From positions 1 to 64,000 of the forward strand of contig MPMR01000012.1 of the NCBI GenBank assembly GCA_002238605.1: a stretch of 64,000 bases of DNA, in the 5' to 3' direction. The notes below the pieces were generated by a model that saw only the letters and a program-made list of their open reading frames with translations, was not told the origin of the DNA and did no database searches. Position numbers and translations under genes: made by a program. Shown here one piece after another: positions 1-64,000 of the stretch. This DNA comes from BD2-11 clade cluster bacterium bin43. Lineage in GTDB: Bacteria > Gemmatimonadota > Gemmatimonadetes > Longimicrobiales > Gaopeijiaceae. The stretch's first letter is position 1, and every line of letters starts with the position of its first letter.

Positions 1-110
1 GAGACCTCGCGGCTGAGGTTCGCGAATCGGCGGGAGTCAAACAGCGGGAAGTCGGCCTGACAATCCTGTAACTCTAACGACCACAGAAAGATACAAACAT
101 GATGCCGCAT
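1..110 (-). other. possible 5' end of a gene running off the left edge
   Basis: Reading leftwards from an ATG at 108-110, one frame stays open for about 36 codons to the window edge. A stop codon lies immediately upstream of that ATG. The codons nearest the edge have almost only G or C in third position, as real genes here do, while the first dozen are AT-richer. A competing plus-strand frame is open from base 1 to a TGA at 58-60. I do not recognise the peptide, and the fragment is too short to decide. Confidence 0.2.
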
Positions 111-122
111 GACGTAACGTCA
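110..122. repeat. perfect inverted repeat TGACGT-A-ACGTCA
   Basis: Two 6-base arms are separated by a single A in the 167-base stretch left of the LRR gene stop. It touches the ATG of the possible leftward gene, so it could be an operator or the remnant of a hairpin. There is no T-run, so an intrinsic terminator is unlikely. The rest of 1-167 shows nothing else recognisable. Confidence 0.4.
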
Positions 123-167
123 GGGTTTGGATGATCGGGTGCGGAGCGCGTGATCCCGCTCCTCCCG

Positions 168-3100
168 TCACCTCCGCAGCCGCACCGCCTCCCTGAGCCC
201 GCGCGTCATGCTCACCTCCAGGCCGGCCCCGTCCCCGAGCCCGTCCGGCAGCGCCCCCTCCCAGTCCCGCAGGATCGCGCGCAGGCGTCCCGTCCCGGGT
301 TCGGTGACCACGGTGATGCGGCGCTCGTCGGCCTGGTCCACGTATGCCTGGCCCTCCGGCCCAGTCAGGGTGATGCGTTCGAGCGCATCCTCCCAGCCGG
401 CGTCAATGGGCACCGTGAAGAAGAAGTGCCTGCCGCCGTGCCCGTCGTCGCGGGGCGTGAAGTCCAGCGAGAAGAGCGCCCCGCCGTCGGAGGTGGACCC
501 GCGAATGCGGTAGGGACCCCACGTCCCGGGCAGTCTTGCCGCCGCGCGCATCGAGAACACCGGCTCGATCCACAGCTCGCCATCCACCATGCCGCCCCGG
601 AGCACGAGCATGTCGGAGCCCGGGTTCGCTGCGGCCAGCTGTGCGCTCGCGGTGTCCGCAGCCAGCTGCGCGCGATGGTCGATCACCTTCTCGAAATAGT
701 AGTCGCTGAGCCAGGGCAACGTCCGGCAGTAGGTCATGATGTCCTTGCCGCGGTCGGGAGGCACGGTGGATCCATTGCGGAAGTCGTATCCCCACACGCC
801 GATGCTCCCATCCTCGTAGGGGTACCTGGGATCGACGCCCTTGGGATCGCCGCACGGGGCGTGCCTGAGCGAGAGGTTGTGCCCTATTTCGTGCGCCAGC
901 GTGGTCGATCTCGCCACGCCGACGCTCACCCAGCCGGGCAACTGCCCGCGACCGGCGACGGACCCCAGGTCGGCGGCGACCCCGTAGTAGTAGCCCGTGC
1001 CGCCTTCCGACGCCCGCAGCGCCTCGAGTTCTCCAAAGAGGGACACCTGCCCGGCCGAGGTGGTGAGGTCCAGCGAGGTGTGATAGGCCTGGTGCGGGCG
1101 GACGCTGAACTCGGCAAACGGAAATGCGTGCCTGAGCAGTCCTGCCTCGGGACTGTCGGCGGAGACGCCGCGGACCCACGCCAGAACGGATGTGTCGGGT
1201 TCCGCAGCCGCGATGACCGGAACCAGCGTGAGCTCCATCCGGGGCACTTCCACCACGTTCAGGGAGTCGGATCCCTCGGCCGGGAATCGGACTTCGCTCC
1301 CGGGAGCGAGGGGCAGGCTGCCCGCGGGGTCGACCTCCACGACCATCTCGACGCCCGGGATGACGATCTCAGCGGGGATCACGGCGTTGTAGGACAGCTT
1401 GAGATCGCCCTCGTCCGCCTCGGCGGGGATCTGGTTGGCATCGCGGCTCATGACCGCGCGGTGGACCTCGTCCCCGTCCCGCCCGGTGAAGACCGCCACG
1501 ACCTCGGGCTCGAAGAACCCGCGCGGTTCCTCGGCTGTAACGAACGCCCTCAAAAGCGCGTCGCGGTTGGCCACCAGCCGCACTTGTCCGGACGGGGCCT
1601 GGACCGACTGGGTGAGGTAGACCATGGGCAGGGATACCGTGACCTGGTCCGGATTGTCGCAGACGGCGCCGGCCGTCTCGTCGATCGCGCCGTACCACGC
1701 CTGGAAGTCCGGCGCCGGGGACGCGCACAGGCCGGTGTCGTCGTGGAGCAGCACGCGTACCCGTTCCAGCTGCCGGAGCTCGAACGGCAGCGCGCCCTCC
1801 AGCCCCGGATTCCGGTCCAGGCGCAACTCGGCCAGTTCGTGCAAGCCGGCGATGGCGCTCGGCAACCCGCCGGACAGGTCGTTCCCGGCCAGGTCCATCA
1901 GCCGCAATTTGGTGAGGTTGGCGATCTCCGGAGGGAGCGGACCCGACAGGCCGTTGGCGGACAGGACCACTTCCACGACACGTCCGTCCCCGGTGGTCAC
2001 GCCATGCCAGCCTCCCAGGGGAGCGTCGGTGCCCCACGCCGCCCCGTTCGTCCATGACGGGCCGCCGGTCGCATCGTGCAAGTTGTTGAGGGCCAGTCGT
2101 TCGACTTGCCCGACATCGCAATCCGTCCTGCTGCCGTCCGGGATCTTCCGCAGCCACTCCTGGAACCCGTCGTCGATCTGAGCGCACAGGCCGGTTGCCT
2201 CGTACGACAATACCTGAAGGAACTCGAGGTCGACCAGGCTGCGCGGCAGCAGGCCGGCCAGATCCCGGTTCCCCTCGAGCTCGAGTCGAGCCAGGGCCCG
2301 GGGTCTGCCCAGATTGCGGGGCAGCTCGCCGCTCAGCTCGTTGTCCGCGGCGCGCAGGTCCTCAAGCCCCGCGAGATCGGCGAGTTCCTCGATCAAGGGA
2401 CCCGAAAGCCCGTTGTCGTGGATCCAGAGCGTCTCCAGTTCCGACAGGTTGCCCAGCGAAACGGGAATCCCGCCGGTGAGTTGGTTCTGGTAGAGATACA
2501 GCCCTTCCAGGGTGGTCAGGTTTCCCAGCTCGGGCGGAATCGTTCCCGTGAGGTTGTTCCGCGAAACCGACAGAATCCGAATCGCGCTCAGCTTCGCCAG
2601 TTCGGGCGGAATCGTGCCCGTCAACTCGTTACGGCTGAGGCTCATGTAGGTGAGATTCGCCAGGTTGCCCAGTTCCGGCGGCACCGGACCCGTCAACTGG
2701 TTCAACGCCAGGAGCAGCCTCCGCAGGGAGGCAATGTTCGCAAGTTGGGGGGGGATGGGGCCGGTCAGCTCGTTGCGGTGAAGCAGCAGGGAGTCGAGGC
2801 GCGGCAGGGATCCGAGTTCGGAAGGGATCGTCCCGCTCAGGCTGTTGTTGCCCAGATCGAGCATGGTCAACTGGTTCAGCCCGCCCAGTTCCGGCGGTAT
2901 CGAACCCGTCAGCTGGTTGCCCCCCAGAACCAGACGTCTCAGTTGGGGCAGATCCCCGAGTTCCGGCGGGATCGGACCCGTCAACTCGTTGTCGTCGAAA
3001 TCCAGTTGTCTCAGTTGAGTCAGATTCCCGAGTTCGGGCGGGAGCGTACCGGACAGGTTGTTGTCCGGGAGCGACAGCGCGGTGACCAGGCCGGCGGAGT

Positions 3101-3374
3101 TGGTCGACACCCCCTGCCAGTCCCGGATGCTACCGGTGGTTGTCCAGTTCCTCCGCCCATGCCATTGCGTCCCGTCCGTCGCGTTGTACAGGGCCATCAG
3201 CGCGGCCCGCTCGGCCGCATGCGGCTCCTGGGGGGGAGGCGGCGGGGGAGGAGTGGGCGGGGCGGTGGTCGCGGGATCGTCCGAGCAGACGGTCAGGAGG
3301 ATCGCGCAGAAGCCCACTGCCCAGACGCGTGATCTCCGACGTGCCATTGCGGCCCTCGTGATGATGGGGTCCAT
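168..3374 (-). CDS. LRR lipoprotein with C-terminal metzincin-like zinc protease domain
   Basis: This is a predicted exported protein of 1068 aa. A basic N-terminus and a short hydrophobic segment end at Cys30 (LLTVC, a poor lipobox), followed by a proline-rich linker at about residues 39-47. An LRR-N-terminal-like module then opens about twelve 24-residue plant-type repeats of the form LTGxIPPELGNL. A second such module (about residues 430-560) repeats the pattern. The C-terminal part has HExxHxxxxxH with His828, Glu829, His832 and His838, followed by an IMTYC met-turn-like segment, so a zinc peptidase of the metzincin type is inferred. The usual Gly inside the motif is Ser. The start was chosen because the frame upstream of 3374 has no signal-like sequence; ATG at 3347 is an alternative. 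Substrate and partner are unknown. Confidence 0.8.
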   Translation of the reverse strand: MDPIITRAAMARRRSRVWAVGFCAILLTVCSDDPATTAPPTPPPPPPPQEPHAAERAALMALYNATDGTQWHGRRNWTTTGSIRDWQGVSTNSAGLVTALSLPDNNLSGTLPPELGNLTQLRQLDFDDNELTGPIPPELGDLPQLRRLVLGGNQLTGSIPPELGGLNQLTMLDLGNNSLSGTIPSELGSLPRLDSLLLHRNELTGPIPPQLANIASLRRLLLALNQLTGPVPPELGNLANLTYMSLSRNELTGTIPPELAKLSAIRILSVSRNNLTGTIPPELGNLTTLEGLYLYQNQLTGGIPVSLGNLSELETLWIHDNGLSGPLIEELADLAGLEDLRAADNELSGELPRNLGRPRALARLELEGNRDLAGLLPRSLVDLEFLQVLSYEATGLCAQIDDGFQEWLRKIPDGSRTDCDVGQVERLALNNLHDATGGPSWTNGAAWGTDAPLGGWHGVTTGDGRVVEVVLSANGLSGPLPPEIANLTKLRLMDLAGNDLSGGLPSAIAGLHELAELRLDRNPGLEGALPFELRQLERVRVLLHDDTGLCASPAPDFQAWYGAIDETAGAVCDNPDQVTVSLPMVYLTQSVQAPSGQVRLVANRDALLRAFVTAEEPRGFFEPEVVAVFTGRDGDEVHRAVMSRDANQIPAEADEGDLKLSYNAVIPAEIVIPGVEMVVEVDPAGSLPLAPGSEVRFPAEGSDSLNVVEVPRMELTLVPVIAAAEPDTSVLAWVRGVSADSPEAGLLRHAFPFAEFSVRPHQAYHTSLDLTTSAGQVSLFGELEALRASEGGTGYYYGVAADLGSVAGRGQLPGWVSVGVARSTTLAHEIGHNLSLRHAPCGDPKGVDPRYPYEDGSIGVWGYDFRNGSTVPPDRGKDIMTYCRTLPWLSDYYFEKVIDHRAQLAADTASAQLAAANPGSDMLVLRGGMVDGELWIEPVFSMRAAARLPGTWGPYRIRGSTSDGGALFSLDFTPRDDGHGGRHFFFTVPIDAGWEDALERITLTGPEGQAYVDQADERRITVVTEPGTGRLRAILRDWEGALPDGLGDGAGLEVSMTRGLREAVRLRR

Positions 3375-3546
3375 GTCTCGAATGATGAAGCGGTTTCGCC
3401 GGTTCCTGCTACACCGCTTGCGATCTTCGGGGTCGCGGCAAGTTCCGGGCGCCTCGCCGGCCCGGCCCCTTTCCAGCCCGGCGCCTTCTTGCCAGCCCGG
3501 ACGCCTCGCCACTCCCGGTGCTCGCGCGGATTCATCCATCGTCTGC

Positions 3547-3554
3547 TAGCTTTG
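3547..3554 (+). promoter_or_regulatory. candidate -10 element TAGCTTTG before murQ
   Basis: TAGCTTTG lies 52 bases before the murQ ATG in the 231-base divergent spacer between the LRR gene and murQ. It fits TAnnTTTG, the -7 consensus known from Bacteroidetes, and resembles elements before tRNA-Tyr, rpsL and rpmJ in this window. No good -35 match is visible. The rest of the spacer holds nothing clear. Confidence 0.35.
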
Positions 3555-3605
3555 CCTGGATGAGGAGGGGAGGAGTCCCGTCTGCCCGGAGTCCGGACAC
3601 GCAAC

Positions 3606-4505
3606 ATGCTGGACGATCGTCTGACCGAACAGCGCAATCCGCGCTCGCGCCGCGTCGACCGGCTGTCGCCCGCGGAGATCGTTGCGCTCATCAATGACGA
3701 GGACCGCACCGTGGCAGCGGCCGTCGGAGAGGAGGCTGCCGCCATCGCCCGGGCCATGGAGCTGGCGCGCGATGCGTTCGGCCGGGGCGGCCGGCTGATC
3801 TACGTGGGCGCGGGAACGTCCGGACGCCTGGGCGTGCTCGACGCGGCCGAGATGCCCCCGACCTACCGGACGGACCCGTCGATGGTGGTCGGCGTGATCG
3901 CGGGGGGCCACGGCGCGCTGGTGCGGGCGCGCGAGGGGGCGGAGGACGACCCGCGCGACGGCGCCCGCGAGATGGACCACCTCACCGTGGGCGGCGACGA
4001 TTTCGTCCTCGGCATCGCCACCTCCGGCACCACGCCCTTCGTGCACGGCGCGTTGCGGCGCGCGCGCGAGCGGGGCGCCCGCACCGGCTTCCTGCTGTGC
4101 ACGCCTCCTTCCGCTGAGCTGCTCGCCACCCACGACGTGGTCATCGCCCCCCTGGTCGGTCCCGAGGTGATCACGGGCTCGACGCGCATGAAGGCGGGCA
4201 CCGCCACCAAGCTGGTCCTGAACACCATCACGACCGGCGCCATGGTCCTCATGGGCAAGGTCTACGGAAACCTCATGGTGGATCTGCAGGTGACCTGCCG
4301 GAAGCTCCAGGACCGCGGGGAGCGCATCCTGATGACCACCGTGGGGCTGGAGCGGGACCCGGCCCGGGCCCTGCTGGAGGAGGCCGGCGGCCACGTCAAG
4401 ACGGCCATCGTGATGGCTCGCCGCGGGCTCGCCGCGGACGAGGCGCGCGCGCTCCTGAAGGAGAGCGGCGGGCGGGTGACGGATGTCCCCGGTGCCGCCC
4501 GATGA
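3606..4505 (+). CDS. murQ: N-acetylmuramic acid 6-phosphate etherase MurQ
   Basis: MurQ cleaves the lactyl ether of MurNAc-6-phosphate to GlcNAc-6-phosphate and D-lactate in the cytoplasm, a step of cell-wall recycling. The 299-aa length is normal for the family. A sugar isomerase (SIS) fold is visible: the phosphate loop GAGTSGR near residue 67, the AAEMPPTY segment with the presumed catalytic Glu82, SGTTPF, and the conserved GSTRMKAGTATK stretch near residue 198. The C-terminal helical tail is complete. It sits directly before anmK, which supplies its substrate class, so the two act in one pathway and are probably one operon. The start at 3606 has a weak ribosome-binding site but matches the family N-terminus. 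Confidence 0.97.
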   Translation: MLDDRLTEQRNPRSRRVDRLSPAEIVALINDEDRTVAAAVGEEAAAIARAMELARDAFGRGGRLIYVGAGTSGRLGVLDAAEMPPTYRTDPSMVVGVIAGGHGALVRAREGAEDDPRDGAREMDHLTVGGDDFVLGIATSGTTPFVHGALRRARERGARTGFLLCTPPSAELLATHDVVIAPLVGPEVITGSTRMKAGTATKLVLNTITTGAMVLMGKVYGNLMVDLQVTCRKLQDRGERILMTTVGLERDPARALLEEAGGHVKTAIVMARRGLAADEARALLKESGGRVTDVPGAAR

Positions 4506-4614
4506 CCGCTGCCGCCTCGCGATGCAGACGCAGCCGGATGACCGCCACCGGATCGCGATACAGGTGCCGCCGGTCGTCCCGCAGGCCCACCGCGGGCGCG
4601 TGACCGCCCCGGTC

Positions 4615-5763
4615 ATGAAGGTCCTGGGGATGATGTCCGGCACCTCGCTCGACGGTGTCGACGCCGCCCTGCTCGAGGTGGACGGCACGACCTCTGCGAC
4701 CTTCTCGTGGCGGTTGCTGGGATTTCACAGCGAGCGCTACCGACCGGAGGAGCGGGACTGGATCCGTCGCGCGATCGAGAGCGGCGGACCGGCCGAACTG
4801 GCCCGCCTGCACGCGGTCCTCGGGGAACGTCTTGCGCATTGCGCGCTTGACGCGTGCGCACGCGCCGGCGTGGACCCGCGGACAGTTGCGGCGATCGGCT
4901 CGCACGGCCAGACGGTGTGGCACGACCCACCTTCGGGGGAGGGTCGCGGCGCCACCCTCCAGCTGGGCGATCCCGCGACCATCGCGGAGATCACCGGCAT
5001 CCCGGTGGTGAGCGACTTCCGCACGCGCGACGTGGCGGCCGGGGGGCACGGCGCGCCTCTGGTGCCCTGGCCGGACCGGCTGCTCTTCTCCGCGCCCGAC
5101 CGGCCGCGCGCCCTCCAGAACCTGGGAGGGATGGCCAACGTCACCTGGCTGCCCGCGGCTTCTGAAGGCGAACCGGTCCTCGCTTTCGACACGGGTCCGG
5201 GGGTCGCGCTCATCGACACCGCCGCGGAACTCGCCACGGGCGGCCGCCGGACCTTCGACGCCGACGGTGAGCTCGCCGCGGCTGGCGAGGTGGATGCCGA
5301 GCTGCTGGATCGCTTGATGGAGCACCCGTTCCTGCGCCGCCAGCCGCCCAAATCCACCGGCCGCGAGGTCTTCGGCACCGCGTTCGTCCGCAGGTTCGTG
5401 GAACGCCGGGAGCCGCGAACACGGCGAGACTGGACGGACGTGGTCGCGACGCTTACGGCCTTTACCGCCGCCTCCGTCGCCGATGCCTATCGCCGCTGGG
5501 TGCTCCCCCGTGGCGTGAGCGAGGTGCTGCTGGCGGGCGGCGGCGCGCTGAACCCGGTGCTGGCGGGGATGATCGCCGACCGGCTCGCGCCCGTCCCGGT
5601 GCGTGATCTGACCGAACTGGGTCTCGATCCGGAAGCGCGCGAAGCCGCCTGCTTCGCGGTGCTGGCGTGGGCCCATCTGCAGGGCCTGCCGGCCAACGCG
5701 CCGGAGGCGACGGGGGCTTCGGGCCCCCGGGTGCTGGGCTCCCTTACGCCCGGTGGAGCGTGA
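4615..5763 (+). CDS. anmK: 1,6-anhydro-N-acetylmuramic acid kinase AnmK
   Basis: AnmK hydrolyses and phosphorylates anhMurNAc with ATP to MurNAc-6-phosphate, the substrate of MurQ encoded just upstream. The protein is 382 aa. It begins MKVLGMMSGTSLDGVD, the ASKHA-type ATP-binding start that defines the family. Further matches are GSHGQTVWHDP, the LGDP segment, NLGGMANVT, DTGPG and the C-terminal AGGGALNP. The ATG at 4615 places the ATP motif at the usual distance from the N-terminus. The frame continues upstream into murQ, and a GTG at 4600 would add five residues. It is followed by a palindrome at 5779-5794 facing a convergent gene. Confidence 0.97.
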   Translation: MKVLGMMSGTSLDGVDAALLEVDGTTSATFSWRLLGFHSERYRPEERDWIRRAIESGGPAELARLHAVLGERLAHCALDACARAGVDPRTVAAIGSHGQTVWHDPPSGEGRGATLQLGDPATIAEITGIPVVSDFRTRDVAAGGHGAPLVPWPDRLLFSAPDRPRALQNLGGMANVTWLPAASEGEPVLAFDTGPGVALIDTAAELATGGRRTFDADGELAAAGEVDAELLDRLMEHPFLRRQPPKSTGREVFGTAFVRRFVERREPRTRRDWTDVVATLTAFTAASVADAYRRWVLPRGVSEVLLAGGGALNPVLAGMIADRLAPVPVRDLTELGLDPEAREAACFAVLAWAHLQGLPANAPEATGASGPRVLGSLTPGGA

Positions 5764-5778
5764 AGACCCGAAGGGCGT

Positions 5779-5794
5779 GCAGCCCGCGGGCTGC
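5779..5794. terminator. 16-base perfect palindrome between convergent genes
   Basis: GCAGCC-CGCG-GGCTGC can form a 6-bp GC stem with a 4-base loop. It fills the 39-base gap between anmK (plus) and the unknown minus-strand gene, so it could serve both as a 3'-end hairpin. No T-run follows on either side, so intrinsic termination is not proven. Confidence 0.45.
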
Positions 5795-5802
5795 TGACCG
5801 GC

Positions 5803-6435
5803 TCAGCGCGTCCCCCGCCGGTAGAGCAGCACGAACGCCGCCGCGAACGCCGCGTGTTCGAGCAGTCCCGGGTCACGGCGGCCCTCCGGCGCCAGCGCGG
5901 ACAACGTTCGGACCATCGCGGGCGCGATGGGGTGGATGACGCGCGGGAGCCCGCCCCGGGGCGTCGCGGCGTACCGAGCGGCGCCGCACAGCCCTGCCTG
6001 CAGCAGGCGGCCGCCGGGGAGGTGGCGGCTGAGGACGGCGAGCGCCAGTCCCTCGGCCGCGCCCTGCACGAGCTCGAGGCCAAGCCCGGGATCGTCCCCG
6101 GACGACGCATCGTCCGCGACCAGTGAACCGATCGCGCGCGCCGCGAGCGCGGCCCCGGCCCCCGCGAGCGCCGCCCGCGGCAGGTCGCCGCGCGCCGAGG
6201 CGCGACGGGCTCGTCTCCCCACCGCCCGCCGGGCCAGCCCGCCGGCTTCGCCGAGCAGGTTCCCCCAGAGGAGGGAGGAGGCGGGCTTGCGCGCGGCAGA
6301 GGGCGTGCTCCCATTTCCAGACGCGACGAGCCGCCGTCCCCGGCCGGATCCTTTGCCGTTTCCGGCCCCCGAACCCATGCGCGCGGTCTCCCAGGCGTAG
6401 CCCAGCCGGTACCAGATGCCTGCCTTGGCTTCCAT
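5803..6435 (-). CDS. unknown protein with hydrophobic alanine-rich segments
   Basis: This 210-aa frame starts MEAKAGIWYRLGYAWE and is rich in Ala, Gly and Arg. Two moderately hydrophobic segments near residues 90-105 and the extreme C-terminus might associate with a membrane. I recognise no family. Support comes from strong GC preference at third positions and from its fit between flanking genes. Much of the longer frame upstream of 6435 lies antisense to a real gene and is not included. Its ATG is only six bases from the divergent ATG at 6442, which is unusual; ATG at 6378 is an alternative start. Confidence 0.55.
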   Translation of the reverse strand: MEAKAGIWYRLGYAWETARMGSGAGNGKGSGRGRRLVASGNGSTPSAARKPASSLLWGNLLGEAGGLARRAVGRRARRASARGDLPRAALAGAGAALAARAIGSLVADDASSGDDPGLGLELVQGAAEGLALAVLSRHLPGGRLLQAGLCGAARYAATPRGGLPRVIHPIAPAMVRTLSALAPEGRRDPGLLEHAAFAAAFVLLYRRGTR

Positions 6436-6441
6436 GATGCG

Positions 6442-9400
6442 ATGATAACCCGTTTTTGCCGTTTCCCGGACAAGAGTGGCGCCCGCGCCCGCGCGCTGAC
6501 AAGGGTGCTCCTGCCGCTGCTGTTCCTGGCGGGAGCGCTCCCGGCACCTGCGCCGGCCGCCGCCCAGGTGCCCCCCGACGAGAACTGGCGCACCTTCGAC
6601 ACCGAACACTTCCGGATCACCTATCCCGAGGCCCTCCATCCGCTGGCGACCCGGCTGGCCGACCGCGCGGAGCGGGCCTGGACGCAGCTCGCCTCGGGGT
6701 TCACCGCGCCACCGCCGGGCGCCATCGACATCGTGCTCACCGACCACGCCGACTACTCCAACGGCTTCGCCAACGTGGTCCCCGGCAACCGCATCACCCT
6801 CTTTGCGCGCCCGCCCGCGGACGGAGGCTCGCTCAACTACTTCGACGAGTGGATGGAGCTGGTGGTCACGCACGAGCTGGTCCACATCTTCCACCTCGAT
6901 CCCGCGGGCGGGCTGGGCGGGGTGCTGCGTGCCGTGCTGGGCCGCTACCCCGCCACGTGGCCCTTCTTCCCCGGGCGCGCGACGCCCACCTGGCTGACCG
7001 AGGGGATCGCCACCTACTACGAGTCGACGCTGACGGACGCGGGCCGCGTCCACGGCACCTGGCAGGACATGGTGCTCCGCACCGGCGTCCTGGAGAACGA
7101 CCTCGAACCGCTGTCCGTCGTCTCGGGCAGGAGCCCGGTGTGGCCGGCGGGTCTCCGTCCCTACGTCTACGGCTCCGAGTTCTTCCATTTCCTGATGGAA
7201 CGCACGGACACCCTGGGGATGGAGCAGCTCGTGCAGCAGGTGGCGGGACAGCTGGTGCCGTACCGGATCGACGCCGCCGCGCGCTCGGCGTTCGGCATCT
7301 CGTTCTCGCAGGCCTGGGAGGCGTGGCGAGCGTCCCTCTCCGCCGAGTACCGCGCCCTCTCCGATTCCCTCGCCGCCCTGCAGCCGCTCACCACCGGCGA
7401 AGCCCTGACCCGCGGGGCGCGCCAGGCGCTCTACCCGCGGGTCTCGCCGGACGGGGCGCGCCTCGCCTTTGCGCTCGCGGACGGCCGCTCGGACGCTCAT
7501 GTGCGCCTGCGCGACCTCGACGGCGGCGGAGAGCGCCGGTTCACCCGCACCAACGGCCTGTCCACTTTTTCGTGGACGCCCGACGGCGGGGTGATCTTCG
7601 CCCAGTTCGAGCTGGCGGACCGCTACCGGATCTACTCCGACCTCTACCACGCCGATGCGGGCGGCCGCGTGACCCGCGTCACCCGCGGTGGACGCCTGGC
7701 CTCCCCCGACGTGCACCCGGATGGCGACCGGGCGGTTGCTGTACAGGAGGGGGACGGCACCAACCGGCTCGTCCTGGTGGAGCTGGCCACCGGCGAAGTC
7801 AGCCCGCTGGCGGAAGCGGATCCCGCCGTGCACTGGGCCTTTCCGCGCTGGTCGCCCGACGGCGCCCGCATCGCCGTATCGCAGTGGCGGACCGGAGGCC
7901 GCTTCGATGTCGTCATTCTGGATGCCGGCGGCGGGGTGGTCGCGCGGGTGACCGACGACCGCGCCGTCGACGCGAGCCCCGCCTGGTCCCCCGACGGGCG
8001 CACCCTGCTGTGGTCCTCCGACCGAACCGGCATCCCCAACCTGTTCGCGGTCGCCATCGACGGGGACGGACGCCCGGGGGCAGTGCGCCAGGTCACCAAC
8101 CTGCTGACCGGGGCCGCCCACCCGTCCATCGACCCGGCGGGCGAGTGGATCTACTACTCGGCCTACCACCTCGACGGCTGGGACATCGAACGCATACCGT
8201 ACGACCCGGGCGAGTGGTTCGAACCCCTGGCCGGCGACCCGCGCTTCCTCGTGGGCGCCGATCGTTCTCCCGACCGCTTCGAGGCCGCGATCGAAGCCGA
8301 GAGCAGGCCGTACCGGGCGTTCCGCTCGCTTCTCCCGACCTACTGGCAGCCGCTCTACTCCCCGCCGCGAAGGATCCGGGAGCGCGATGTCGTCGGCCGC
8401 GCCTTCGGCTTCTCGACCTCCGGGCGCGACCTGGTGGACCGCCACTCGTTTCGGGCCTGGGGCCGCCTTATTCCCGACAAGCGCCGTGGGGAAGGCCGTC
8501 TCGGATACACGACCGCGGCGCTGGGCAACCCCGTGGTGACCCTCTCGGCGGGCCAGCTCTACGATCCCGCGGGCCTGACCCTGGGGGAGCGCGGGAACGG
8601 GGACCTGGACACGCTCTATGTGGTGGACAGGGAACGGCGCGTGCAGCTGAGCGTGGATCTCCAGCGGGCGCGCTTCCGCAACCGCATCGGCCTCACCCTC
8701 GAGGCCAGCCACAACTGGGTGTCCTCCGAGCTGCTGGACGGGACGCTCGAACCCTCCACCACCTTCCGGCTCAACCGCCCAACCCGGCGCGTCGGGGAGC
8801 TGGCCGCGACCGTGGGCTTCAACACCGCCCGCGCGTACGCCATGTCCATGACCCGCGCAGACGGTGTTTCCGGCGCCCTTCGCGGTCGCGTCGCGCGCGT
8901 GCTCGATCTTCCCGACGACCTCGCCGGCAACCCCTCCGCCGACCACGGCTTCGAGGAGATGACCGGTCGCCTGTCCCTCTACCGGGCGCTCGGAAACGTC
9001 GGCTTCGCCCAGCAGGTGTTCGCCCTGCGCGCGAGCGGCGGCATTGCGCGCGGGCCTGGCGCCGACGGCTTTCATTTCGAGGTTGGAGACGCCGCCGGCA
9101 CGCGTGAGCGCATCACCGGCTTCGGCCTCTTCGGAGGCTCGCCCCTCCTCTTTCCGGTGCGCGGCTACTCCATCGCGTCCCGCCGGGGACGCATCGCCTG
9201 GTCGGCGTCGGCCGAATACCGGGTGCCGCTCTCGCTCATTCGCCGGGGTCTCGGGGCCTGGCCGCTCTACTTCGACCGGGTCGGCGCGAGCCTGTTCGCC
9301 GATGCGGGCAACGCCTGGGGCCCGGAGGGCGAGGCCGAGCCCTCCCGGAGTCCGAAACGGGCTGCCCTCGCTTCCGTCGGACTCGAACTAACCGTGAACG

Positions 9401-9537
9401 CGCTGCCGTTCTGGACCCTCTCCACCGACGTGCGCATGGGGGTGGCCTTCCCTCTCAGGGCCGAGAACGATCCCCCCGGGGCGGCGCTTCGCGTGCGCAA
9501 GGGTCGGCTCCATCTGCGCCTGGGATCGGCGTTCTAG
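6442..9537 (+). CDS. gluzincin peptidase (MA-like) fused to TolB-type propeller and Omp85-like barrel
   Basis: This is an exported 1031-aa protein. A signal peptide (Arg-rich start, then LLPLLFLAGALPAPAPAAA) leads into a peptidase-MA-like domain with HELVH at residues 144-148 and a third ligand Glu187 in WLTEGIATYYE. Residues about 330-600 hold WSPDG-type repeats of a TolB/PD40 beta-propeller. The last 350 residues alternate like a beta-barrel. They contain FPVRGY (Arg907-Gly908), resembling the VRGF/Y loop motif of Omp85/BamA proteins, and end in Phe. An outer-membrane protein exposing a protease-propeller module is inferred; the substrate is unknown. The barrel assignment is the least certain part. 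The next gene is nrdJ after a 310-base gap. Confidence 0.85.
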   Translation: MITRFCRFPDKSGARARALTRVLLPLLFLAGALPAPAPAAAQVPPDENWRTFDTEHFRITYPEALHPLATRLADRAERAWTQLASGFTAPPPGAIDIVLTDHADYSNGFANVVPGNRITLFARPPADGGSLNYFDEWMELVVTHELVHIFHLDPAGGLGGVLRAVLGRYPATWPFFPGRATPTWLTEGIATYYESTLTDAGRVHGTWQDMVLRTGVLENDLEPLSVVSGRSPVWPAGLRPYVYGSEFFHFLMERTDTLGMEQLVQQVAGQLVPYRIDAAARSAFGISFSQAWEAWRASLSAEYRALSDSLAALQPLTTGEALTRGARQALYPRVSPDGARLAFALADGRSDAHVRLRDLDGGGERRFTRTNGLSTFSWTPDGGVIFAQFELADRYRIYSDLYHADAGGRVTRVTRGGRLASPDVHPDGDRAVAVQEGDGTNRLVLVELATGEVSPLAEADPAVHWAFPRWSPDGARIAVSQWRTGGRFDVVILDAGGGVVARVTDDRAVDASPAWSPDGRTLLWSSDRTGIPNLFAVAIDGDGRPGAVRQVTNLLTGAAHPSIDPAGEWIYYSAYHLDGWDIERIPYDPGEWFEPLAGDPRFLVGADRSPDRFEAAIEAESRPYRAFRSLLPTYWQPLYSPPRRIRERDVVGRAFGFSTSGRDLVDRHSFRAWGRLIPDKRRGEGRLGYTTAALGNPVVTLSAGQLYDPAGLTLGERGNGDLDTLYVVDRERRVQLSVDLQRARFRNRIGLTLEASHNWVSSELLDGTLEPSTTFRLNRPTRRVGELAATVGFNTARAYAMSMTRADGVSGALRGRVARVLDLPDDLAGNPSADHGFEEMTGRLSLYRALGNVGFAQQVFALRASGGIARGPGADGFHFEVGDAAGTRERITGFGLFGGSPLLFPVRGYSIASRRGRIAWSASAEYRVPLSLIRRGLGAWPLYFDRVGASLFADAGNAWGPEGEAEPSRSPKRAALASVGLELTVNALPFWTLSTDVRMGVAFPLRAENDPPGAALRVRKGRLHLRLGSAF

Positions 9538-9624
9538 AGGACGGGGCCGCCAGCGGGGAGACCGGTGCCCGGAGCGCACCCGGCCCGGTGGTTCGTCCGG
9601 CGCACTGCTGCGGCCGCGCAACGC

Positions 9625-9654
9625 TTGCGCGTCGCGCGCATGGTATCTTATGAT
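9625..9654 (+). promoter_or_regulatory. candidate nrdJ promoter
   Basis: TTGCGC (9625-9630) and TATGAT (9649-9654, five of six matches to TATAAT) are 18 bases apart. TATCTT at 9644 is an alternative -10. This is the AT-rich part of the 310-base gap before nrdJ. The -35 match is weak. Confidence 0.4.
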
Positions 9655-9665
9655 GTTCGATCATA
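9649..9665. promoter_or_regulatory. inverted repeat over the nrdJ -10 region
   Basis: TATGAT-gttcg-ATCATA is a perfect 6-base inverted repeat whose left arm is the candidate -10. Its position suits an operator for a dimeric regulator. It does not resemble the NrdR box known from nrd operons. Confidence 0.35.
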
Positions 9666-9731
9666 CGCGACATACGGCACCCCTGAGACACCGGCGCCAC
9701 TAGATACGGTGGTTCTGCGGGGTGCCGAGCA

Positions 9732-9815
9732 GTTTCCACAAGCCGACACCCTGGCTGGCGTGCTTTCTGCTTGTTTTGCACAAAGGTGGGGGCTGTTTCC
9801 ACTCGTTTTCCCACA
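9732..9815 (+). promoter_or_regulatory. three DnaA-box-like sites upstream of nrdJ
   Basis: TTTTGCACA (9774-9782) fits the general DnaA box TTWTNCACA exactly. GTTTCCACA (9732-9740) and TTTCCCACA (9807-9815) each differ from it at one base, and a weaker GTTTCCACT is at 9795. The spacings are 42 and 33 bases, near whole helical turns. DnaA control of ribonucleotide reductase genes is known in E. coli; its use here is inference. Confidence 0.35.
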
Positions 9816-9847
9816 ACTCCGGCAAATCCGACAAAATGGAAGGCAGC

Positions 9848-12388
9848 ATGGCGGCCCAACGACCCGCATCTCCGGACGCTCCACCGGCGCACGACGTGCC
9901 CCCCCCCGATCTCCCGCGCGCGACGCTTACGGAGAACGCCCGCATCGTCCTCGGGCTCCGCTATCTCAAGAAGAACGAGGAGGGCGAGCCGACCGAAGAG
10001 CCCGAGACCATGTTCTGGCGGGTCGCGCGCGTGATCGCGGAGGAGGACCGCCGCCATGGCGCAACGGACGCGGCGATCGACGAGGTCGCGCGCCGGTTCT
10101 ACGACCTCATGGCGACCGGCACGTTCGAGCCCAACTCTCCCACGCTCATGAACGCGGGACGGCCTCTCGGACAGCTCTCCGCGTGTTTCGTGCTCCCCGT
10201 CGACGATGCCCTCTCCAACGATAAGAGCGGCATCTACGACACCCTCAAGAGCATGGCGCTGGTCCACCAGTCGGGAGGAGGCACGGGGTTCTCGTTCTCC
10301 CGCCTGCGCACCGAGGGCGACACCGTGCGCTCCACCATGGGAGTCGCGTCCGGCCCGGTGTCCTTCATGCGCCTCTACGACTCCTCCACCGAGGTCGTGA
10401 AGCAGGGAGGGACGCGCCGGGGCGCGAACATGGGCATTCTGCGGGTGGACCATCCCGACATCCGCACCTTCATCACCTGCAAGGACGACACGTCCCAGAT
10501 CACCAACTTCAACATCTCGGTCGCCATCACCGACGCGTTCATGCAGGCGGTGGCGAAGGGCGAGGACTACGACCTCGTCAGCCCGCGCACCGGCGATGTC
10601 GTGGGTCGCGAGAACGCGAGCGAGATCTTCGACATGATCGTGCAGGGTGCGTGGAAGACCGGCGAGCCGGGCGTCTTCTTCATCGACCGGGCCAACGAAT
10701 TCAACCCGGTGCCGAAGCTGGGCCAATACGAGGCCACCAATCCGTGCGGTGAACAGCCGCTGCTGCCCTACGACGTGTGCAACCTGGGGAGCCTCAATCT
10801 CGGCCCGTTCGTGCGCAGGGGGAGCTCGTGGGACGACGATTCCCGGGACGCAATCGACTGGGAGGGGCTCCGCCGGGTCGTCCACCTGTCCGTGCACTTC
10901 CTGGACAACGTGATCGACGCCAACCGCTATCCGCTGCCGCAGATCACCGAGCTGGCGGAGAGAATACGACGCATCGGGCTGGGCGTGATGGGCTGGGCGG
11001 ACATGCTGGTGCGGCTGGGAGTCCCGTACAACTCCGATGCCGCCGTGAAGCTCGCCGAAACCGTCATGCGCTTCATCGACGAGGAAGCCAAGGTCGCTTC
11101 CGCGAAGCTGGCGGAAAGCCGGGGTGTGTTCCCGGCCTGGACGGAATCCATCTGGGGTCCCGAGGAGAGCTGCGCCCGCCGCGCCGACGGAAGCCGCATT
11201 CGTCCGATGCGTCCGCTGCGCAACTGCAACCTCGACACGGTCGCCCCGACGGGCACCATTTCCATCTTCGCTGGCTGCTCGGGCGGCATCGAACCCCTGT
11301 TCGCGGTGGCGTTCATGCGCAACCAGGCCGGCGTGCTGATGCCCGACGTCAACGAGGACTTCGTGCGCATCGCCAGGGAGGGGGGCTGGTACTCGGAGGA
11401 ACTCATGGAGCGGGTGGCGGAGAGCGGCCACATCCACCACGAGGAGGTGCCCGAGGACGTGCAGCGGGTGTTCGTGACCGCGCACGACATCACCCCGGAA
11501 TGGCACGTGCGCATGCAGGCGGCGTTCCAGAAGTACACCGACGCCGCCATTTCCAAGACCACCAACTTTCCCCATGAGGCGACGCCGGAGGATGTCCGCG
11601 AGATCTACGAGCTGGCCTTCTCGCTGGGGTGCAAGGGCGTGACCGTGTACCGCGACGGGTCCCGCCCGATGCAGGTGCTCTCGACCGGCAAGACCGAGAA
11701 GGAGCCGGAAACGACCGGCGAGAAAACGCAGACGACCGGCGAGATCGAGCAGGAGCTCGCGGATGCGCGCGAGGAATGTCACCGGCTGCGTGGCAAGCTC
11801 GAGGAATACGCGCAGCGTGACCGGGACCGCGACCGCCTGGCCGGCGCCGGCCGCCACAAGCGCAAGCGCCCCGCGCTCCTGAAGGGACGTACCGTGAAGA
11901 TGGACTGTCCGCTCGGCGATCTCTACGTCACCATCAACGAGGACGAGACCGGACGACCCTTCGAGGTCTTCTGCACGCTGGGCAAGGCGGGCGGCGCCGC
12001 AATGGCGGACGCGGAGGCGATCGGGCGCCTGATCTCTCTCGCACTTCGCTCGGGAATCCCCATTACCGCCGTCCGCGATCAGCTTCGCGGCATCTCCTGC
12101 GACCGCGCCGTCGGGTTCGGGCTCCGCAAGGTCCTTTCCGCCCCCGACGCCATCGGCCAGGCGATCGAGTACTACCTGCAGGAAAAGGACGGAATCCAGG
12201 CCGAACTCGTCCTCACCGCTCCCGTGACTTCAGCCGCCGGGCCGGCCACCCCTGCCGTCGAGTCTTCCGGCGGCAGCTCCTCCAGGTCGGGCTATCTGGG
12301 CAGCTGTCCGGACTGCGGCACCGGTCAGCTCTCCTTCGAGGAGGGGTGCGTGAAGTGCCATGTGTGCGGCTTCAGCGAGTGCAGTTGA
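9848..12388 (+). CDS. nrdJ: adenosylcobalamin-dependent (class II) ribonucleotide reductase
   Basis: NrdJ reduces ribonucleotides to deoxyribonucleotides using coenzyme B12, with or without oxygen. The protein is 846 aa. The active-site cysteines are visible: Cys113 in SACFVLP and Cys300 in NPCGEQPLL. NPCGE and the downstream DVCNLGSLNLG segment are typical of the catalytic barrel. Around residues 610-680 a charged, probably coiled-coil linker precedes a TSCPD-like region. The C-terminus carries CPDCG and CVKCHVCGFSEC, the redox or zinc-binding tail. The start at 9848 follows GGAAGG at 4 bases; ATG at 9836 and a frame from 9722 are less likely. It stands alone, with its own promoter region. 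Confidence 0.96.
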   Translation: MAAQRPASPDAPPAHDVPPPDLPRATLTENARIVLGLRYLKKNEEGEPTEEPETMFWRVARVIAEEDRRHGATDAAIDEVARRFYDLMATGTFEPNSPTLMNAGRPLGQLSACFVLPVDDALSNDKSGIYDTLKSMALVHQSGGGTGFSFSRLRTEGDTVRSTMGVASGPVSFMRLYDSSTEVVKQGGTRRGANMGILRVDHPDIRTFITCKDDTSQITNFNISVAITDAFMQAVAKGEDYDLVSPRTGDVVGRENASEIFDMIVQGAWKTGEPGVFFIDRANEFNPVPKLGQYEATNPCGEQPLLPYDVCNLGSLNLGPFVRRGSSWDDDSRDAIDWEGLRRVVHLSVHFLDNVIDANRYPLPQITELAERIRRIGLGVMGWADMLVRLGVPYNSDAAVKLAETVMRFIDEEAKVASAKLAESRGVFPAWTESIWGPEESCARRADGSRIRPMRPLRNCNLDTVAPTGTISIFAGCSGGIEPLFAVAFMRNQAGVLMPDVNEDFVRIAREGGWYSEELMERVAESGHIHHEEVPEDVQRVFVTAHDITPEWHVRMQAAFQKYTDAAISKTTNFPHEATPEDVREIYELAFSLGCKGVTVYRDGSRPMQVLSTGKTEKEPETTGEKTQTTGEIEQELADAREECHRLRGKLEEYAQRDRDRDRLAGAGRHKRKRPALLKGRTVKMDCPLGDLYVTINEDETGRPFEVFCTLGKAGGAAMADAEAIGRLISLALRSGIPITAVRDQLRGISCDRAVGFGLRKVLSAPDAIGQAIEYYLQEKDGIQAELVLTAPVTSAAGPATPAVESSGGSSSRSGYLGSCPDCGTGQLSFEEGCVKCHVCGFSECS

Positions 12389-12409
12389 GCCGACGGCCGA
12401 GATGCCGGC

Positions 12410-13342
12410 ATGACGCGCCTCTCCGGGTATTCGGCGTTTCTGCTGGCGGCAACGCTGGCCTGCGGAGGGGAGCGGGGTAGCGAGCCTGCCCAGCGAGTCG
12501 AACGCCCAGCCTTCCCGGGAGCGCGTGCCTTCGAGCTGATCGAGACGCAGCTCGCGTTCGGGCCGCGGGTGCCGGGCACGGCTGGTCATGCCGCACAGCT
12601 GGAGTGGATGGTCGAGCACCTGACGGCGCACGCCGACACGGTCATCGTCGACCGCTTCCGCTACACCACCACCGCCGGCGACACCCTGCCGCTGGCCAAC
12701 GTCCTCGCCCGCTTCAACGCCGCCAACCCCGACCGGCTGCTCTTCCTGGCTCACTGGGACACCCGGCCCATCTCCGACCAGAGCACCAATCCGGAGGAGC
12801 GTGACACGCCCGTCCCGGGGGCCAACGACGGCGCTTCCGGCGTGGCCGTGCTCCTGGCGCTTGCCGAGCTCTTTTCCGTTCAGCCGCCCCCCGTCGGCGT
12901 CGACCTGCTCATGGTGGACGGTGAGGACTACGGCCCCACCACGGCGGACATGTTCATCGGCTCCGAGCGCTACGCCGAGCAGCCGCTGGGCGGCCAGCCG
13001 CGCTATGCGGTCCTCCTCGACATGGTCGGGGACCGCGATCCCGGTTTCCCCGTGGAAGGGTACTCCTCCCGTTACGCTCCGCGCGTGGTGCAGCGCGTCT
13101 GGGGGATCGCGCGCGACCTGGGATACGGCCGCCTCTTCCCGATGACGGTGCGTCCTCCCATCCAGGACGACCACGTGCCGTTGAACGAAGCCGGGATCCC
13201 GGCCGTGGACATCATCGACTTCGAGTACGGGCCGGGAAACTCGCTCTGGCACACCCCGAACGACGTCGCCGCCAACGTGAGCCCGGCAACGCTGGAGGTC
13301 GTAGGCGAGGTGGTTGCGGAGATCGCGTATCGAGGAGGCTGA
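12410..13342 (+). CDS. M28-family zinc hydrolase lipoprotein, glutaminyl-cyclase-like
   Basis: This 310-aa protein has a lipoprotein signal ending at Cys18 (LAATLAC). The M28 metal-binding pattern is present: AHWDTRP, PGANDGASGVAVLLALAE, VDGEDYG, and a late DHVPLNEAGIPAVDIIDF followed by WHTPND. The DHVPL and single-metal arrangement resembles glutaminyl-peptide cyclotransferases, which form N-terminal pyroglutamate. Aminopeptidase activity remains possible. It is probably anchored to the outer face of the inner or outer membrane. It starts 21 bases after nrdJ, on the same strand. Confidence 0.88.
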   Translation: MTRLSGYSAFLLAATLACGGERGSEPAQRVERPAFPGARAFELIETQLAFGPRVPGTAGHAAQLEWMVEHLTAHADTVIVDRFRYTTTAGDTLPLANVLARFNAANPDRLLFLAHWDTRPISDQSTNPEERDTPVPGANDGASGVAVLLALAELFSVQPPPVGVDLLMVDGEDYGPTTADMFIGSERYAEQPLGGQPRYAVLLDMVGDRDPGFPVEGYSSRYAPRVVQRVWGIARDLGYGRLFPMTVRPPIQDDHVPLNEAGIPAVDIIDFEYGPGNSLWHTPNDVAANVSPATLEVVGEVVAEIAYRGG

Positions 13343-13482
13343 CGCGGCGCCGGGCCCTGTCGCGCGAAGCATACTCTTGATGCATTATTCCACGTAGCGG
13401 GCGGAAGCCACTGGTACGGAATGTGAGCGCCCGGACGATGTCCAGGTGCGCTTTCCGGACCGACGAATCGGATGAGAACCGG

Positions 13483-14451
13483 ATGAACGACAACGAGGGC
13501 ATCGGGGTCGCGGTGGTGCAGGGGGCCGGGGTCCCCTTCGACCAGGAGGCGGCGATCGGGAAGGTGCACGCGCTCACCGCCGAAGCCGCCGCAGGGGGAG
13601 CGCAGCTGGTTCTCTTCCCGGAAGCCTATGTGGGCGGATACCCCTGGGGTCTGGCCTTCGGCACGTCCGTGGGCGGTCGTTCGCCGGCAGGCCGCCGAAC
13701 ATGGGACCGATACCTGAAGGGGGCGGTGGAAGTCCCGGGCCCGGCCGCCGACCGCATCGGCGAGGCCGCGGCGGCTCACGGCGTCTACCTGGCCGTCGGG
13801 ATCGTGGAGCGGGATGCCGACTACAGCGGAGGTACGCTCTTCTGCACGCTTCTCTACTTCGGCCCCGACGGCTCGCTGCTGGGGAAGCATCGAAAGCTCA
13901 AGCCGACCGCCGCCGAGCGCTTCATCTGGGGCGAAGGCGACGGCAGCACGCTCACGGTCGTGGACACGCCCCTGGGCCGGGTCGGCGGCCTCATCTGCTG
14001 GGAGAACTACATGCCGCTGGCCCGCACGGCGATGTACGCGAAGGGGGTGGAGATCTACCTGGCCCCCACCGCCGACGGACGCGAGCGCTGGCAGGCCACG
14101 CTCCGCCACATCGCCCTCGAAGGAAGGTGCTTCGTGCTCGGCTGCAACCAGTACGCCACCCGCGCCCAGTACCCGGCCGACCTGGAGATCGCCGGCGAAC
14201 TCAAGGACTGGCCGGAACGTCTGTGCGCCGGCGGGAGCGCGATCTATTCCCCGTCCGGGGCGCGCCTGGCGGGACCCCTCTGGGACCAGGAGGGGATTCT
14301 CTTCGCCCGCCTCGATCCCGACGCCGTCACGCGCGGGAAGTTCGACTTCGACGTGGTGGGTCACTATGCCCGCCCCGACGTCTTTCAGCTCAGTGTCAAC
14401 GAAAACCCGTTTCCGCCCGTGACCTTTCGCGGCGCCGCATCGACACGCTGA
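13483..14451 (+). CDS. nitrilase-family carbon-nitrogen hydrolase
   Basis: The 322-aa protein carries the Glu-Lys-Cys triad of the nitrilase superfamily: Glu47 in LFPEAYVGGYPWG, Lys138 in HRKLKPT, and Cys172 in GGLICWENYMP. GGYPWG and HRKLKPTAAERFIWGEGDG are close to true nitrilases that turn nitriles into carboxylic acids and ammonia, rather than to amidases. This narrower call is based on motif memory. The ATG at 13483 starts 36 residues before the first conserved strand; in-frame ATGs at 13423 and 13438 are alternatives. A 140-base gap from the M28 gene holds only a weak TACTCTTG element at 13372. Confidence 0.92.
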   Translation: MNDNEGIGVAVVQGAGVPFDQEAAIGKVHALTAEAAAGGAQLVLFPEAYVGGYPWGLAFGTSVGGRSPAGRRTWDRYLKGAVEVPGPAADRIGEAAAAHGVYLAVGIVERDADYSGGTLFCTLLYFGPDGSLLGKHRKLKPTAAERFIWGEGDGSTLTVVDTPLGRVGGLICWENYMPLARTAMYAKGVEIYLAPTADGRERWQATLRHIALEGRCFVLGCNQYATRAQYPADLEIAGELKDWPERLCAGGSAIYSPSGARLAGPLWDQEGILFARLDPDAVTRGKFDFDVVGHYARPDVFQLSVNENPFPPVTFRGAASTR

Positions 14452-14489
14452 CGCGACGCCCGCGGGGCCCGCTTCCGGAGGCCGACACC

Positions 14490-15710
14490 ATGCAGGACAC
14501 CGCAACGCAGGCGATCACGTCATCCTACCTCGATGAAGCCGACCGATTCGGCGCCCACCACTACCATCCGCTCCCGGTCGTGCTCGAACGGGGCGAGGGC
14601 GTCTGGGTCTGGGACGTGGAGGGACGCCGCTATCTCGACATGCTGAGCGCCTACTCCGCACTCAATCAGGGTCACCGGCATCCGCGCATCGTCGGCGCCG
14701 CGCGGGATCAGATGCAGCGCCTGACCCTCACCTCGCGCGCGTTCCACAACGACCAGATGGGCCCGTTCCAGCGCGAGCTGTGCGAGCTCACCGGCTTCGG
14801 GCGCGTCCTGCTCATGAACACGGGCGCGGAAGGCGTGGAGACCGCGATCAAGATGGTCCGCAAGTGGGGCTACCAGGTGAAGGGGATCCCGCGCGACAAG
14901 GCGGAGGTCATCGTCTGCGACAACAACTTCCATGGCAGAACGACCACCATCGTGGGCTTTTCCTCCGAGTTCGAGTACCGGAGAGGCTTCGGCCCGTTCA
15001 CGCCCGGCTTCCGCAGGATCCCCTACGGGGACATCGACGCCCTGCGCGACGCCATCAACGAGTGCACCGCGGGCTTCCTGGTCGAGCCCATCCAGGGCGA
15101 AGGAGGCGTCATCGTGCCCCCGCGCGGCTACCTGCGTGCTGCCCGGGACCTCTGCTCAAGGCATCAGGTGGCCCTGGTCGCCGACGAGATCCAGACCGGA
15201 CTGGGGCGCACCGGACGACTCATGTGCTGCGACTGGGAGGACGTGCGTCCGGACGTGCTCATCCTGGGCAAGGCCCTGGGCGGCGGCGTGTACCCGGTCT
15301 CGGCGGCGATCGCGGATTCGGAGTTCATGGACGTGTTCCGTCCCGGCGACCACGGCTCCACCTTCGGCGGCAATCCGCTGGCGGCCGCGGTCGCGCGCGC
15401 GGCGCTGGCGGTCCTCGTCGAGGAAGGGCTGGTCGAGCGGTCCGCCCGGCTGGGCGAATGGTTCATGCAGAGGCTGCGCGCCATCGACTCCCCGCACGTC
15501 GAAGAAGTGCGCGGCCGGGGCTTGATGATCGGCCTGGTCATCAGAGCGTCGTCGGGTCCGGCGCGTCCCTTCTGCGAGGCCCTTTGGCACCGGGGCATCC
15601 TGGCCAAGGAGACGCACAAGCAGGTCATTCGCTTCGCGCCCCCACTGGTAATCGGGCGGGAAGAACTCGAGGAGGCTCTGGTTCAGGTGGAGGCGGTGCT
15701 CTCGACCTGA
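14490..15710 (+). CDS. rocD: ornithine--oxo-acid aminotransferase
   Basis: This PLP enzyme moves the delta-amino group of ornithine to 2-oxoglutarate, giving glutamate semialdehyde and glutamate, and so links arginine and proline metabolism. The protein is 406 aa. Family features include AYSALNQGHRHP, the MNTGAEGVETAIK phosphate-binding region, HGRTTTIVGFS, VEPIQGEGGVIVP, DEIQTGLGRTG, and the PLP lysine Lys261 in GKALGGGVYPVSA. The ATG at 14490 follows GGAGG at about nine bases. The same frame runs far upstream through the nitrilase gene, but that part is a shadow. The 3' end meets a convergent gene after 46 bases. Confidence 0.95.
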   Translation: MQDTATQAITSSYLDEADRFGAHHYHPLPVVLERGEGVWVWDVEGRRYLDMLSAYSALNQGHRHPRIVGAARDQMQRLTLTSRAFHNDQMGPFQRELCELTGFGRVLLMNTGAEGVETAIKMVRKWGYQVKGIPRDKAEVIVCDNNFHGRTTTIVGFSSEFEYRRGFGPFTPGFRRIPYGDIDALRDAINECTAGFLVEPIQGEGGVIVPPRGYLRAARDLCSRHQVALVADEIQTGLGRTGRLMCCDWEDVRPDVLILGKALGGGVYPVSAAIADSEFMDVFRPGDHGSTFGGNPLAAAVARAALAVLVEEGLVERSARLGEWFMQRLRAIDSPHVEEVRGRGLMIGLVIRASSGPARPFCEALWHRGILAKETHKQVIRFAPPLVIGREELEEALVQVEAVLST

Positions 15711-15756
15711 GCCGGGTCGGACGGCGCGCCGGGCCGGGACGGATGGCCCAGGCCTC

Positions 15757-16035
15757 TCACCACTCGATTTCGCCCTTCCGGGAAATGTCCACCTGCTCGG
15801 CCTCCCCGTCGCCGAGCAGGACCTGCTCGATCTGCTCGTAGAGGAACTTCCTCGAGCTGGCTTCGCGTGGATCCAGCCCGTAGTGATTGATCAGCAGGGT
15901 CTGGTGCTGGAGCCAGTCGGCCCAGCACAGGCGGCAGATGCGGCGCAGCAGCCGTTCGCCCAGTTCCGTGCGGAACGGGGCCTTCTCCAGCGCGGCCGAC
16001 TCCTTGCCGCAACGTTTACAGGCGATCGTGTCCAC
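15757..16035 (-). CDS. YggX-like iron-trafficking / oxidative-damage protein with two CxxC pairs
   Basis: The 92-aa protein aligns by eye with the YggX (Fe(2+)-trafficking) family. The stretch ELGERL..W..W..HQTLLIN and the following RKFLYEQIEQVL match the YggX core GELGKRI..W..WQHKQTMLIN and its last helix. YggX protects iron-sulfur enzymes. Unlike E. coli YggX, which has a single conserved Cys, this version has CKRC (Cys6, Cys9) and CRLC (Cys34, Cys37). It may therefore bind zinc or a cluster. It is a single gene, convergent with rocD, and its 5' side faces the DksA-like gene. Confidence 0.75.
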   Translation of the reverse strand: MDTIACKRCGKESAALEKAPFRTELGERLLRRICRLCWADWLQHQTLLINHYGLDPREASSRKFLYEQIEQVLLGDGEAEQVDISRKGEIEW

Positions 16036-16130
16036 GGAACTCGTCGTTTACAGGCCGGAGCCCTTTGGGATCGGGTGTGGGGAGGCGCCCCACCGGAATG
16101 CGGGGTCCGGGATCATGAACGCCCGGCACG

Positions 16131-16157
16131 TTGGAAACCCCGTCGGATTATTGTAAT
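16131..16157 (+). promoter_or_regulatory. candidate promoter of the DksA-like gene
   Basis: TTGGAA (16131-16136) and TGTAAT (16152-16157) are 15 bases apart in a local AT-rich patch, 83 bases before the GTG start. The spacing is short for a sigma-70-type site. The remainder of the 204-base divergent gap shows nothing clear. Confidence 0.3.
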
Positions 16158-16239
16158 TTGCTGGCGATCGGACGAAAGGCGTCCCGGTGTCTGCAGCCCG
16201 CCAGCGACAGCCGCACAACCGACTACCAAGGTACAGAAC

Positions 16240-16629
16240 GTGGCGATTCTCACCAAGGAGCAACTTGCGCACATCGAGAATCGGCTCCTCGAGGAGCGGT
16301 CTCGCTCGCTGAGGTCCCTGGGCCTCTTCGACCGTATGGCGAAGGAGAACAGGGCGTCGGGCGACTCGAATCTCGCCGCCTACACCGACCACATGGCGGA
16401 CCAGGGCACCGAGGCGATGGAACGCGAGAAGGCCGCGCTCTTCGCAACCAAGGAAGGCCGGTATCTCTACCGGATCGAAGACGCGCTCCGCCGACTCTAC
16501 TCGGATCCGGAGAACTTCGGCCGCTGTCAGGCAACCGGGAAGCCGATAAACTTCCGGCGGCTGGACGCGCTGCCGCACGCCAGGTACTGCATCGAATACA
16601 AGCGCGAGCTGGAAGCGCGGGGCGAATAG
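16240..16629 (+). CDS. DksA/TraR-like RNA polymerase-binding protein with incomplete zinc finger
   Basis: The 129-aa protein has the family layout: an N-terminal helical, coiled-coil-like region (about residues 5-80, with ENRASGDSNLAAYTDHMADQGTE) and a C-terminal finger region with RRLDALPHARYCIEYK. DksA-type proteins enter the RNA polymerase secondary channel and adjust stable RNA transcription. Of the four finger cysteines only Cys96 and Cys117 remain; the partners are Thr99 and Tyr120. The acidic tip residues expected between the helices are present in general form. The GTG start follows AAGG at eight bases and begins VAILTKEQL, a typical family N-terminus. Confidence 0.85.
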   Translation: MAILTKEQLAHIENRLLEERSRSLRSLGLFDRMAKENRASGDSNLAAYTDHMADQGTEAMEREKAALFATKEGRYLYRIEDALRRLYSDPENFGRCQATGKPINFRRLDALPHARYCIEYKRELEARGE

Positions 16630-16657
16630 CGAACGCCGGGTCCCGGCCGGGCCGGTC

Positions 16658-17032
16658 TCAGGAGGAGCCCTCTTCCTCGTCCGTGTCGTGAATCGGGCTT
16701 GTGATTCGCCAGAGCCGTTCGATCTCGCTCCTGATCTCCCGGATGCGCCCCTCCAGGGGCTGGTCGCTCAGGTGGTACCTGGCTGCGCTGAGAGACCGAT
16801 AGCAGCGCCACAGGGCCGACGATGCCGGAGTCTGCTCGTGACTTCGGCGCCTCTTCCCCTTGAGGCGGGCCAGAAGCCATTCCGTCATGTTCTCGTCGAG
16901 GAGCATCAGGTTGCCCTCGCCGGACGATTCCTCGCTCAGGTACTTGGCGAGTTTCTTCTTGAAGCTCTTCGGTACGCCCGCAACCACATAGACCGAAAGG
17001 TCGTCTCGTTCGAGTAGTTCCGACGTCATCAC
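16658..17032 (-). CDS. unknown 124-aa charged protein
   Basis: I do not recognise this protein. It begins MMTSELLERDDLSVYVVAGVP, has a Lys-rich segment (FKKKLAKYL), a middle basic block (KGKRRRSH), then a helical half with SARYHLSDQPLEGRIREIRSEIERLWRI and an acidic tail. The composition suggests a soluble, mostly helical cytoplasmic protein. GC preference at third positions supports coding. It is convergent with the DksA-like gene (28 bases apart). A -10-like TATGAT lies on the minus strand at 17115-17110. ATG at 17029 is an alternative start. Confidence 0.6.
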   Translation of the reverse strand: MMTSELLERDDLSVYVVAGVPKSFKKKLAKYLSEESSGEGNLMLLDENMTEWLLARLKGKRRRSHEQTPASSALWRCYRSLSAARYHLSDQPLEGRIREIRSEIERLWRITSPIHDTDEEEGSS

Positions 17033-17109
17033 ATCCCCGGATGGAACGAAGCAAACGAGGGGTAAGCACCTGCCGCCCAGGTTCCCCCGGTTTGCCGTAT
17101 TGGCCGTGT

Positions 17110-17115
17110 ATCATA
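17110..17115 (-). promoter_or_regulatory. candidate -10 of the unknown 124-aa gene
   Basis: On the minus strand TATGAT lies 78 bases before the start codon, in the 131-base gap after the RNase D-like gene. No convincing -35 is seen. Confidence 0.25.
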
Positions 17116-17163
17116 GCCCGAATCAGGAGGCTTTCGCCAGTCCCGGCGCGGGGAACCGTGCAG

Positions 17164-18300
17164 TCAGGCGCGCAGAATATCGAGGGCCAGGTGGCCGAGC
17201 ACCTCGACCTGCCAGGCACGCACCTGGGGGACTCGCGCGAGTTCCTCGGGTGAGCTCGGATCGGCGCGGACGATCTGCAGGATGGTCTTGTTGGGAAGCA
17301 GGAGACCCGGGTCCAGTCCGAGTTCGCGTGCCCTGCGGACGCGCGCGGCGCGCAGCCTTCCGGCGCGCTCCTCGGCCTCCGGCAAGAGCCTCGGGAACGA
17401 CCCCTCGCGGCGTCTCCGGCCGGCAGCGATGCGCGATTCCGGGATGGACTCCGCGTGATCCAGGTGTTCGAAGAGTCTCCCGCCGTCGGTGCGCGCCAGG
17501 ACAGGCGACAGACCGCGCCGGCGCCCCAGTTCCCCGATCGAGCGGGGTGGAGACTCGGCCAGCTGCAGCAGGACATTGTCGCCGGCCACCCGGAAGGGCG
17601 CCCTGTCCCTGCGCCGGGCGACCTCGTCCCTCCAGGTCCAGAGCGCACGCAGCCGCTGGAGCGCACGCGGAGCCAGATGGCGCGCGTTCTTCATGTTCGT
17701 CGCCGGATCGGGATCGGGGTCTTCGCGCCTGGAGGCGGTCCGCTCGAGCCAGCGGAACTCCTCGCTCGCCCACGCGAAGCGCCCCATTTTCTCCAACCGG
17801 GCTCGCAGGATGTCCGCCAGCGCCGACAGGTGGCGCGTGTCGGCCGCGGCGTACTCGAGCATATCCGCCGGGAGCGGCCGCATCGCCCAGTCGGCCCGCT
17901 GGTACTTCTTGGGCAGATGCACGCCCAGGAACCGTTCGAGCAGCGCGGACAGTCCCAGCGCGGATTCCCCCAGCAGCGCGGCCGCTACCTGCGTGTCGAA
18001 GAGGCCTCGCACCCGGATCCCCAGGTCCCGCGACAGAAGGCGAAGATCGTAGCTGGCTCCGTGCATGATGATCTCGCGTCCGGGATCCTCCAGCGGTGAC
18101 CGCAGCAGATCGCTGGCGTCGAAGGCGAGGGCATCGACGAGCCACGTATCCCGCGGCCCGGAGAGCTGCACCAGGCAGAGCCGGTCGGAATAGCGGTGAT
18201 AGCCGGCCGCCTCGCAGTCGAGGGCAAGCCGTGCGGGGGAAGCCAGCCGCTGCGCCACCGGGCGCGCTGCGTGTTCGTCGGCGATGAGGTGTACGTTCAT
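17164..18300 (-). CDS. rnd: RNase D-like 3'-5' exoribonuclease
   Basis: The 378-aa protein has a DEDDy exonuclease domain: LALDCEAAGYHRYSD (Asp-x-Glu), the HGASYDLRLL region with the second Asp, and the AAADTRHL segment with the Tyr-x3-Asp of motif III. Two helical HRDC-like regions follow in the C-terminal half (around ALWTWRDEVARRRD and LPNKTILQIVR). RNase D trims 3' ends of tRNA precursors and other small RNAs. The ATG at 18300 begins MNVHLIADE, next to the first conserved strand; the frame extends 36 codons further upstream without likely coding sense. It is divergent from pyk across 199 bases. Confidence 0.9.
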   Translation of the reverse strand: MNVHLIADEHAARPVAQRLASPARLALDCEAAGYHRYSDRLCLVQLSGPRDTWLVDALAFDASDLLRSPLEDPGREIIMHGASYDLRLLSRDLGIRVRGLFDTQVAAALLGESALGLSALLERFLGVHLPKKYQRADWAMRPLPADMLEYAAADTRHLSALADILRARLEKMGRFAWASEEFRWLERTASRREDPDPDPATNMKNARHLAPRALQRLRALWTWRDEVARRRDRAPFRVAGDNVLLQLAESPPRSIGELGRRRGLSPVLARTDGGRLFEHLDHAESIPESRIAAGRRRREGSFPRLLPEAEERAGRLRAARVRRARELGLDPGLLLPNKTILQIVRADPSSPEELARVPQVRAWQVEVLGHLALDILRA

Positions 18301-18362
18301 GGGCGCGAAAGGTGGGCCATCTCGCCGTCCCGCGCGAGAGTGCCGCCCCTGAGGCCTCGGGC

Positions 18363-18383
18363 GTTCCGCGGCGCGCGCGGAAC
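18363..18383. repeat. inverted repeat in the rnd-pyk divergent spacer
   Basis: GTTCCGCG and CGCGGAAC form perfect 8-base arms separated by five bases. It could be an operator shared by the divergent genes or a transcript hairpin. It lies about 33 bases upstream of the candidate pyk -10. Confidence 0.4.
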
Positions 18384-18415
18384 GGCAGGTCGCTGTGATT
18401 TCGGCCAAACCAGAC

Positions 18416-18421
18416 TAGAAT
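18416..18421 (+). promoter_or_regulatory. candidate pyk -10 element TAGAAT
   Basis: TAGAAT differs from TATAAT at one base and is 79 bases before the pyk ATG. A -35 at 17 bases would be CTGTGA, a weak match. Confidence 0.35.
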
Positions 18422-18499
18422 AACGGCGCTCCGTACATCGAACACGGACCGCGGGGGCCGGGACACCGGCGCTTCAACGGGGGAGTGGGAAGAAAGGCG

Positions 18500-19918
18500 A
18501 TGCTGAGAACCAAGTTGGTGTGTACGATGGGCCCGGCCACGTTCTCGCCCGAGATGGTTCGCCATCTGGTCGATTCAGGAATGACGATGGCGCGCCTGAA
18601 CATGTCCCACGGCCTCCGTGAGGATCATCTGGAGACCGTAGCCCTGATCCGACGCGCGGCCAGGGAAGCGGGCACGCCGGTTGCGATTCTCGCGGACCTG
18701 GGCGGCCCCAAGATACGCGTGGGCAAACTGGACTCGCCCCTTTTTCTGGCGGAGGACCAGGAAGTGGTGATCGCCCCGGAGGAGGCGGTTCTCGCCGGGG
18801 AGATCCCGACAACCTACGGGCACCTTGCGGACGACGTTGTGATCGGCGACCGCGTCCTCCTCGACGATGGCCTGATCGAGTTGCGCTGCGTGGGCAAGGG
18901 CGGGGGCAAGGCGCGCTTCGTCGTGGAGTGCGGCGGTCAGCTGAAGAGCTTCAAGGGCATGAACGTGCCCGGCGCCAACCTCAGCACTCCCTCGCTCACC
19001 GAGCGGGATCTGGAAGACCTCGACTTCGCCCTGGAGGCCGGCGTCGAATACGTGGGCCTTTCGTTCGTCCGACGAAGCGCGGACATCGAGGAATTGAAGG
19101 AGCGGGTCGCGGGCCGCGCTCTCGTGGTGGCGAAGATCGAACTGGTGCGCGCCCTGGCGTCGATCGAGGAGATCGTGAATGCGACCGACGCGGTCATGGT
19201 CGCTCGGGGCGACCTCGGCGTGGAGGTTCCCTTCGAGCAGGTGCCGCTGGCGCAGAAGCGCATCGTCCAGCTGGCGAATTACTCGGGCCGCCCGGTCATC
19301 ATCGCGACCCAGATGCTCGATTCGATGATCCAGAGCCCTCGCCCGACGCGAGCCGAAGCCTCCGATGTCGCCAACGCGGTCCTGGACGGCACCGATGCCG
19401 TGATGCTCTCCGGGGAAACCGCCGTCGGGGAGTACCCGCTGCACGCCGCGCAGGCGATGGTGCGCATCATCCGCGAGATCGAAGGCTCCGGCGTGCTGGC
19501 TCGAGGTCCCCGCTACCTGGCCCGTCCCGACGAATGGCGGCGCGGGGGCGCGAGCCGGCGCGAACACGCCGTGGCCTCGTGCACCGTGGACGCCGTGCGC
19601 CAGCTGGGTTCGCCCGCGGTGCTGGTGATCACCAGCAGCGGCTTCTCCGCGCGCCTGGTTTCGTCGTACCGTCCGCCCGTCCCGATCTTCGCGGTGTGCA
19701 CCGAGCCGCGGACCTTCCGCCAGCTCGCGCCCGTCTGGGGCGTATGGCCGACACTGGCGGCCGACATGCCGGTGAACTACTCGGCCCTCTCCGCCTACGG
19801 AAAGGAGGCGGTCGTGCGTGCGGGGGTCGGAAAGCCTGGCGACTCGGTCGTGGTGACCGCCGGATTTCCCTTCCACGAGAGGGGGTCGACCAACACCATG
19901 CGCGTGGAACAACTCTAG
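18500..19918 (+). CDS. pyk: pyruvate kinase
   Basis: Pyruvate kinase makes ATP and pyruvate from phosphoenolpyruvate and ADP, the last step of glycolysis. The 472-aa protein starts MLRTKLVCTMGPA, the usual N-terminus. It has MARLNMSHG, ADLGGPKIR, the beta-barrel B-domain, ERDLEDLDFALE, and the metal and substrate region VAKIE...VMVARGDLGVE. ATQMLDSMI and SGETAVGEYP are followed by the complete C-terminal domain. No fused PEP-utiliser domain is present. A GTG at 18485 in the same frame would add five residues. The next gene starts nine bases after the stop, so co-transcription is likely. Confidence 0.97.
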   Translation: MLRTKLVCTMGPATFSPEMVRHLVDSGMTMARLNMSHGLREDHLETVALIRRAAREAGTPVAILADLGGPKIRVGKLDSPLFLAEDQEVVIAPEEAVLAGEIPTTYGHLADDVVIGDRVLLDDGLIELRCVGKGGGKARFVVECGGQLKSFKGMNVPGANLSTPSLTERDLEDLDFALEAGVEYVGLSFVRRSADIEELKERVAGRALVVAKIELVRALASIEEIVNATDAVMVARGDLGVEVPFEQVPLAQKRIVQLANYSGRPVIIATQMLDSMIQSPRPTRAEASDVANAVLDGTDAVMLSGETAVGEYPLHAAQAMVRIIREIEGSGVLARGPRYLARPDEWRRGGASRREHAVASCTVDAVRQLGSPAVLVITSSGFSARLVSSYRPPVPIFAVCTEPRTFRQLAPVWGVWPTLAADMPVNYSALSAYGKEAVVRAGVGKPGDSVVVTAGFPFHERGSTNTMRVEQL

Positions 19919-19926
19919 CTGGCTCG

Positions 19927-20760
19927 ATGTCGCTCTCGCTGACCTTTCTGGGCACCGGCACCTCCTACGGCGTGCCGGTCATCGGATGTCGGTGCGACAC
20001 CTGTACCTCGAGCGACCCGCGCGACAAGCGCACGCGGCACGGCGCCCTGCTTCGCTTCGGGGACCGCCGGCTCCTGGTCGACACGCCCCCGGAACTCAGG
20101 CTCCAGCTTCTCGGCGAGGGCGTCTCCGCCCTGAATGCGGTGTGGTTCACGCACGCGCACGCCGACCACATCCATGGCATCGACGACCTTCGGGTGTTCA
20201 CGGCGCTCTACGGGGGAAGGATCAGCGCCTGGATGCACCCTTCGGTCGCCCGCCAGCTGCGCCGCCGTTTTCCGTACATCTTCGACCCCCGGCCCCGACC
20301 CTCGGACGGCGTCTACGTCCCGGAACTGGACGTCTGCACGTTCCGGGAGGGAAGGCCGGTGGACATCCTCGACCATGTCTTTCTGCCGCTGGGAGTGCCC
20401 CACGGCGGGATCCGCTCCTACGGTTTCCGCGTCGGGGGACTCGGGTATGTAACCGATGCCAAGCGGCTTCCGCGGGCGGCGCTGGAAGGGCTCAGGGGAG
20501 CAGATGTGCTGGTGCTCAACGCGCTGTGGTACGGCGATCCCCATCCGACCCATTTCAACGTCGAGGAAGCCGTCGCCGCGGCACGGGCGGTCGGGGCCCG
20601 CAGGACCTACCTAACGCACCTCACCCACCGGGTGCGGCACGACGATCTGTGTCGGCGCCTCCCGGACGACATCCGCCCCGCTTTCGACGGCCTCACCCTG
20701 AAGGTGGAAGACACCTGCACGGGACCTGGGCGGCCTCCGTCGTCGCCGACCGCGGCATGA
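19927..20760 (+). CDS. PhnP-like metallo-beta-lactamase-fold phosphodiesterase
   Basis: The 277-aa protein has the dinuclear metal motif His76-x-His78-x-Asp80-His81 (THAHADHIHGIDD). Its N-terminus FLGTGTSYGVPVIGCRCDTC matches the PhnP branch, including the clustered cysteines that hold a structural zinc. PhnP cleaves ribosyl 1,2-cyclic phosphates, and related proteins process other cyclic phosphodiesters. No phosphonate genes are nearby, so the substrate is open. Later conserved parts are VTDAK and the LTHLTH region. It follows pyk by eight bases and overlaps pgi by four (ATGA). Confidence 0.85.
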   Translation: MSLSLTFLGTGTSYGVPVIGCRCDTCTSSDPRDKRTRHGALLRFGDRRLLVDTPPELRLQLLGEGVSALNAVWFTHAHADHIHGIDDLRVFTALYGGRISAWMHPSVARQLRRRFPYIFDPRPRPSDGVYVPELDVCTFREGRPVDILDHVFLPLGVPHGGIRSYGFRVGGLGYVTDAKRLPRAALEGLRGADVLVLNALWYGDPHPTHFNVEEAVAAARAVGARRTYLTHLTHRVRHDDLCRRLPDDIRPAFDGLTLKVEDTCTGPGRPPSSPTAA

Positions 20761-22148
20761 GCGCGGTCACCGTCGACTACCGGAATCTCCTCGCCATCGA
20801 CGAGGGCGAGGCCGGTGTCGATCCGGCGCGACTCGCCGGCGACCTGGGCTCGCGTTTCCGCGAAGCGCACGAGGATGTCCAACGGGCGCGCCGAGGCGGG
20901 AGCATGGGCTTCTTCGACCTGCCGCGCGCCCTGGACGCCGCGGCCCGAATCCGTCGCGCCGCCGCCGGGCTGCGTGGACGCTTCGACGATGTCGTGGTGC
21001 TCGGCATCGGCGGGTCGGCGCTCGGGACCCGCACCCTGCGGGATGCGCTCGGTGCCGGAGACCGGGCCCGTGGGACCAGCGCCGCCGCCGCCCCTCACCC
21101 GAGACTTCACGTGGCGGACAACGTGGATCCGCACTCGATCGGCGCACTGCTGAACCGCCTCGACATGCGCAGGACGTTCTTCAACGTGGTCAGCAAATCG
21201 GGCTCGACCACCGAGACGCTGGCGCTGTATCGTGTGGTTGCGGAGCGCCTTGCCCGTGATGTGGGCCCGGACCAGGCGCGGGAGCACCTCCTCTTCACCA
21301 CGGATCCGCGGCGAGGGCCGCTCCGCGGACTGGCCGGGGAGGTCGGCATTCCCACCCTCCCGGTCCCGCCCAACGTGGGCGGCCGCTTCTCGGTCCTGTC
21401 GGCCGTGGGTCTGTTCCCCGCGGCGGCGGCCGGGCTGGACGTGACGGCTGTGCTTCAGGGCGCGGCCCGCATGGAAGAGCGTTGCCGCACGGGCGAGCTG
21501 ACCCGGAATCCCGCGGGCGTGGTCGCGACCCTGCTGCACCGCGCCGATGTCGAGCGCGGGCAGCGGGTGCACGTCTTCATGCCCTACTGCGACCGTCTCC
21601 GCTCCTTCGCCCTCTGGGTGCAGCAACTGTGGGGCGAGTCGCTCGGCAAGGCCACGGGGCTCGACGGCCGGCCCGCGGCCACCGGTCCCACCCCACTACC
21701 GGCAGCGGGGGCAACCGATCAGCACTCGCTGCTGCAGCTCTTCATGGAAGGGCCCGCGGACAAGGTGGTGTGCTTTCTCACCGTGGACGCGGCCGACGAT
21801 CCGATCCCGATCGACGACGCGCCCGCTCCGTTGCCCGCCTTCGAGTTCCCCGAGGGTCACACGCTCCACCAACTGATCGCCATCGAGCACGCCGCGACCG
21901 CGGCCGCGCTTCGAACGCGCAAGAGGCCCAACCTGACGATCCGGCTGGCGAAGCTCGACGCCGGGGCGCTGGGCGAACTCATCCTGCTCTTCCAGGCGGC
22001 GACGGTGTACGCCGGATTTCTCTACGGCGTGGATCCCCTCACCCAGCCGGGCGTCGAGCTGGGCAAACGGTATGTGCACGGCCTGCTGGGGCGGTCGGGC
22101 TACGACCCTCCCCGCATGGAGGAAGCCAATCACCCCTGGCAGGTGTAG
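20757..22148 (+). CDS. pgi: glucose-6-phosphate isomerase
   Basis: This enzyme interconverts glucose-6-phosphate and fructose-6-phosphate. The 463-aa length is that of the shorter bacterial type. Two SIS-type domains are seen, with VVVLGIGGSALGTRTL, the NVVSKSGSTTETLA phosphate loop, PPNVGGRFSVLSAVGL, and a catalytic-region match in GATDQHSLLQLFMEGP. The late LGELILLFQAATVYAGFLYGVDPLTQPGVELGK closes the fold. The ATG overlaps the stop of the upstream metallo-hydrolase. Together with pyk it forms a small central carbon cluster. Confidence 0.95.
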   Translation: MSAVTVDYRNLLAIDEGEAGVDPARLAGDLGSRFREAHEDVQRARRGGSMGFFDLPRALDAAARIRRAAAGLRGRFDDVVVLGIGGSALGTRTLRDALGAGDRARGTSAAAAPHPRLHVADNVDPHSIGALLNRLDMRRTFFNVVSKSGSTTETLALYRVVAERLARDVGPDQAREHLLFTTDPRRGPLRGLAGEVGIPTLPVPPNVGGRFSVLSAVGLFPAAAAGLDVTAVLQGAARMEERCRTGELTRNPAGVVATLLHRADVERGQRVHVFMPYCDRLRSFALWVQQLWGESLGKATGLDGRPAATGPTPLPAAGATDQHSLLQLFMEGPADKVVCFLTVDAADDPIPIDDAPAPLPAFEFPEGHTLHQLIAIEHAATAAALRTRKRPNLTIRLAKLDAGALGELILLFQAATVYAGFLYGVDPLTQPGVELGKRYVHGLLGRSGYDPPRMEEANHPWQV

Positions 22149-22280
22149 GAGGATCGGGAGACCGCGGAGGGGCGCCGGCTCGCAGGGTAGGCATCCCCCT
22201 CCGGAAACCCTAGTTTGTATCAGGATGGAGCAGCTGCGGCCGCCCGCGGCGGCTGCCGGCTAATGCATGGGAGAGGCGGG

Positions 22281-22742
22281 ATGGTTCAGGGAGAAGACGG
22301 ACCGCTGGTCGTAATCGAGCGCGACGGCGGTTCGAACACGGGTGCCTTTCTGCTCGGCGCCGTGGTCGGTGCCGGACTCGCGCTGCTTTTCGCTCCACGG
22401 TCCGGCAAGGAGACCCAGGAGCAGCTGAAGGCCCGGGCGCGTGAGTTCCGGGACGTCGCCCAGGAACGAGTGCGCGTGGCCCAGGAAGGCCTCGAGGAGA
22501 GGTTGGGGCGCGCCGGCGAACAGGTCCGGGAACAGATCGAATCGGTGAAAGGAGCGGTGGACGCGGGGCGCCGCGCGGCGGTGGACGCGCGCACCGAACT
22601 CCAGGACAGGATCGAGACCTCCAAGGCCGCCTATCGGGCTGCGAGTGATGCCGCGCGGCAAGTCGTCCGCGATGCCGGAACCTCGGACAACGGGGAACAC
22701 GATGACGATGCCGGGCACGAGCTGGCGCCACCGGTGGACTGA
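22281..22742 (+). CDS. YtxH-domain membrane-anchored coiled-coil protein
   Basis: The 153-aa protein has one N-terminal membrane segment (GAFLLGAVVGAGLALLFAP) followed by RSGKETQEQLKAR, the usual YtxH signature. A long amphipathic, probably coiled-coil helix of about 100 residues and an acidic tail complete it. YtxH proteins are small envelope or stress proteins without a known reaction. The ATG at 22281 follows GGGAGAGG at four bases; ATG at 22263 and TTG at 22215 are in frame. The 3' end overlaps the L,D-transpeptidase start by 41 bases. Confidence 0.85.
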   Translation: MVQGEDGPLVVIERDGGSNTGAFLLGAVVGAGLALLFAPRSGKETQEQLKARAREFRDVAQERVRVAQEGLEERLGRAGEQVREQIESVKGAVDAGRRAAVDARTELQDRIETSKAAYRAASDAARQVVRDAGTSDNGEHDDDAGHELAPPVD

Positions 22743-23358
22743 GGGCGGCGCGGCAACGTTGGTGCGAGCCGCGCTGCTGCTGATCGGTCTTCTCGCGCCC
22801 GCCGCGACGCGGGGGCAGGTGCTCGACGGCCACCCGCTGGTTACGGACCGCTCGCGGATGCTCGCGCGCGACGTGGCCGTGGGGACATCGTTTCTTCCCT
22901 CCCATGAGCGCTACGTCGTCGTTCACCTGGTCGAGAATCGACTCTTCGTCATGGAGGGCGAGCGCGCCATCTGGTCGGCGCCCGTCGGCACGGGGACCGG
23001 GTTCAACCTGAACGGGGCCGGCCAGAAGTGGCACTTCTCCACCCCCCGCGGGATCATGAAGGTCCGGTACAAGGAAAAGAACCCGGTCTGGATCGCTCCC
23101 GACTGGCACTTCGTCGAAAGAGGAGTTCCGGTTCCTCCGCAGCAGCACCCGTCCCGCTCGATCCCGGGCGCCCTCGGCACCACGGCGATCTATCTGGGTG
23201 ACGGCATCGCGATTCACGGCACCTACCGGCCCGAGCTGGTGCTCGATCCCGATCCGGAGCGGCGGCGCATCTCGCACGGGTGCATTCGCCTGACCAACGA
23301 GGCGGCCCGCGAACTGTACTACCTGATCGACGTGGGCACGCCGGTCCTGATCTATTAG
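22702..23358 (+). CDS. L,D-transpeptidase (YkuD domain), exported
   Basis: This 218-aa protein has a basic N-terminus, a hydrophobic signal segment (VRAALLLIGLLAPAA) and then a YkuD domain. The catalytic pattern is IAIHGTY followed by ISHGCIRL with Cys194. Such enzymes make 3-3 or Lpp-type crosslinks in peptidoglycan, or attach proteins to it. The YVVVHLVENRLFV start of the domain and the late DVGTPVLIY end are typical. It starts inside the YtxH gene, after GGGGAA. It is followed by smpB after 14 bases. Confidence 0.92.
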   Translation: MTMPGTSWRHRWTEGGAATLVRAALLLIGLLAPAATRGQVLDGHPLVTDRSRMLARDVAVGTSFLPSHERYVVVHLVENRLFVMEGERAIWSAPVGTGTGFNLNGAGQKWHFSTPRGIMKVRYKEKNPVWIAPDWHFVERGVPVPPQQHPSRSIPGALGTTAIYLGDGIAIHGTYRPELVLDPDPERRRISHGCIRLTNEAARELYYLIDVGTPVLIY

Positions 23359-23372
23359 CCCGGCGCGAGACC

Positions 23373-23852
23373 ATGGCGCGGCCAGGCAAGGCGGGTCCTG
23401 CGGGCCCACTCGTCATCTCCCGCAACCGAAAGGCCCGGCACGAATACGAGGTGATCGAGACGCTCGAAGCGGGTCTGGTGCTCAAGGGGCCGGAGGTGAA
23501 GTCCGTGCGCGCGGGGAAAGTGGGGTTCAAGGATGCCTTCGCCCGCCTGGAGGGCACCGAAGTGTGGCTCTACAACCTGTACATCAGCCCATACGAGCCG
23601 GCGACACACTGGAACGCGGACCCGGAGCGCCCACGCAAACTCCTCTTGAGACGCGCCGAGATCCGGCGTCTGATCGGCAGGGTCGAGGAGAAAGGGCTGA
23701 CGCTGATTCCCCTGGATCTGTACATGCGCCGGGGGTACGCGAAGCTGACGCTGGCCCTCGCGCGCGGCCGCAAGCTCTACGACAAGAGGGAGAAGCTGCG
23801 TCGCCGAACCCAGGAACGGGAAGCGCAGCGGGCGATGAGGCGCGGCCGGTGA
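23373..23852 (+). CDS. smpB: SsrA-binding protein SmpB
   Basis: SmpB carries tmRNA to stalled ribosomes for trans-translation. The 159-aa protein is complete: VISRNRKARHEYEVIETLEAG, the RNA-binding core LKGPEVKSVRAGKVGFKDAF, YNLYISPYEPATH, LKRSEIRRLIG-like LLLRRAEIRRLIG, and the basic tail KLYDKREKLRRRTQERE that reaches the decoding centre. The ATG at 23373 fits the family start; the longer frame upstream overlaps the transpeptidase. The stop TGA is shared with the GTG start of the next gene (GTGA). Confidence 0.97.
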   Translation: MARPGKAGPAGPLVISRNRKARHEYEVIETLEAGLVLKGPEVKSVRAGKVGFKDAFARLEGTEVWLYNLYISPYEPATHWNADPERPRKLLLRRAEIRRLIGRVEEKGLTLIPLDLYMRRGYAKLTLALARGRKLYDKREKLRRRTQEREAQRAMRRGR

Positions 23853-25564
23853 GGGAGCGCCGGCGCCTGCCGGGGCCGGCCGCCGCGGCCGCGGTCTTGT
23901 GCGCGTGTCTGGTCGCGGGCTGCGCCTACTTCAACTCGCTCTACAATGCGCGGCGCGCCTTCGACGATGCCCAGGCCGCCCGCCTTCAGGATCAGCCGCT
24001 CGAGGCTGCTTCCGCGTATCGGGAGGCAGTCGACAAGGCAGCGCGCAGCTATCGGTCCGACCAAACCGGACGCTGGGCCGACGACGCGCTCTACATCATG
24101 GGACGCGCCTACTTCCACAGCGGGGACTGGGCGCGGTCGCAGGCGGCGCTGGAGCGCCTGCTGGCGACTTCGAGCGACTCCAGCCTGCACGCGGGGGCCC
24201 GCGTGTACCTGGGCGGGGTGGCGCTCGCCACGGGCCGGCGCGACGTCGGCATGCGACTGCTCGACGAGGCCCTCGAAGAGGTGCCGGACGCGATGCTTCG
24301 CGCGGAGGGGCATCTCTGGCGGGCCCGGGCCGCGTTCGACGCCGGTCGCGCCGAGGAGGGATGGGCGGGCCTGGACCGGTCGGAGGAGGCCTCCCGCGAG
24401 CTGAACGTCGCGGTTGCCCTGGAGCGCCTGGTGCGCGGGCTCGACAACGACCACTTCGACCACGCGCGCGCGGGTGCGGCGACCGTGCTCGAGAAGGCGT
24501 CCGGGGAGGCCTGGGCCGATACCGTTTTCGCCACCGTGGAGCGAGCCTCCAACCTCTGGGGCGCAGGACCCGCGGCCGCCATGTTCGCCGCGGCCGAACG
24601 CAGCGGGTGGACGCCCGCCGCGCGCAGCCGGGTCCGCCTCGAGCGGGCGCGCCTGCTCGCTCGCGCCGGCGATACGGTGGCAGCCGGGGAAGTGGCCGGG
24701 GAAGTGGCACGCGGCGACGACAGAACCGCGCGCGAGGCGCGCATCGCCCTCGCCCGCTGGCAGCTGAACTCCGTCGATCGTCTCGAGGAGCTCGAGGAGG
24801 TCCGGGCGATCCTGCTCCCGGCCATCGCGCTTTCCGAAGCGCTGCGGCTCATCGAACACATGGAGCATGTCGGGCTGTTCGTCGAACGAGCGGCCACGAC
24901 GGGGGACCATCTCGCGCTCTTCGCGGGGGCGGAGCTGGCCCGCGACAGCCTCGGATCGCCGCACCTGGCCCGACAGTTCTTCACCCTGTATGCCGATCGC
25001 GATCGCGGCTCCGCCTGGGAAGCCAAGGCCGTGATGGCGGCGCTCGAGCTGACCGGCGACGAGGATGAGCGGCAAACGCTTGCGGCCCGCCTGAGTCGGC
25101 TGGACGACAACATCTACGTCCAGGCATCGGAGGGGGCAGAGGCGCGGCCGGCCGAATATGCCGTGCTGGAGGGCCGGCTCGGCACCTCTCTGGCGATCCT
25201 GAATCAGCGCATCGCCGCGGAGGCCGTCAACCGGGACGTCGCGGTGCGGGAAGCCGCACGCACGCTTGACAGCATCCGGACCGCCGAAGACCTGGTGCGG
25301 CGAATCGCCGCCGGGGACTCGCTTCTGCTGGACTCGCTGCGGCTCGACTCGCTGAGGGCGGACTCGATCCGCCGCAACGCCCCGGGCGCGGCCTCGACCG
25401 ACGCGTTCTTTGCCCCCGACACCGTTCCGCCGACCGACTCGATCCTCCCGCGCGACTCCCTGCCACGAAGGGACACGATCCCTCGCAGGGACACGCTGGA
25501 CCGGGCGGAACCATCACCGGGGCCGGTGCGGCCCGCATCGGGGAGCGAGGCCGGTGCAGCTTGA
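23849..25564 (+). CDS. TPR-rich lipoprotein with Asp-Ser/Thr-rich tail
   Basis: The 571-aa protein starts with GTG overlapping the smpB stop. A lipoprotein signal ends at Cys25 (LVAGC), followed by AYFNSLYNARRAFDDA, a start seen in TPR lipoproteins of this bacterial group. Residues 40-450 are helical and alanine-rich with repeat spacing like TPRs (e.g. ALYIMGRAYFHSGDWARSQAALERLL). The last 90 residues contain a low-complexity series of short units such as DSLRLDSLRADSI and RRDTIPRRDTL. A role in outer-membrane protein handling is possible but unproven. Its end overlaps pyrD by 11 bases. Confidence 0.8.
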   Translation: MRERRRLPGPAAAAAVLCACLVAGCAYFNSLYNARRAFDDAQAARLQDQPLEAASAYREAVDKAARSYRSDQTGRWADDALYIMGRAYFHSGDWARSQAALERLLATSSDSSLHAGARVYLGGVALATGRRDVGMRLLDEALEEVPDAMLRAEGHLWRARAAFDAGRAEEGWAGLDRSEEASRELNVAVALERLVRGLDNDHFDHARAGAATVLEKASGEAWADTVFATVERASNLWGAGPAAAMFAAAERSGWTPAARSRVRLERARLLARAGDTVAAGEVAGEVARGDDRTAREARIALARWQLNSVDRLEELEEVRAILLPAIALSEALRLIEHMEHVGLFVERAATTGDHLALFAGAELARDSLGSPHLARQFFTLYADRDRGSAWEAKAVMAALELTGDEDERQTLAARLSRLDDNIYVQASEGAEARPAEYAVLEGRLGTSLAILNQRIAAEAVNRDVAVREAARTLDSIRTAEDLVRRIAAGDSLLLDSLRLDSLRADSIRRNAPGAASTDAFFAPDTVPPTDSILPRDSLPRRDTIPRRDTLDRAEPSPGPVRPASGSEAGAA

Positions 25565-26513
25565 ACAGGAGCTGTTCGGGGCGAGGTTCCAGAACCCGGT
25601 GTTGCTGGCCGCCGGCACCTGCGGCTTCGCCAGGGAGCTGGCGGGCGTGATGGAGCTCGACCGGCTGGGTGGCCTGGTCACCAAGTCCGTGACGCTCGAA
25701 CCGCGCGCCGGCAACCCGAAGCCCAGGGTGAGCGAGGGCGGTGGCGTGATGATCAACTCCGTGGGACTCGCCAATCCCGGGGTGGAGCGGGTCAAGGCCG
25801 AGAAACTGCCATGGCTTGCCTCGCGGCTGAGGCGCGCACAGGTCTTCGTGAGCGTGGCGGGACATGCGGTGGACGAATACTGCGAGATCGTCGAACATCT
25901 TGATCCGGAGACGGGATTCCTGGGATTCGAGCTGAATCTTTCCTGTCCCAATGTCCCGCTGAGCGGCGTGCCCTTTGCGCTCGACACCGAAATGCTGGCG
26001 TCGGTGGTCGCCCGCGTGCGCGGGGTGACCGCCCGGCCGCTTCTGGTAAAGCTGGCCCCCAATTCGCCGGACATCGGCGCGGCCGCCGAAGCCGCGGTGG
26101 CCGCCGGTGGCGACGGAGTCACGCTGGTGAACACCATGCCCGGAATGGTGATCGATCCGGAGACGCGGCGTCCTCGGCTCGGGGCCGGGGCAGGGGGACT
26201 CAGCGGGCCGGCCCTGCTCCCGGTCGGGGTGCACGCCGTCTGGCAGGCCAGCCGGCGCGTCGGCGCCCCGCTGGTCGGAGTCGGAGGTGTTCGCGGGCAC
26301 GGCGATTGCATACAGTACCTGCTCGCCGGTGCTTCACTGGTCCAGGTGGGTACTGCCACCTTCGCCGATCCGCGGGCCGCGGAGCGCATCGTGCACGGAC
26401 TGAGTGCCTACGGCCGCCGGCGGGGGATCGGCGCGGTCGCCGAACTGGTGGGCGCGGTCAGGGCGCCCGAGGGACAGGTTCCTTTCGGGAAGCGGGAGGC
26501 GTGCGCGTCGTGA
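25554..26513 (+). CDS. pyrD: dihydroorotate dehydrogenase, class 1B catalytic subunit type
   Basis: This enzyme oxidises dihydroorotate to orotate with FMN in pyrimidine synthesis. The 319-aa protein has FQNPVLLAAGTCGF, KSVTLEPRAGNP, INSVGLANPG, and the catalytic NLSCPN with Cys131, which marks class 1. LVKLAPN, NTMPGMVIDPETRRP and GGVRGHGDCIQYLLAGASLVQVGTA follow. The PETRRPRL and GGLSGPAL segments point to type 1B, which normally needs the PyrK electron-transfer subunit; no pyrK is in the window. The GTG start at 25554 follows GGGAGCGAGG and lies inside the TPR gene. It overlaps pyrF by four bases. Confidence 0.95.
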   Translation: MQLEQELFGARFQNPVLLAAGTCGFARELAGVMELDRLGGLVTKSVTLEPRAGNPKPRVSEGGGVMINSVGLANPGVERVKAEKLPWLASRLRRAQVFVSVAGHAVDEYCEIVEHLDPETGFLGFELNLSCPNVPLSGVPFALDTEMLASVVARVRGVTARPLLVKLAPNSPDIGAAAEAAVAAGGDGVTLVNTMPGMVIDPETRRPRLGAGAGGLSGPALLPVGVHAVWQASRRVGAPLVGVGGVRGHGDCIQYLLAGASLVQVGTATFADPRAAERIVHGLSAYGRRRGIGAVAELVGAVRAPEGQVPFGKREACAS

Positions 26514-27214
26514 GCGGCATCATCCTTGCCTTGGACTACGCCTCGGCCAGCCGCGCCCTCGAACTGGTCGATCTGCTGGCGGGGCGAGTCAACTTCTACA
26601 AGGTCGGGCTGGAACTCTTCGCACGCGAAGGTCCCACGGTCGTCCATCATCTCCGGAAACGGGAAAAGCAGGTGTTCCTGGACCTCAAGCTGCACGACAT
26701 ACCGCGAACCGTGGCGGGCGCCGTTGCCGCCGCCTCGGAAATGGGCGCACGCCTGTTGACCGTGCACGCGGCGGGAGGAGCCGGAATGATGGAGGCCGCG
26801 GCGGAGGCCGCCGGGGAAGGGACGCGGCTTCTGGGGGTGACGATGCTTACCTCCCTGGGGACGTCGTCGCTTCCGCGCGGTGCCCATGGCGTTCGCATGA
26901 CACCCGAGGACCATGTCCTGCAGCTCGCTGCCGGGGCGAGCGCGGCCGGTCTCGATGGCGTGGTGGCGTCTCCGCTGGAGGCCGAAGCCCTGCGATGCCG
27001 TTTCGGGGACGGACTCCTCCTGGTCACTCCGGGCATTCGCCTGCCCCGGCAGTCCCTTCACGACCAGCGGCGGGTCGCGACGCCCCGCCGCGCCCGCGAG
27101 GCCGGAGCCGACTACCTCGTCATCGGGCGGGCGGTGACCGGTGCTCCGGATCCCCATGCCGCTCTCGACGCCGTCGAGCGCGATCTCGCCTCGGGCGAGC
27201 GCGACTCATGTTGA
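26510..27214 (+). CDS. pyrF: orotidine 5'-phosphate decarboxylase
   Basis: PyrF decarboxylates OMP to UMP. The 234-aa protein has ILALDYASASRALELVD, the FYKVGLELF strand, and the catalytic Asp58-x-Lys60-x2-Asp63 in FLDLKLHDIPRTV. LTVHAAGG, GVTMLTS and VTPGIRLP, plus the phosphate-gripper VIGRAVTGAPDP, complete the barrel. The GTG at 26510 overlaps the pyrD stop and follows GGGAGG at ten bases; GTG at 26501 is possible. pyrD-pyrF adjacency supports both calls. Confidence 0.97.
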   Translation: MSGIILALDYASASRALELVDLLAGRVNFYKVGLELFAREGPTVVHHLRKREKQVFLDLKLHDIPRTVAGAVAAASEMGARLLTVHAAGGAGMMEAAAEAAGEGTRLLGVTMLTSLGTSSLPRGAHGVRMTPEDHVLQLAAGASAAGLDGVVASPLEAEALRCRFGDGLLLVTPGIRLPRQSLHDQRRVATPRRAREAGADYLVIGRAVTGAPDPHAALDAVERDLASGERDSC

Positions 27215-27681
27215 AGCCCGGGGATGCGAAGCGCGCAAACTCGACCGGCGTTGTCGCCCTGCTGGTCGCCGTGCTCTGTGCCTCCACTCCCGGGCCGTCG
27301 CCGACCCCGGCGTCCCAGGCATCCCTGGAAGGAGCCGCCGCCAATCTGGCGCGCATGTGGGAGCGAGGTTCCACCGACGTCTTCGTGCAGGTTCTGGTGG
27401 CCAGCGGCATCCGGCTGCGGGTGGGAGGCGAAGACCACGTTTCGCTTTCGAGACGCCAGGCGGTCGCCGTCCTGCGCGACTATCTGGCCGGGCACCGGAC
27501 CGAGTCCACGCGACTGGAGCGGGTCGCCGAAGTCGGCGGATCTCCTCTGCAGGGATACGCTCAGCTCCGCTGGACCGTCGTGCACGAAGGAACTTCCCAG
27601 TTGGCCGAACACGGTATCTACGTCGGGTTCGTGCGGGAGGACGAGGCTTGGCGCGTCTTCGAAGTCCGCGTACTCCAGTGA
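27208..27681 (+). CDS. unknown exported protein, NTF2/DUF4783-like
   Basis: The 157-aa protein overlaps the pyrF stop by seven bases. A signal-like hydrophobic segment (GVVALLVAVLCAS) precedes a soluble domain of about 105 residues. The pattern ANLARMWERGSTDVFVQVL, followed by LSRRQAVAVLRDYLAGH and EHGIYVGFVREDEAWRVFEVRVLQ, resembles the small cone-shaped NTF2-like or DUF4783 fold. This is fold-level inference only. It is placed between pyrF and cysS in a tight chain, so it is probably co-transcribed. Confidence 0.65.
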   Translation: MLKPGDAKRANSTGVVALLVAVLCASTPGPSPTPASQASLEGAAANLARMWERGSTDVFVQVLVASGIRLRVGGEDHVSLSRRQAVAVLRDYLAGHRTESTRLERVAEVGGSPLQGYAQLRWTVVHEGTSQLAEHGIYVGFVREDEAWRVFEVRVLQ

Positions 27682-27740
27682 GTGAGCGAAGCCCAGTGAA
27701 CGATCCCGGCGCGAACCACGATCCTCTTCCGGAAGCCGGC

Positions 27741-29201
27741 ATGACCTTGCGCCTCCACGACACGCTGACGCGCTCCCTCCGGCGCTTCGAACCGCTCAGG
27801 CCGGGGCGGGTGGGCATCTACGGGTGCGGCCCCACGGTGTACGGGCGCGCGCATATCGGCAATTTCCGCGCCTTTCTCGTCTACGATCTGCTCCATCGCT
27901 ACCTGGAGTGGCTGGGTTACGAGGTCCGTTTCGTGGTCAACCTCACCGACGTCGACGACCGCATCGTCGAGCTTGCCGCCGAGACCGGGCAGTCGATCCG
28001 GGAGTTCGCGGCCCCGCATGTGGCGTCGTTCCTCGCCGACGCCGAGACCCTCGGCATGCGACCGTTCGACAGCCACCCCCGGGCAACCGAGTATGTCGGC
28101 GAGATGAGCGCCTTCGTATCGCGGCTCTTGGAGCGGGGGCTCGCGTACGCCACCTCCGACGGCTCGGTGTACTTCCGGATTTCGGGGTTCCCGGAATACG
28201 GCCGGCTGTCGGGTATCGATCCGGACGCGCTGCGTCCCGGCGAGCGCGTTGCCGACGACAAGTACGAGAAGGACGACATCCGCGACTTCGCGCTCTGGAA
28301 GGCGGCCAGGCCGGAGGACGAGTACGTGGATGCCGCCTGGGAGTCCCCATGGGGCCGGGGTCGGCCCGGATGGCATCTCGAGTGTTCGGTCATGGCGCTG
28401 AGCGAGATCGGCGACACCCTGGACATCCATTTGGGCGGGGAAGACCTCATGTTCCCCCACCACGAGGACGAAATCGCGCAATCGGAGGGCGTCACCGGCG
28501 AGACCTTCGCCCGCCACTGGATGCATGTCAAGCATCTTCTGGTGGAGGGCCGGAAGATGTCGAAATCGCTCGGCAACACCTACACCGTCCCGCAGTTGAG
28601 CGAGCGATTCGAGCCCGCCGCGATGCGGCACCTGCTGCTGTCCGCCCAGTACCGCAGCGAGCTCAACTTCACCTTCGCGGGACTGGAGGCGTCCCGCCGG
28701 GCCGTGCAGCGCCTGCTCGACTTCCGGGACCGCCTCACCCGAACACCGACCCGCCCGGGGGCCCCGCCCCTCGGGATCGACCGGCTCGCCGGCGAAGCTC
28801 TGGCCCGCTTCCGCGAGGCGATGGACGACGACCTCAACACGGCCGCTGCCCTGGCCGCACTCTTCGTCTTCGTCAAGGATGCCAACACCGCCCTGGACGG
28901 GGCGTCGGGGGCGATCCGCCGGGGAGACCGGGAGTCGGCGGAGGAGGCCCTCGCCTCCATGGACGAGGTGCTGGGGGTGCTCGAGCTGGCGCTGGCCGGA
29001 CGCCAGGTCGACGAATCGGAGCGGGGACGCATCGAGCGCCTGGTCGCGGAGCGCGACCTCGCGCGGTCGCGGCGAGACTTCGCGCGCGCCGACGCCATCC
29101 GCAGCCAGCTGGCCGCCGACGGAATCGTGCTCGAGGACTCCCCCGACGGCACCCGCTGGAAGCATGCGGGCTCGAGAGCCGGATCGGCCGCCGCCCGCTG
29201 A
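27741..29201 (+). CDS. cysS: cysteinyl-tRNA synthetase
   Basis: CysRS charges tRNA-Cys. The 486-aa protein shows the class I HIGH motif as RAHIGN (His38), the KMSKS motif exactly (Lys272-Ser276), and the zinc-site residues in YGCGPT, LECSVMA and HHEDE. The anticodon-binding C-terminal helical part is complete (ARSRRDFARADAIRSQLAADGI). The ATG at 27741 follows GGAAG at five bases. In-frame GTGs at 27678 (overlapping the upstream stop) and 27696 would lengthen it. The tRNA promoter begins just after its stop. Confidence 0.97.
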   Translation: MTLRLHDTLTRSLRRFEPLRPGRVGIYGCGPTVYGRAHIGNFRAFLVYDLLHRYLEWLGYEVRFVVNLTDVDDRIVELAAETGQSIREFAAPHVASFLADAETLGMRPFDSHPRATEYVGEMSAFVSRLLERGLAYATSDGSVYFRISGFPEYGRLSGIDPDALRPGERVADDKYEKDDIRDFALWKAARPEDEYVDAAWESPWGRGRPGWHLECSVMALSEIGDTLDIHLGGEDLMFPHHEDEIAQSEGVTGETFARHWMHVKHLLVEGRKMSKSLGNTYTVPQLSERFEPAAMRHLLLSAQYRSELNFTFAGLEASRRAVQRLLDFRDRLTRTPTRPGAPPLGIDRLAGEALARFREAMDDDLNTAAALAALFVFVKDANTALDGASGAIRRGDRESAEEALASMDEVLGVLELALAGRQVDESERGRIERLVAERDLARSRRDFARADAIRSQLAADGIVLEDSPDGTRWKHAGSRAGSAAAR

Positions 29202-29204
29202 CCG

Positions 29205-29233
29205 TTGACTTCCGGGACGAAGCCGGGTAGCAG
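29205..29233 (+). promoter_or_regulatory. promoter of the tRNA-tuf unit
   Basis: TTGACT (29205-29210), 17 bases, TAGCAG (29228-29233). Transcription would start near 29240, just before tRNA-Thr at 29243. The -35 is strong and the -10 is weak. Confidence 0.5.
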
Positions 29234-29242
29234 TAGTCGCGC

Positions 29243-29315
29243 GCTGGCGTAGCTCAACAGGTAGAGCAGCTGATTTGTAATCAGCAGGTTGGGGGTTCGA
29301 GTCCCTTCGCCAGCT
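29243..29315 (+). tRNA. tRNA-Thr (anticodon TGT)
   Basis: A 73-base cloverleaf is visible. The acceptor arm is GCTGGCG paired with CGCCAGC plus T. The D arm has TAGCTCAACAGGTAGAGCA, the anticodon stem is GCTGA/TCAGC with loop TTTGTAA, and the T arm has GGTTCGAGTCC. The anticodon TGT reads ACA. No CCA is encoded. It is first of four tRNA genes ahead of tuf. Confidence 0.97.
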
Positions 29316-29329
29316 TGCCGGTGGACGAT

Positions 29330-29344
29330 CCGGAAGCCTTCCGG
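29330..29344 (+). terminator. hairpin after tRNA-Thr
   Basis: CCGGAAG-C-CTTCCGG is a perfect 7-base inverted repeat with a one-base centre, 15 bases after tRNA-Thr in a 230-base spacer. It may mark a processing or termination point. No T-run follows. The spacer otherwise holds only the candidate promoter at 29407-29438. Confidence 0.35.
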
Positions 29345-29406
29345 GGCGCGGTTCGGGCCGTTCCCGGCGGCTGCATCCGCCCCGGCCGATCGACCGCGGA
29401 TGCCCC

Positions 29407-29438
29407 TTTACCTTTCCCTGGGGGATGGTTACCTTTTG
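29407..29438 (+). promoter_or_regulatory. candidate promoter before tRNA-Tyr
   Basis: TTTACC (29407-29412), 17 bases, then TACCTTTTG (29430-29438). The second element resembles the one before rpmJ (TACCTTTG). It lies about 110 bases before tRNA-Tyr and would allow tRNA-Tyr to tuf to be transcribed separately. Confidence 0.4.
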
Positions 29439-29545
29439 AGGCTTGATCGTAAAGGCCCGCCTCAGGTGCCCGAGGGCATCCTTGCTCAGCAGCCGGAGGC
29501 GCGAAGGGGGCGCTCCGAACACAGGAGTTTTCGAGAGAAATGCTC

Positions 29546-29627
29546 GGTGGGGTACCGAAGCGGTCAAACGGGGCAGACTGTAAATCTGCTGGCAATGCCT
29601 TCGGAGGTTCGAATCCTCCCCCCACCA
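29546..29627 (+). tRNA. tRNA-Tyr (anticodon GTA)
   Basis: This is an 82-base class II tRNA. Acceptor GGTGGGG pairs with CCCCACC plus A. The anticodon stem is GCAGA/TCTGC with loop CTGTAAA, a long variable arm follows (TGGCAATGCCTTC), and the T arm is GGAGG/CCTCC. The anticodon GTA reads UAC and UAU. Confidence 0.97.
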
Positions 29628-29668
29628 TTGGGCGTGTCGCCCTTCCAACTTGCGAAATGAGAATTCCA

Positions 29669-29742
29669 GCGGGAGTAGCTCAGTTGGCTAGAGCATCAGC
29701 CTTCCAAGCTGAGGGTCGCGGGTTCGAGTCCCGTCTCCCGCT
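29669..29742 (+). tRNA. tRNA-Gly (anticodon TCC)
   Basis: A 74-base cloverleaf. Acceptor GCGGGAG pairs with CTCCCGC plus T. The anticodon stem is TCAGC/GCTGA with loop CTTCCAA, and the T arm is GCGGG/CCCGT around TTCGAGT. The anticodon TCC reads GGA and GGG. Confidence 0.97.
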
Positions 29743-29769
29743 CTACACCCCGAAGCAGGAGGGAGCAGC

Positions 29770-29841
29770 GCTCTGGTAGCTCAGGGGTAGAGCGCTTCCT
29801 TGGTAAGGAAGAGGTCCCGGGTTCAAATCCCGGCCAGAGCT
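29770..29841 (+). tRNA. tRNA-Thr (anticodon GGT)
   Basis: A 72-base cloverleaf. Acceptor GCTCTGG pairs with CCAGAGC plus T. The anticodon stem is CTTCC/GGAAG with loop TTGGTAA, and the T arm is CCGGG/CCCGG. The anticodon GGT reads ACC and ACU. tuf begins 66 bases later. Confidence 0.97.
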
Positions 29842-29907
29842 TGCCGGGGCTTCCGGGGTTCTGAAACCACCATTCACCTGAACCGAACGGAGTGAGGTAG
29901 CGGAGAA

Positions 29908-31098
<1,191 letters not shown>

Positions 31099-31102
31099 CC
31101 CC

Positions 31103-31255
31103 GTGGCCAGAGATCGCGTGATCCTCGCGTGCGAGGAGTGCAAGGAGCGCAACTACACCACGAAGAAGAACAAGCGCCTGCACCCCGGACGGGTGCACTA
31201 CCGCAAGTACTGCCCGCGCTGCCGCACGCACACCGGGCACAAGGAAACCAAGTAG
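31103..31255 (+). CDS. rpmG: 50S ribosomal protein L33, zinc-binding form
   Basis: The 50-aa protein starts with GTG four bases after the tuf stop. It has CEEC and CPRC, so it is the zinc-carrying (C+) version, and it includes the typical RNYTTKKNK segment. L33 sits near the E site of the large subunit. No C-minus copy is present in the window. Confidence 0.95.
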
Positions 31256-31276
31256 CGAGTCTCCGAGACGGGCAGG

Positions 31277-31483
31277 ATGGCAAACATTATCGAGAGTTCA
31301 GGGGAGTTCGCGCGCGAATCGTGGGCCGAGTTGCAGCGAGTCACCTGGCCCGACTCGGGTCAGCTGCGCAACGCGACGTGGGTGGTGATCCTCTTCGTGA
31401 TCGCAATCTCGCTCGTCATCTTCGCCATGGACAGCGTCGTGCGCTTCGTCGTGAACTTCATCATGGGCATGTTCGGGGCGTGA
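31277..31483 (+). CDS. secE: preprotein translocase subunit SecE
   Basis: The 68-aa protein has the short bacterial form: an amphipathic helix with SWAELQRVTWPD, the conserved cytoplasmic motif, then one membrane helix (WVVILFVIAISLVIFAM). SecE clamps SecY in the SecYEG channel; secY is at 55601. It is followed by nusG after seven bases. Unlike many bacteria, no tRNA-Trp lies between rpmG and secE. Confidence 0.96.
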   Translation: MANIIESSGEFARESWAELQRVTWPDSGQLRNATWVVILFVIAISLVIFAMDSVVRFVVNFIMGMFGA

Positions 31484-31490
31484 GGACTCA

Positions 31491-32036
31491 ATGAGCGAGT
31501 CCCGGTGGTACGTGGTCCAGAGTTATTCGGGGCACGAGAAGAAGGTGAAGCGGTTCATCGACCGCAAGATCGAGGAAGGCCACACCGAGATCCTGGAAAC
31601 CCTGGTTCCGACCCAGGAAGTCATGGAGATCCGCAACGGGAAGCGGGTTCAGGTGGAGCGCCGCCTCTATCCCGGATACGTCCTGGTGAACATCGAGGTC
31701 GGCGACGATCTGACGCTTGACCCCGTGACCATGTACGCCATCAACGACATCAAGGGCGTCATAAAGTTCGTGGGGGGAGGCAGGAAGCCCCAACCCCTGA
31801 GCGAGGAGGAGGTACGCAAGCTCCTCGGCATCGAGACCGAGGAAGAAAAGGAGGCCCGAGCGGAGGTCCCCTTCCAGATCGGCCAGGCCGTGGAGGTTAC
31901 CCAGGGTCCGTTCACGGACTTCTCGGGCACGGTCCAGTCCGTTGATGCCGACAAGGGCAAGGTGAAGGTGGAAGTCTCGCTCTTCGGGCGTCCCACTTCG
32001 GTGGAACTCGATTTCGCTCAGCTCAAGGGATACTGA
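31491..32036 (+). CDS. nusG: transcription termination/antitermination factor NusG
   Basis: NusG binds the RNA polymerase clamp and couples polymerase to Rho or to the ribosome. The 181-aa protein has the NGN domain (RWYVVQSYSGHEKKVKRFID, RRLYPGYVLV) and the C-terminal KOW domain (VEVTQGPFTDFSGTV...KVEVSLFGRPTSVELDFAQL). The ATG follows AGGA at five bases. The 94-base gap to rplK holds a hairpin. Confidence 0.98.
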   Translation: MSESRWYVVQSYSGHEKKVKRFIDRKIEEGHTEILETLVPTQEVMEIRNGKRVQVERRLYPGYVLVNIEVGDDLTLDPVTMYAINDIKGVIKFVGGGRKPQPLSEEEVRKLLGIETEEEKEARAEVPFQIGQAVEVTQGPFTDFSGTVQSVDADKGKVKVEVSLFGRPTSVELDFAQLKGY

Positions 32037-32045
32037 ACGGCGGAC

Positions 32046-32076
32046 TCGGGACCGGCAGCGCAGCTCCGGCTCCCGA
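32046..32076 (+). promoter_or_regulatory. hairpin in the rplK leader
   Basis: TCGGGACCGG pairs with CCGG-c-TCCCGA (one bulged base) around a ten-base loop. It ends 54 bases before the rplK ATG. It could be the L1-binding regulatory site known for L11-L1 operons or a nusG 3' end; I cannot confirm the L1 motif. Confidence 0.45.
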
Positions 32077-32130
32077 ACGTGCCCGCACGGCTGTCGGGCG
32101 CGCGCCGGATTATCGACCAGGTAACGAAAA

Positions 32131-32553
32131 ATGGCGAAGAAGGTCGTTGGATTCATCAAACTGCATGTGCCCGGCGGACAGGCCAATCCGGCTCCCCCGG
32201 TCGGCCCCGCGCTGGGCCAGCACGGCGTGAACATCATGGAGTTCTGCAAGCAGTTCAATTCGAAGACCCAGCAGAACCAGGGCACGACCATCCCGGTGGA
32301 AATCACCGTCTACGCAGACCGCTCGTTCAGCTTCATCACCAAGACGCCGCCGGCGGCAGTTCTGCTCAGGCAGGCGGCCGGACTGGAAAAGGGATCCGGC
32401 GAGCCGAATCGCACCAAGGTCGCACGGGTGACCGTCGACCAGCTGAAGGAGATCGCCGAGACCAAGATGCCCGACCTGAACGCAAGCGACGTGGATTCGG
32501 CCGTGCGCATGATCGCCGGCACCGCTCGCTCGATGGGCATCGAGGTAGACTGA
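32131..32553 (+). CDS. rplK: 50S ribosomal protein L11
   Basis: L11 forms the base of the factor-binding stalk and is needed for RelA sensing of uncharged tRNA. The 140-aa protein has [27 protein letters not shown], the proline-rich N-terminal motif involved in thiopeptide binding, and the C-terminal rRNA-binding domain ([10 protein letters not shown]-like [20 protein letters not shown]). It is complete. AGG lies eight bases before the ATG. Confidence 0.99.
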
Positions 32554-32567
32554 CCAGGCCCGACGAA

Positions 32568-32594
32568 CCACTCCATGCGAGCCGCCAGGAGTGG
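32568..32594 (+). promoter_or_regulatory. hairpin between rplK and rplA
   Basis: CCACTCC (32568-32574) and GGAGTGG (32588-32594) form a 7-bp stem with a 13-base loop, in the 71-base gap before rplA. The right arm contains the only strong GGAG before rplA, so it may hide the ribosome-binding site. Confidence 0.45.
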
Positions 32595-32624
32595 GAGGGC
32601 TGCACCAGCCGGCTCAATCCCATA

Positions 32625-33320
32625 ATGCCAAAACGCGGAAAGAAAATCCGGGCCGCCCGGGCCCAGATACCGGTGGGAGTCACCTACTCCGTCTCGGACG
32701 GCGTGGCTCTGGTGAAGACGCTGTCCTTCGCGAAGTTCGACGAATCCATCGAGATCGCGACCAAGCTGGGCGTCGATCCCCGCCGGGCCGACCAGATCGT
32801 GCGCGGCACCGTCGTGCTCCCCCACGGGACGGGAAAGGAGATGCGTGTTCTCGTGGTCGCGCAGGGGGACAAGGCTGCGGAGGCCGAGGATGCGGGCGCC
32901 GACTACGTCGGAGCCGAGTACCTGGACCGCATCAAGCAGGGATGGCTTGAGTTCGACGCGGTGGTCGCGACGCCCAACATGATGGGCCAGGTAGGTCCCC
33001 TCGGGCGCATCCTGGGGCCGCGCGGCCTCATGCCGAACCCGAAGGCGGGCACGGTGACCTTCAACGTCGGAGGCGCCGTGTCGGAGATCAAGGCCGGAAA
33101 GATCGAGTACCGGGTGGACCGCACCGGCAATCTGCACGCCCCCATCGGCCGGATGTCGTTCGAGGACCGGAAGCTCTCGGAGAATCTGGGAGTTTTCATG
33201 GACGCGGTATTGCGCGCGCGGCCCGCTGCCGCGAAGGGCGCATACGTACGGAGCGTGACGCTCTCCAGCACCATGGGGCCGGGCGTGCCGCTCGATCCGA
33301 ACCAGTTCGGGCGGAGCTGA
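32625..33320 (+). CDS. rplA: 50S ribosomal protein L1
   Basis: L1 forms the mobile stalk at the E site and in many bacteria represses its own operon. The 231-aa protein is complete, with [56 protein letters not shown] and the final ATMGPGV-like [12 protein letters not shown]. The start at 32625 reads [11 protein letters not shown]. The frame is open further upstream across rplK, but that is not coding in this frame. rplJ starts after three bases, leaving no room for the L10 leader. Confidence 0.98.
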
Positions 33321-33323
33321 CCG

Positions 33324-33848
33324 ATGAACAAAGCCGAGAAACAGGCCTTTACCGAAGAATTCAGGAGCGAGGCGGAAAACGCCGGCGCGCTCTACCTGAC
33401 CGATTTCACCGGGCTGGACGTCAAGGCGATGACGGCGCTCCGCCGCCAGATTCGCGAGAGCGGAGGCCGGTATTGGGTCGTGAAGAACCGGCTCGCCAGG
33501 CGGGCGTTCGACGACCTCGAGATTTCCGGCCTCGACCCGCATCTCTCCGGCCCGACCGGCATCGTGCTCGGCAGCACCGATGTGGTCGAGCCGGCGAAGG
33601 TGCTGGTCGGCTTCGCCAGGGACCACGACAAGCGCCCCGCGTTCAAGGTGGGTGTGGTCGAGGGCAAGGTCATCGGCGAGGAACAGTTCCTCAAGGTGGC
33701 GACGCTCCCGGCGCGCGACGTGCTCATGGCGCAGCTGGCGGGCGCGCTGGAGGGTCCGATGGCGGCCTTCGTGAGCGCGCTCGAGGGCAAGCTGCAGGAA
33801 TTCGTCGGCCTTCTGGACGCACTGAAGGAGAAGAGTCAGGAAGACTGA
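33324..33848 (+). CDS. rplJ: 50S ribosomal protein L10
   Basis: L10 anchors the L7/L12 dimers on the stalk. The 174-aa protein has the N-terminal rRNA-binding domain ([38 protein letters not shown]) and a C-terminal helix ([14 protein letters not shown]) that carries L12. The ATG follows GGAG. The spacer before rplL contains two hairpins. Confidence 0.98.
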
Positions 33849-33860
33849 GTCCGCCGAAGC

Positions 33861-33937
33861 CGCGCCGGCTGATTGCAGCCGGTATGCCGGCGCGGGCGCA
33901 TGGCGGGTCGACTCACCAACCCCCGGCGAGGGCCGGG
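33861..33937 (+). promoter_or_regulatory. two hairpins between rplJ and rplL
   Basis: The first has 9-base perfect arms CGCGCCGGC (33861-33869) and GCCGGCGCG (33886-33894). The second is CCCGGC-GAGG-GCCGGG (33922-33937). They fill the 112-base spacer and stop seven bases before AGGAGA of rplL. They may help set the higher output of L7/L12, or protect mRNA ends. Confidence 0.5.
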
Positions 33938-33960
33938 ACCAATCAGGAGAAAGCAGCGAG

Positions 33961-34338
33961 ATGGCGATCAATCAGCAGGAACTCCTCGATAGCATCGGCA
34001 ACATGACGGTGATCGAGCTCTCGGAGTTCGTGGATGCGTTCAAGCAGAAGTTCAACGTCACGGCCGCGGTGGCGGTCGGGCCGGCCGCTGCGGGCCCGGC
34101 GGAAGCCGAAGCCGAGGTCGAGGAACAGACCGAGTTCGACGTCGTTCTCGACAACTTCGGCGCCAAGAAGATTCAGGTCATCAAGGTGGTTCGCGAAGTG
34201 ACCAGTCTGGGCCTGAAGGAGGCCAAGGCGCTCGTCGACGGGGCACCCAACGCGGTGAAGGAAGCCGTTTCCAGGGACGAGGCGGAGCAGGTCAAGTCAA
34301 AGCTGGAGCAGGTAGGCGCGACGGTCACCGTCAAGTAG
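33961..34338 (+). CDS. rplL: 50S ribosomal protein L7/L12
   Basis: L7/L12 is the multicopy stalk protein that recruits translation GTPases. The 125-aa protein has the N-terminal dimerisation helix pair, an Ala-rich hinge ([18 protein letters not shown]), and the C-terminal domain with [22 protein letters not shown] and [13 protein letters not shown]. It ends TVTVK as usual. The preceding rplJ gap is structured. The following 195 bases to rpoB contain no gene. Confidence 0.98.
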
Positions 34339-34533
34339 GTGCGGTCCGTCTCAACTCCTCGGCAGACGGGGTACGTTCGCGGCACGCCGCTCCTGGCACC
34401 GCGCCGCCGGCCCCTCTCTCTGCACGCGTCCCGGCCGTCCCTCCGGGGGGACTGCCGAATGTCGCCACGTGTTTCCCGTTCGACCCGCCGCAACCGCCCG
34501 TCCGGACAGGGTGCGGCCAAAGGGGGAGTCTAG
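34339..34533 (+). other. rplL-rpoB spacer without a gene
   Basis: The 195-base gap corresponds to the place of the attenuator and RNase III site in E. coli. I see only short GC-rich repeats (GCGGC-ac-GCCGC at 34379-34390) and no T-run. An attenuator is possible but not demonstrated. The end holds the strong rpoB ribosome-binding site. Confidence 0.3.

Positions 34534-34536
<3 letters not shown>
34521..34536 (+). promoter_or_regulatory. ribosome-binding site and TTG start of rpoB
   Basis: AGGGGGAG (34521-34528) lies five bases before a TTG at 34534, which begins the conserved [17 protein letters not shown]-like N-terminus. No ATG in frame comes before SVMPMPN. This decides the TTG start. Confidence 0.7.
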
Positions 34537-38739
<4,203 letters not shown>

Positions 38740-38787
38740 GGTCTTGAGCATCGCATTGACACCCTCAACGCACGGGGTGCACGCCAT

Positions 38788-43089
<4,302 letters not shown>

Positions 43090-43112
43090 CTCGGGACGGT
43101 TTGCCTCCGGCG

Positions 43113-43141
43113 TTGACACGGATGGGAACGCTTTTTAGCTT
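43113..43141 (+). promoter_or_regulatory. str operon promoter
   Basis: A perfect TTGACA (43113-43118), 17 bases, then TAGCTT (43136-43141) followed by CG. Transcription would start near 43148, about 119 bases before rpsL. It is the strongest promoter-like sequence in the window. Confidence 0.7.
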
Positions 43142-43146
43142 CGAAA

Positions 43147-43214
43147 GCTGCACAGGATATGGCTGGTCACTCGCCGGACGTCCTCCCGGACGTGGCGGGG
43201 GCGGGCCGTGCAGC
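43147..43214 (+). promoter_or_regulatory. structured 5' leader of the str operon
   Basis: GCTGCAC (43147-43153) pairs with GTGCAGC (43208-43214) and GGC (43161-43163) with GCC (43205-43207). Inside, CGCC (43172-43175) pairs with GGCG (43194-43197) and ACGTCC (43178-43183) with GGACGT (43188-43193), around a TCCC loop. The element begins at the predicted transcription start and ends about 50 bases before rpsL. I know no named leader of this form. Confidence 0.55.
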
Positions 43215-43266
43215 GGAAAGCAAGCGCTCGTCTTAACTTAAAGGGCTGACTGCCGAAACCATTCGT

Positions 43267-43638
43267 ATGCCGACCATCAACCAACTCGTGCGCAAGGGCC
43301 GCCGGTCTGTTCGCAAGAAGAACAAGGCGCCGGCCCTCCAGAAGAACCCTCAGAAACGGGGCGTTTGCACTCGTGTGTACACCACGACGCCCAAGAAGCC
43401 CAATTCGGCATTGCGCAAGGTGGCGCGCGTCAGGCTGACCAGCGGGTACGAGGTGACTTCCTACATCGGTGGCGAAGGGCACAACCTCCAGGAGCACTCC
43501 ATCGTGCTCATTCGGGGAGGCCGGGTGAGGGATCTGCCCGGCGTTCGCTATCACGTCGTGCGCGGAACGCTGGACACGTCGGGGGTGGACGACCGTCGCC
43601 GGGGTCGGTCGAAGTACGGAACCAAGGAACCCAAGTAG
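43267..43638 (+). CDS. rpsL: 30S ribosomal protein S12
   Basis: S12 lies at the decoding centre. The 123-aa protein is complete: [24 protein letters not shown] with Lys43, [14 protein letters not shown] and GRSKYGTK. At position 88 the loop reads [13 protein letters not shown], with Arg (codon AGG, 43528-43530) where most bacteria have Lys. The same change (K88R in Mycobacterium, K87R in E. coli) is a known streptomycin-resistance mutation. It is first gene of the str array. Confidence 0.99.
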
Positions 43639-43667
43639 CGACCGATCAACATGCACTGTCCCAATTC

Positions 43668-43693
43668 GGGCCGGGCACCTGCCCTCTCGGCCC
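43668..43693 (+). promoter_or_regulatory. hairpin between rpsL and rpsG
   Basis: GGGCCG (43668-43673) pairs with CGGCCC (43688-43693), with an inner GGC-acct-GCC. It lies in the 84-base spacer. In E. coli the S12-S7 spacer is where S7 binds to repress the str operon; similar use here is inference. Confidence 0.45.
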
Positions 43694-43722
43694 CCAGTTC
43701 GCGGGAGCGATAGGATCGATTC

Positions 43723-44192
<470 letters not shown>

Positions 44193-44389
44193 CCGTTTCC
44201 CAACTGCGGCGCGCAGGTTGGCGCCGGGGTAGCGGGGGTTCCGGAAGGTCCGACCCTCGCGACACAAGGCAGACGGCGACCAACCGGCAGGCGGGTTGGC
44301 CCGGCCGAATCTGCACTCGTGGCCTCGGAGTTCCTGCGCTTTTTTTGCGTACCGACGACGGCAACACAGGACTTGAAGGAATACATCGC
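44193..44389 (+). promoter_or_regulatory. rpsG-fusA spacer with two hairpins and a T-run
   Basis: The 197-base gap holds a hairpin CAA-CTGCG-gcg-CGCAG-g-TTG (44201-44220) just after the S7 stop, a second CCAACC/GGTTGG (44280-44299), and seven T at 44340-44346. The T-run is not directly behind a stem, so a classic terminator is not formed. It could give partial termination or processing between S7 and EF-G. AAGGA (44376-44380) is the fusA ribosome-binding site. Confidence 0.4.
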
Positions 44390-46495
44390 ATGCCCAGGCA
44401 CACACCGCTAGAGCGACTGCGCAACATCGGCATCATGGCGCACATCGACGCGGGGAAGACGACAACCACGGAGCGGGTTCTGTTCTATACCGGCAGGGTC
44501 CATCGCATGGGCGAGGTGCACGAGGGTGCAGCCACCATGGACTGGATGGAACAGGAGCAGGAGCGGGGGATCACCATCACCTCCGCGGCCACCACCTGCG
44601 CGTGGCTGCGCAGCGGCTCCAACTTCCGCATCAACATCATCGACACCCCCGGACACGTCGACTTCACGGCCGAGGTCGAGCGCTCGCTGCGGGTTCTGGA
44701 CGGGGCCATCGCGGTGTTCTGCGCGGTCGGCGGCGTCGAACCGCAGTCCGAGACGGTGTGGCGGCAGGCGGACCGCTATCGCGTGCCCCGCATCGCGTTC
44801 GTCAACAAGATGGACCGCGTCGGGGCCGACTTCGCGCAGGTCGTGAGGATGATGCGCGAACGACTCGGAGCCAACGCGCACCCGGTCCAGTATCCGCTCG
44901 GGGAGGGCGAGCTCTTCACCGGCGTCGTGGACATCGTCAGCATGAAGTCGATCATCTACGAGGACGACCTGGGCTCCCGCTTCCATGACGGGCCGGTGCC
45001 CGATTCCATGGCGGATACGATCGCGACGTTGCGCCACGAGCTCATCGAAGCGGCGGTCGAGCACGACGACGACCTGCTGGAGAAGTATCTCTCGGGCGAC
45101 GAGCTCACGGAGGAGGAGCTTCGGCGCGCGATCCGCGGGGCGACCCTGAGGGGCGACATCTTTCCCGTCTTCTGCGGATCGGCGTTCCGCAACAAGGGCA
45201 TTCAGGCGCTCCTCGACGGCGTCATCGACTACCTTCCCTCTCCGCTCGACATTCCTCCCGTCGAGGGACACTATCGTCCCGCGGGCCGGTCCTCCGAGAC
45301 GCGCGAAGTCTCGGATGACGCGCCCTTCACGGCTCTGGCATTCAAGATCGCCACGGACCCCTATGTCGGGCGGCTCACCTTTTTCCGCGTCTATTCGGGG
45401 TCGCTGCCGAGCGGCACCCACGTGCTCGACGCGACCCGGGGCAAGCGCGAGCGCGTGGGCCGCATCCTGCAGATGCACGCCAACAAGCGCGAGGAGCGGA
45501 AAGAGGTCTTCGCGGGCGACATCGCCGCGGTAATCGGACTCAAGCGGGTCCGCACCGGCCATACGCTGTGCGACCCCGGCCATCCCATCATCCTCGAATC
45601 CATGGAGTTTCCGGAGCCGGTCATTGCGGTCGCCATCGAGCCCAAGACCCGGGCCGACCAGGACAAGCTTGGCCAGGGACTGGGGAAGCTCGCCGACGAG
45701 GACCCGACCTTCCGGGTACGCACCGATCAGGAGACCAACCAGACCATCATCAGCGGGATGGGCGAGTTGCACCTCGAGATCATCGTCGACCGCTTGCGCC
45801 GGGAATTCCGGGTCGGCGCCAACATCGGCCGGCCCCAGGTGGCGTACCGGGAGACCATCGTCGGTTCCGTCGCCAAGGTCGAGGGGCGGTTCGTGCGCCA
45901 GACCGGGGGACGCGGGCAATACGGCCATGTCGTCATCAACCTCGAACCCGCTCCCAAGGGCGCGGGCTTCGTCTTCGAGGACCGGATCGCGGGCGGCAGG
46001 ATCCCGAAGGAATTCATCCGTCCCGTGGAGCAGGGAATGCGCGACGCCTTGTCCAGCGGCACCGTGGCGGGCTACCCGCTCATCGACATCAAGGTCGAGC
46101 TGGTGGACGGCTCGTATCACGATGTCGACTCCAGCGAGATGGCCTTCCGGATCGCCGGATCGATGGCGCTCAGGGAGGGCGTGAGGCGGGCGCGGCCGGT
46201 TCTGCTCGAGCCGGTCATGGATGTGGAAGTCGTCACGCCCGGCGACTACATGGGCGATATCATGGGAGACCTTTCCTCCCGGCGGGGACGAGTTGGCGGC
46301 ATGACCGAGCGCGGCGGCGCGCGGGTCATCGGAGCCAGCGTGCCGCTGGGAGAGATGTTCGGATATTCGACCTCCCTCCGCTCCATGAGCCAGGGACGGG
46401 CCGTGTACACCATGCAGTTCTCGCACTACGACCAGGTACCCCGGTCGAAGACGGACGAGATTGTGTCAGGCAACGGAGCAGTCTACCAGAAATGA
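44390..46495 (+). CDS. fusA: elongation factor G
   Basis: EF-G moves tRNAs and mRNA through the ribosome with GTP. The 701-aa protein has [56 protein letters not shown] and the [14 protein letters not shown] element. Domains II-V end with [32 protein letters not shown]. The ATG at 44390 follows AAGGA at nine bases; the frame extends 15 codons further upstream. Its stop overlaps the rpsJ start (ATGA), so translation is probably coupled to the S10 genes. There is no tuf after it. Confidence 0.99.
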
Positions 46496-46800
46496 GTGGC
46501 CGGATTCGCATCAAGCTGAAAGCCTTCGATCATTGGATCGTCGACCAGACCGCTTCCGACATCGTGCGCACGGCGGAGAAAACCGGAGCCAGCGTGTGCG
46601 GTCCGGTTCCGTTGCCGACGCGGCGCGAGCGCTGGACGGTGCTGCGCTCGCCGCACATCGACAAGAAGAGCCGGGAGCAGTTCGAGTTGCGTACGCACAA
46701 GCGGCTCATCGACATCGTCGATTCCCGGCCCGCCACCATCGACGCCCTTACCAAGCTGGACCTGCCGGCGGGCGTCGATGTCGAGATCAAGGTCGACTAG
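46492..46800 (+). CDS. rpsJ: 30S ribosomal protein S10
   Basis: S10 binds the 30S head and also acts as NusE with NusB and NusG. The 102-aa protein is standard: [60 protein letters not shown] and GVDVEIKV. It begins inside the fusA stop codon. No promoter is visible before it, so it depends on upstream transcription. Confidence 0.99.
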
Positions 46801-46808
46801 GGGGTGGG

Positions 46809-47426
46809 ATGGCCGGATTGATCGGACGCAAGGTGGGGATGACCCGCATCTTCGACGACGAGGGTCAGGTGGTGCCGGTTACCGTGGTTCGCGCCGGGCC
46901 GTGCCCGGTGGTTTGCGTGAAGTCCCCGGAGACCGACGGATATCGCGCGGTCCAGGTCGGCTTCGAGGCACGCAAGGCCCGGCATGCCACCAGGGCCGAG
47001 GCCGGCCATGCTGCAAAGGCCGGACTGGAGGCGACGCCCCGCGTTCTGCGCGAGTTCCCCGTTGCCGGCGATGAAGCGTTCGAGGCAGGAGAGGAGCTCA
47101 CCGTGGGGCTCTTCGCCGCCAACCAGGCCGTCAAGGTCACGGGCAACACCAAGGGCAGGGGATTCCAGGGCGTCGTGAAGCGGCACGGGTTCGTGGGGCG
47201 CCCCGCCTCCCACGGTCATCCGATGTCGCGCACCCCCGGATCGATGGGGGCCGGCACCGACCCGTCGCGGGTCATCAAGGGCAAGAAGCTCCCCGGCCGC
47301 ATGGGCAACAACCGCAAGACGCTGAGCAATGTGAAGGTCGTTCGGGTCGACGCCGAGAGGAACCTGCTCTTCCTCAGGGGCGCCGTGCCGGGAGCGCGCA
47401 GCGGCTACGTCTTCATCAGCCAATAG
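46809..47426 (+). CDS. rplC: 50S ribosomal protein L3
   Basis: L3 nucleates 50S assembly and reaches toward the peptidyl transferase centre. The 205-aa protein has GLIGRKVGMTRIFDDEGQVVPVTVV, the internal loop GRPASHGHPMSRTPGSMGAGTDPSRV, and KGKKLPGRMGNNRKT. The loop lacks the Gln methylated in E. coli. The ATG at 46809 follows GGGGGTGGG, eight bases after rpsJ. Confidence 0.98.
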   Translation: MAGLIGRKVGMTRIFDDEGQVVPVTVVRAGPCPVVCVKSPETDGYRAVQVGFEARKARHATRAEAGHAAKAGLEATPRVLREFPVAGDEAFEAGEELTVGLFAANQAVKVTGNTKGRGFQGVVKRHGFVGRPASHGHPMSRTPGSMGAGTDPSRVIKGKKLPGRMGNNRKTLSNVKVVRVDAERNLLFLRGAVPGARSGYVFISQ

Positions 47427-47430
47427 AGCC

Positions 47431-48090
47431 ATGCATACGGCGCACTACTATCAGTCTGACGGCAGCCCGGACGGAGACCGGACGCTTCCTGCGGTCCCCT
47501 TCGACGGAGTCGTGAACGAGAGCGTGCTGCACCAGGTGGTGCGGGCACAACTCGCCAATCAGCGGCGGGGGACGGGAGCCGGCAAGAACCGCGCGGCCGT
47601 CTCGGGGGGAAGCCGCAAGCCGTGGAGGCAGAAGGGTACCGGCCGGGCACGCCAGGGTACGATCCGGGCCGCGCAGTGGACGGGAGGCGGGCTGGCCTTC
47701 CCTCCTCAGCCTCACTCGTGGCGCACGTCCGTGCCTCGCAAGGTGCGCACGCTCGCCCGGCGCTCGGCCCTCAACGCGCGAGCCGGAGATGGTCGCGTGC
47801 TGCTGATCGAGTCCCTGGACTACGAAGCCCCGCGCACCGCGCGCCTGGCTGCCTGCCTCGCCGCCATCGAAGCGCCGGGCAAGGTGCTGCTGCTGACCGA
47901 CGGCAACAAGCGCAACGTTTACCTCTCGGCCCGCAACCTGCGGGACGTCAGGGTGCGCCCGTTCGGCGAGGAGTCGGCCTACGACGTGCTGTGGGCTGCG
48001 ACCGTCGTGATCGAGGCCGATGCGCTCGGGATCCAGGCGGTGGCCGCGGAGCCCGTGGACTCCACAGACGCGGAGGACGGCGATGCGTGA
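47431..48090 (+). CDS. rplD: 50S ribosomal protein L4
   Basis: L4 lines the peptide tunnel and, in E. coli, represses the S10 operon. The 219-aa protein has VNESVLHQVVRAQLANQRRGT, the tunnel loop GGSRKPWRQKGTGRARQG, and the C-terminal Rossmann-like part (VLLLTDGNKRNVYLSARNLRDVRV). The tunnel loop keeps the usual macrolide-sensitive Lys and Gly residues. The start has a weak ribosome-binding site, so coupling to rplC is likely. Its stop overlaps rplW by eight bases. Confidence 0.98.
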   Translation: MHTAHYYQSDGSPDGDRTLPAVPFDGVVNESVLHQVVRAQLANQRRGTGAGKNRAAVSGGSRKPWRQKGTGRARQGTIRAAQWTGGGLAFPPQPHSWRTSVPRKVRTLARRSALNARAGDGRVLLIESLDYEAPRTARLAACLAAIEAPGKVLLLTDGNKRNVYLSARNLRDVRVRPFGEESAYDVLWAATVVIEADALGIQAVAAEPVDSTDAEDGDA

Positions 48091-48394
48091 GCCGTGGGAT
48101 GTGATCGTGCGGCCGGTGGTCACCGAAAAGACTACCGCCCAGATGGAGGCCGAGAACGTCTACTCGTTCATCGTCAACCAGAAGGCCAACAAGATTGATA
48201 TCGCGCGCGCCGTGGAAGCGCTCTGGGACGTCCAGGTCGACGATGTGCGCACCATGAGGTACGCGGGCAAGATGCGCCGCTCGTTCCTGGGGCAGATGAG
48301 CCGCAACTGGAGCCTCGGCCGCCAGCCGTCGTTCAAGAAGGCGGTCGTCAAGCTTGCCGAAGGCGACCACATCGAACTCTACGAAATGGGCTGA
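48083..48394 (+). CDS. rplW: 50S ribosomal protein L23
   Basis: L23 sits at the tunnel exit and docks trigger factor and SRP. The 103-aa protein has [49 protein letters not shown] and [17 protein letters not shown]. The ATG lies inside rplD after GGAGG. Confidence 0.98.
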
Positions 48395-48404
48395 GGAACC
48401 GGCC

Positions 48405-49247
48405 ATGGCGATCAAGAAGTTCAGACCCGTGACTCCCGGCTTCCGGTTCCGGTCGATCGTGAAGGACACGGTGACCACCCGCAAGGGACCGGAAAAGTCG
48501 CTGACGGAGCCTCTGCACTCCAAGGGTGGCCGGAACCACCATGGCCGCATCACCGTGCGGCGCAGGGGCGGTGGCCACAAGCGCAGGTATCGGCGCATCG
48601 ATTTCAGGCGCAACAAGATCGGCGTGGCTGGCCGCGTCGCCGAGATCGAATACGATCCCAACCGTTCCGCGAACATCGCCCTCATCCATTACGCGGATGG
48701 CGAGAAGCGCTACATCCTGCATGTGCGCGGCCTGACGGTCGGCGATGAGGTGGTGGCGGGCGGAGACGCCGACATCAAGCCGGGCAACGCCCTGCCGATC
48801 GGCCGCATTCCGCTGGGCACGATCGTCCACAACGTGGAGCTGAAGCCCGGGAAGGGGGGCCAGATGGCCCGCTCGGCCGGCGCCGGCGTGCAGATCATGG
48901 CCAAGGAAGGAGACTACGTGACGCTGCGCCTCCCCTCGACGGAAGTCCGGCGGGTGCGCATGGAGTGCATGGCCACCGTGGGCCAGGTCGGCAACACCGA
49001 CCACGAGCTGAAGTCCCTGGGCAAGGCCGGGGCGAATCGATGGCGGGGGCGCCGTCCCAAGGTTCGGGGCGTCGCCATGAACCCGGTGGACCACCCGCTG
49101 GGCGGAGGTGAGGGCAAGGCTTCGGGCGGACGACCCCCGGTCACCCCCTGGGGCAAGCCGGAGGGGAAGAAGACGCGTAATCCCAGAAAGGAATCCAACC
49201 GGCTGATCGTCCGGGGTCGCAAACGCGGCAAGGCCACCCGGTCGTAG
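48405..49247 (+). CDS. rplB: 50S ribosomal protein L2
   Basis: L2 is close to the peptidyl transferase centre and is needed for subunit joining. The 280-aa protein is complete, with the conserved [53 protein letters not shown], and the C-terminal [23 protein letters not shown] containing the conserved His. The ATG follows GAGGAA at about seven bases; the frame starts earlier in rplW but that part is not L2. Confidence 0.99.
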
Positions 49248-49286
49248 ACGATTACGAGACGAAAGGAAGCGAACCAGGAAACCGCC

Positions 49287-49574
49287 ATGCCACGCAGCGT
49301 AAAGAAGGGTCCCTACATCGACGAGAAGCTCCTGCGCAAGGTGGAGCTCATGAACGCGCGCGCCGAGAAGAGGGTCCTCAAGACCTGGGCACGCGCCTCG
49401 ACCATCTCGCCGGACTTCGTGGGCCATACGGTCGCGGTGCACAACGGCAACAAGTTCATCCCGGTCTACATCACGGAAAACATGGTGGGCCACAAACTCG
49501 GCGAATTCGCTCCCACCCGGCTCTTCCGGGGCCACGGTGGGAAGCTCGCCGACCGGCGCTCCAAGGCTCGATAG
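49287..49574 (+). CDS. rpsS: 30S ribosomal protein S19
   Basis: S19 with S13 forms the head contact to the 50S. The 95-aa protein is standard: [37 protein letters not shown] and [23 protein letters not shown] lies before the ATG. Confidence 0.99.
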
Positions 49575-49608
49575 AGGCCGATCAGGTCACCCCTGGACGA
49601 AACTTCAG

Positions 49609-49959
49609 ATGCAAGCAAAGGCGATCGCGAAATACATCGCAATGAGTCCCCGCAAGGTGAGGCTGGTTGTGGATCAGATCCGGGGCCTCCCCGTCAACCA
49701 GGCCTACGCGATCCTTCGATTCTCGAAGAAGGCCGCGTCGGTACCGGTCGGCAAGACGCTCCGCTCCGCGGTCGCGAACGCCGAGTACAGGGCGGAGGAG
49801 GACGGGGAGGTGCTCGATGTGGACGAGCTCGTGATCACGCGGGCATTCGTCGATGGCGGGCGGACCACGAAGCGCTGGCGGGCGGCGGCCATGGGAAGGG
49901 GGGCCCCGACCCGAGGGCGCGGGAGCCACATCACGATCGTCGTGGAAAGCGAGGAATAG
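49609..49959 (+). CDS. rplV: 50S ribosomal protein L22
   Basis: L22 lines the exit tunnel beside L4. The 116-aa protein has [28 protein letters not shown], the domain core, and the beta-hairpin tail [25 protein letters not shown]. The ATG at 49609 gives a family-like start (MQAKAIAKY). The frame upstream overlaps rpsS and is not coding. Confidence 0.98.
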
Positions 49960-49963
49960 GTCG

Positions 49964-50623
49964 ATGGGACAGAAGACACACCCTCACGGGTTCCGGCTCG
50001 GCATCGTCAAGGACTGGCAGTCCCGGTGGTATGCGGAGAAGGAGTTCCCGCAGCTGCTTCAGGAAGACGAGACCATCAGGCGGTATCTCGACCGCCGTCT
50101 GGCGCACGCGGCCATCTCCCGGGTCGAGATCGACCGCAAGCCGTCCAAGATCGTCATGACCGTGCATACCGCCCGGCCGGGCGTCGTGATCGGAAAGCGG
50201 GGAGCGGAGGTGGACAAGCTGCGCGACGAGCTGGGCGTGCTGACCAGGTCCGAGGTCTCCGTGAACGTCGAGGAAATAAAGCAGCCGGAGCTGGACGCGC
50301 GCCTGGTGGCGGAGAACGTCAAGCACCAGCTGCGTCAGCGGATTTCGTTCCGGCGGGCCATGAAGCGCGCCGTCCAGTCCGCGCGCCGCGCGGGGGCGGA
50401 GGGGATCAAGATCCAGTGTGGCGGCCGTCTGGGCGGCGCGGAGATCGCCCGCACCGAAGCTTATCACGAGGGCCGCGTACCCCTGCACACCCTGCGGGCG
50501 AACATCGACTACGCGAGCGTGAGGGCGGACACCACCTACGGTACCGTCGGCGTGAAGTGCTGGATCTTCAAGGGCGAAGTGGTGGACGACCGGCGCGGCC
50601 GGACCTACTCGACGGGATCATGA
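49964..50623 (+). CDS. rpsC: 30S ribosomal protein S3
   Basis: S3 forms part of the mRNA entry helicase site. The 219-aa protein has [24 protein letters not shown], the KH domain [17 protein letters not shown], and the C-terminal [30 protein letters not shown]. It is complete. It follows rplV by four bases. Confidence 0.99.
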
Positions 50624-50682
50624 CGGTGCACGCGAACGGAACCCGGCCCGCCCGGCGGCGGGCCTCGCAAGGACGATAGCAG

Positions 50683-51105
50683 ATGCTGGCACCGAAGCGG
50701 GTCAAGTACCGCAAGAAGCACAAGGGCAAGATGCGCGGGGTTTCCCGTCGCGGAAACCGGGTGAGCTTCGGCGACTACGGGCTTCAGGCCGTGGAGTCCG
50801 CCTGGATCAGCAATCGGCAGATCGAGTCGGCGCGCGTGGCCATGACCCGGCACATCAAGAGGGGCGGAAAGGTGTGGATCCGGATCTTTCCGGACAAGCC
50901 GGTTACCTCCAAGCCCGCCGAAACGCGAATGGGCAAGGGGAAGGGCAACCCGGAAGGTTGGGTGGCGGTGGTCAAGCCGGGGCGGATGATGTTCGAGATG
51001 GAAGGCGTGGGGGAGGACATCGCGCGGCGGGCCATGCAGCTCGCATCCGACAAGCTCCCCATCAAGACCCGTTTCGTCTCGCGCGAACAGCAGTTGGGAA
51101 CCTGA
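50683..51105 (+). CDS. rplP: 50S ribosomal protein L16
   Basis: L16 helps position A-site tRNA. The 140-aa protein is standard: [19 protein letters not shown], the ALE-like [41 protein letters not shown], and [31 protein letters not shown] precedes the ATG at ten bases. Confidence 0.99.
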
Positions 51106-51117
51106 GGGGAACCGGGC

Positions 51118-51342
51118 ATGGACATCGAAGACATTCGCGATATGACCGACCAGCAGATCCGGGAGCAGCTGGACGAACTGCGAGAGGAGCGGTTCCGCCT
51201 CAAGTTCCGGGCCGCGACCATGGAGCTTGAGAACCCCAGACTGCTTTCGCAGCTGCGCAGGGATATAGCCCGAGTTCGCACCGTCCAGCGCGAACGCGAA
51301 CTCGCGGCGGCTCTGGCCCTGACCGAGGAGAATGCCCCATGA
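51118..51342 (+). CDS. rpmC: 50S ribosomal protein L29
   Basis: L29 is a two-helix protein beside L23 at the tunnel exit. The 74-aa protein has [36 protein letters not shown] and [17 protein letters not shown] lies before the ATG. Its stop overlaps rpsQ by four bases. Confidence 0.97.
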
Positions 51343-51623
51343 CCGCGACAGCGGATGCCCCGCGCGCGGCGCGCAACCGGCGAAAGACGCGAACGGGAGT
51401 GGTGGTGTCGGACGTTGCGGACAAGACGGTCACCGTGCTCGTCGCGCGCCAGTTCGCCCATCCCCTCTACGGGAAGCAGGTGAAGCGCACCCGCAAGTAT
51501 CACGCCCACGACGAAGACAACCAGTACCGCATGGGCGACACCGTGCGCATCGTGGAAACGCGGCCCCTCTCCCGCACCAAGCGGTGGAGAGTCGCTGAAC
51601 TGGTCGACCGGGCGGAAGGATAG
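51339..51623 (+). CDS. rpsQ: 30S ribosomal protein S17
   Basis: S17 binds 16S rRNA early in 30S assembly. The 94-aa protein has the OB-fold core [45 protein letters not shown] and [20 protein letters not shown]. It has a somewhat longer N-terminus than E. coli S17. GAGGAG precedes the ATG. Confidence 0.98.
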
Positions 51624-51630
51624 GCGGGCG

Positions 51631-51999
51631 ATGATCCAACAGGAATCGATGGTCCGGATCACGGACAACACGGGCGCCAAGAAGGCCCTGTGCATCCGTG
51701 TTCTCGGCGGCTCGGGCCGCCGCTACGCCAGCGTGGGCGACCTGGTCGTGCTCACGGTAAAGGATGCCATTCCCAACGCGGGCGTGCGCAAAGGGGATAT
51801 CGTGCGCGCGGTCGTGGTGCGAACGGCCAAGGAAGTGCGCAGGCGCGACGGCTCCTATATCCGTTTCGACGACAACGCCGCGGTGCTTATCGACACCAAC
51901 GGCGAGCCGAAGGGCACGCGCATCTTCGGCCCGGTCGGACGTGAACTCAGGGAGAAGCGCTACATGAAGATCGTTTCGCTGGCGCCGGAGGTGCTCTGA
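51631..51999 (+). CDS. rplN: 50S ribosomal protein L14
   Basis: L14 forms an intersubunit bridge and is the RsfS target in many bacteria. The 122-aa protein is complete ([88 protein letters not shown]). Its stop overlaps the rplX ATG by one base. Confidence 0.99.
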
Positions 52000-52349
52000 T
52001 GCTGAAGCGGACCGGGGGCGGGCGCAAACACCGGATTGCGAAGGGTGACCGCGTGCGCGTGATCCGCGGCAACCACCGGGACGAGCAGGGGACGGTCCTC
52101 CGGGTGGTCCGCGACCGGGATCGGGTGGTGATCGAGGGCGTGAACATGCGCAAGCGCCACCAGCGGCCCACCGCGGCCAATCCGGAGGGAGGGATCATCA
52201 CCTTCGAGGCTCCGATCCACATTTCCAACGTGATGTTGATCGATCCGGCCAGCGGAGAGGCCAGCCGCGTCCGCATGCGTCTCGAGGAAGGTGGCGTGAA
52301 GGAACGCATCGCGGTGAAGACCGGCAACCCCATTCCGGCGCCGAGGTGA
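51999..52349 (+). CDS. rplX: 50S ribosomal protein L24
   Basis: L24 starts 50S assembly at the exit side. The 116-aa protein has the KOW motif [41 protein letters not shown] and the later [22 protein letters not shown] precedes the ATG. Confidence 0.98.
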
Positions 52350-52378
52350 CGGGTGACGACAAGGGACGGATTTGCAAG

Positions 52379-52966
52379 ATGACGGAGATGAACCCCCGGC
52401 TTCGCCGGCACTATCTGGAGAAGGTTCAGCCGAAGCTTCAGGAGGAATTCGGCTTCACCAACGTCAATCAGATTCCACACCCGGTGAAGGTTGTGCTCAA
52501 CGTCGGCGTCGGCGAGGCGAGCAAGAATCGGAAGTTCCTCGACAGCGTGGTCGAGGAATTGTCGGTGATCTCCGGACAGAAGCCGGTCATCACCCGGGCA
52601 CGGAAGTCCATCTCCAACTTCTCGTTGAGGACGGGCATGCCGGTCGGAGCCAGGGTCACGCTGCGCCGGCACCGCATGTACGAGTTTCTCGACCGACTGG
52701 TCAGCGCCACCATACCGCGCATCCGCGACTTCCGCGGGCTGTCCACGAAGTCCTTCGACGGGCGCGGCAACTTCAGCCTCGGGGTTCGCGAGCAGATCAT
52801 CTTCCCCGAGATCGACTACGACAGGATCGACCGAATCCACGGCATGGACATCACCGTGGTTACGAGCACCAGCAAGGACGACGAGGCGCTGGCGCTGCTG
52901 CGAGAGCTGGGATTTCCGTTTCGCGGCTCGCTTCCGGTCATCATCGGCCAGAACGGCGCCGCCTGA
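52379..52966 (+). CDS. rplE: 50S ribosomal protein L5
   Basis: L5 binds 5S rRNA and the P-site tRNA. From ATG 52379 it is 195 aa, with a C-terminal extension ([13 protein letters not shown]) beyond the E. coli end. [48 protein letters not shown] and [33 protein letters not shown] are conserved. A GTG at 52346 overlapping the rplX stop (GTGA), or ATG 52388, are alternative starts. rpsN, which normally comes next, is absent. Confidence 0.97.
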
Positions 52967-53008
52967 GGCGCCGACAACCCAGGGAAGAACGGAGGGACGA
53001 GACTCGAC

Positions 53009-53404
53009 ATGATGACGGACCCGATTGCCGACATGCTGACCCGGCTGCGCAACGCCGGACAGGCGGGCCACCGCTGGGCGGACATGCCCGTCTCCCGGAT
53101 GAAGATCGAGATTGCCCGGCTGCTCGGCGAGAACCATTTCGTCTTCGGCTACAAGGTGCTCGACGACGGAGCCCACGGGGTTCTGCGCGTCTACCTGAAG
53201 TATCGCGATGAGGGACGTCCGGTCATCCGGCATATCGAGCGCTTCTCGTCGCCCGGGCGGCGGCGGTACGTCGGCCGTGAGGATATCCCCAGAGTCAGGA
53301 ACGGCCTGGGGATGGCGATTCTGTCGACATCCAGGGGTGTGCTCTCCGACCGCACGGCGCGCAAGGAAGGGGTAGGCGGCGAAGTGCTGGCGATCGTGTG
53401 GTAG
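53009..53404 (+). CDS. rpsH: 30S ribosomal protein S8
   Basis: S8 binds the central domain of 16S rRNA and represses spc genes in E. coli. The 131-aa protein has MTDPIADMLTRLRNA, the middle beta region, and the C-terminal GREDIPRVRNGLGMAILSTSRGVLSDRTARKEGVGGEVLAIVW. GGAGGGA lies before the ATG. It follows rplE by 42 bases with no rpsN between. Confidence 0.98.
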   Translation: MMTDPIADMLTRLRNAGQAGHRWADMPVSRMKIEIARLLGENHFVFGYKVLDDGAHGVLRVYLKYRDEGRPVIRHIERFSSPGRRRYVGREDIPRVRNGLGMAILSTSRGVLSDRTARKEGVGGEVLAIVW

Positions 53405-53436
53405 CCAGAATTCCATCAACCACGACGTAAACGTAT

Positions 53437-53976
53437 ATGTCGCGCATAGGTAAACTGCCGGTCGCCATTCCGGGCGGCGTGACCGTCGAGTACCGGGAGC
53501 CCGTCCTGACGGTCAAGGGGCCGAAGGGCCAACTGACCCTCGACGTGCATCCCGCCATGACCGTTCACGTGGGGAAAGGGGAGGTCGTCGTGCGGAGGCC
53601 TTCCGACAACCGCACGCACCGGTCGCTTCACGGTCTCACGCGCGCGCTCATCGCCAACATGGTGCACGGCGTGACGACCGGGTACAGCAAGACGCTGGAG
53701 ATCGTGGGCGTGGGATACCGGGCACAGAAGCAGGGCAGGGAACTGGTCCTGAGCCTGGGATACTCCCATACCATCGACTACCCGGAGCCCGAAGGCATCA
53801 CGCTCGAGTGTCCCAGGCAGGACATCGTGGTCGTGCATGGGATCGACAAGCAGAAGGTGGGACAGGTGGCGGCCGAAATCCGGTCGTTCCGGCCCCCGGA
53901 GCCGTACAAGGGCAAGGGCGTGCGCTACCAGGGAGAGCAGATCCGTCGCAAGGTCGGCAAGACCGCCGCTTCGTAG
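53437..53976 (+). CDS. rplF: 50S ribosomal protein L6
   Basis: L6 lies near the factor-binding centre. The 179-aa protein has both repeat domains: [32 protein letters not shown] and [33 protein letters not shown]. The end [24 protein letters not shown] is typical. Confidence 0.99.
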
Positions 53977-53999
53977 TCTGCCCGCAGAGCGAGGAAACC

Positions 54000-54389
54000 G
54001 TGACCGCAAAAAGTTCGAAGTTGAGAAGGAGCCGGCGCCTGCAGCGCATCCGCCGGCATCGCAGGGTCCGCAAGCGGGTGAACGGGTCCGCCGAACGCCC
54101 GCGGCTCGTGGTGTTCCGGTCCCTGAAGCACATGGAGGGGCAACTGGTGGACGACGACCTTGGACGCACCCTGGCCGGGGTATCCACCCAGTCCGCGGAG
54201 CTCCGCGAGCTTGAGACCGAATCTCGCAACCCGCGAGTCGAGCGGGCCCGGGCGGCGGGCAGGATGCTGGCCGATCGCGCTCGTTCGGAGGGCATCAGCA
54301 CCGCGGTATTCGACCGTGGAGGCTACCAGTATCACGGCAGGGTGAAGGCCTTTGCCGAGGGCGCGCGCGAAGGAGGGCTGAACTTCTGA
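54000..54389 (+). CDS. rplR: 50S ribosomal protein L18
   Basis: L18 holds 5S rRNA with L5. The 129-aa protein starts with GTG at 54000 after GAGGAAA and has [46 protein letters not shown], then [27 protein letters not shown]. The stop overlaps the rpsE ATG by one base. Confidence 0.98.
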
Positions 54390-54907
54390 TGGCCAGAAAC
54401 AGAGGTAAGGACCGTAACCGCTCGCGTGAGAGCGAACTCGTCGAGAACGTCATCCACATCAACCGGGTCGCGAAGGTGGTGAAGGGCGGACGCCGCTTCT
54501 CGTTCACCGCGCTGGTGTCGGTGGGCGACCAGAAGGGCAACATGGGCGTGGCGCTGGCCAAGGCGAGCGACGTGGCCGAGGCCATCCGCAAGGCGTTCGA
54601 GCGGGCACGGCGCAACATGCAAAAGGTGTCCGTCGTTCGCGGCACCCTGCCCCATGAGATCATCGGCCGGTGGGGCGCGGGGCGGGTGCTCCTGCGTCCT
54701 GCAGCGCCCGGGACCGGCGTGATCGCCGGCGGTCCGGTACGGGCGGTGCTCGAGGCTGCGGGGGTCACCGACGTGCTGACCAAGAGTCTGGGTTCGAACA
54801 ACCCCATCAACGTGGTCAAGGCGACGCTGAATGGTCTGGGACGGCTGGCCACGCCCGAGCAGGTCGCGCGCGAGCGCGGCATCAGCGTCGAAGAGCTGGG
54901 AGGATAG
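54389..54907 (+). CDS. rpsE: 30S ribosomal protein S5
   Basis: S5 is at the decoding and mRNA entry region. The 172-aa protein has [56 protein letters not shown], and [63 protein letters not shown] precedes the start. Confidence 0.99.
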
Positions 54908-54910
54908 ACC

Positions 54911-55105
54911 GTGTCCGACACGCCCGGGAAGATCCGGATCAAGCAGGTGCGCAGCGGCATCGGGAGGCTGAGTACGCACCGGCGGACGTTGCGCGCCCTG
55001 GGGATCCGCAGGCACCAGCAGTCGGTTGTGCACACGGACACCTCGGCCATCCGGGGCATGATCCGACAGGTCAGGCACCTGGTGGAAGTCACCGAAGTCA
55101 CCTAA
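54911..55105 (+). CDS. rpmD: 50S ribosomal protein L30
   Basis: The 64-aa protein uses a GTG start after GGGAGGA, three bases behind rpsE. The core [44 protein letters not shown] is typical of bacterial L30, which many lineages lack. Confidence 0.96.
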
Positions 55106-55124
55106 CCGACGGAGATCGCAACGG

Positions 55125-55574
55125 ATGTCAGAACTTCACCGGCTGAGCCCCGTCCCGGGATCACGCAAGGCGCGCAAGCGCGTCGGGCGCGGACCCGGCT
55201 CCGGGCTGGGCAAGACGGCCGGCAGGGGACACAACGGTCAGAAGTCCAGAAGTGGCGGCACGGTTCCCGCCTGGTTCGAGGGCGGCCAGATGCCCCTGCA
55301 GCGCCGCATCCCCAAGCGGGGATTCAAGAACCGCGGACGCGTCGAGTACTCGGTCATCAACGTTGGCGACCTGAGCCGGCTCGACACCGATCGGATCACT
55401 CTGCAGACGCTTGTCGAGGCCGGTGTGGCCCGCGGCGGCCGCAAGCCCGTGAAGGTGCTCGGAACAGGTGAGGCGGCGCGGGCGATGCACGTCGAGGCGC
55501 ATGCGTTCAGCCAGTCCGCGCGCCGGAAAATCGAAGCTGCCGGCGGCACGGTCACCGTGTCCAGCGCGCGCTGA
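55125..55574 (+). CDS. rplO: 50S ribosomal protein L15
   Basis: L15 is an assembly protein with a long basic N-terminal extension. The 149-aa protein has RKRVGRGPGSGLGKTAGRGHNGQKSRSGG, FEGGQMPLQRRIPKRGFKN, and a C-terminal globular part ending GGTVTVSSAR. GGAG precedes the ATG. Confidence 0.98.
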   Translation: MSELHRLSPVPGSRKARKRVGRGPGSGLGKTAGRGHNGQKSRSGGTVPAWFEGGQMPLQRRIPKRGFKNRGRVEYSVINVGDLSRLDTDRITLQTLVEAGVARGGRKPVKVLGTGEAARAMHVEAHAFSQSARRKIEAAGGTVTVSSAR

Positions 55575-55600
55575 CGCCAAACCGCGAGACGGGGTAAAGG

Positions 55601-56914
55601 ATGGCCAACCCGATTCCCAATCTGTTCCGGGTCCCGGAACTGAAGCAGAAGATCCTCTTCACGCTGTTCATCCTCCTCGTCTACAGGCTGGGGGCGCACA
55701 TTACCGTGCCCGGTCTCGACGTGAACATCCTGCGCCAGCAGTTCGGGCAGCTGAGCAATACGCTGTTCGGGATCTACGACATGTTCGTGGGGGGCGGCCT
55801 CAGCCGGGCCACGATCCTGGCGCTCGGCATCATGCCCTATATCTCGGCCTCGATCATGTTCCAGCTGCTCTCCGCCGTGGTTCCCACGGTCGAGAAGCTG
55901 CAGAAGGAAGGAGAGCAGGGGCGCAAGAAGCTCACCCAGTGGACGCGCTACACGACGGTCGTGCTGTCCATCATCCAGGCCTACGGCTATGCGGTCTTCC
56001 TGTCCAGCATTCCCGGCGCGGTGCGGACGCCCGGCGTGCTGTTCATGTTCACCACCGTCATTGCGCTCACCGTTGGCGCCGTCTTCGTCATGTGGCTGGG
56101 AGAGCAGATTACGGAAAACGGCATCGGCAACGGCATGTCGCTGCTGATCTTCTTCTCCATCATCGAGGGATTCCCGGCGGCGATCGGCCGGACCTGGGAG
56201 TCGTTCGTGGTCGGGGAGATCAGCGTGGTCGGCCTTGCCGCGCTGGGTGCCGTGGTCGTGGGGGTCACCGCGGGGGTGGTGGCGATGACCATGGCGGCCC
56301 GCAAGATCCCGGTTCAGATACCACGCAAGGTGATGGGTCGCGGCCGCATCCGGGAGGGCCAGAAGAGCTTCGTTCCTCTGCGCGTGAACTCGGCCGGCGT
56401 CATGCCGATCATCTTCGCCCAGTCCTTCATCATCGTGCCGGGCACGATCGCGGCGTTTTCGAGCGCCGGCTTTCTGCGCGAGATCTCGGATCTGTTCCAG
56501 CCCGGGACCTGGCTCTACTACGGGAGCTATTCCCTCCTGATCCTCTTCTTCACCTACTTCTACACCGCCATCATCTTCAACCCCGTGGATCTGGCCGAGA
56601 ACCTGAAGAAGCAGGGGGCGTTCATCCCCGGGGTAAAGCCGGGCGCGCGCACCGCCGAGTACATCGACAGGATCCTGACGCGCATCACCCTCCCGGGCTC
56701 GATCTACCTCGCCATCATCGCGTTGCTGCCCTTCTGGATCTTCGACTGGTTCAACATCCAGACCTTCTTCTTCGGGGGCACCAGCCTGCTGATCGTGGTC
56801 GGGGTGGGCCTGGACACCGTCCAGCAGGCCCAGCAACACCTTCTTCTTCGCCACTACGACGGCTTCATGAAGAAGGGGCGGGTCAAGATGCGGGGCCGTG
56901 GGCGTTACGTCTGA
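55601..56914 (+). CDS. secY: preprotein translocase subunit SecY
   Basis: SecY is the protein-conducting channel. The 437-aa protein has ten hydrophobic segments. Family marks include LFTLFILLVYRLGAHITVPG, SRATILALGIMPYISASIMFQLL, QEGRKKLTQWTRY-like EGEQGRKKLTQWTRYTTV, RVNSAGVMPIIFAQS, and the loop FNPVDLAENLKKQGAFIPGVKPG. It partners SecE at 31277. Position after rplO and before adk is the usual one. Confidence 0.99.
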   Translation: MANPIPNLFRVPELKQKILFTLFILLVYRLGAHITVPGLDVNILRQQFGQLSNTLFGIYDMFVGGGLSRATILALGIMPYISASIMFQLLSAVVPTVEKLQKEGEQGRKKLTQWTRYTTVVLSIIQAYGYAVFLSSIPGAVRTPGVLFMFTTVIALTVGAVFVMWLGEQITENGIGNGMSLLIFFSIIEGFPAAIGRTWESFVVGEISVVGLAALGAVVVGVTAGVVAMTMAARKIPVQIPRKVMGRGRIREGQKSFVPLRVNSAGVMPIIFAQSFIIVPGTIAAFSSAGFLREISDLFQPGTWLYYGSYSLLILFFTYFYTAIIFNPVDLAENLKKQGAFIPGVKPGARTAEYIDRILTRITLPGSIYLAIIALLPFWIFDWFNIQTFFFGGTSLLIVVGVGLDTVQQAQQHLLLRHYDGFMKKGRVKMRGRGRYV

Positions 56915-56956
56915 TGCGCCCCGCCTGAGCGCTGCCCGAGGTCTGCCGCGAGAACC

Positions 56957-57643
56957 ATGATCGCCGTTTTCCTGGGTCCCCCCGGTGCCGGCAAGGGCAC
57001 GCAGAGCGCGAAACTCATCCGCGATGTGGGCTTTCGCAAGATCGCCACGGGAGATCTGCTCCGCGCCGCGCGCCAGGCGGGCACCGAACTGGGTGAAGAG
57101 GCCCGGCGCTACATGGACGCGGGAGAACTGGTTCCGGACGAGGTGATCGTCGCCCTGGTGGAGGAGACCCTGGGGGAACTACCCGCGGACGCGCCGATTC
57201 TCTTCGATGGTTTTCCGCGGACGCTGCCCCAGGCGCGCGCGCTGGACGAGGCGCTCGCGCGCACGGGACGGGCCGTGCAGGGCGTTGTCGTGCTGGACGT
57301 GCCGGAGCGAGTGGTACTGCGCAGAATCGGCGGGCGCCGCATCAGCCCGAACGGGCGAGTCTACAACATTCACGACGATCCGCCGCGCGTGGACGGTGTC
57401 TGCGACGACACCGGAGAGGCCCTGATCCATCGGAAGGACGATCGTCCGCAGACCATACTCCGCCGTCTTGGGGTCTATGAGGCGCAGACGGAACCCATCG
57501 TCGCGTACTACGAGGAAGGCGGGCCGCCGGTGGCGCGCCTGGACGGCACCCAGGGCATCGAAGAGACGTATCGGTCGGTGCGGGCGGCCTTGCGGCGCAT
57601 GTCGGCGGGCGAGTCCGAACCGAGGTCCCACGGAACGGCGTGA
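56957..57643 (+). CDS. adk: adenylate kinase
   Basis: Adk equilibrates ATP, ADP and AMP. The 228-aa protein has the P-loop LGPPGAGKGTQ, the AMP site (KIATGDLLR, FDGFPRT), and a long-type LID. The LID positions that hold zinc in Gram-positive enzymes read Ser130, a gap, Cys149 and Thr152, so zinc binding is not expected. A hydrogen-bond type LID with one remnant Cys is likely. It ends with a short polar extension. It is followed by map after four bases. Confidence 0.98.
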   Translation: MIAVFLGPPGAGKGTQSAKLIRDVGFRKIATGDLLRAARQAGTELGEEARRYMDAGELVPDEVIVALVEETLGELPADAPILFDGFPRTLPQARALDEALARTGRAVQGVVVLDVPERVVLRRIGGRRISPNGRVYNIHDDPPRVDGVCDDTGEALIHRKDDRPQTILRRLGVYEAQTEPIVAYYEEGGPPVARLDGTQGIEETYRSVRAALRRMSAGESEPRSHGTA

Positions 57644-57647
57644 CGAC

Positions 57648-58424
57648 GTGATCCGACTGAAGAGCGAACCCGAGATCGCCGAAATCGCCCGGGGCGGGGC
57701 CATCATCGGCGAACTTCTGGGCGTGCTGGAGGACGTTGTGCGCCCCGGTGTCACGACGGCCGAACTCGACCGCCTGTGCGAGGATTTCATCCGCTCCCAC
57801 GACGGCGCAATTCCGGCGTTCAAGGGACTGTACGGTTTCCCCGGCGCCGTGTGCACCTCGACCAATGCGGAAGTCGTGCACGGGATTCCCAGCCCGAGCC
57901 GCATTCTCGCGGACGGTGACATTGTTTCGCTGGACGTGGGCGTCAAGCTCAACGGGTGGTGCTCGGACTCGGCAAGCACGTTCACGGTAGGGGAGGTGGA
58001 CGCGGGGACCCGCCGTCTGCTGGAGGTCACCAGGCAGGCGCTGGATCGGGCGATCGCCGCGGCGATGCCGGGGAATCACGTCGGCGACATCGGCGCGGCC
58101 GTTGAGGCCACGGTCCGTGGAACCGGATTCGCCGTCGTCCGTGATCTGGTCGGCCACGGGGTGGGGCGGGAGGTGCACGAAGCGCCCCAGGTGCCCAACT
58201 TCGGTCGTCCCGGCCAGGGTCCGCGCCTGCTCGAGGGGATGGTTCTCGCGATCGAACCCATGCTCAGCGCCGGAGCCGCGTCCATCCGCACGCTCGACGA
58301 CGGATGGACCGTGGTGACCAGCGACGGTTCGCGCTCCGCCCACTTCGAGCACACGGTAGCCGTCACCGGAAGGGGAGCACGGGTGCTGACCGCCGCCCCG
58401 CGCCCGGTGCCCGCCTCCACATGA
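57648..58424 (+). CDS. map: methionine aminopeptidase, type I
   Basis: Map removes the initiator Met. The 258-aa protein has the metal ligands in SLDVGVKLNGWCSDSAST (two Asp), VGHGVGREVHEAP (His), AIEPML (Glu) and AHFEHTVAV (Glu). The GTG at 57648 starts VIRLKSEPEIAEIARGG, the usual N-terminus. No infA follows; the next gene is rpmJ after 91 bases that contain a promoter. Confidence 0.97.
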   Translation: MIRLKSEPEIAEIARGGAIIGELLGVLEDVVRPGVTTAELDRLCEDFIRSHDGAIPAFKGLYGFPGAVCTSTNAEVVHGIPSPSRILADGDIVSLDVGVKLNGWCSDSASTFTVGEVDAGTRRLLEVTRQALDRAIAAAMPGNHVGDIGAAVEATVRGTGFAVVRDLVGHGVGREVHEAPQVPNFGRPGQGPRLLEGMVLAIEPMLSAGAASIRTLDDGWTVVTSDGSRSAHFEHTVAVTGRGARVLTAAPRPVPAST

Positions 58425-58435
58425 CGGAATGGCCA

Positions 58436-58466
58436 TTGAGTCCAGGCGGGCTTTCGGTTACCTTTG
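58436..58466 (+). promoter_or_regulatory. promoter of the rpmJ-rplQ cluster
   Basis: TTGAGT (58436-58441), 17 bases, TACCTTTG (58459-58466). The second element fits TAnnTTTG and matches the one before tRNA-Tyr. Transcription would start near 58471, about 45 bases before rpmJ. Confidence 0.55.
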
Positions 58467-58515
58467 AATTTCTATGCAGTGAAGCAGACCACCCCGTTGC
58501 CAAGGACCGGCCGAA

Positions 58516-58632
58516 ATGAAAGTGCGGAGCAGCGTGAAGGCCATCTGCGAGCACTGCAAGGTGATCCGCAGGCGTGGCGTCGTCCGCGTCATCTGCGCAC
58601 GCAACCCTCGCCACAAGCAGCGGCAGGGTTAG
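58516..58632 (+). CDS. rpmJ: 50S ribosomal protein L36, zinc-binding form
   Basis: This 38-aa gene reads [20 protein letters not shown] and ends [11 protein letters not shown]. The zinc ligands Cys11, Cys14, Cys27 and His33 are all present. It takes the usual place before rpsM, but infA is not in front of it. Confidence 0.97.
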
Positions 58633-58660
58633 GGATTTCCCGAGTTTCGGAACGCGAGCC

Positions 58661-59041
58661 GTGGCACGAATCGCAGGCGTCGATCTTCCGCGCAACAAGC
58701 GCGTAGAAGTTGCGCTTACCTACATTTACGGGGTCGGCCCCACGCGCGCCAGGGAGATTCTGGACGCGACCGGCGTGGATCCCGACAGACGCACCTTCAA
58801 CCTCAGCGACGAGGATGTCAGCCGGTTGCGCAGGCAGATCGAGACGGAGCTGAAGGTGGAGGGCGCGCTCAGGACCGAGGTGTCGATGAACATCAAACGA
58901 CTGATGGACATCGGCTGCTACCGCGGATTGCGTCATCGCCGCGGACTCCCCGTCAGAGGGCAGAGGACTCACACGAACGCCCGCACCCACAAGGGCCGCC
59001 GCCGGGCCATCGCCGGCAAGAAGAAGGCTCCCAGGAAGTAG
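58661..59041 (+). CDS. rpsM: 30S ribosomal protein S13
   Basis: S13 contacts the P-site tRNA and the 50S. The 126-aa protein begins with GTG ([26 protein letters not shown]) and ends with the basic tail [22 protein letters not shown], then KKKAPRK. Start at 58661 is fixed by the [10 protein letters not shown]-terminus. Confidence 0.99.
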
Positions 59042-59059
59042 GGCCGAGGAAAGACGCGC

Positions 59060-59455
59060 GTGGCAAAAGGACGAAAGCCGGCTCGAGTCCGGCGTACGAA
59101 GAAGGTTGTTGAAGCCGAAGGCGTGGCACACATCAAGGCGACCTTCAACAACACGATCATCACCATCACCGATTCGGCGGGCAATACGGTCGTCTGGTCA
59201 AGCGCCGGCAAGGCGGGGTTCAAGGGCTCCAAGAAGTCGACACCCTTCGCCGCCACGGTCGCCGCCGAGCAGGCAGGGCGGGAAGCCGTGAGCCTCGGAG
59301 TCCGGCGCGTCAGCGTACGTGTACAGGGGCCCGGGTCGGGCCGCGAGTCCGCCATCCAGGCACTCTACGCGGCCGGCCTGCACATCATGGCCATCGAGGA
59401 CGTGACCCCATTGCCGCACAACGGTTGCCGGCCGCCCAAGAAGCGCCGGGTATAG
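59060..59455 (+). CDS. rpsK: 30S ribosomal protein S11
   Basis: S11 lies on the platform near the mRNA exit. The 131-aa protein has [46 protein letters not shown] and the end [20 protein letters not shown]. The GTG start follows GAGGAAA. Confidence 0.99.
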
Positions 59456-59467
59456 GAAGGGAAACTG

Positions 59468-60103
59468 ATGGCGCGGTACACCGGACCTGTTTGCAAGCTT
59501 TGCCGTCGGGAAGGGCAGAAACTCTTCCTGAAGGGCCTGAAGTGCTACACGGAGAAATGTCCGATCGAGCGCAGGGCGTACCCGCCCGGCCAGCATGGTC
59601 CCGCGCAGGCCCGCCGCCGGAAGCGCTCCGACTACGCGGTCCAGTTGCGCGAAAAGCAGAAGACCAAGCGAATCTACGGGCTGCAGGAGCGGCAGTTCCG
59701 CAACCTGTTCAACACGGCGGCACACCAGTCGGGCGTCACCGGGGAGAACCTGCTGGTGGCCCTCGAGCGGCGCCTGGACAACGTCGTCTTCCGACTCGGC
59801 TTTGCCGCGAGTCGCAGTCAGGCGCGTCAGCTGGTCCGTCACCGCCACGTCGAAGTCAACGGGCGCATCGTCGACGTACCCAGCTATGCCGTGGACAGCG
59901 GCGACGATGTCGCCATCAAGGCAAGGTCGCGGGACCTGCTGCCGGTTCAGGCCAGCCTCGAGTCGCGCGTCCGTCCGGACACCGCCGAATGGCTGGCCGT
60001 GGACGAGAAGACGCGGGTCGGGCGAGTGCTGCGGCTCCCAACCCGCCAGGACGTGCCGATGGCCGTCCAGGAGCAGTTGATCGTGGAGCTGTACTCGAAG
60101 TGA
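59468..60103 (+). CDS. rpsD: 30S ribosomal protein S4, zinc-binding form
   Basis: S4 nucleates 30S body assembly and represses the alpha operon in E. coli. The 211-aa protein has the N-terminal zinc site Cys9, Cys12, Cys26 and Cys31 (CKLC, KCYTEKC), RRAYPPGQHG, and the S4 RNA-binding domain ERRLDNVVFRLGFAASRSQARQLVRHRHVEVNGR. AGGAAGGG precedes the ATG. Confidence 0.99.
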   Translation: MARYTGPVCKLCRREGQKLFLKGLKCYTEKCPIERRAYPPGQHGPAQARRRKRSDYAVQLREKQKTKRIYGLQERQFRNLFNTAAHQSGVTGENLLVALERRLDNVVFRLGFAASRSQARQLVRHRHVEVNGRIVDVPSYAVDSGDDVAIKARSRDLLPVQASLESRVRPDTAEWLAVDEKTRVGRVLRLPTRQDVPMAVQEQLIVELYSK

Positions 60104-60182
60104 ATCGGACTTCTGGAAGAAATCCGGGGTTTGATTTCCCATTCATCCAACGGATGCTGTCGAAAATGCCACGGAGGGGCGC

Positions 60183-61232
60183 GTGGAGATCGATCTGACC
60201 GGGCTGGTACTTCCCGAGCACGTCGAAGTGACGGGCTTCAGCGACGACGGAAAGACCGCGGAGTTCGTCATGCAGCCGCTGGAGCGCGGCTATGGCTACA
60301 CGCTGGGGAACTCCGTCCGGCGCGCTCTGGTGTCGTCGTTGCGGGGCGCGGCCATATGGGCGTTCCGCATAGAGGGCGTCGTGCACGAACACCAGACCAT
60401 CCAGGGCGTGGTCGAGGATGTGCATCAGGTCATTCAGAACCTGAAGGCCCTCGTGCTCACCCTCGACGAAGATGTGGACGAAGCCAAGCTCACCCTCCAC
60501 GTGGACGCCTCGGGGCCGGTTACGGCGGCCGACATCAACGCGCCGGCAGCCGTCGAGGTGCTCGACGCGGATCAGCACATTCTCACGCTCGAGGGGGACC
60601 GCAGCCTGAGCATGGAGCTCTACGTCAACAAGGGGCGTGGCTTCGTGCTCTCCGACCAGCACCCCCGTCCGGAGGGAACTCCCGTCGACCTGGTGCCGAT
60701 CGATGCGATCTACAATCCGGTGCGCCGCGCGAACTTCACGGTCGAGGAGACCCGGGTCGGCGAGCGCACGGACTTCGACCGGCTTTCGTTCAGGGTGGAA
60801 ACCGACGGATCCGTTCGTCCCGAGCAGGCGATGGCCAACGCCGCGGCGCTGGTGCGCAGGTACCTCGAGTACATGCTGAGCTTCAGCGCCAACGGGGCTC
60901 CCGAGCCACCCGCGCCCGGTACGGTTCCGCTGCCCGCGCGCATCCGCATGCAGCTTGCGCGTCCCATCGAGGAAGTGACCGAGATCTCCGTGCGATCGCG
61001 CAACTCGCTGCAGAAGGAAAACCTCCGCACCCTTGGCGACCTCGTGCGACGCACGGCGGAGCAGGTCCTCAACATCGACAACTTCGGACAGAAGTCGATG
61101 GAGGAACTCCTCGCATTCCTGGGCGAACACTCCATCGAACTCGGAATGCCGCTGACGACGGGTCCGGACGGTGAGTGGTTCCTGGCCGAGGAAGAGACCG
61201 CCTCCGGTTCAGAGGAACCGTCCGGTGAATAG
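60183..61232 (+). CDS. rpoA: RNA polymerase subunit alpha
   Basis: The 349-aa protein has the N-terminal assembly domain ([37 protein letters not shown]) and a C-terminal domain with [23 protein letters not shown] and [16 protein letters not shown]. It retains Arg265- and Asn268-equivalent residues that bind UP elements. An acidic tail of about 25 residues extends the end. The GTG start follows GGAGGGG. Place between rpsD and rplQ is standard. Confidence 0.99.
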
Positions 61233-61270
61233 AATTCATACGCCGCCAGGCAACTGAACCTCGACGACTC

Positions 61271-61630
61271 ATGCGCCATCGCAAAACCGGACGCAGCCTT
61301 TCTCGGACCGCCAGCCATCGGCGGGCGGTTCTACGCAACATGGCGACCGCGCTCTTCCGGCACGGCAGAATCGAGACCACGACCGCGAAGGCGAAGGAAC
61401 TCCGCCCCTACGCGGAGCGCCTGATTACGCTGGCCAAGCGCGGCGACCTCCACGCCCGCAGGCTCGTTGCGCGAAAGATCGCGGATCGAGAAGTTCAGGG
61501 GAGGTTGTTCGACGAGATCGCTCCGGGGTTTGCCCGCCGTCCCGGCGGGTACACGCGCGTCCTCAAGCTGCGCCACCGGAGGGGCGACGCGGCCGAGATG
61601 GCTCTCATCGAACTCGTGGAACGAGACTAA
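61271..61630 (+). CDS. rplQ: 50S ribosomal protein L17
   Basis: The 119-aa protein is complete: [46 protein letters not shown] and the end [26 protein letters not shown]. It closes the alpha cluster. Confidence 0.99.
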
Positions 61631-61655
61631 CTTCAAAACGCGGGGGCACCGGACC

Positions 61656-62240
61656 ATGCTCGATCTCGGATCACGCCGGGGCGCGGCCGAAAAGGCGGCA
61701 CTTCCACTCATGATCGTGGCCTTCCTGGGCATCGCGGGCTTTCTCTACTGGCTCAACGTTACGGCGGTCGGGACGACCAGCGCAGTGGTGACCGCCCCGG
61801 AGGAGGATCCGTTCGCCGACGCGATCCCGATCGCGGCGTCGTCGCTGGAGGCGAACGCGCTGCAGTTCGAGGGAGCGCTGCTTCGGGTCCCCGACATCAC
61901 CGTGGTCAGCCGGGTGGGCGACCAGGCCTTCTGGACCCAGCTACCCAACGAGGACAACTTCTTCATGAAGATGGGGCCGGAATTGACCGGAGACTCCGTG
62001 CCGGTGACAGTTTCCTCCGGTGAGACCGCCAGCTTTGTGGTGGGTACGCTGCGCATCATGAGCGACAGCACGCTGGATGCCTGGGAGGGCCAGGGGGCGT
62101 TCGACAACACCCCGACAGGCCGTCTTGAGGCCGAATTCGCGGATGTGTTCCTGGAATTGGTCCATTTCGAACCGAGCGCTTCCGAGGCCGAGGAGTCCGG
62201 GACGGAGGAGGCTTCTCCGCCGGGAGGCGGATCCCAGTAA
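61656..62240 (+). CDS. unknown membrane-anchored protein
   Basis: The 194-aa protein follows rplQ by 25 bases. After a basic start ([15 protein letters not shown]) there is one membrane segment ([20 protein letters not shown]) and then an outside domain of about 150 residues. That domain has regular beta-like strands ([45 protein letters not shown]) and an acidic Ser-rich tail. I recognise no family; the strand pattern recalls small OB-like or CcmE-like domains, but no key residue supports this. Confidence 0.75.
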
Positions 62241-62244
62241 CCCC

Positions 62245-62279
62245 TGGTCGCGCCGGCCGCAGTGGCGGTTTCGCGACCA
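62245..62279 (+). promoter_or_regulatory. hairpin before rpmB
   Basis: TGGTCGCG (62245-62252) pairs perfectly with CGCGACCA (62272-62279), with an inner CCGC-agtg-GCGG. It starts four bases after the stop of the unknown membrane protein and ends 43 bases before rpmB. It is a 3'-end or leader structure without a T-run. Confidence 0.5.
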
Positions 62280-62322
62280 CAGGAGAGGCTCCGCTACGGC
62301 GGTTAACGGATCAGGCGAGCAG

Positions 62323-62541
62323 ATGGCGAAAGTGTGTGAATTGTGCGGCAAGGGGCCCGCGACCGGCAACAACGTGAGCCACGCCCACAACAAGAGCCGG
62401 CGCCGGTGGCTACCGAACATCCAGACCGTTCGCGTCTTCGACGACGGCGGGCGGCGCCGGAAGGCCCGGGTATGCACCCGTTGCATTTCCGCCGGAAGGG
62501 TCAGGAAGGCGCCGCGGTTCCAGCCGAGCGGGGAAGCCTGA
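62323..62541 (+). CDS. rpmB: 50S ribosomal protein L28, zinc-binding form
   Basis: The 72-aa protein has CELC and CTRC, so it is a C+ form, with [24 protein letters not shown] typical of L28. In many bacteria rpmB pairs with rpmG; here it lies apart, after the alpha cluster. AGGCGAG precedes the ATG. Confidence 0.97.
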
Positions 62542-62575
62542 CCGGGTTCCCGTCCCCCGAGCGCCCTTCCGGGGC

Positions 62576-62593
62576 GGTCCGGGACTCCGGACC
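62576..62593 (+). promoter_or_regulatory. hairpin next to the UDP-sugar dehydrogenase start
   Basis: GGTCCGG-GACT-CCGGACC has a 7-bp GC stem and ends six bases before the ATG at 62600. It leaves only AGGG between stem and start, so it may limit initiation, or be a terminator for rpmB. Confidence 0.45.
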
Positions 62594-62599
62594 CAGGGC

Positions 62600-63949
62600 A
62601 TGAACGACCACACGCGAGACCCGGTGCTGGAGCATTTCCGTTCCGGCAGCCTCACCATGGGGGTGATCGGGCTCGGCTACGTTGGACTGCCCCTTGCCGC
62701 CATCGTCGGCGAAGCCGGGATACGCGTCATCGGTTTCGATATCGACGAGTCCGTCGTGGACGGGGTCAACGCGGGCGAGAGCCATATCCGCGACCTGCCC
62801 TCGAGTCGCCTGGCCGCACTCACGGAGCGAGGCGTGCTCCGGGCGACCGCGGACATGTCCCGCCTTCCGGATTGCGAGGTCATCGCGATCAGCGTCCCGA
62901 CCCCGCTGTCGAAGACCCGTGATCCCGACATCTCCTTCATCCTGGCGGCTGCGTCCTCGGTTGCCGCGGGATTGCGGCCCGGCCAACTGGTCGTGCTGGA
63001 GTCCACCACCTATCCCGGCACGACCCGGGAGGTAGTGCTCGGAGAACTGGCGAAGAGCGGCCTGGTTGTGGGGGAGGACTTCTTCCTCTGTTTTTCGCCG
63101 GAGCGCGTGGATCCGGGAAACCAGGTCTGGACGACGCGCAACACGCCCAGGGTGATCGGGGGCGTGACGTCCCGGTGCACGGCCGCCGGTGAGGCGTTCT
63201 ACAGCCGCTTCATCGACCGCATGGTGCCGGTGTCGAGCGCGGAGGTGGCCGAACTCAGCAAGATCCTGGAGAACACCTTCCGGGCCGTGAACATCGGGCT
63301 GGTGAACGAGACCGCCCTCATCGCCGATCAGCTGGGCGTGGACATCTGGGAGGTGGTCGAGGCGGCCGCCACCAAGCCATTCGGGTTCATGCGCTTCGTC
63401 CCGGGTCCCGGCCTCGGGGGGCACTGCATCCCCGTCGATCCCCACTATCTGTCCTGGAAGATGCGCACGCTCGACTTCCGCACCCGCTTCATCGAGCTGG
63501 CGTCGGAGATCAACGCGAGCATGCCCCGGTTCGTCGTAGACCAGGTTCGCGACGCGCTGAACGCCGAGGGCAAGGCGGTCAGGGATTCCACCGTGGTGAT
63601 TCTGGGAGTCGCGTACAAGAAGGACATCGACGACGTACGGGAATCTCCGGCGCTCTACATCATCGAACTGCTGGAGGAAGCGGGCGCCCGCGTCCGCTAC
63701 CACGACCCCTACGTGCCGTCCCTCAACGACGAGCGGACCGGCCTGCGGGAATCGGTCGCGCTGACCCCTTCGCTGCTGGGTCGGGCGGATGTGGTGTTGA
63801 TCCTTACCGACCACTCCTGCTTCGACATGCGCGGAATCGTCGCGAAGTCGCGGTTGCTGGTGGACGCCCGCAACGCCACGGCGGGAACGAAGGCGCGGGC
63901 GGCTTCCCGCCGCGGGGTGGGGTGGATCGTGAAGGGTGGCCTCGCGTAA
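62600..63949 (+). CDS. nucleotide sugar dehydrogenase (UDP-HexNAc 6-dehydrogenase type)
   Basis: The enzyme oxidises the C6 of a UDP-sugar twice with NAD to a uronic acid for surface polysaccharides. The 449-aa protein has the NAD loop GVIGLGYVGLPLA, VPTPLSKTRDPDIS, LESTTYPGTT, and FSPERVDPGN. The catalytic Cys is in GLGGHCIPVDPHYLSWK, and LGVAYKKDIDDVRESPAL lies in the last domain. These motifs favour the WbpA/WecC group (UDP-N-acetylhexosamine) over UDP-glucose dehydrogenase. ATG at 62657 is an alternative start. The 51 bases after its stop show nothing. Confidence 0.93.
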   Translation: MNDHTRDPVLEHFRSGSLTMGVIGLGYVGLPLAAIVGEAGIRVIGFDIDESVVDGVNAGESHIRDLPSSRLAALTERGVLRATADMSRLPDCEVIAISVPTPLSKTRDPDISFILAAASSVAAGLRPGQLVVLESTTYPGTTREVVLGELAKSGLVVGEDFFLCFSPERVDPGNQVWTTRNTPRVIGGVTSRCTAAGEAFYSRFIDRMVPVSSAEVAELSKILENTFRAVNIGLVNETALIADQLGVDIWEVVEAAATKPFGFMRFVPGPGLGGHCIPVDPHYLSWKMRTLDFRTRFIELASEINASMPRFVVDQVRDALNAEGKAVRDSTVVILGVAYKKDIDDVRESPALYIIELLEEAGARVRYHDPYVPSLNDERTGLRESVALTPSLLGRADVVLILTDHSCFDMRGIVAKSRLLVDARNATAGTKARAASRRGVGWIVKGGLA

Positions 63950-64000
63950 CCGCCTTGCCCGGTGCGACGCGGCCTGCGTCCCGGAACCTGTGGGGCGCGA

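Follow-up and report, generated by a model that had tools for sequence, protein, structure and literature searches.

How a peptidase motif, a β-propeller and an outer-membrane barrel come to be joined in one protein, and what such a protein might do for the cell, is the question raised by the open reading frame at positions 6442–9537 (+ strand) of the window, by which we mean the whole stretch of 64,000 nucleotides of contig MPMR01000012.1 analyzed here. An earlier note, made from the sequence alone, had claimed that a protease module with HELVH and a distal glutamate, a propeller with WSPDG repeats and an Omp85-like barrel with a VRGY loop motif occur in a single chain of 1031 residues, with the protease either exposed or facing the periplasm.

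A Three-Part Protein Encoded by an Intact Frame

The claim of a three-module chain was borne out. The frame is intact, starts with ATG and encodes 1031 amino acids; HELVH occupies residues 144–148, PVRGY is present, and the PD40 and Omp85 families both match. From the N terminus to the C terminus, the protein consists of a signal peptide, a gluzincin-fold peptidase, a six-bladed TolB-like propeller, a linker and an Omp85 barrel devoid of POTRA domains. An AlphaFold2 model of the whole chain, for which 24 homologues were used as input, had a mean pLDDT of 86.5 and a pTM of 0.85, and we consider it close to certain that peptidase, propeller and barrel are parts of one polypeptide. Homologues in 55 of 59 relatives and the invariance of key residues in all 37 aligned sequences (see below) argue that the arrangement is not a product of chance.

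The signal peptide region (residues 1–42; positions 6442–6567, + strand) was recognized by reading the sequence: an arginine-rich start is followed by the hydrophobic core LLPLLFLAGALP and then by AAAQ, which precedes VPP. Residues 1–40 were modeled with a pLDDT below 50, and the exact start codon is uncertain because residues 1–18 or so vary among close relatives. No promoter or terminator patterns stood out near the gene.

A Gluzincin-Type Metallopeptidase Domain

Residues 43–316 (positions 6568–7389, + strand) were assigned as a gluzincin-type metallopeptidase domain on the basis of motifs, invariance and fold matches. Downstream of HELVH lies EGIAT (residues 187–191), which contains the predicted third zinc ligand, E187. 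In a conservation alignment of 37 sequences drawn from across the class, H144, E145, H148, E187 and Y241 were invariant in 37 of 37. Folded alone, the domain gave a pLDDT of 78.9 and a pTM of 0.80, and when this isolated model was compared with known structures the matches were to lugdulysin of family M30 (Z 16.3), to M1 aminopeptidases (Z about 15–16) and to leukotriene A4 hydrolase (Z 15.0); Foldseek matches of the domain also include collagenases (M9) and an M61 peptidase. An HExxH motif, a downstream glutamate and, in the predicted model, a gluzincin fold are thus all present, as expected of clan MA(E) and in support of the protease module proposed in the earlier note.

The likeness to Peptidase_MA that the note had raised held for motif and fold and not for the profile score: Peptidase_MA_2 (PF13485), which has a cut-off of 32.4 bits, reached 17.9 bits with the isolated domain and 14.3 bits with the whole protein, and the domain passes no Pfam cut-off. 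A search of solved-structure sequences with the peptidase profile returned only a weak, M1-type match (E 0.21), and the barrel profile likewise reached an E value of 0.49 at best; because both searches were weak, structure comparison was needed for these two domains.

A TolB-Like Propeller and a Variable Linker

The claim of a WSPDG propeller was confirmed. Residues 317–590 (positions 7390–8211, + strand) form a six-bladed TolB-like β-propeller in which the WSPDG-type repeats are recognized as PD40 (Pfam E value 6.9e-14) and the NCBIfam model of TolB-like propellers matches with an E value of 9e-33. When the propeller and barrel models were compared with known structures using VIA-align, the propeller superimposed on TolB structures with Z 25–27 over about 238 residues and an rmsd of 2.2–2.4. 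The TolB equivalog TIGR02800 scored 113.8 bits, over the propeller only, and did not reach its cut-off of 343.15. The propeller is followed by a poorly conserved linker (residues 591–645; positions 8212–8376, + strand), so assigned from its mean pairwise identity of 0.28 and from a pLDDT of about 59–73 at residues 601–620.

An Omp85 Barrel with the Loop 6 Motif

The remainder of the chain (residues 646–1031; positions 8377–9534, + strand) is an Omp85-type transmembrane β-barrel that ends in phenylalanine. PF01103 (Bac_surface_Ag), whose cut-off is 24 bits, scored 36.7, residues 837–1031 corresponding to profile positions 155–325 of 325, and the same family matched 18 of 24 homologues at E values up to 0.01. 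The barrel model aligned with BamA of D. radiodurans (8xnb) over 324 residues (Z 22.4, rmsd 4.6) and with that of E. coli (9mge) over 307 residues (Z 21.0, rmsd 3.5). The predicted structure thus contains a BamA-like barrel, in line with the Omp85-like barrel that had been claimed. The proposed extent, residues 680–1031, needs correction at its start, which lies near residues 646–654, and the proposed count of 16 strands is reached only if a short stretch at residues 643–651 is added to the 15 long strands, which run from 654 to 1027. No POTRA families appeared among the Pfam matches of the protein or of its 24 homologues.

In the model, the loop that bears VRGY lies between strands 856–870 and 918–936 and is followed by five strands, which is the position of loop 6 in Omp85 proteins, as the earlier note had supposed; neither of the two outcomes that the note had named as refuting its claim, a model lacking a barrel and a misplaced VRGY, thus came about. 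The motif itself, PVRGY (residues 905–909; positions 9154–9168, + strand), was assigned from this position and from the invariance of R907 and G908; the barrel also carries FADAGNAW at residues 952–959. None of R907, G908, E925 and D954 varies among the 37 sequences, all of which end in an aromatic residue. An hhalign comparison of the barrel profile with E. coli BamA alone gave a weak alignment (E 0.1), with E925 and D954 in register and the VRG letters out of register. A literature search on the loop-6 salt bridge turned up no paper.

Distribution and Conservation

The three-part protein is real and phylum-wide in Gemmatimonadota. Besides those in 55 of 59 relatives, among which the full-length copies are about 39–86% identical, homologues turned up in 198 members of a sample of 261 good-quality genomes from the phylum, a count that includes some partial or paralogous matches. 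A contig scan for homologues yielded ten loci, all of them from Gemmatimonadota or from mislabelled near relatives, and four metagenome-assembled genomes titled Gammaproteobacteria (L031, L033, L035 and L039), in which the gene product is 85–86% identical to our protein, look like mislabelled Gemmatimonadota. Distribution outside the phylum was followed by a plasmid search, which returned 17 records, one of them a Salinibacter peptidase-propeller protein that lacks a barrel; matches in a viral structure search were of the propeller type. We rejected a horizontal or phage origin because homologues are spread across the class, most genomes having a single full-length copy, and because gene order is conserved; inheritance looks vertical across the phylum.

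The three domains differ in how well they are conserved, mean pairwise identity being 0.46 for the peptidase, 0.40 for the propeller and 0.35 for the barrel. The first place of the peptidase in this ranking speaks for a working enzyme, as does the invariant zinc site.

A Peptidoglycan-Recycling Neighborhood

The gene sits in a peptidoglycan-recycling locus, a setting that the earlier note overlooked and that is evident from the conserved neighbors murQ, anmK, nagZ and an amidase. Within the window, murQ and anmK are followed in turn by a divergent small open reading frame, the gene under study, nrdJ, an M28 peptidase gene and a nitrilase gene, the last named by reading the sequence. The MurNAc-6-phosphate etherase-like gene with a SIS domain at positions 3606–4505 (+ strand; GKRP_SIS_N, 8.4e-18) is presumably murQ, a name that fits the family and the adjoining anmK, the anhydro-MurNAc kinase gene (positions 4483–5763, + strand; PF03702, 4.1e-98). 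Downstream lies nrdJ (positions 9722–12388, + strand), assigned as a B12-type ribonucleotide reductase gene from PF02867 (7e-127) and synteny. The divergent frame (positions 5803–6436, − strand; 210 amino acids, beginning MEAKAGIWYRLGYAWETARMG) starts a few bases from the start of our gene; similar small frames occupy the equivalent place in four other loci (L040, L090, L091 and L095), and the L091 copy has no Pfam match. Positions 168–3539 of the window (− strand) encode a protein of 1123 amino acids with many leucine-rich repeats and a zinc-protease motif, HEIGHNLSLRH.

The order that is widely conserved is murQ–anmK–nagZ–(kinase/phosphatase)–amidase–target gene–nrdJ, and synteny with the peptidoglycan-recycling genes extends through several families of the class. 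Among 21 further loci, murQ or anmK was found 5′ of the gene in 18 and nrdJ, its most constant downstream neighbor, 3′ of it in 20. Outside the window's own family, 26 of 30 loci (11 of 12 in one set and 15 of 18 in another) have a gene for an N-acetylmuramoyl-L-alanine amidase immediately 5′ of our gene and in the same orientation; it is an Amidase_3 (PF01520, 3.7e-25) that often touches our gene or lies within about 150 bases of it. The amidase is not upstream in the window or in the window's family, where its place is often taken by a membrane protein that matches no Pfam family. Farther upstream of the amidase are nagZ-like GH3 genes, and on the opposite strand is a gene that, judged from its sequence, resembles PP2C phosphatases, accompanied in four inspected loci by a kinase-like gene and one for a small zinc-ribbon (FHA-like) protein, likewise recognized by reading. 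In L139, L130, L133 and L144 these genes make up a divergent phosphatase-like/kinase-like/FHA-like cassette upstream of our gene; its kinase-like protein has zinc ribbons, and in many members of the class the cassette separates nagZ from the amidase or from our gene. Taken by itself, the gene order says little about shared function, because nrdJ, which is not a cell-wall gene, is equally constant.

A Paralogue of the Same Design

The genome encodes, at another place, a paralogue (G000:C28:14918-18034) that is 1038 amino acids long and 26% identical to our protein, with peptidase, propeller and Omp85 barrel in identical order. It passes the Pfam cut-offs for the BSP peptidase and Omp85 families. 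Its neighborhood differs, consisting of MCE, ABC-ATPase and permease genes that read as an Mla/MlaEF-type lipid-transport set; the paralogue is convergent with these Mla-type genes, the first of which is within about 90 bases (L119:6919-12858, equivalent to G000:C28:14918-20857). The peptidase-propeller half of the paralogue is 46% identical to the barrel-less protein of Salinibacter ruber, which is encoded on plasmid pSR116 (L110:2872-4773) and annotated as basic secretory protein-like. The genome also holds two stronger Omp85 matches, in open frames of 832–1003 amino acids, which could be BamA or related proteins.

Proposed Function and Its Rivals

Since the neighbors are cell-wall recycling genes, the protein is probably an outer-membrane-tethered enzyme that acts on the cell envelope. 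Stated in full, the reading to which we give an even chance is that of an outer-membrane-anchored zinc metallopeptidase, with its soluble modules in the periplasm, that serves in envelope or cell-wall turnover. The protein would be exported by Sec, its C-terminal Omp85-type barrel would insert in the outer membrane, and the peptidase-propeller module would hang on the periplasmic side, at the place usually taken by POTRA domains. We infer from the sequence that the gluzincin site binds zinc and has peptidase activity: H144, H148 and E187 would hold the metal, and E145 would act as the general base in cleavage of a peptide bond. The TolB-like propeller may dock or gate the substrate, which we guess to be either a stem peptide of the cell wall or a wall-linked envelope protein, because murQ, anmK, nagZ and the amidase lie beside the gene; the role would then be one in envelope turnover. 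As to the alternative that the earlier note had left between an exposed and a periplasm-facing protease, attachment to a barrel is supported, and the periplasmic side is the likely one by analogy, because the N-terminal domains of Omp85 proteins are periplasmic and the enzyme domain of PlpD stays in the periplasm (PMC11116518).

The main rival to a periplasmic metallopeptidase is that the protein serves chiefly in outer-membrane assembly, as a BamA-like barrel that brings along its own BamB/TolB-like propeller and whose peptidase would clear misfolded barrel proteins as assembly proceeds. The Omp85 barrel with its loop-6 VRGY and its invariant acidic residues E925 and D954 would suit such a role, one that Heinz and Lithgow suggested for WD40-Omp85 proteins (PMC4104836). 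We nevertheless consider it rather unlikely: Pfam detected no POTRA domain, conservation is lowest in the barrel, and either of the two stronger Omp85 matches in the genome could serve as BamA or a related protein. The precedent of PlpD bears on a different proposal, that of a self-displayed surface protease in the style of type Vd secretion, in which the barrel would carry a peptidase-propeller passenger outside to digest external protein. The PlpD enzyme-barrel fusion was at first interpreted as just such a case of surface display (as described in PMC4104836), but its enzyme domain was later shown to be periplasmic. If the argument made for PlpD is extended to our protein, a folded peptidase and propeller passing through a small Omp85 pore are hard to picture, and the neighbors are wall-recycling genes and not uptake systems, so we see only a slim chance for surface display. 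Slimmer still is the chance that the peptidase domain has lost catalysis and serves as a scaffold, so that the protein does no more than connect wall enzymes, for example the amidase, with the outer membrane. In favor of that idea, binding is the usual task of propellers and Omp85 barrels, and most loci outside the window's family have the amidase immediately upstream; against it, a dead enzyme would not be expected to keep HExxH, E187 and Y241 unchanged in all 37 sequences.

Returning to the periplasmic metallopeptidase, we put forward as a tentative extension, with less expectation that it is right, that Omp85 serves throughout the phylum as the scaffold of an outer-membrane metallopeptidase which, at the outer membrane's inner face and together with the co-encoded amidase, processes proteins linked to the wall or the peptides of peptidoglycan. 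We found no description of an Omp85 scaffold put to such processing in the papers searched.

Comparison with Known Systems

Omp85 barrels are mostly known for protein insertion or export, with POTRA domains as the periplasmic part. PlpD is a precedent for such a scaffold carrying a periplasmic lipase instead, and should our protein and its homologues prove to be active peptidases, the Omp85 scaffold would serve envelope enzymes more generally, and a widespread, near-core protein encoded in a conserved wall-recycling locus of a poorly studied phylum would gain a function open to testing. Like PlpD and FplA, the protein combines an N-terminal hydrolase with an Omp85 barrel in a single chain; theirs is a patatin lipase with POTRA, whereas ours is a metallopeptidase with a propeller, the N-terminal domain being a gluzincin and the protein having no Pfam match to patatin. 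It differs from BamA and TamA in having no POTRA domains and in carrying a peptidase and a propeller in its N-terminal part. With TolB it shares the propeller fold (Z 27 over 239 residues), but TolB has neither peptidase nor barrel. With gluzincins such as lugdulysin (M30), aminopeptidase N (M1), basic secretory protein and DUF1570, it shares HExxH, the downstream glutamate and the fold, yet identity in the structural matches shown is 9–18% and the peptidase domain reaches the cut-off of no known family.

We take PF00149 to be the metallophosphoesterase family, and an Omp85 subfamily built on it therefore differs from our protein. Heinz and Lithgow (2014; PMC4104836) keep separate a "Metallo" subfamily that is defined by PF00149, and they describe as a class of its own the WD40-Omp85 proteins, in which an N-terminal WD40/TolB-like propeller is joined to an Omp85 barrel without POTRA. 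The earlier note, which knew of no described function, had overlooked this subfamily of propeller-Omp85 fusions, and our protein has the propeller and POTRA-less barrel that define it. It differs in having a gluzincin domain before the propeller, although published members may have one too, the main text of that paper making no mention of a peptidase domain, and in belonging to a family apparently inherited vertically across one phylum. No description of a protein with all three domains turned up in literature searches. To the published class the present analysis adds a gluzincin domain, conservation of this branch throughout the phylum, a paralogue of like design and a neighborhood of cell-wall genes.
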